A stretch of DNA of 22,765 nt. It comes from a virus. The number at the start of each line of letters is the position of its first letter. Position 1 is the first letter of the stretch. The position numbers and the translations under genes were made by a program. Location: the IMG/VR virus record IMGVR_UViG_3300022602_000452, positions 1 through 22,765 of that record; one strand, given 5' to 3'. A model generated the notes under the pieces. That model ran no database searches and was not told the origin of the DNA. It saw nothing but the letters and a program-made list of their open reading frames with translations. Shown piece by piece: positions 1-22,765 of the stretch.

Positions 1-167
1 TGGCAACTAAACCTGGCCTGTACGCCAATATCCATAAAAAACAGGCACGTATCGAACGTGAAAAGGCTGAAGGTAAGCCAGTAGAAAAGATGCGTAAACC
101 TGGAACTAAGGGCGCCCCAACAGCTAAAGCATTTAAAGAATCAGCTAAAACGGCTAAGAAAGGATAA
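1..167 (+). CDS. Small basic phage protein, 5'-truncated by one base
   Basis: The reading frame is open from the window edge to TAA at 165-167. Its first two bases (tg) are almost certainly the end of an ATG whose A lies just outside, giving a protein of 55 residues beginning M-A-T-K-P-G-L-Y-A-N-I-H. It is Lys-rich and Ala-rich, with a C-terminal stretch G-A-P-T-A-K-A-F-K-E-S-A-K-T-A-K-K-G, and has no membrane segment or signal peptide. It resembles small proteins of unknown function that sit near the terminase genes of many aquatic phages, often with a K-x-G-L-Y/x-N-I-H start. That similarity is from memory, not a search. It is followed after 1 bp by another small basic protein. A role in DNA binding is possible from its charge but is only a guess. 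Confidence 0.6.
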   Translation, partial: ATKPGLYANIHKKQARIEREKAEGKPVEKMRKPGTKGAPTAKAFKESAKTAKKG

Positions 168-168
168 T

Positions 169-312
169 ATGCCATTAATTAAATCAGCAAAACCCGCCGC
201 ATTTAAAAAGAACGTGGCCACCGAAATCAAGGCTGGCCGTCCTGTTAAACAAGCAGTAGCAATCGCATATAGCGAAAAACGTGAAGCACAAAAGAAAGGT
301 AAGAAGAAATGA
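169..312 (+). CDS. Small basic protein, 47 aa, function unknown
   Basis: ATG at 169 lies just behind the Shine-Dalgarno-like AAGGA of the preceding gene's end, and the frame closes at TGA 310-312. The product is 47 residues, starts M-P-L-I-K-S-A-K-P-A-A-F and contains K-N-V-x-T-E-I-K-A-G-R-P-V-K-Q-A-V-A-I-A-Y-S, followed by a Lys-rich tail ending in K-K-G-K-K-K. The pattern 'x-G-R/K-P-x-K-Q-A-x-A-I-A-Y/L-S' is one I recognise from small uncharacterised phage and environmental proteins (DUF6496-like). The family name is uncertain. The start of the next gene overlaps this stop by four bases (ATGA), so the two are probably translationally coupled. No function can be assigned. Confidence 0.6.
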   Translation: MPLIKSAKPAAFKKNVATEIKAGRPVKQAVAIAYSEKREAQKKGKKK

Positions 313-518
313 ACTTAGATAGCGTAAAGATTGAATTTGCCCATACCATTCAAGAAATGGAACTAATTCTTCAGGGATTGCGTAAGCTACCTATTGAAAT
401 CGCATTGGAGTTGCATAACCGCCTTCATGCTGGTTCTAAGGCACAGGTAGATGAACACATTGCAAACCAGATTCAAGTAACGCCAGCTAATGAAACTGAA
501 ACAGAATCTGTTGCGTAA
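309..518 (+). CDS. Hypothetical helical protein, 69 aa
   Basis: This frame begins at an ATGA overlap with the previous gene, with AAAGG about 10 bases upstream as ribosome site, and ends at TAA 516-518. The 69-residue product is acidic-to-neutral. It is predicted by eye to be mostly alpha-helical up to about residue 55 (V-K-I-E-F-A-H-T-I-Q-E-M-E-L-I-L-Q-G-L) and has a flexible Thr/Glu-rich tail. No motif or membrane segment is visible. Its place immediately ahead of the terminase pair suggests a packaging- or structure-related accessory, but that is from position only. An antisense frame over the same DNA is a shadow. Confidence 0.6.
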   Translation: MNLDSVKIEFAHTIQEMELILQGLRKLPIEIALELHNRLHAGSKAQVDEHIANQIQVTPANETETESVA

Positions 519-541
519 ATACCACAAAAAGTCTTTATAAT
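511..541 (+). promoter_or_regulatory. Possible sigma70-type promoter ahead of the terminase genes
   Basis: A perfect TATAAT hexamer lies at 536-541 with a weak TTGCGT at 511-516 (19-base spacing, longer than ideal). It occupies the only gap (519-549) in the first 4.2 kb. If used, transcription would start within a base or two of the ATG at 550, giving a nearly leaderless message. No good Shine-Dalgarno is seen before that ATG, which fits. This is a pattern match only. Confidence 0.25.
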
Positions 542-549
542 TCAAGAAT

Positions 550-861
550 ATGACTATTGAATCAACAAACGATAAAGGTGGCGCCCCAATTGGCAATCAA
601 AACGCCAAGAAGGGCAAACTTTTTTACGACCAGTTGAGGAAGGTTCTTGTTCAGAATGACCAGTTAAAACTACGCATGGTGACTGAAAAGCTAGTGGATG
701 CGGCAATTGAAGGTGAACCATGGGCAGTAAAGGAAGTCATTGACCGCATGGATGGCAAAGCAGTAGCCGTACAAGAACTGACAGGTCCTGATGGGGCTGA
801 ACTTAAAACAGGCTTTACGATAGTATTTGAAGAACCTGATGGAACTCCAACAGACGATTAA
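550..861 (+). CDS. Putative terminase small subunit
   Basis: This is the small DNA-recognition subunit that would mark phage DNA for packaging and hand it to the large subunit encoded just downstream. The 103-residue product carries near its N-terminus G-G-A-P-I-G-N-Q-N-A-K-K-G-K (residues 10-23), the signature of the DUF5681-type small proteins commonly found directly ahead of phage large terminase genes. A helical stretch follows, V-x-E-K-L-V-D-A-A-I-E-G-E-P-W-A-V-K-E-V-I-D-R-M-D-G-K (about 46-72). That run is typical of small terminase-like proteins that end with a short acidic tail. The start is ATG 550; no strong ribosome site precedes it. Its 3' end overlaps the large terminase start by 23 bases. 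The function is inferred from motif and synteny. Confidence 0.7.
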   Translation: MTIESTNDKGGAPIGNQNAKKGKLFYDQLRKVLVQNDQLKLRMVTEKLVDAAIEGEPWAVKEVIDRMDGKAVAVQELTGPDGAELKTGFTIVFEEPDGTPTDD

Positions 862-2125
862 GGAAGCCAAGGCAAAAGCTAGGTTTCCCGCCAAACTTAA
901 AAGTTTATTTGAACCAAAGAATAGCCGGTACCGTGTGTTCTACGGCGGACGAGGTGGGTCAAAGTCATGGAATATAGCCAGGGCGCTATTGCTTAAAGGA
1001 TGTGAAGATAACATTCGTGTTCTATGCGCCCGTGAATTCCAAACCAGTATTAAAGATTCCGTACACAAGTTATTGGTTGACCAGATAGGCAACCTTGGAT
1101 TGGAAGCCCATTACGAAATTACCCAGAATTCCATACGGGGCATCAATGGCACGGAATTCATCTTTGCCGGCATCAAGAACAATATCAACGGTCTAAAATC
1201 TATCGAAGGAATTGACATTTGCTGGGTAGAAGAAGCAAACAACGTTACTTCCCTGTCATGGAACATACTTATTCCTACCATCCGTAAGGAAAATAGCGAA
1301 ATATGGGTATCTTTTAACCCTGAACTACCTACAGATGAAACCTTTAAACGGTTCGTAGTAAATCCCCCTGAAAACGCTGTAGTCACCAAGATTAATTGGA
1401 ATGACAACCCATACTTTCCGGAAGTATTGGAATTAGAACGCCAAGCCCTTAAAGCACGTGATATAGAAGCGTATAACAACGTTTGGGAAGGTATTCCACG
1501 TCAGACCATAGATGGGGCCATATTCGCCAAAGAAATGACTATGGCTGAATTACAGGGTCGTATAACCAATGTTCCGTATGACGGAACTAAAGGCGTTCAT
1601 ATTGTGTTCGATTTGGGGTGGAATGACAGTACAGCCGTGTGGTTTGTGCAACTGTTCCCAACTGAAACCAGGCTGATACGTTACATAGAAGATAACCAGC
1701 AGACGATTAGCTATTGGTTAACAAAAATTCAATCATACGGTTACTTAATTGATACCATCTGGCTGCCACACGATGCAAAAGCGAAGTCCTTAGGAACTGG
1801 TCGTTCCATAGAGGAAATTGTACGACAAACAGGTATTACAACCAAAGTGTTAGACCGTGTTCCAGTCATGGATTCGATAAATGCGGCACGAACAATCTTC
1901 AGTAAATGCTATTTCGATAGGCAAAATTGCGAAGAAGGCTTACAATGCTTAAGACATTACCGGTATGATGTTGACCCCGAAACGAAACAGTTTAGTCAGA
2001 AGCCACTTCACGACCATTACAGTAACGGGGCCGATGCCTTCAGGTACATAGGATTAATGATTAACGAACCAAGGAAGCCGCCCAAAAGGACGGTTCCCCA
2101 CGTTCAATCTAGTTGGATGGGATAA
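839..2125 (+). CDS. terL: Terminase large subunit (packaging ATPase-nuclease)
   Basis: This is the motor that drives DNA into the prohead through the portal and cuts it at the end of a headful. I prefer ATG 839 (428 aa) over an upstream TTG at 827, because GAAG at 829-832 is well placed for 839 and nothing precedes 827. In this numbering the Walker A-like loop is Y-G-G-R-G-G-S-K-S (35-43), Walker B is I-D-I-C-W-V-E-E (125-132, catalytic Glu last) and the coupling motif is S-F-N (158-160). The C-terminal RNase H-like nuclease shows its acidic residues in V-F-D-L-G-W (D258), L-P-H-D (D312) and S-N-G-A-D-A-F-R (D399). Length and motif order fit the Terminase_3/PBSX-like group. All catalytic positions look intact. 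Confidence 0.95.
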   Translation: MELQQTIKEAKAKARFPAKLKSLFEPKNSRYRVFYGGRGGSKSWNIARALLLKGCEDNIRVLCAREFQTSIKDSVHKLLVDQIGNLGLEAHYEITQNSIRGINGTEFIFAGIKNNINGLKSIEGIDICWVEEANNVTSLSWNILIPTIRKENSEIWVSFNPELPTDETFKRFVVNPPENAVVTKINWNDNPYFPEVLELERQALKARDIEAYNNVWEGIPRQTIDGAIFAKEMTMAELQGRITNVPYDGTKGVHIVFDLGWNDSTAVWFVQLFPTETRLIRYIEDNQQTISYWLTKIQSYGYLIDTIWLPHDAKAKSLGTGRSIEEIVRQTGITTKVLDRVPVMDSINAARTIFSKCYFDRQNCEEGLQCLRHYRYDVDPETKQFSQKPLHDHYSNGADAFRYIGLMINEPRKPPKRTVPHVQSSWMG

Positions 2126-2128
2126 ATT

Positions 2129-4222
2129 ATGGCTGAAACGGTTGAATACGATTACGACCCACGAATTGAGGATGCAAAACAATTCCTAAGATTTGCGGCC
2201 GATGCCGACACCAATAACCGTTCAGAAGCCCTTGATGACCTAAAGTTTGCTGGTGGCGACCAATGGCCAGTTGAAATCCAAAACAGTCGTTCAGTTGAAA
2301 GCCGTCCTTGCCTGACAATCAATAAGGTGGATGCGTATATCCGCCAGCTATGCAATCAACAACGTCAGCAACGCCCACGCATGAAGGCGCATGGTATGAA
2401 CCATGAATCTGACGAAAAAATGGCAGAAATCATTACTGGTATCTGTCGCCATATTGAAAATCAATCCAATGCAGACCACGCATATGACACCGCTTATGAA
2501 TCAGCCGTGCGTATGGGTTGGGGATATTGGCGTGTAAATACCAAATATGTAAATGAAAAGTCATTTGACCAAGAAATCTACATTGATACGATTGACAACC
2601 CTTTTACCGTATATTTTGACCCCAATTCGGTGCTACCTGACGGTTCAGATGCCGAAAAAGTGTTAATCACAACGGTAATTCCTAAAGAAAACTTCAGGGC
2701 AATGTACCCAGGCGCCGAAGATGGAAGCGGATTTAGCGCACGTGGTACAGGTGATAGCAATGCTGAATGGGTAATGAAGGAAGATATTCGCCTAGCTGAA
2801 TACTTCTATACTAAGATTGTGAACACCGAACTGATTCTATTGTCCGATGGCACACACGTTTATGAAGATGAAATGCCAAATCCAGACCTTTTGGAAGCCG
2901 CTGGCATTTATGAAGTGTCTAGACGTACATCATGGCGCAAAGAAATCCATTGGTGCAAGCTAACAGCTATGCAAATCCTTGAAGAAGGCCGTTGGATTGG
3001 TAAACACATTCCAGTTATTCCTACTTATGGTCAACAACTGGTTATTGAAGGCAAACGTAAGAAATTTGGTCTAGTACGTATGGCTAAAGACCCACAAAGA
3101 ATGTATAACTTCTGGGTTACATCAATTACTGAATCGGTTGCCCTAGCGCCCAAAGCCAAATGGATTATGGCGGAAGGACAAGATGAGGGTCACGAAAACG
3201 AGTGGTCACAAGCTAATACTAAAACCATGGCTTATTTACGGTATAAGCAGACTGATACCGATGGCCAGCCGGCACCACCCCCCATCCGCCAAGCACCGGA
3301 ACAACCGCCAGCGGGAATTATGTCAGCGGCGGCGGGAATTAATGCAGACTTAATGGCAGTTGTAGGTATTTATGACCCAAGCCAGCTTCCACAAGGAAAT
3401 GTGTCAGGAAAAGCCCTACAAGGTCAGCAAATGCAAGTGGATATGACCAATTTCCACTATTACGATAATTTGACACGTTCTATTGCCCATACTGGTCGCA
3501 TTATTCTTGACCTGATTCCTAAGATTTATGACAAAGAACGGGTAATGCGGATTATTGGGGATGACGGCAAGCCTAAAGTTATTACCATAAATCAAAAAGG
3601 TCAGGACGAAAACGGCATTGAAAAAATATTGAATGACGTAACCGTTGGTCAATATGACATTGTTATGGACACCGGCCCTGGCTACAGCACTAAGCGCCAA
3701 GAAGCCGTTGAATCTATGATGGCCGCTTTGACAGCTAACCCTAATTTGTTTGGTCAAATTGGTGATTTGGTGTTCCGCAACATGGATTTCCCAGGTGCAG
3801 ACGTTATTGCAGACCGTTTGGCTTCTGTTAACCCATTGGCCAATATTGATGAAAATTCAAGCGTTCCGCCACAGGTTCAAATGCAGATTCAACAGATGCA
3901 AGCCGCAATGCAACAAATGGGACAGCAAAATCAGCAATTACAAATGATGATTAAACAGCGCCAAGACATTGAACAGGTTAAACAAGCCCATGAGGACCAA
4001 AGGGCAATCCTTAATGCTGGCGTTAAAGTGCATGACCAAAACACCCGGTCAATTACTAGCCAAAATAAGATGGAAATTGATGCCATTATGGAACTTTTGT
4101 TACACCATATGGACACCAATCGCCTTGAAAAAGAAATTGCCGCCCGTAACCGTGAACAGTACGAATACATGGGTCAAGCAAATGTCGGATTAGGACAAGG
4201 AAATGTTGCACAACCACAATAA
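2129..4222 (+). CDS. Portal protein, P22-like
   Basis: This protein would form the dodecameric ring at one capsid vertex, through which DNA enters and leaves and to which the terminase and tail factors bind. The product has 697 residues, close to the 725 of P22 gp1. It opens with the P22-portal-type region L-K-F-A-G-G-D-Q-W-P, then R-P-C-L-T-I-N-K-V-D-A-Y-I-R-Q, and a basic patch with Q-Q-R-Q-Q-R-P-R. The middle holds the conserved clip/stem-type sequence Y-D-P-S-Q-L-P-Q-G-N-V-S-G-K-A-L-Q. The last part (about 580-670) is Gln/Met-rich and coiled-coil-like, comparable in place to the barrel helices inside the P22 head. It starts 3 bp after terL, and GGGA supplies the ribosome site. Confidence 0.92.
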   Translation: MAETVEYDYDPRIEDAKQFLRFAADADTNNRSEALDDLKFAGGDQWPVEIQNSRSVESRPCLTINKVDAYIRQLCNQQRQQRPRMKAHGMNHESDEKMAEIITGICRHIENQSNADHAYDTAYESAVRMGWGYWRVNTKYVNEKSFDQEIYIDTIDNPFTVYFDPNSVLPDGSDAEKVLITTVIPKENFRAMYPGAEDGSGFSARGTGDSNAEWVMKEDIRLAEYFYTKIVNTELILLSDGTHVYEDEMPNPDLLEAAGIYEVSRRTSWRKEIHWCKLTAMQILEEGRWIGKHIPVIPTYGQQLVIEGKRKKFGLVRMAKDPQRMYNFWVTSITESVALAPKAKWIMAEGQDEGHENEWSQANTKTMAYLRYKQTDTDGQPAPPPIRQAPEQPPAGIMSAAAGINADLMAVVGIYDPSQLPQGNVSGKALQGQQMQVDMTNFHYYDNLTRSIAHTGRIILDLIPKIYDKERVMRIIGDDGKPKVITINQKGQDENGIEKILNDVTVGQYDIVMDTGPGYSTKRQEAVESMMAALTANPNLFGQIGDLVFRNMDFPGADVIADRLASVNPLANIDENSSVPPQVQMQIQQMQAAMQQMGQQNQQLQMMIKQRQDIEQVKQAHEDQRAILNAGVKVHDQNTRSITSQNKMEIDAIMELLLHHMDTNRLEKEIAARNREQYEYMGQANVGLGQGNVAQPQ

Positions 4223-4283
4223 AGTGTTGTAATATAGTCACAACCTACCGTTGGGTTCAGCGGGTCAAATCTTGGAGTTATCC
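4206..4283 (+). promoter_or_regulatory. Scaffold-gene leader with a possible promoter and small hairpin
   Basis: The 61-base gap 4223-4283 is the longest in the packaging/head block. A TTGCAC (4206-4211) and TAATAT (4230-4235) pair with an 18-base spacer is a plausible sigma70 promoter. The stretch GTTGT (4226-4230) ... ACAAC (4240-4244) can pair to form a 5-bp stem with a 9-base loop. A good ribosome site, GGAG at 4274-4277, stands six bases before ATG 4284. These are sequence patterns only; no function has been shown. Confidence 0.3.
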
Positions 4284-5207
4284 ATGTCAGAAGCAAATGT
4301 AGCAGAACGTTTGGCATCAAACGTTGTAACAAGTGAAAATGTAGTTGAATGGAATGTTAATAAGTTAGGTTTAGCTACCGAACCGGCCCAAACTGCGGCT
4401 GAAACCGTTGAGGAAACTCCAGTTTCAGAGCCAGTATCCGAAGAAGGTCAGAGTGAACCAGCCGTAACTGAACAGGAAACGACCGAAACAGAGGAACGAA
4501 AACCCAACCCCAAGTTGGAAAAGCGGTTTTCAGAGTTGACCAAAGCACGTAAAGCGGCAGAAGAACAAGCCGCCCAAGAACGTGCCGCTAGGGAAGCGCT
4601 GGAAGCACGTTTGCAAGCTTTAGAAGGACAGCAATCGAATAAGAAAACGAATGAGGTCAATACAAAGCCACAACCTGATGACTATGCAGATGCGTTTAGA
4701 TACGCTGAAGCTTTAGCCGAATGGTCAGCAAACGAAGCAGTAGCAAGACGTGAACAGGAAATAAAGCAACAAGCTGAACAGGCCAAGCAACAAGAAGTAA
4801 TGAAAACTTGGCAACAAAAGCTTGATGCAACAAAGGCTGAATTACCTGATTACGAAGATATGGTTGCATCATCAACCGTTGCTGTAAGTGATGCGGTGCG
4901 TGATGCGATTTTGGAAAGTGATGTTGGTCCACGGATTCTTTATGAATTAGCTTCAGATGATGAACTGGGCGCCAAGATTGCAAATCTATCTACTGCACAA
5001 GCTTTGAAAATGATTGGTAAGTTGGAAGCGAAGTTTGAGGTGCAAGCCGAAGAACCAGCTAAGAGTAAGCCTGTTGCGGTGAAGTCTAATGCACCGAAAC
5101 CTATTAATCCTATTCGTGGGACTGGCAGTCAAAGCGTTTATACAGATGGCGAACAAATCGACTATCAAGCTTGGAAAGCTGGCCGCAAATTAGGAAAGAT
5201 TCGTTAA
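4284..5207 (+). CDS. Putative scaffolding protein
   Basis: This would be the internal scaffold on which coat protein assembles before DNA packaging. The start is ATG 4284 because GGAG is ideally spaced before it; a TTG at 4251 extends the frame but has no ribosome site. The product has 307 residues, about the size of P22 gp8 (303 aa). It begins with an acidic, low-complexity Thr/Glu/Pro region (about 35-80), then a charged coiled coil rich in Ala/Glu/Arg/Lys/Gln (about 85-190). It closes with a basic tail, A-W-K-A-G-R-K-L-G-K-I-R. In P22 scaffold a basic C-terminal helix-turn-helix binds coat protein, and this tail could play that part (inference). Sequence conservation in scaffolds is poor, so the call rests mainly on size, composition and its position between portal and coat. 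Confidence 0.8.
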   Translation: MSEANVAERLASNVVTSENVVEWNVNKLGLATEPAQTAAETVEETPVSEPVSEEGQSEPAVTEQETTETEERKPNPKLEKRFSELTKARKAAEEQAAQERAAREALEARLQALEGQQSNKKTNEVNTKPQPDDYADAFRYAEALAEWSANEAVARREQEIKQQAEQAKQQEVMKTWQQKLDATKAELPDYEDMVASSTVAVSDAVRDAILESDVGPRILYELASDDELGAKIANLSTAQALKMIGKLEAKFEVQAEEPAKSKPVAVKSNAPKPINPIRGTGSQSVYTDGEQIDYQAWKAGRKLGKIR

Positions 5208-5244
5208 GGTAACAATTTAATTTATCCTTAAAGGAATTAGTATC

Positions 5245-6489
5245 ATGGCAAATAATTTATTGACGATTTCAAAAATTACTAATGAAGCTTTGATGGTTCT
5301 AGAAAACGAACTAACATTTACTTCTGAAGTTGACCGCAATTATGATGATCAGTTCGCTGTCGTTGGTGGAAAAATTGGCGCAACCGTTAACGTAAGACGT
5401 CCTGGACGTTTCGTAGGTGCGACAGGTCCCGCCCTTTCGGTCGAGGATTTTAACGAAACTTCTGTACCAGTCACATTGACAACGCAATTCCAAGTTGCGA
5501 CCCAGTTCACAACCCAAGATTTGGCATTGTCTTTGGATATGTTTTCGGACAGAGTTTTGAAACCCGCTGTAGCAACAATTGCGAATAAGATGGACCGTGA
5601 TGGTTTGTTGATGGCTAAGAACAACACAGCAAACATCGTTGGTACCGCTGGTACAGCACCAACTGGTTTGATTACCTACTTGACAGCCGCCGCTTACCTT
5701 GATTCTGAAGGTGCGCCACGTGACGGTCGCCGTAGCTGTATCGTTGAGCCATTCACATCCGCAACTATCGTTGATAGCTTGAAAGGTTTGTTCGTTCCAC
5801 AAGAAGCAATTGGCGAACAGTATCGTAAAGGCTTGATGGGTCGGGATTCCGGCGGCATGAACTGGAAAATGGACCAAAACGTTCAGGCACAAACATTCGG
5901 TAGCTATTCCGGTGCTACATTGTCTTGTAACGTTACAACTGCAACTGGCTTCTTGACTTCAGGTTGGGCACAAACTTCTACCATCACTATTGGTGCTACA
6001 AGTGCGGCCGCTACATTGAACCAAGGTGACACATTTACTATCAACGGTGTTTATGCAGTTAACCCACAAAACCGTCAAGCTTACGGTTCAGGCAAACTAC
6101 GTTCATTCGTTGTTACTTCAGCCGTGTCTATCAGTTCTGGTGGTACTGCTTCTGTTACTGTTTCCCCAGCCGTTATTACTGCTGGTCAGTTCCAGAACGT
6201 TAGCGTAACTTCAACTGGTTCACAGACTGTTAATCCTTTCAACAACACCGGTACAACTTCTTCACAAAACATCATCATGCACCGCAATGCGTTTACGCTT
6301 GCAGTAGCTGACCTTGAGTTGCCTGAAGGCGTTCATTTCGCTGGTCGTGCATCTGATAAGGAAATTGGTTTGAGTATGCGTGTGGTTCGCCAATATACAA
6401 TTAATAACGATTCCATTCCTACACGTTTGGATGTGTTGTATGGCTGGGCTCCACTCTACCCAGAACTCGCTTGCCGTGTTGCATCGTAA
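5245..6489 (+). CDS. Major capsid protein, P22 coat family (HK97 fold)
   Basis: This is the main shell protein. ATG 5245 is preceded by AAAGGAA. The 414-residue product, close to P22 gp5 (430 aa), matches the P22 coat family by eye. The N-terminal part reads M-A-N-N-L-L-T-I-S-K-I-T-N-E-A-L-M-V-L-E-N, then V-N-V-R-R-P-G-R-F, then L-A-L-S-L-D-M-F-S-D-R-V-L-K-P-A (spine and belly region). A Ser/Thr-rich beta stretch with G-D-T-F-T-I-N-G-V-Y-A-V-N-P (about 255-270) corresponds to the region that in P22 follows the inserted I-domain. The C-terminus ends L-D-V-L-Y-G-W-A-P-L-Y-P-E-L-A-C-R-V, as expected for the family. A strong terminator follows directly, which would favour high expression of this gene over those beyond it. 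Confidence 0.93.
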   Translation: MANNLLTISKITNEALMVLENELTFTSEVDRNYDDQFAVVGGKIGATVNVRRPGRFVGATGPALSVEDFNETSVPVTLTTQFQVATQFTTQDLALSLDMFSDRVLKPAVATIANKMDRDGLLMAKNNTANIVGTAGTAPTGLITYLTAAAYLDSEGAPRDGRRSCIVEPFTSATIVDSLKGLFVPQEAIGEQYRKGLMGRDSGGMNWKMDQNVQAQTFGSYSGATLSCNVTTATGFLTSGWAQTSTITIGATSAAATLNQGDTFTINGVYAVNPQNRQAYGSGKLRSFVVTSAVSISSGGTASVTVSPAVITAGQFQNVSVTSTGSQTVNPFNNTGTTSSQNIIMHRNAFTLAVADLELPEGVHFAGRASDKEIGLSMRVVRQYTINNDSIPTRLDVLYGWAPLYPELACRVAS

Positions 6490-6498
6490 GCATTAATT

Positions 6499-6525
6499 AG
6501 TGGGGCTTAAAAACCCCACTTTTTT
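6499..6525 (+). terminator. Intrinsic terminator after the capsid gene
   Basis: A perfect 7-bp stem AGTGGGG (6499-6505) pairs with CCCCACT (6514-6520) around the loop CTTAAAAA and is followed by a run of T to 6525. It lies 10 bases after the capsid stop and before the ribosome site of the next gene, so readthrough rather than full termination is probably needed to express the rest of the operon. Confidence 0.9.
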
Positions 6526-6548
6526 AAACCAAATTAAAGGAAATAATC

Positions 6549-6995
6549 ATGAGCAATCCAGGACCAGCATCAACCCAAACGATTCACCCATCAAATCTAG
6601 CTACTAACCAAGCTATCCGTTTGTTAGGTGTATTGACTGGTGTAAACGTTAACGCTACTGGCGATAACGCAATCCCTATCCAAAACACAACTAACTTTTC
6701 TGTTAGCAACTTTATCGTTACCAATGCTTCTACAAGCTTGACAACGGCAGTTGCGGCAGTTTACCCAGCGGCTAACGCACAAGGTACTGCTATTGTTGCG
6801 GCTTCTACTGCGCTTTCAGGCAATACTGGTGCAACAGTTGTTAACCAATTGACAGTAGCTTCTACTGCTACTCAATCAACACAAAACGTATATTTCCGTG
6901 TAACTACCGCCCAAGGCGCGGCCGCTACTTGTGACGTTTATGTTTACGGTTACGACTTTAGCAACTACAACTTAACAAACCCTATTGGGGCTTAA
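6549..6995 (+). CDS. Small beta-rich protein, possible capsid decoration or fibre protein
   Basis: ATG 6549 follows AAAGGAAAT, a strong ribosome site. The 148-residue product is rich in Ala, Thr, Asn and Val, has no signal peptide or membrane segment, and looks all-beta, with alternating patterns such as V-Y-F-R-V-T-T-A-Q-G and C-D-V-Y-V-Y-G-Y-D-F. It sits between two intrinsic terminators, immediately behind the major capsid gene, where many phages encode head decoration or head-fibre proteins. I do not recognise the family, so the role is suggested by position and composition only. It has one Cys and no catalytic motif. Confidence 0.65.
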   Translation: MSNPGPASTQTIHPSNLATNQAIRLLGVLTGVNVNATGDNAIPIQNTTNFSVSNFIVTNASTSLTTAVAAVYPAANAQGTAIVAASTALSGNTGATVVNQLTVASTATQSTQNVYFRVTTAQGAAATCDVYVYGYDFSNYNLTNPIGA

Positions 6996-7014
6996 TTAAG
7001 TAAGAAGTAAAGGG

Positions 7015-7044
7015 AAAGCCATCCTCAAAAGGGGTGGCTTTTTT
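7015..7044 (+). terminator. Intrinsic terminator after the first beta-rich gene
   Basis: The stem AAAGCCATCC (7015-7024) pairs with GGGTGGCTTT (7032-7041) with one G-T wobble around a 7-base loop, and the T run extends to 7044. Together with the terminator at 6499-6525 it brackets a single gene. Confidence 0.85.
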
Positions 7045-7056
7045 CCTATTTGGACT

Positions 7057-7062
7057 TATAAT
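7057..7062 (+). promoter_or_regulatory. Possible -10 element after the second terminator
   Basis: TATAAT stands alone at 7057-7062, just downstream of a terminator and 28 bases before the next ATG, which is a sensible place to restart transcription. No convincing -35 hexamer is found 16-18 bases upstream, so this is weak. Confidence 0.25.
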
Positions 7063-7089
7063 TAATCATCCTCATTTAAAGGAAAAATC

Positions 7090-7413
7090 ATGTCATCTAC
7101 TACCGTTACACGTGGCAATGCTCACGAAACTTTTTATATTTCTGTACCTTTAACGCCTACCGCAGTTGCAACCGCTGGCGCAACACAAAATTATGCTTTG
7201 CCTGGCTTACAAACAACTGACCTAGTATTTGTTCAAGGCGTTGTTGGTTCACAAACTGCTGGTGTTGTTGCCGCTGAAGCTGATTGCTTGGCCGCTAACG
7301 TATTGACTGTTCAATGGGTTAATGCAACTGGTTCTAGCGCAACTCCAGCAACTGGTAATTACATTATTCAAATTACACGTGCTGAAGGCCCATTACCAGC
7401 AACGGCGGTTTAA
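7090..7413 (+). CDS. Small beta-rich protein, 107 aa, putative virion component
   Basis: ATG 7090 follows AAAGGAAAAATC and the frame ends at TAA 7411-7413. The 107-residue product starts M-S-S-T-T-V-T-R-G-N-A-H-E-T-F-Y-I-S-V. It shows alternating polar/hydrophobic strands (L-V-F-V-Q-G-V-V; L-T-V-Q-W-V-N-A-T; N-Y-I-I-Q-I-T-R-A) consistent with a small beta sandwich. It has one Cys and no membrane segment. It is one of four consecutive genes of similar size and composition between coat protein and tail fibre, so a structural role is likely. I cannot name a family. Confidence 0.65.
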   Translation: MSSTTVTRGNAHETFYISVPLTPTAVATAGATQNYALPGLQTTDLVFVQGVVGSQTAGVVAAEADCLAANVLTVQWVNATGSSATPATGNYIIQITRAEGPLPATAV

Positions 7414-7415
7414 TC

Positions 7416-7766
7416 ATGGCTAACACTTCGGTATATCGCTTTATTGGCCCCACAACGGCAATTACCGTTAGTGGAACGTCATCTACTGCTGTAACTATTA
7501 CCCCAGCCGGCAACGACCAAATCAACTATTGTGGTTTCCTCAATACTGGTGCAAACCCTGTTGCTATTACCATTACCCCTGTAGTTCAGGGTGTTGGTTC
7601 AGCACCAGCGGCGGTCTTGCCAACTGGCGGGAATAGCAGTCAATCATTTGTATTGGGCGTAGCAATGTCCCAACCTACAGTCATTGCAGTACCACAAATA
7701 TTCAGCATTACCACTATCGGTACTTCTGGAACTTTGTATGTAATGCCAATGGCCGACCAATCGTAA
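7416..7766 (+). CDS. Small beta-rich protein, 116 aa, putative virion component
   Basis: ATG 7416 comes 2 bp after the preceding stop with no obvious ribosome site, so it probably depends on reinitiation. The 116-residue product runs from M-A-N-T-S-V-Y-R-F-I-G-P to Y-V-M-P-M-A-D-Q-S and looks entirely beta. Repeated A-I-T-V-S-G, T-I-T-P and I-T-T-I-G-T-S-G-T-L-Y-V elements resemble a small jelly-roll or Ig-like fold. No catalytic or membrane features are seen. From its position in the four-gene cassette behind the capsid gene, a decoration, adaptor or fibre-base role is plausible but unproven. Confidence 0.65.
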   Translation: MANTSVYRFIGPTTAITVSGTSSTAVTITPAGNDQINYCGFLNTGANPVAITITPVVQGVGSAPAAVLPTGGNSSQSFVLGVAMSQPTVIAVPQIFSITTIGTSGTLYVMPMADQS

Positions 7767-7776
7767 GGAAATAATT

Positions 7777-8247
7777 ATGGCAAACCCAGGCGTAGCTAAT
7801 AGTTCAGTAATCAATCTTTTGCCCGTACAGGCCGAATATGATGCCAATGGCAACTGCCTGGGTCTTTTTGGTCAAGGCGGAAACGCATTACAAACACCAT
7901 TAAATGCTACTAATTTAAGTATTGAAGGAAATTTAGTAATTTCTGGTGCAAACCCAACATTAGGTTCTGGTTGGGGTACAAATCCTTCTATTCTTGCTAG
8001 CAACACATTTTGTTTTAAAGTAACGGTTGGTACTGGTGGTGCGGCTAATGGAACAATTAATCTTCCAACTGCACCTAATGGATGGCTAGGATTTGCGGCA
8101 GACGTTACTAGCGGTAATGCTGTATTTTTACAATTAACAGGAAGCACCGCTTCTTCAGTAACTTTTACAAGTTATTCAGTTACTACTGGTGCGGCCGCTA
8201 ACATGACTGCTGGGGACATTGTTCTAGTCAACTGCATCGCTTATTAA
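7777..8247 (+). CDS. Putative fibre-anchor paralogue, 156 aa
   Basis: ATG 7777 follows TAAGGAAATAATT. The 156-residue product begins with a module N-S-S-V-I-N-L-L-P-V-Q-A followed by a D-A-N-G-N and G-Q-G pattern. This matches the start of the next, much larger tail-fibre gene (N-S-A-V-Q-N-L-L-P-V-Q-A, D-V-D-G-S, G-Q-G). The remaining 100 residues look beta-rich (W-L-G-F-A-A-D-V-T-S-G-N-A-V-F-L-Q-L-T-G-S) and end C-I-A-Y. The shared N-terminal module suggests both proteins dock on the same virion site, with this one carrying a short distal domain. This is an inference from internal comparison; the family is unknown to me. Confidence 0.65.
   Translation: MANPGVANSSVINLLPVQAEYDANGNCLGLFGQGGNALQTPLNATNLSIEGNLVISGANPTLGSGWGTNPSILASNTFCFKVTVGTGGAANGTINLPTAPNGWLGFAADVTSGNAVFLQLTGSTASSVTFTSYSVTTGAAANMTAGDIVLVNCIAY
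7798..7926 (+). repeat. Fibre N-terminal module, copy 1
   Basis: Residues 8-50 of the 156-aa protein resemble residues 6-50 of the following tail fibre: N-S-x-V-x-N-L-L-P-V-Q-A, then about six residues to a D/N-G motif, then G-Q-G and a G/N-L-x-I strand. The similarity is at protein level; the DNA has diverged. Confidence 0.6.
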
Positions 8248-8255
8248 GGTTTAGT

Positions 8256-10583
8256 ATGACTACACCATCAAATTCTGCGGTACAGAATTTACTGCCGGTT
8301 CAGGCTTACTTTAACGTAGATGGAAGTTTTAATACTTTTATCGGGCAAGGTCAGCCTTTTTACGCTACAGCTAACCCTGTTCAATCAGGTTTAACAATTA
8401 CTAACAGTACGTTAGATAGTAGCCCAATAGGTTCAATTACACCTTCTACTGGTGTTTTTACCAATATTGCTACAAATACTGGCACAATTAGCACTAACGC
8501 TACAGGTGCTACGGATATTGTCAACCTTTTGACACTTCAATCGTATGCAGTTGGAATTAGTTGGAAAGCACCTGTTACTGCTGCGACTACTACAAATATT
8601 ACCCTTTCAGGGCTTCAAACAGTCGATACAGTCAGTTTGGTTGCTGGCAACACAGTCTTAGTCAAAAATCAGTCAAACTCTGCTCAAAACGGCATTTATA
8701 CAGTTTCTAGCGGTGCTTGGACTTATGCGACAGGTTGCACAACTTGGTCGCAATATGTAAGTGCTTTAGTTTTCGTAGAATATGGCGGTCAAGCTGGTTC
8801 AGCATGGTATTGCACAGCACAACCAGGTGGAACACTTGGCACGACTGCAATGACTTGGTCTAATTTTAGTACGGCCGCTAACTATACTGCTGGCACAGGG
8901 TTAACCCTTAGTGGCTATCAATTTAGCATTACAAATACTGCTGTTACTGCTGGTTCTTATGGTTCTGCATCATCTGTAGGCACTTTTACAGTTAATGCCC
9001 AAGGTCAATTAACTGCGGCATCATCTACTTCTATTGCTATTGCTGGCAATCAAATTACTTCTGGAACAATTGGTTCTAGCTATATTAGTGGTTCATATAC
9101 TGGTATTACTGGCGTTGGCACTCTTACTGCTGGTACTTGGAACGCATCAACTATTGGTGTTGCTTATGGTGGAACAGGCGTAGCTACATTAACTGGTCTT
9201 GCATATGGCAATGGTACAAGTGCATTTACGGCCGCTACTGGTTCACAAATTGCTTCTGCAATCGGCACAACATTTGTAACCAATGCTACTAATGCTACAA
9301 ATGCAACAACGTCAACTAATTTAGCTGGCGGTGCGGCTGGTTCATTGCCTTATCAATCAGGTAGTGGTGCAACTACATTTTTGGCCGCTGGTTCAAATGG
9401 TCAATATTTAACATTATCTGGCGGTGTTCCAATCTGGGGTTCATTAGGTAGCATTGTTTCTACATTTAGTGCTGGAACAACTGGATTTACGCCTTCTACA
9501 GCTACTTCTGGCGCTATAACACTTGCTGGTACATTAAATATAGCTAACGGTGGAACAGGTATTACTTCTTTTGGTACTGGCGTACAAACCGCATTAGGAC
9601 AAACTGTAACCGGTTCAGGTGGTATTGTTTTAGCAACTAGCCCAACTTTAGTAACACCAGCATTAGGCACCCCATCATCTGCAACCCTTACAAATGCTAC
9701 TGGTTTGCCAGTATCTACAGGTATTAGCGGATTGGGTACGGGTGTTGCTACAGCATTAGCTGTAAACGTAGGTTCTGCTGGTGCTTTTGTAACAAATGGT
9801 GGGGCATTAGGTACACCATCTAGCGGTGTAGCAACCAATTTAACAGGCACAGCATCAGGTCTTTCAATTGGTGGAAATGCGGCAACTGCCACAACAGCAA
9901 CTAACGCTACAAATACAGCTATTACTGACAATACAAGTTCTAGTTCGACCTGGTACCCAACTATTGTTTCAACAACAACTGGAAATTTACCGCAAACTAC
10001 ATCATCTACTAAATTAAGTTTTGTCCCTTCTACTGGCACTTTAAGTGCAACAGCATTTAGCGGATCAGGGTCATCATTAACTGGAATTGTTACTTCTTTA
10101 ACAGGAACAAGTAACCAGATTAGTGTTTCAGCATCTACTGGATCAGTAACTTTATCAACACCACAATCTATTGGAACATCATCTAGCGTTCAATTTGGTT
10201 CTTTTGGGGTGGGAACGGCCGCATCTGGAACAACTGGTGAAATTCGTGCTACAAATAACGTAACCGCTTATTATTCTTCTGACATAAAGTTTAAAGAAAA
10301 TGTCCGTCAAATTGACAATGCAACACAAAAAGCTATTGCCATAGGTGGAAAATACTTTGATTGGACTGCTGAATATATTGCAAATAAAGGTGGCGCAGAC
10401 GGATATTTTGTTCGCAAAAATGATATTGGTGTTATCGCCCAGGATGTCCAAGCAGTTCTTCCTGAAGCAGTTAGAGCAAGAGAAGATGGCACTTTAGCAG
10501 TAGATTATCAAAAACTTGTGTCATTAGCGTTTGCTGCTATTGCTGAATTACAGGCTGAAATTAATAGCTTAAAAGGTAACTAA
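8256..10583 (+). CDS. Tail fibre with C-terminal S74-type intramolecular chaperone
   Basis: This is the probable receptor-contacting fibre. ATG 8256 follows AAGG. The 775-residue product begins with the anchor module shared with the previous gene (about 6-50). A W-K-A-P-V-T-A-A-T-T-T-N-I-T-L-S-G region comes next (about 105-210), with the pattern V-L-V-K-N-Q-S-N-S-A-Q-N-G-I-Y-T-V common in phage fibres. A long Thr/Ser/Gly/Ala-rich shaft with recurring G-G-T-G and G-T-P-S-S elements follows. The end (about 674-773) is a Peptidase_S74 domain: S-S-D-I-K-F-K-E-N-V, G-V-I-A-Q-D-V-Q-A-V-L-P-E-A-V, V-D-Y-Q-K-L-V and a final helix. In characterised members this domain trimerises the fibre and then cuts itself off at the Ser-Asp pair (here S675-D676). 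Two of the window's three GCWGC sites lie in this gene. A 212-aa antisense frame here is a shadow. Confidence 0.9.
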   Translation: MTTPSNSAVQNLLPVQAYFNVDGSFNTFIGQGQPFYATANPVQSGLTITNSTLDSSPIGSITPSTGVFTNIATNTGTISTNATGATDIVNLLTLQSYAVGISWKAPVTAATTTNITLSGLQTVDTVSLVAGNTVLVKNQSNSAQNGIYTVSSGAWTYATGCTTWSQYVSALVFVEYGGQAGSAWYCTAQPGGTLGTTAMTWSNFSTAANYTAGTGLTLSGYQFSITNTAVTAGSYGSASSVGTFTVNAQGQLTAASSTSIAIAGNQITSGTIGSSYISGSYTGITGVGTLTAGTWNASTIGVAYGGTGVATLTGLAYGNGTSAFTAATGSQIASAIGTTFVTNATNATNATTSTNLAGGAAGSLPYQSGSGATTFLAAGSNGQYLTLSGGVPIWGSLGSIVSTFSAGTTGFTPSTATSGAITLAGTLNIANGGTGITSFGTGVQTALGQTVTGSGGIVLATSPTLVTPALGTPSSATLTNATGLPVSTGISGLGTGVATALAVNVGSAGAFVTNGGALGTPSSGVATNLTGTASGLSIGGNAATATTATNATNTAITDNTSSSSTWYPTIVSTTTGNLPQTTSSTKLSFVPSTGTLSATAFSGSGSSLTGIVTSLTGTSNQISVSASTGSVTLSTPQSIGTSSSVQFGSFGVGTAASGTTGEIRATNNVTAYYSSDIKFKENVRQIDNATQKAIAIGGKYFDWTAEYIANKGGADGYFVRKNDIGVIAQDVQAVLPEAVRAREDGTLAVDYQKLVSLAFAAIAELQAEINSLKGN
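8271..8405 (+). repeat. Fibre N-terminal module, copy 2
   Basis: This is the counterpart of the module at 7798-7926, encoding N-S-A-V-Q-N-L-L-P-V-Q-A, then D-G-S and G-Q-G. It is followed by the fibre shaft instead of a short beta domain. Confidence 0.6.
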
Positions 10584-10585
10584 TC

Positions 10586-11569
10586 ATGACGATGAACTCG
10601 TCAGGGCCTATTAGTTTAGCGGGAACTACTGCTGGCGTTTCTATTGAAATAGAAAATGGCGGTAATGGCACTACCCAAATCAGCCTTAACGATTCAGCAG
10701 TCAGAAGTTTAGCTGGCGTTCCTAGCGGCGCTATTACAATGCCAACAAACTTTTATGGTAAAGCTAATACTTATTCAGCATCTTATGTAATCGTAGCTGG
10801 TGGTGGCGGTGGTGCATCAAACTTTGGTGGTGGCGGTGGTGCTGGTGGATATTTAGCTTCAACTGCAACACTTACTAAAGGTAGTGTTTATACAGTAACA
10901 GTCGGTGCTGGCGGCCCTAATACCACTAATCAACAAGGCTTTTCTGGTTCTAATTCTTTAATTAGTTCAGTAGCTACTGCAACTGGTGGCGGCGGCGGCG
11001 GCGGAGTTAGTGGTAGGGCTGGATTAAGCGGTGGATCAGGCGGTGGCGGTGGCGGTAATAATCAAGGTGGAGCAGGCGGTGCTGGCACGTCAGGTCAAGG
11101 CTATGCTGGCGGTACTTCCCCATCTGGTAACTATGGTGGCGGTGGCGGTGGCGGTGCTAGTGGAGTTGGCCAAGATGGCACAGACTCAAGCGGTCAGGGA
11201 GGCGGTAATGGCGGTAATGGAAATTCAACGTCAATTACAGGTTCTTCAGTAACATACGCTGGCGGTGGCGGTGGCGGTGGCTATGACCCTTATGGAGTTG
11301 GTGCTGGTTCAGGTGGTTCTGGCGGTGGCGGTGCTGGAAGTTCAAGTCCCGGTGCATCAGGCACTAATGGTTCAACTAATACTGGTGGGGGCGGTGGCGG
11401 CGGTGGTGGTGGATCAAACAATGGTGCTTCTGCTGGTGGTAGCGGTATTGTTATTATTTCTGTTCCAACTGCTAATTATTCAGGCACGACAACAGGTTCG
11501 CCAACAGTTACAACTAATGGTTCTAATACAGTTATGAAATTTACTTCATCAGGAAGCTACACAGCATGA
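10586..11569 (+). CDS. Glycine-rich fibre or adhesin protein
   Basis: ATG 10586 stands 9 bases after AAAAGG. The 327-residue product has an N-terminal domain (1-60) with I-S-L-A-G-T-T-A-G-V-S-I, A-V-R-S-L-A-G-V and F-Y-G-K-A, a start I recognise from many phage tail proteins. A beta segment S-Y-V-I-V-A leads into a long polyglycine region (about 72-287) with many runs of five to ten Gly. The C-terminus returns to beta sequence, G-I-V-I-I-S-V-P-T-A and V-M-K-F-T-S-S-G-S-Y-T-A, typical of the glycine-rich domain of phage tail proteins. Polyglycine-II bundles form the receptor-binding tip of T-even gp38 adhesins, and a similar function is possible here (inference). It overlaps the next gene by four bases (ATGA). 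Confidence 0.8.
   Translation: MTMNSSGPISLAGTTAGVSIEIENGGNGTTQISLNDSAVRSLAGVPSGAITMPTNFYGKANTYSASYVIVAGGGGGASNFGGGGGAGGYLASTATLTKGSVYTVTVGAGGPNTTNQQGFSGSNSLISSVATATGGGGGGGVSGRAGLSGGSGGGGGGNNQGGAGGAGTSGQGYAGGTSPSGNYGGGGGGGASGVGQDGTDSSGQGGGNGGNGNSTSITGSSVTYAGGGGGGGYDPYGVGAGSGGSGGGGAGSSSPGASGTNGSTNTGGGGGGGGGGSNNGASAGGSGIVIISVPTANYSGTTTGSPTVTTNGSNTVMKFTSSGSYTA
10799..11447 (+). repeat. GGTGGC-type polyglycine low-complexity tract
   Basis: The DNA is dominated by alternating GGT and GGC codons, with the longest Gly runs around 10990, 11140, 11262 and 11388-11412. The repeats are in units of three, so slippage would change glycine-run lengths without a frameshift. Two GATC sites, rare elsewhere in the window, lie here (11034 and 11412). 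Confidence 0.8.
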
Positions 11570-11931
11570 GTCATTTTGCAAAAGTAGAAAATGGCGTAGT
11601 GACAGAAGTAATAGCTATTACGCAAGAATTGATTAATTCAGGCTTGTGGGGCGACCCTACAACTTGGATTCCTACTTCTTACAATACTAGAGGTGGGGTT
11701 CATTATGCACCTGACAGCAATACACCCGATGGCGGTGTAGCTTTAAATATGAATTTTGCTGGAGTTGGATTTAATTGGGATGGAAAAGGCTTTTATGCAT
11801 CTTCACCATATCCAAGTTGGGTATTTGATGAAAAAACTTATTTATGGCAACCCCCTGTTGCTTATCCTACAGATGGTAAATTTTATGTTTGGGATGAAAG
11901 CATTGTTAATTGGAAAGAAATTATAAAATGA
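11566..11931 (+). CDS. Conserved hypothetical protein of a type common in aquatic phages, 121 aa
   Basis: This frame begins at an ATGA overlap with the glycine-rich gene and ends at TGA 11929-11931. The product starts M-S-H-F-A-K-V-E-N-G-V-V-T-E-V-I-A-I and later has N-F-A-G-V-G-F-N-W-D, Y-P-S-W-V-F-D-E-K-T-Y-L-W-Q-P-P-V and Y-P-T-D-G-K-F-Y-V-W-D-E. I recognise this Trp/Tyr-rich pattern (H-F-A-K, then N-x-A-G-I-G, then P-S-W-x-x-x-x-x-x-x-W-x-A/P-P) from uncharacterised proteins widespread in cyanophages and other aquatic phages, often near fibre genes. The biochemical role is unknown to me. A virion or fibre-associated function is suggested by position. Confidence 0.75.
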   Translation: MSHFAKVENGVVTEVIAITQELINSGLWGDPTTWIPTSYNTRGGVHYAPDSNTPDGGVALNMNFAGVGFNWDGKGFYASSPYPSWVFDEKTYLWQPPVAYPTDGKFYVWDESIVNWKEIIK

Positions 11932-12239
11932 TTTTTACTTGGAAATTTTTAGAACTTTTTGCTGATGGCGACCAATTGGTTTCTGTTAGTTATTTTCTTT
12001 TTGGAACTGATGGAATTAATACAATTGAATCAAAAGGCAAACATAATTTTACTGATGGAATTGTAAATAAACCATTAGCTGATATTGTTGAATCAGATTT
12101 AGTTCAATGGATTGAAAAAGATACTACCAAGAATGGCTTAAATCCTATAAAATTGGCTATTGAAAACCAATTAAAAGCCCTTGAAACCGCTAAAAAAGTG
12201 GATTTTCCATGGTTAGCTAACACATTTACGGTGGAATAA
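11928..12239 (+). CDS. Hypothetical protein, 103 aa, paired with the upstream gene
   Basis: I place the start at ATG 11928, which overlaps the preceding stop as ATGA; an upstream TTG at 11910 would add six residues without a ribosome site. The 103-residue product begins [17 protein letters not shown], followed by a beta-rich segment and then a helical end ending N-T-F-T-V-E. The 'x-Y/F-T-W-K-I/F' start resembles small cyanophage proteins that accompany a homologue of the upstream gene (memory-based, DUF7936-like, uncertain). No enzymatic motif is seen. Translation is almost certainly coupled to the upstream gene. Confidence 0.65.
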
Positions 12240-12240
12240 T

Positions 12241-13212
12241 ATGGCCCAGCCAATTGACATTATTAGCGGTGCATTAAAAGATATTGGCGCTTTGGCGGCT
12301 GGGGAAACACCAACTGCTGATTCGGTACAAGATGCTTTTACAATGATGAATGGTTTGATTGACCAATGGTCTAACGAATCCATGATGGTTAGTTATAAGA
12401 CTGAAATCATATTTCCTATTACCCCAGGTCAAATTCAATACACAATTGGTCCTGGCGGCACAATTGGTTCAGTATTTACAGGTTCTATATCTGGTAACGT
12501 TTTAACTGTTACTTCTATTCAATCTGGTGCAATTGCCCTTGGTATGACAATAAGTGGAACAGGAATAGCTAATGGCACGACTATTACGGCTTTTGGTACA
12601 GGCGCCGGTGGAAACGTTAATGAAGCTGGCACATATACTGTTAGCATCAGCCAAACGGCTTCTTCAACATCCATTAATGCTTATTATCAGCGTCCTCTTG
12701 CTATTCAGTCTAGCTTTGTGCGAATTAATACTAATAGTAACGGTGTTCCTATTATCAACGGGGGTTTGGACTATCCCGTTGCAGTCCTCAATCTTGAAAA
12801 TTATGAAATGATTGGTTTAAAGACCTTATCAGGTCCTTGGCCAAAAGCAATGTATTACCAGCCTAGCGACCCATTAGGCAACATTTATGTATGGCCAAAT
12901 CCATCACAAGGCGAAATGCACATATTTGCTGATACTTTGTTTACACGTTATCAAACAGTTTATGACCAGATTGTGTTACCACAAGGCTATGAATTAGCCC
13001 TTAGATGGTGTCTTGCGGAACGTTTGCTACCTATGTATGGAAAAGCTGACCAAGTAACTTTAGGAATGATTGCTAAATTTGCCGCTGATTCTAAAGCAAC
13101 TTTAAAGCGTACTAATATGCGCCCAATTCAAGCTTCTACATTTAGTGATGCTTTATTAGTTGGCCGTCAAAAAGATGCTGGATGGATATTAACTGGCGGT
13201 TTTTTAAGATAA
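12241..13212 (+). CDS. P22 gp4-like head-completion / tail accessory factor with inserted domain
   Basis: In P22, gp4 binds under the portal to extend the channel and start tail assembly. ATG 12241 follows GTGGAATA and sits 1 bp after the previous stop. Of the 323 residues, the family-like parts are 1-73 ([39 protein letters not shown]) and 150-323 ([31 protein letters not shown]). Between them, residues 79-148 are a beta module, [13 protein letters not shown] and onward, which also occurs in the downstream gp10-like gene. P22 gp4 is only 166 aa. Removing the module leaves Y-T-I-G-P-G-G joined nearly to R-P-L, as in family members I know. Confidence 0.87.
12475..12684 (+). repeat. Inserted beta module in the gp4-like gene
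   Basis: Residues 79-148 read [13 protein letters not shown], then [15 protein letters not shown], then T-I-T-A-F-G-T-G and a closing [10 protein letters not shown]. The same unit occurs twice in the gp10-like gene. This copy has five extra residues (N-V-N-E-A) just before the closing G-T-Y-T-V strand. Confidence 0.8.
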
Positions 13213-13222
13213 AAGGGGCTAT

Positions 13223-15346
13223 ATGCCGGATTTTGGATTTATTGGCCCATCATACGAAGCCCCGTCCATCTATCAAGATGCACAGGAATGTATTAATTTT
13301 CGTCCTGAAACTGACCCATTAAAACAACCTGGTCAAAATGGCGTTGTAGCTTTATATCCAACGCCAGGATTAACTGTTGTATCACAATTATTTAATCAAG
13401 ATGAAGTACGTGGGATGCGTACTGTTTCGGGCGGTCAATATTGCGTTGCAGTATGTGGTCAATATGTATATGTTTTAACGTCTAATTTAACGCCTACTTT
13501 AGTAGGTACTTTAAATAGTAGTTCTGGTCATGTAGGAATTACAGATAATGGCCAATACGTTTACATTACTGACGGTTCTTATCGTTATGCTTGGCGCATT
13601 TCTAATCCGGCATCAGCCCAATTTATTGGTTCAGTATCAGGGACAACCCTAACTGTTACATTAATGAAATCTGGCACGATTGCCGTAGGACAACAATTAT
13701 TTGGTCTTGGCGTAACACCTGAAACCATTATTACAGGTCTTGGAACAGGTACAGGTGGTGTTGGCACATATACAATTAATTTAAGTCAAACTGAAACATC
13801 AGAAGTATTTAATTCTTCTGCAACTGCCGCTACATTTACTGGTTCGCTTTCTGGTGGAATTTTAACTGTAACTGCCGTGTCTAATGGAACTTTATACCCT
13901 GGACAAACTATTCAAGGTTCTACAGTCAACGCTGGAACCGTTATTACAGCTTATGGTGGCAATACAGTATTAAGCAATAGTATTGTTACTGGTGGTAGCG
14001 GTTATGCAATTAACGATATTGTTACAGCAATTGGTGGAATTTATACTGTTCCGGTTAGTTATACAGTTACCGCTGTTACTGCTGGTGTTGTCACAGGGTT
14101 AACCATAACTACTTCTGGCCAATCTAATTCTTATAGCGTAGAACCTTCCAATCCAGTATCTTTTTCCACAAACGGAAACGGGACGGGTTTAACTTGTAAT
14201 TTAACGTTTGGTACTGGTATTGGCGGAACAGGTAGCTATACAGTTAATGGCACACAAACTGTAACTTCTAGGACAATGTATGCGCTTAACTTTACGGTTT
14301 TGCCATCTTCTGATGGCGCTTTTACTGGTGCGAATGTTGTTGACATTGTTGATAACTATTTTGTTTATAACAGGCCTAATACTCAACAATGGGGTTGTTC
14401 TAACATTCTTTCCCCCATTTCTAATCAATTAAACTTTAGTTCTAAAGATGGTTCGCCTGACAATTTAGTGTCGATTATTGTATCTAACCGTGAAGTATTT
14501 TTAATGGGTGAAACATCATCTGAAGTATGGATTGATGCTGGTCTGTTTCCATTTCCATTCCAAAGGATTCCAGGAACTAATACCCAACATGGTATTGCCG
14601 CCCCATTTAGTACGGCCAGAATTGGTAATTCATTTGCCTATGTAAGCCGAAATATTCGTGGCCAAGCACAAATTATGATGATGAACGGCTATATTCCAAC
14701 ACGAATTTCTACCCATGCTGTAGAAAATACACTTTTGGACCAATATATTGAAGATGCAATTGCTTACACTTATCAATTAGAAGGTCATGAAGTTTATGTA
14801 GTTACATTCCCAACAATTGATTTAACTTGGGCATATGACATTTCTACAGGAATGTGGCACAAATGGCTTTCTGTTGACAATCAAAACGTTTTTCATAGAC
14901 ACCGTTCTAATTGCCAAGCTAACTTCCAAAACATGAATTTGGTAGGTGATTACCAAAATGGTTTAATTTATATGCTTGACCAAGCTAATTACACCGATAA
15001 TGGCAATGAAATCCGCAGAGTTCGCAGATGCCCACATTTGGTTAGCGATTACCAACGGGAATATTTTCACGAATTACAGATTTATTTCCAGCCAGGCGTA
15101 GGACTTTCTAATGGCCTTGCGGCTAATGAAGTGCCACAGGCTATGTTGCGTTGGTCAGATGATGGCGGTTCTACTTGGTCTAATGAACATTGGACTTCTA
15201 TTGGCGTTCAAGGCGCTTATAAAAACCGTGCTATTTGGCGTAGATTAGGCTTTGCACGGGATAGAGTATTTGAAATAGTTGTTACTGACCCAGTAAAAGC
15301 GGTTATTATTGCGGCAAATCTTAAAGCAGATGCGGGGTCTAACTAA
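13223..15346 (+). CDS. P22 gp10-like packaged-DNA stabilisation / tail hub protein with inserted modules
   Basis: In P22, gp10 forms the hub below gp4 that holds the tailspikes and needle. ATG 13223 follows AAAAGGGG. The 707-residue product (P22 gp10 has 472) has recognisable family ends: 1-133 (F-G-F-I-G-P-S-Y, Q-E-C-I-N-F-R-P-E, Y-P-T-P-G-L, a beta-propeller-like V-G-I-T-D-N-G-Q-Y-V-Y-I-T-D-G) and about 357-707 (D-N-Y-F-V-Y-N-R-P-N-T-Q-Q-W, S-S-E-V-W-I-D-A-G, G-I-A-A-P-F-S, W-A-Y-D-I-S-T-G-M-W-H-K-W). Between them lie two copies of the beta module found in the gp4-like gene (134-198 and 205-351). The second copy is itself split by a further module (246-329). The stop overlaps the next ATG as TAATG. 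Confidence 0.87.
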   Translation: MPDFGFIGPSYEAPSIYQDAQECINFRPETDPLKQPGQNGVVALYPTPGLTVVSQLFNQDEVRGMRTVSGGQYCVAVCGQYVYVLTSNLTPTLVGTLNSSSGHVGITDNGQYVYITDGSYRYAWRISNPASAQFIGSVSGTTLTVTLMKSGTIAVGQQLFGLGVTPETIITGLGTGTGGVGTYTINLSQTETSEVFNSSATAATFTGSLSGGILTVTAVSNGTLYPGQTIQGSTVNAGTVITAYGGNTVLSNSIVTGGSGYAINDIVTAIGGIYTVPVSYTVTAVTAGVVTGLTITTSGQSNSYSVEPSNPVSFSTNGNGTGLTCNLTFGTGIGGTGSYTVNGTQTVTSRTMYALNFTVLPSSDGAFTGANVVDIVDNYFVYNRPNTQQWGCSNILSPISNQLNFSSKDGSPDNLVSIIVSNREVFLMGETSSEVWIDAGLFPFPFQRIPGTNTQHGIAAPFSTARIGNSFAYVSRNIRGQAQIMMMNGYIPTRISTHAVENTLLDQYIEDAIAYTYQLEGHEVYVVTFPTIDLTWAYDISTGMWHKWLSVDNQNVFHRHRSNCQANFQNMNLVGDYQNGLIYMLDQANYTDNGNEIRRVRRCPHLVSDYQREYFHELQIYFQPGVGLSNGLAANEVPQAMLRWSDDGGSTWSNEHWTSIGVQGAYKNRAIWRRLGFARDRVFEIVVTDPVKAVIIAANLKADAGSN
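13622..13816 (+). repeat. Inserted beta module, first copy in the gp10-like gene
   Basis: Residues 134-198: F-I-G-S-V-S-G-T-T-L-T-V-T, S-G-T-I-A-V-G-Q-Q-L, T-I-I-T-G-L-G-T-G-T-G-G-V-G-T-Y-T-I-N-L-S-Q-T. It is alignable without gaps over most of its length with the next copy and, with a 5-residue indel, with the gp4-like copy. Confidence 0.8.
13835..14278 (+). repeat. Inserted beta module, second copy, interrupted
   Basis: The first part (residues 205-244) reads F-T-G-S-L-S-G-G-I-L-T-V-T, G-T-L-Y-P-G-Q-T-I, G-T-V-I-T-A-Y-G. The second part resumes at about residue 330 with G-T-G-I-G-G-T-G-S-Y-T-V-N-G-T-Q-T-V. Joined, the two give one ordinary unit, so the sequence between them is an insertion. 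Confidence 0.75.
13958..14209 (+). repeat. Nested module inside the second beta repeat
   Basis: Residues 246-329 carry V-T-G-G-S-G-Y-A-I-N-D-I-V, V-T-A-V-T-A-G-V-V-T-G-L-T-I-T-T-S-G and G-T-G-L-T-C-N-L-T-F. This 'G-G-S-G-Y-x-x-x-D-x-V ... G-x-V-x-x-x-x-I' pattern is one I know from phage and bacterial surface proteins as a free-standing repeat. Here it sits in the loop between T-A-Y-G and T-G-I-G-G of the outer module. Confidence 0.75.
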
Positions 15347-15594
15347 TGGCTAATAGTCAAAATAATGGCGTTTGGACCAATACCCAAAGTAATCCCTATC
15401 CCCAGTCGCCCTTTTTGGATGAACAAACCAAGCGCCCAACACGTGCTTGGCAACAGTATTTATTGAATTTACTAAACTTTTCTTCAGCTACCAATGCCAC
15501 AAAAGGCACCGGTACGTTACCTACTAATCCGGCTGGATTTATTAATATTACTGTTAATGGCCAACCAATGAAAGTGCCATATTACAACCCATGA
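15346..15594 (+). CDS. Hypothetical protein, 82 aa, tail-region accessory
   Basis: The start ATG shares a base with the gp10-like stop (TAATG), so translation is coupled. The 82-residue product begins M-A-N-S-Q-N-N-G-V-W-T-N-T-Q and has a Pro/Gln-rich N-terminus with a helical R-A-W-Q-Q-Y-L-L-N-L-L-N-F (about 36-48). It ends with a beta-like I-N-I-T-V-N-G-Q-P-M-K-V-P-Y-Y. No known motif is visible. It lies between the tail hub gene and the SET-domain fusion, overlapping the latter by ATGA. A small structural protein of the tail is the simplest guess. Confidence 0.65.
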   Translation: MANSQNNGVWTNTQSNPYPQSPFLDEQTKRPTRAWQQYLLNLLNFSSATNATKGTGTLPTNPAGFINITVNGQPMKVPYYNP

Positions 15595-16436
15595 ATCTTG
15601 TTTACGTTAAACCTTCTATTCCAGTTAAACAGCAAATAGAAAATTTGCAAACTGAACTATTAAAAATGCCACAAGCTGACATAGTGACAGAACACGTTTT
15701 TTATCCAGGTTTTTATGAACGAAAAATTACCATTCCAGCTTGGACAGTATTAACTGGCGCCGCCCACAAAACTGATTACAAAATTCGTTTAGAAAAAGGA
15801 ACAATTGCTGTAAATGTAGGCGAAAAAGTAACCATAATGACCGCCCCTTATGAATTTGAAGCAAAAGCTGGTGAACAACGTGTTGGACGTGTTTTTGAAG
15901 AAGAAGTGGTTTGGGTGGACGTTTATGCCAATCCAGATGATTGCCAAGATTTAACTGTATTAGAAGAACGTCTTTATGTTGTGCCAAACTGCGGTTTAGG
16001 CGAAAATAGAGTTGCTTTGCAAATTAATAATGCAAAAGCAGATTACAAGCTTTTTTTAGATCAAATAGGTTTAAATGAAGTGGAAATTGATAAAATAGTA
16101 ACAAATGAAGCGGATGTAATAGATATGCCTAATGGATATTTTGTGAAACTTAAAGAATCAAAAATCCATGGAAAAGGCTTATTTGCTACAAAAAACTTTA
16201 AATTAGGGGAAATTGTTTGCCCCGGCCGATTGGCTGGTAAACGAACCCCTGGCGGTAGATTTATAAATCATTCGTATGACAGTAACATTATGCCAATAAA
16301 AGTTGGTGATGATATTTACGCAATGGCCAGTCGTGATATTTACGAAAATGAGGAATTGTTAGTAGATTACAGGTCATCAATGAGGGTTAATTTTGGTATT
16401 ACATTACAAGGGGAAATGCCATGTCAGGTTGGGTAG
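15591..16436 (+). CDS. SET-domain protein with N-terminal cupin-like beta domain
   Basis: SET domains transfer methyl groups from S-adenosylmethionine to protein lysines. Of 281 residues, about 180-265 form a compact SET domain: S-K-I-H-G-K-G-L-F-A-T-K-N-F-K-L-G-E-I-V (190-209, opening motif), G-R-F-I-N-H-S-Y-D-S-N (222-232, the cofactor-binding N-H-S) and A-S-R-D-I-Y-E-N-E-E-L-L-V-D-Y (246-260, with the conserved Tyr). Only about a dozen residues separate the first two motifs, so the usual SET insert is nearly absent. No post-SET cysteines follow. Residues 35-130 look like a double-stranded beta-helix (K-I-T-I-P-A-W-T-V-L-T-G-A-A-H-K, G-T-I-A-V-N-V-G-E-K-V). The start (ATGA overlap) and end (16-base overlap with the next gene) place it firmly in the virion operon. 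The substrate is unknown. Methyltransferase activity is inferred from motifs; a structural use of a SET fold cannot be excluded. Confidence 0.85.
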   Translation: MNLVYVKPSIPVKQQIENLQTELLKMPQADIVTEHVFYPGFYERKITIPAWTVLTGAAHKTDYKIRLEKGTIAVNVGEKVTIMTAPYEFEAKAGEQRVGRVFEEEVVWVDVYANPDDCQDLTVLEERLYVVPNCGLGENRVALQINNAKADYKLFLDQIGLNEVEIDKIVTNEADVIDMPNGYFVKLKESKIHGKGLFATKNFKLGEIVCPGRLAGKRTPGGRFINHSYDSNIMPIKVGDDIYAMASRDIYENEELLVDYRSSMRVNFGITLQGEMPCQVG

Positions 16437-17347
16437 CCGGTGCAGTAGTAGTTGGGTCAGTAGCTTCAGGCTATTTGCAATCCCAAGCCACGCAAAATGC
16501 GGCGCAACAATACGCTAATGCCGCAAATCAAGGTATTCAGTATAGCCAAGGTATGTTTAATACCATTAATAACGAAACTTTGCCTTACCAAAACACAGGT
16601 TTGCAAGCAAATAACGCTATTAATTCTATGTTGCCCGGCACTTATACCAATGCTCAAGGCGGAACTTCTACTGGTTCTGGGTATTTAACTGCCAATCCAA
16701 CCATGAATGATTTGACACAATTGATGCCAAATTATCAATTTGGATTAACACAAGGTATGGGTCAAGTTAATGCTGGCATTAATGCTGGCGGTGGGTATTT
16801 AAGCGGTAATGAAATTCAAGGCGCTAATACTTTTGCCCAAAACTATGCTGGAAATGCTTTGCAAAACGCTTTTACTAATTATCAAACCAATCGCCAAAAC
16901 GTTGCTACCAATCTTTATAACGCTTCTAATATTGGCACTACTGGCGTACAAACTGCGGCTAACGCTGGTTCTGGAACTGCTTCTAACGTTTCAAATATGC
17001 TTTCAAGCATTGGTAATGCCCAAGCTTCTGCAACAATGGGCCAAGCTAATTCTATTGCTGGTGGATTAAATAATATTAGTAATTACGCTATGCTTTATGG
17101 AATGACACAACCAGGTGGTTTAAGTGGTTCTGATATTCGTATGAAAGAAAATATTGAAACGGTTGGCTGGTTACCAAATGGTTTGCCAGTTTACACTTGG
17201 GAATATAAACCAGAATTTAAAAATGACGATAATTGCGGTCACGGCAAATTTATTGGTGTTATGGCTCACGAAGTTGAAAAAATTATTCCTGAAGCCGTTA
17301 TTACACGTCCTGACGGATTTAAAACGGTTGATTACTCTAAAGTTTAG
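16421..17347 (+). CDS. Putative ejection protein with C-terminal S74-type chaperone domain
   Basis: ATG 16421 has AAGGGGAAA upstream and overlaps the SET gene by 16 bases. The 308-residue product starts with a hydrophobic Gly/Ala/Val helix (M-S-G-W-V-A-G-A-V-V-V-G-S-V-A-S-G-Y-L). A long Asn/Gln/Ala/Gly-rich helical body follows (to about 230), typical of internal virion proteins ejected with DNA (compare the position of P22 gp7). Residues 236-308 are S74-like: G-S-D-I-R-M-K-E-N-I, F-I-G-V-M-A-H-E-V-E-K-I-I-P-E-A-V, D-G-F-K-T-V-D-Y-S-K-V. The Ser-Asp cleavage pair is present (S237-D238), but the protein stops right after V-D-Y-S-K-V. It therefore lacks the closing coiled-coil helices seen in the tail fibre's S74 domain. 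The ejection role is inferred from order and composition. Confidence 0.75.
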   Translation: MSGWVAGAVVVGSVASGYLQSQATQNAAQQYANAANQGIQYSQGMFNTINNETLPYQNTGLQANNAINSMLPGTYTNAQGGTSTGSGYLTANPTMNDLTQLMPNYQFGLTQGMGQVNAGINAGGGYLSGNEIQGANTFAQNYAGNALQNAFTNYQTNRQNVATNLYNASNIGTTGVQTAANAGSGTASNVSNMLSSIGNAQASATMGQANSIAGGLNNISNYAMLYGMTQPGGLSGSDIRMKENIETVGWLPNGLPVYTWEYKPEFKNDDNCGHGKFIGVMAHEVEKIIPEAVITRPDGFKTVDYSKV

Positions 17348-17356
17348 GAAATAGTT

Positions 17357-18820
17357 ATGGCTGAATTTACTGCGGACTTAAATCCAAAACAAAACACCAT
17401 GTCCCTTGGTGATATGATGAAAATGGGGCTTTATGGTGCCGAAACTCAAATTGCCCAACGTGAAGCCCAAATGGCAACACAAAAAGCAAAAGAAATGCCT
17501 ATTATTCAAAATTGGGCTAAAGACCCATCTAATAAGCTTGAAGATGGTTCTTTTGATTTGCATCAAATTCCAGCATTAATTTCAATTGCCCCAATGTCAG
17601 GTCCTGAATATGCTGACAAAATTATTAGCCTTACAAAAAATCATATTGAAACCAATAAAGCATTAAATGAACTTTCTGAACAAAACAGAAAACCAATTGC
17701 TTCAGTATATGGTTCTTATGGTCAGTTGGCCGCAAATGGACAAAAAATTACTCCAACAGATATTGTTAATTCTTTAGAAACATTAAAACAATATTATCCA
17801 CAAAATGCAAAAGCTATTGATGGACAAATTAAAGGCTGGTCAGCTTATCCTAAAGACCATCCTGTTGACCCACAAGCATTATTACGTGCTAGAAATGAAT
17901 CTTTAACGCCAACCCAATTAATTGACCAGTTTTCACCTAAAGTTGGTATGTCTAAAATTGGTGGCGCAGACGTTCCAGTTGTTACTACACCTTCTGTTTC
18001 TGGCGAAACACCAAGTATTAAAACTACTCAATTTAGTAGCGGTACAGGTGGATATATTGCTGGCGGTACTACCGGTGCTACAGCATCTAAACCAACAACT
18101 GAAGAAGCTGGCAAACGTTTACCAGCTATTGTTAACTATGGCGCTGGACTTAAATATACTCAAGACCCCGCATTATTTAATCTTAATGATGCTCAGAAAA
18201 AAGTTTATGACAAAGGCGATGAAATGGTTAATTCTATTGGTGCTGGTCTTAAAGCGGCCAAAGATATTCAACAACCAATTCGCAAGGTTGAAGAATACAT
18301 TAATAGCGCAAGTGGTTCTAAGCTTTATCAAACCCTACAAGCTGGCGGTAAATACGCATGGGGCAATTCTGATTTAGATTCATTAGTCAAAAACGTTGCT
18401 TCAATTCAAGCTAGAAATGCTGAAGTTATGGGATTGTCAAAAACTGACCATATGCAAGATTTGAACGCTAAATTAAGTGGTAGTGAAAAAATTGACCCCA
18501 AAGCATTGGCTGGTGTTATGCAACAAGTTAAAGCTGATGCCGTGGCCGCTGAAAAATATAACAACGGATTGCAAAAATTTGTTGAAAAGCATGGCGATAT
18601 TAATGGCCGTATTTTGGCTAATAAATTTCAACAAGCTTGGGCAGATAATTATGACACACGTATCTTCCAACAACAAAACATTGAAAATTCTAATTTGCCA
18701 GAAATTGACAAACAAAGACGTATTGCTGAAATTCATTCCACAATGTCTAAAGATGAATACAAAGAACTTGAAAATAAAGCTAAGATTCTTTACCGTTTAG
18801 AAAAAGGTCTATATCAATAA
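17357..18820 (+). CDS. Putative ejection/internal virion protein, 487 aa
   Basis: ATG 17357 follows TAGGAAATAG. The 487-residue product has no signal peptide or membrane segment and looks mostly alpha-helical. Early parts are Gln/Ala/Lys-rich (residues 25-50), a Gly/Thr/Ser-rich flexible linker lies around 205-245, and the C-terminal half is helical and charged (K-K-V-Y-D-K-G-D-E-M-V-N, E-I-D-K-Q-R-R-I-A-E-I-H). I recognise no domain. It is flanked by the S74-ended protein and the M15-headed protein, the same layout as the gp7-gp20-gp16 ejection block of P22. Its helical nature fits a DNA-delivery channel component. The next ATG overlaps its stop (TAATG). Confidence 0.65.
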   Translation: MAEFTADLNPKQNTMSLGDMMKMGLYGAETQIAQREAQMATQKAKEMPIIQNWAKDPSNKLEDGSFDLHQIPALISIAPMSGPEYADKIISLTKNHIETNKALNELSEQNRKPIASVYGSYGQLAANGQKITPTDIVNSLETLKQYYPQNAKAIDGQIKGWSAYPKDHPVDPQALLRARNESLTPTQLIDQFSPKVGMSKIGGADVPVVTTPSVSGETPSIKTTQFSSGTGGYIAGGTTGATASKPTTEEAGKRLPAIVNYGAGLKYTQDPALFNLNDAQKKVYDKGDEMVNSIGAGLKAAKDIQQPIRKVEEYINSASGSKLYQTLQAGGKYAWGNSDLDSLVKNVASIQARNAEVMGLSKTDHMQDLNAKLSGSEKIDPKALAGVMQQVKADAVAAEKYNNGLQKFVEKHGDINGRILANKFQQAWADNYDTRIFQQQNIENSNLPEIDKQRRIAEIHSTMSKDEYKELENKAKILYRLEKGLYQ

Positions 18821-20838
18821 TGGCTGACCCAACATTAGATGATGACATTCCTGGGTTTAAAACACCCTATTCTGGTACTGATAGAGTTGGTGTAACAGTT
18901 GCCCCAGCACCGGCTTCTTTTGCCAATGCAAAAGCTTTGCCAACACCGGCACCTGATGTTGCTGACTTACAACCTGACCTTAAAGAACGTATTGATGCAC
19001 TACGGGATTTGTGGAAAAACAATAAAGAACTTAACCCTAAGGGCGAAGATTTGCCTATCATTAGCGGTTATAGAACTAAAGAACAGCAACGTCAGCTTTA
19101 TTTAGACCGTCTTAAAAATCCTAATTTAGTAGCTGAACCTGGAAAAAGCCGTCATGAAAAGGGTGATGCAATTGACATTCACCCACGGGTCCCAGATTCA
19201 TTATTAACACAAGTAGGTTTGCACCGTCCTTATGGCGTTAAAGACCCAGTTCATGTTCAAATTAATCCAGATTTGCCATATGAACCAACCCCATATGATG
19301 TAGAAGCTGATACGGATGTGCCTGGCTTTAAATCTACATACAATCCTAAAGGTCCTACAGCCGCACAAGAAATGGGTGCAATGTATGAAGAAGCCAAAAA
19401 AGCCCCTGGCAACCTAGCTAAAACATTTGCTTCTGCCGCTGATACAGCACTAAATACTATTCCAGCTACAGCCCAATTTGTTGCAGAACCAGTAGCTAAA
19501 TTAATTGACCGTATTGGTGACACTAAAGTTGCAGAAGAAGCATTGCAAAAGGCAACTAGCTACTTCCAAAGTCCATTTGGTAAAACATTTGGTCTTACAA
19601 AAGACCCAGTTTATAACGCTGAAGCAACCCATCAAATTATGGATTACGTTGGTGAACACGCTGACCGTGGCGCCCAATGGATTGCTGATAACACCGGTAT
19701 GGATAAGTCAGATGCCGCATGGTTTCTAAATGCCGCCGCACTTAAAGCCGCACCATATGTAGCCCGTGGCACTAAAGCTACTGCCGCTAAGGTTGGTGAA
19801 GTTGCAACTGCTGAAAATGCTGGCAATTTACTTTCTGAAATAAGTGGCAAATTAACTGCCGCAAGCCCATATAACACTAAACGTGCATATGCCGCTGGAT
19901 TTGAAAAGAACCCAGCAATTTTAGAATATTCAAAAGAAGGTGCAGTTTCAGCACCAGAAGTTGTTGGAAATGTAAGACAAGCTTTACAAAACGTTAAAGA
20001 AAGCAGAAAACAAGCTTATCAACAAGGAATTGCTACTACCAAAAATAATCAAGTGTTTTTGGACTTTAAACCTATTCGTGAAGCTTTTGATGCAACTGTT
20101 GAATCACTTAAATCTAAAGGTGTTGGCGGTGTAGAAGCTTCTAAAGTTGGTCCAGAAACTATGTCCAAGGTTAAAGAAATAGAAGATATTTTGAATGAAT
20201 GGGAAAACAAACCTGAACTTCATACTGCCGGCGGTTTGGATGACCTTAAACAGCGTATTGATGATGTTTATTCACAAGGAATGACTGAAAATGCAAAACG
20301 TGTAATGACTACTACACGTAATGCCGTAAAAGACACCATTGTTAAGCAAGATAAAAATTATGAAAAAACAATGGCTGATTATGAAAAAGGCCTTGAACTC
20401 GAACGTGAAATTGAAAAAGCTTTAAGCCTTGGAAATAAAACTGGTGTTGATACTACCATTCGCAAGCTTGCCCAAGTATTTTCTAATAAAAGCACATTAA
20501 GCAAACAATATCGTTTAGAACTATTGCAAGAACTTGAAAAGGTTGGCGGAAAAGACGTTATTGATAAATTGGTTGGTTATGCTATGGGTCAATCCACGCC
20601 TGGCGGATTGCAATTGCTTGGTGATTTGGTTGTAGGTGCTGGCGCACATATGTTAAGCCCTGAAGCTGGCGTTACAACATTAGGTGCATTAGCGGCCGCC
20701 CAAAGTCCTAAAGCGGCTTTATATGGTGCCTATGGTGCTGGACGTACTGCACGTGCAATTAGCGATATTGGGGCTAATGTAAAATCCCAAGTAGCTAAAG
20801 GTAAAACAAAATTAAGTGAATTAACTTCTAGGAAATAA
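18820..20838 (+). CDS. Large internal/ejection protein with N-terminal M15 peptidase domain
   Basis: This is probably a virion-borne peptidoglycan peptidase fused to an ejection protein. Of 672 residues, about 50-150 match the M15 (VanY/endolysin-type) fold: I-I-S-G-Y-R-T-K-E-Q-Q-R-Q-L-Y (80-94), S-R-H-E-K-G-D-A-I-D-I-H (110-121, zinc ligands H112 and D119) and D-P-V-H-V-Q-I (142-148, third ligand H145). The zinc set appears complete. The motif D-[IV]-P-G-F-K-[TS]-x-Y occurs on both sides of this domain (9-17 and 166-174). The rest is long and helical (e.g. E-Y-S-K-E-G, coiled stretches at about 390-560), with a Gly/Ala-rich hydrophobic stretch near 590-650 and a basic end. Translation starts at a TAATG overlap. 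Local wall cleavage during DNA entry is the likely role (inference). Confidence 0.83.
   Translation: MADPTLDDDIPGFKTPYSGTDRVGVTVAPAPASFANAKALPTPAPDVADLQPDLKERIDALRDLWKNNKELNPKGEDLPIISGYRTKEQQRQLYLDRLKNPNLVAEPGKSRHEKGDAIDIHPRVPDSLLTQVGLHRPYGVKDPVHVQINPDLPYEPTPYDVEADTDVPGFKSTYNPKGPTAAQEMGAMYEEAKKAPGNLAKTFASAADTALNTIPATAQFVAEPVAKLIDRIGDTKVAEEALQKATSYFQSPFGKTFGLTKDPVYNAEATHQIMDYVGEHADRGAQWIADNTGMDKSDAAWFLNAAALKAAPYVARGTKATAAKVGEVATAENAGNLLSEISGKLTAASPYNTKRAYAAGFEKNPAILEYSKEGAVSAPEVVGNVRQALQNVKESRKQAYQQGIATTKNNQVFLDFKPIREAFDATVESLKSKGVGGVEASKVGPETMSKVKEIEDILNEWENKPELHTAGGLDDLKQRIDDVYSQGMTENAKRVMTTTRNAVKDTIVKQDKNYEKTMADYEKGLELEREIEKALSLGNKTGVDTTIRKLAQVFSNKSTLSKQYRLELLQELEKVGGKDVIDKLVGYAMGQSTPGGLQLLGDLVVGAGAHMLSPEAGVTTLGALAAAQSPKAALYGAYGAGRTARAISDIGANVKSQVAKGKTKLSELTSRK
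18844..18870 (+). repeat. DxPGFK flank motif, copy 1
   Basis: This encodes D-I-P-G-F-K-T-P-Y just before the M15 domain. The matching copy lies just after the domain at 19315-19341. Confidence 0.6.
19315..19341 (+). repeat. DxPGFK flank motif, copy 2
   Basis: This encodes D-V-P-G-F-K-S-T-Y immediately after the M15 domain and before the helical body. Confidence 0.6.
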
Positions 20839-20840
20839 CT

Positions 20841-21569
20841 ATGGCATCCGTACTTTTATCCCCAGTTGGTAATGGCCAACAATTTTTTGATAACAATGGT
20901 GTGCCATTAAATGGCGGATTTATTTACACTTATCAAGCTGGTTCTAGCACATTGTTGACTACCTATACAACTAATAACGGAACTATTGCTAATCCTAATC
21001 CTATTGTTTTAGATTCTAGTGGTCGTCCACCAAATGAAATTTGGATGCAAACTGGATATAGTTATAAGTTTATTATTCAAACTTCTTCTGGCACTACATT
21101 ACAGACTTTAGATAATTTATATCCAATATTGCAAAATGCACCATCAGTATCAGCATCAATTCCTAGCGGTTTAATTGCTATTTGGTCAGGTAGCCTTGGT
21201 TCTATTCCTAGTGGCTGGGTGCTTTGTGATGGCACCAATTCAACCCCCGATTTGCGTAATAGTTTCATATTAGGTGCCGGCAATAGTTATGCTGTAGGCA
21301 CAACTGGTGGTTCAACAGACGCTATTGTAGTAAGCCATACACATACAATTATAGACCCAGGACACCTTCATAATTTTGGAAAACGAGGTGATGACGGAAT
21401 TGGAACAGCAAATTATTATGGTCCAGTTGGATTTAACTTGGATGTAGGTGCTGGCGATGCAAATATGTCATCTGCAACAACCGGAATTACAAATCAATCC
21501 GCTGGTGTAAGCGGTTCAAATGCCAATATGCCACCATACTACGCATTAGCGTTCATCATGAAATCATAG
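20841..21569 (+). CDS. Tail-collar-domain adhesin with head-binding-like N-terminus
   Basis: This is a second candidate receptor-binding protein. ATG 20841 follows TAGGAAATAACT. Residues 1-95 carry V-G-N-G-Q-Q-F-F-D-N-N-G-V-P-L-N-G-G, I-Y-T-Y-Q-A-G, N-P-I-V-L-D-S-S-G-R and G-Y-S-Y-K-F-I-I. This layout resembles the head-binding domain of P22-type tailspikes and related fibres. Residues about 107-160 are a phage tail collar domain: I-P-S-G-L-I-A-I-W-S-G, I-P-S-G-W-V-L-C-D-G, T-P-D-L-R-N-S-F-I-L-G-A-G. Then come H-T-H-T-I and G-H-L-H (about 167-178), His patterns that bind metal in T4 gp12-like tips. The C-terminus, N-M-P-P-Y-Y-A-L-A-F-I-M-K-S, is typical of the family. At 242 residues it is short and likely trimeric. 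Confidence 0.87.
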   Translation: MASVLLSPVGNGQQFFDNNGVPLNGGFIYTYQAGSSTLLTTYTTNNGTIANPNPIVLDSSGRPPNEIWMQTGYSYKFIIQTSSGTTLQTLDNLYPILQNAPSVSASIPSGLIAIWSGSLGSIPSGWVLCDGTNSTPDLRNSFILGAGNSYAVGTTGGSTDAIVVSHTHTIIDPGHLHNFGKRGDDGIGTANYYGPVGFNLDVGAGDANMSSATTGITNQSAGVSGSNANMPPYYALAFIMKS

Positions 21570-21577
21570 GTGTGGAT

Positions 21578-21784
21578 ATGGTAGATATTGACCCAGTTAA
21601 AGTCGGTGTAATGTGGCAAAAAGTTGAAGCTATGGAACGTGAAGTAGCTGAAATGCGCCACGATATTAAAGAATTGCTTGCTATGGCTAATAAAGGTCGT
21701 GGTGGATTTTGGGTCGGTATGATGGTTGTATCGGGCATTAGTTCATTAATTGGTTTTGTAGCACATTACTTTACGCAAAAATGA
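21578..21784 (+). CDS. Small membrane protein with coiled coil, holin-like (XhlA-type)
   Basis: I choose ATG 21578, with AGGTG at 21568-21572 as ribosome site; the GTG at 21572 would overlap that site. The 68-residue product has an N-terminal amphipathic/coiled-coil part (V-E-A-M-E-R-E-V-A-E-M-R-H-D-I-K-E-L-L) and one C-terminal membrane segment (F-W-V-G-M-M-V-V-S-G-I-S-S-L-I-G-F-V-A). This is the layout of XhlA/hemolysin-type lysis accessory proteins. It opens the lysis cassette and overlaps the next gene by four bases. Holin or holin-partner function is inferred; which of the three membrane proteins makes the hole is unclear. Confidence 0.7.
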   Translation: MVDIDPVKVGVMWQKVEAMEREVAEMRHDIKELLAMANKGRGGFWVGMMVVSGISSLIGFVAHYFTQK

Positions 21785-21963
21785 ATAATAATTACCGATT
21801 AGTTCTTATTTGGTTGTTGGTTTATATTGTTGGAATATCGGCAACAATAGGATCGCTTTGTATTCTTGATTGGATTCCTTGCCTTGCTACAGGCGATACT
21901 CGTCAATGGACTATGCAGTTAATTGCTGTAATAGTGGCTTTATTAGCTGGAAATCAAAAATGA
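21781..21963 (+). CDS. Two-pass small membrane protein, holin candidate
   Basis: The frame starts at an ATGA overlap and ends with TGA 21961-21963. The 60-residue product has two hydrophobic segments, L-V-L-I-W-L-L-V-Y-I-V-G-I-S-A-T-I-G (7-24) and W-T-M-Q-L-I-A-V-I-V-A-L-L-A-G (43-57). They are joined by a short loop with two Cys (C27, C34) and T-G-D-T-R-Q. A short N-terminus and a two-segment topology fit small class II or pinholin-like proteins, but the sequence is not one I recognise. It is flanked on both sides by other membrane-protein genes with 4-base overlaps. Confidence 0.65.
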   Translation: MNNNYRLVLIWLLVYIVGISATIGSLCILDWIPCLATGDTRQWTMQLIAVIVALLAGNQK

Positions 21964-22196
21964 ACGAAATACTATCCCATATTCTTACTGGAAAAGATAA
22001 CAAAACTCATGACATTGCACGTTGGGCGTGGATGCTTGGGTTTTTGGTTGTTGCTGGTTCTGCAATTTATTTAATCTATTCTGGCAAAGAAATTAGTCTT
22101 ACAGAATTGGCTGGCGCCCTTGGAATTGTTTCAGGTTCAGGGGCCGCATCCGTAGCCGGAAAACATATGGCTGGTGCTGAACCAGAACAACAATGA
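21960..22196 (+). CDS. Small membrane protein, 78 aa, holin or antiholin candidate
   Basis: The start is ATG 21960 (ATGA overlap). The frame is open further upstream from a TTG at 21870, but that would overlap most of the previous gene and has no ribosome site. The 78-residue product has a charged N-terminus (M-N-E-I-L-S-H-I-L-T-G-K-D-N-K-T-H-D), one clear membrane helix (W-M-L-G-F-L-V-V-A-G-S-A-I-Y-L-I-Y), a weaker Gly/Ser/Ala-rich hydrophobic stretch (L-A-G-A-L-G-I-V-S-G-S-G-A-A-S-V-A-G) and an acidic tail. Similar short proteins occur beside spanins and endolysins in many phages. The exact role is uncertain. Confidence 0.65.
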   Translation: MNEILSHILTGKDNKTHDIARWAWMLGFLVVAGSAIYLIYSGKEISLTELAGALGIVSGSGAASVAGKHMAGAEPEQQ

Positions 22197-22603
22197 TTCC
22201 TTATGCAAGTTACATCAAAATTGGTTTATCTATCCTATTTATATGCGGTGTCTTTTTCGCTGGCTGGCATACTAGGGATAGGGATTTTACTATTTACAAA
22301 GACCAGGTCCGTATTGCGGCAGAAAAGCAACAAGCGGAAAATGAATCAATCAAGAAGCAACAAGAAATAACCACTAAAGGAATCCAAGATGAATATGATG
22401 CGAAATTGGCTTTGCTACGCCAGTATTATGCTAACGGGGTGCGCCAGCCAACCAGTACCGGTGCAATGTCCGGCCTTTCCTCAACCACCAAACTTTCTGA
22501 TGCAATCGCCGCCTACAATCAACTTGCTTCCGACTGCGCCATCACAACCTTACAAACCGTGACCCTTCAGAAATGGCTGACTGAACAAATGAGTATTAAA
22601 TGA
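22193..22603 (+). CDS. Rz: Inner-membrane spanin subunit (Rz-like)
   Basis: i-Spanins sit in the inner membrane and, with an outer-membrane lipoprotein, join and fuse the two membranes at the end of lysis. The 136-residue product has an uncleaved N-terminal anchor (I-G-L-S-I-L-F-I-C-G-V-F-F-A-G-W, about 10-25). A long charged periplasmic coiled coil follows (about 30-78, rich in Lys/Gln/Glu), and the C-terminal part has two Cys-free helices separated by a G-A-M-S-G-L-S-S linker. The start overlaps the preceding stop (ATGA), and its stop overlaps the endolysin ATG. A complete Rz1 frame lies inside it at 22389-22562, which strongly supports the call. Confidence 0.88.
   Translation: MIPYASYIKIGLSILFICGVFFAGWHTRDRDFTIYKDQVRIAAEKQQAENESIKKQQEITTKGIQDEYDAKLALLRQYYANGVRQPTSTGAMSGLSSTTKLSDAIAAYNQLASDCAITTLQTVTLQKWLTEQMSIK
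22389..22562 (+). CDS. Rz1: Outer-membrane spanin lipoprotein, nested in Rz (Rz1-like)
   Basis: A 57-codon frame in the +1 register of Rz runs from ATG 22389 to TGA 22560-22562, entirely inside Rz. It begins M-N-M-M-R-N-W-L-C-Y-A-S-I-M-L-T-G-C-A-S, a lipoprotein signal peptide with lipobox L-T-G-C and the modified Cys at residue 18. The mature part is 40 residues and very Pro-rich (Q-P-V-P-V, C-P-A-F-P-Q-P-P, S-P-P, S-Q-P-Y-K-P), as in lambda Rz1, whose mature form is also 40 residues. AAAGG at 22376-22380 is a good ribosome site 8 bases before ATG 22389. Other in-frame ATGs at 22395 and 22398 are possible. The pairing with Rz marks a Gram-negative host. Confidence 0.93.
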   Translation: MNMMRNWLCYASIMLTGCASQPVPVQCPAFPQPPNFLMQSPPTINLLPTAPSQPYKP

Positions 22604-22765
22604 ATAATGACCAATTAGTTGCTTTAGGTCTTGACCAAAAATGGTTAGAACCGTTACAGAACACGTTTGATAAGTACGACATTAGTACCCCAGAAAGACA
22701 AGCGGCTTTTATAGGGCAATGCCAACATGAATCTAATAATTTTAGAGTATTGGAAGAAAACCTTC
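22600..22765 (+). CDS. GH19-type endolysin, N-terminal fragment
   Basis: The frame opens at ATG 22600, overlapping the Rz stop (ATGA), and runs off the window, so only 55 residues are visible. They read M-N-N-D-Q-L-V-A-L-G-L ... P-L-Q-N-T-F-D-K-Y-D-I-S-T, then R-Q-A-A-F-I-G-Q-C-Q-H-E-S-N-N-F and V-L-E-E-N-L. The A-F-I-x-Q-C-x-H-E-S-x-x-F-x-x-L-E-E-N-L stretch is the signature of phage lysozymes of the chitinase-like glycoside hydrolase 19 family, with the first catalytic Glu in H-E-S (E44). No signal peptide is seen, so release would depend on a holin from the same cassette. The C-terminal half and second catalytic residue are outside the window. Confidence 0.85.
   Translation, partial: MNNDQLVALGLDQKWLEPLQNTFDKYDISTPERQAAFIGQCQHESNNFRVLEENL

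Follow-up and report, generated by a model that had tools for sequence, protein, structure and literature searches.

A cupin protein of the tail region in P22-like phages carries an optional C-terminal SET domain without the SET-I insert

The virus record analysed here, IMGVR_UViG_3300022602_000452, which we refer to as the window, comprises 22,765 bases. Its gene order, as derived from family matches and partly assigned by position, is that of a P22-like podovirus, with genes for terminase, portal, coat protein, tail adaptor and Hc3 followed by a small gene, the cupin-SET gene, the DNA-ejection gene, internal virion proteins and the tail collar fibre (Table 1). A 4-base overlap (ATGA at 15591) joins the cupin-SET gene to the gene before it, and one of 16 bases (ATG at 16421) joins it to the ejection gene, whose start region falls within the final codons of the cupin-SET gene. 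An open reading frame interlocked with both neighbours inside the virion operon had been proposed in the original prediction, and this arrangement was confirmed, the gene being located between the head-closure and ejection genes. The small upstream gene had no family match at E<0.05.

Table 1. Coordinates of the cupin-SET gene, its parts and its neighbours in the window.
Feature	Position	Strand	Evidence
Cupin-SET fusion gene, 281 aa, ATG start	15591..16436	+	ORF; PHROG 34170 over residues 13-270, E=3.7e-37; AlphaFold2 mean pLDDT 86.7
N-terminal cupin domain, residues ~13-130, PHROG 12032/24280 tail family	15627..15980	+	PHROG 12032 E=1.8e-18; Foldseek to TM1459, Sthe2323
Helical linker, residues 139-180, travels with SET; D151, D175, P180 invariant in A3	16005..16130	+	Helices 139-159, 163-170 (AlphaFold2); found in SET-only L150, L156, L159
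SET domain core, residues 184-264, without SET-I insert; G194, G196, N226, H227, E255, Y260 invariant	16140..16382	+	Pfam, AlphaFold2, Foldseek, conservation
Indel cassette, missing from SET-less relative L038	16066..16400	+	blastn blocks and protein alignment
Small upstream gene, 82 aa	15346..15594	+	ORF; ATGA overlap with cupin-SET gene
Head-closure Hc3 / P22 gp10-like gene	13223..15346	+	PHROG 578 E=4e-100
DNA-ejection protein gene	16421..17347	+	PHROG 598 E=5.3e-17; PHROG 4287 E=1.5e-9

The C-terminal part of the protein contains the motifs HGKGLFA (193-199), RFINHS..SN (223-232) and EELLVDY (254-260), so that motif I (GxG), motif III (NH) and motif IV (E..Y) of the SET superfamily are all present, and Pfam PF00856 matched residues 221-260 (E=2e-9; 38.2 bits against a cut-off of 22.4) as well as all 52 aligned relatives. 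The family profile matched MLL1 (E=9.5e-13) in two blocks, motif I and motifs III/IV, between which MLL1 has about 35 extra residues at the position of SET-I in the profile alignment. In line with these results, AlphaFold2 modelled the linker-SET module with a pLDDT of 88.6 and a pTM of 0.80 (94-98 in the SET core, pLDDT), and when the module was compared with the PDB by Foldseek, all 50 among the matches listed were SET proteins or SET-bearing complexes (best E=1.2e-7), including MLL1, SET8, PBCV-1 vSET and COMPASS. The profile, family and structure results together rule out a chance match or a misread SET motif, and the intact motifs and SET fold that had been anticipated for this protein were thus both recovered. 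The whole protein was modelled with a pTM of 0.53, by which the relative placement of the cupin and SET domains is not fixed.

The SET domain is strongly reduced. As the original prediction had noted, there is almost no insert between the first two motifs, and the motif I to motif III span measured 24 residues in each of the 67 diverse members, none of which contains the SET-I insert that forms a wall of the substrate groove in canonical SET lysine methyltransferases. This uniformity indicates that lack of SET-I characterises the family as a fixed trait and does not reflect local decay. SET-I and a cysteine-rich post-SET region normally build the substrate groove of SET enzymes, and since both are missing from the phage domain, an unusual substrate, or binding without methylation, is possible.

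The N-terminal half was recognizable as the beta-rich, cupin-like domain that had been predicted. Foldseek aligned it with the cupins TM1459 and Sthe2323 (target-normalised TM ~0.6-0.67, E ~1e-6 to 1e-5), and matches to PHROGs 12032 and 24280 link it to an annotated tail family; the overlapping ejection gene downstream agrees with the setting of PHROG 12032, and in the annotated P22-like relatives inspected the cupin likewise lies immediately 5' of an ejection-type gene. The conserved HxH of the HxH...E...H metal ligands was absent from the 21-row cupin alignment, as read from the alignment, and the domain does not classify as a metal-dependent cupin enzyme. Because of this family annotation and genomic position, we infer that the cupin protein is associated with the virion. 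In Bordetella phage BPP-1 (L006, 7531-8450) the GNAT acetyltransferase gene bbp24, another possible lysine-modifying enzyme, overlaps the cupin gene bbp23. A modifying enzyme is not a general neighbour of the cupin, as this gene and one acetylesterase in DSL-LC05 were the only cases.

The cupin-SET fusion was found in one frame on at least 177 different viral contigs (185 loci, from which eight fetched twice were removed), a lower bound since the count comes from three scans of which the SET scan covered the best 80 of 501 relatives. Five deposited phages carry it (zth2-2, ctfPj964, ct1fd225, PH1 and P26218; three further records are duplicates), and the family is carried by many freshwater phages. 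In the clade of the window, 29 loci of one scan possessed the SET domain and 27 lacked it, and in the P26218-like clade it was present in all 78 complete loci. A tree of the cupin columns, which rests on few columns and a rough bootstrap, could be reconciled with the SET label only by 11 changes, of which well-supported branches force at least 8. The SET domain is an accessory module that has been repeatedly gained and lost among close relatives.

Individual pairs of genomes illustrate these events. When the SET-less relative L038 was compared with the window by blastn, the matching blocks stopped at 16065 and resumed at 16401, both at base 6478 of L038, and the protein alignment showed that the intervening part is missing and the tail peptide GE..CQ.G retained. 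This C-terminal tail may have been kept despite the loss of SET because the final codons of the cupin-SET gene also hold the start of the ejection gene. Likewise, between L037 and L053 a stretch of 476 bases is replaced by 136 bases, with flanks that are 90% and 96% identical. Gene families exclusive to SET-negative relatives were also considered and were mainly those of one subclade (L054-L067), whose virion genes have diverged as a whole; in this subclade the cupin is kept, the neighbours differ and another gene occupies the ejection position.

In a prophage of Paraburkholderia ferrariae (L150), cupin (PHROG 12032, E=5.3e-37) and SET are encoded by adjoining genes with an ATGA overlap, and the fusion of the two in most genomes together with their adjacency in this one supports a functional link between them. 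In a Comamonadaceae element (L156), a SET gene without cupin directly precedes a putative ejection gene, so assigned by position and look, with an internal virion/transglycosylase gene further on, and an unrelated phage contig of 369 kb (L069) encodes a free SET protein of 126 aa, with virion genes on one side and the tail sheath on the other. SET without cupin was seen in L156, where an integrase gene and an ejection-type gene are also present, and in an element of a Rhodocyclales MAG (L159). In neither was a capsid or terminase gene evident on visual inspection of the available stretch, and both may be satellites or remnants. When close relatives were scanned with the SET domain of L156, no matches were obtained. 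The SET domain of L252 lies outside virion genes and has no RTxxGR motif.

Among 67 diverse members, S190, G194, G196, T219, G222, N226, H227 and E255 were invariant, Y260, the catalytic tyrosine, was present in all 66 that are complete, and R218, R223 and N232 had at most two exceptions each. These conserved positions are the established cofactor-binding and catalytic sites of SET enzymes. Median dN/dS values were 0.12 for SET, 0.26 for the linker and 0.077 for the cupin, estimated under substantial saturation (median dS ~1), and the SET domain is under purifying selection. Since this chemistry is invariant and under purifying selection although the module itself is dispensable, we infer that the SET domain is catalytically active. 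Where SET and cupin are encoded separately, the linker helices with D151, D175 and P180 still go with SET, which suggests that they are probably part of the enzyme, and they may take the place of SET-I.

Proteins of the same full-length architecture beside an ejection gene, with 28-33% identity to that of the window, are found in PHROG 34170, Rhodoferax phage P26218 (gp30), Pseudoalteromonas phage PH1 (gp49) and ct1fd225 (UOF81456.1). No function has been described for these proteins, whose annotation is hypothetical protein or, in the case of one record, refers to a histone methyltransferase structure. The homologous cupins of PHROGs 12032 and 24280 (short tail fibre and tail fibre adhesin) and PHA00672 (BPP-1 Bbp23, VPMS1, BA3 and Shewanella X14) are also usually encoded just 5' of a DNA-ejection gene, but they end shortly past the cupin and carry no SET domain. 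The best sequence and structure matches to the phage SET domain were those of MLL1/KMT2A and SET8/KMT5A, which are histone enzymes of eukaryotes and, in contrast, possess a SET-I region. A small viral counterpart is vSET of chlorovirus PBCV-1, an H3K27 methyltransferase (PDB 3kma/1n3j; Foldseek target-normalised TM 0.62, profile E=6.7e-8); however, vSET is a stand-alone protein of 119 aa, whereas the phage SET core has about 80 aa and is fused to a cupin. Bacterial secreted SET effectors such as RomA, NUE and BtSET are SET methyltransferases that work in a foreign cell, on eukaryotic chromatin (PMC3980110); phages are not mentioned in that review. PADLOC returned no defence-system matches and NCBIfam no matches. 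The original prediction that no characterised system has this form stands in so far as literature searches, mostly outside subscription journals, found neither phage SET proteins nor Bbp23 described. The protein is not a one-off, as the contigs and deposited phages counted above show, and the databases already contain cupin-SET sequences as PHROG 34170, as a BFVD entry 'SET domain containing protein' and as a GenBank record that takes its name from the PBCV-1 histone methyltransferase structure and is labelled as a SET-type methyltransferase.

On balance, we consider it probable that a tail cupin of P22-like podoviruses with an optional SET module acts as a late, virion-docked lysine methyltransferase that uses S-adenosylmethionine. 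A conserved small cupin protein of the tail region would bear the helical linker and the SET-I-less SET domain as a C-terminal module and would be made late, together with the virion genes; its cupin half would attach it to the tail or the ejection apparatus, placing the enzyme on or near the virion, where the SET domain would methylate lysines. A host protein at entry or in late infection appears slightly likelier as the target than the phage's own tail or ejection proteins. This slight lean derives from a search of 13 co-located protein families, in which no lysine column tracked the presence of SET, a weak test limited to about 6 kb with the coat protein mostly out of range, and a fixed virion target within this distance is thus unsupported. 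A more far-reaching form of this reading, to which we give tentative weight, would see a new SET-I-less subfamily of virion-tethered lysine methyltransferases, swappable on the tail cupin, that are delivered with the genome and methylate host proteins at entry.

The location in the virion operon, the overlap with the ejection gene, the tail-family assignment of the cupin and the free SET within the tail operon of the unrelated large phage would equally suit an enzyme that methylates tail, ejection or coat lysines during assembly, tuning stability or resistance to proteolysis, and has no host targets. We regard such self-modification as rather unlikely, however, because SET is dispensed with in close relatives whose flanking DNA is 90-96% identical, and the neighbouring proteins yielded no SET-tracking lysine column in the weak test above. 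Repeated gain and loss is presumably typical of accessory genes for host interaction and might also point to a late enzyme that acts on host proteins in the cytoplasm of the infected cell without being packaged, the cupin serving only for oligomerisation or as a scaffold; this is unlikely, since the cupin family is grouped among tail proteins and its genes adjoin those for tail and ejection proteins. A structural reuse of the fold, which the original prediction had also raised, would make the SET domain an adhesin or stabiliser without catalytic function, mounted on the tail cupin, consistent with the absence from all members of SET-I, an element of the substrate groove, and with the annotation of the cupin family as tail fibre or adhesin. 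Nevertheless, cofactor and catalytic residues are all invariant across very divergent members, although the module is dispensable between close relatives, and cupin-free SET modules keep the same residues, which makes such a reuse improbable.

SET enzymes are mainly regarded as writers of eukaryotic chromatin and as bacterial effectors against eukaryotes. The gain and loss of an apparently intact SET domain described here hint at methylation by these phages of lysines in their own particles or in host proteins, and a widespread SET family in phage virion operons would, if active, bring protein-lysine methylation into phage assembly or entry. The combination of a reduced fold with invariant chemistry would represent a minimal SET scaffold in which substrate is necessarily bound without SET-I. 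Its function is directly testable in close relatives with and without SET.

Further domains were noted in other genes of the window. The same beta domain, SG..LTVT...GTYTV..SQT, is inserted in the tail adaptor (12241-13212, residues ~77-147) and in Hc3 (residues ~126-197 and a further stretch); it has matches in PHROGs 21413/38233 as well and is a mobile domain in two adjoining tail genes. A peptidase-S74-like chaperone segment (DIRMKENIE.. / DIKFKENVR..) forms the C-terminal end of both the ejection protein and a tail fibre (8256-10583); such an end is unusual for an ejection protein, yet PHROG 4287 has it elsewhere. The large internal virion protein (18820-20838) possesses an N-terminal endolysin-like peptidoglycan-hydrolase domain (PHROG 465, E=4.9e-7).
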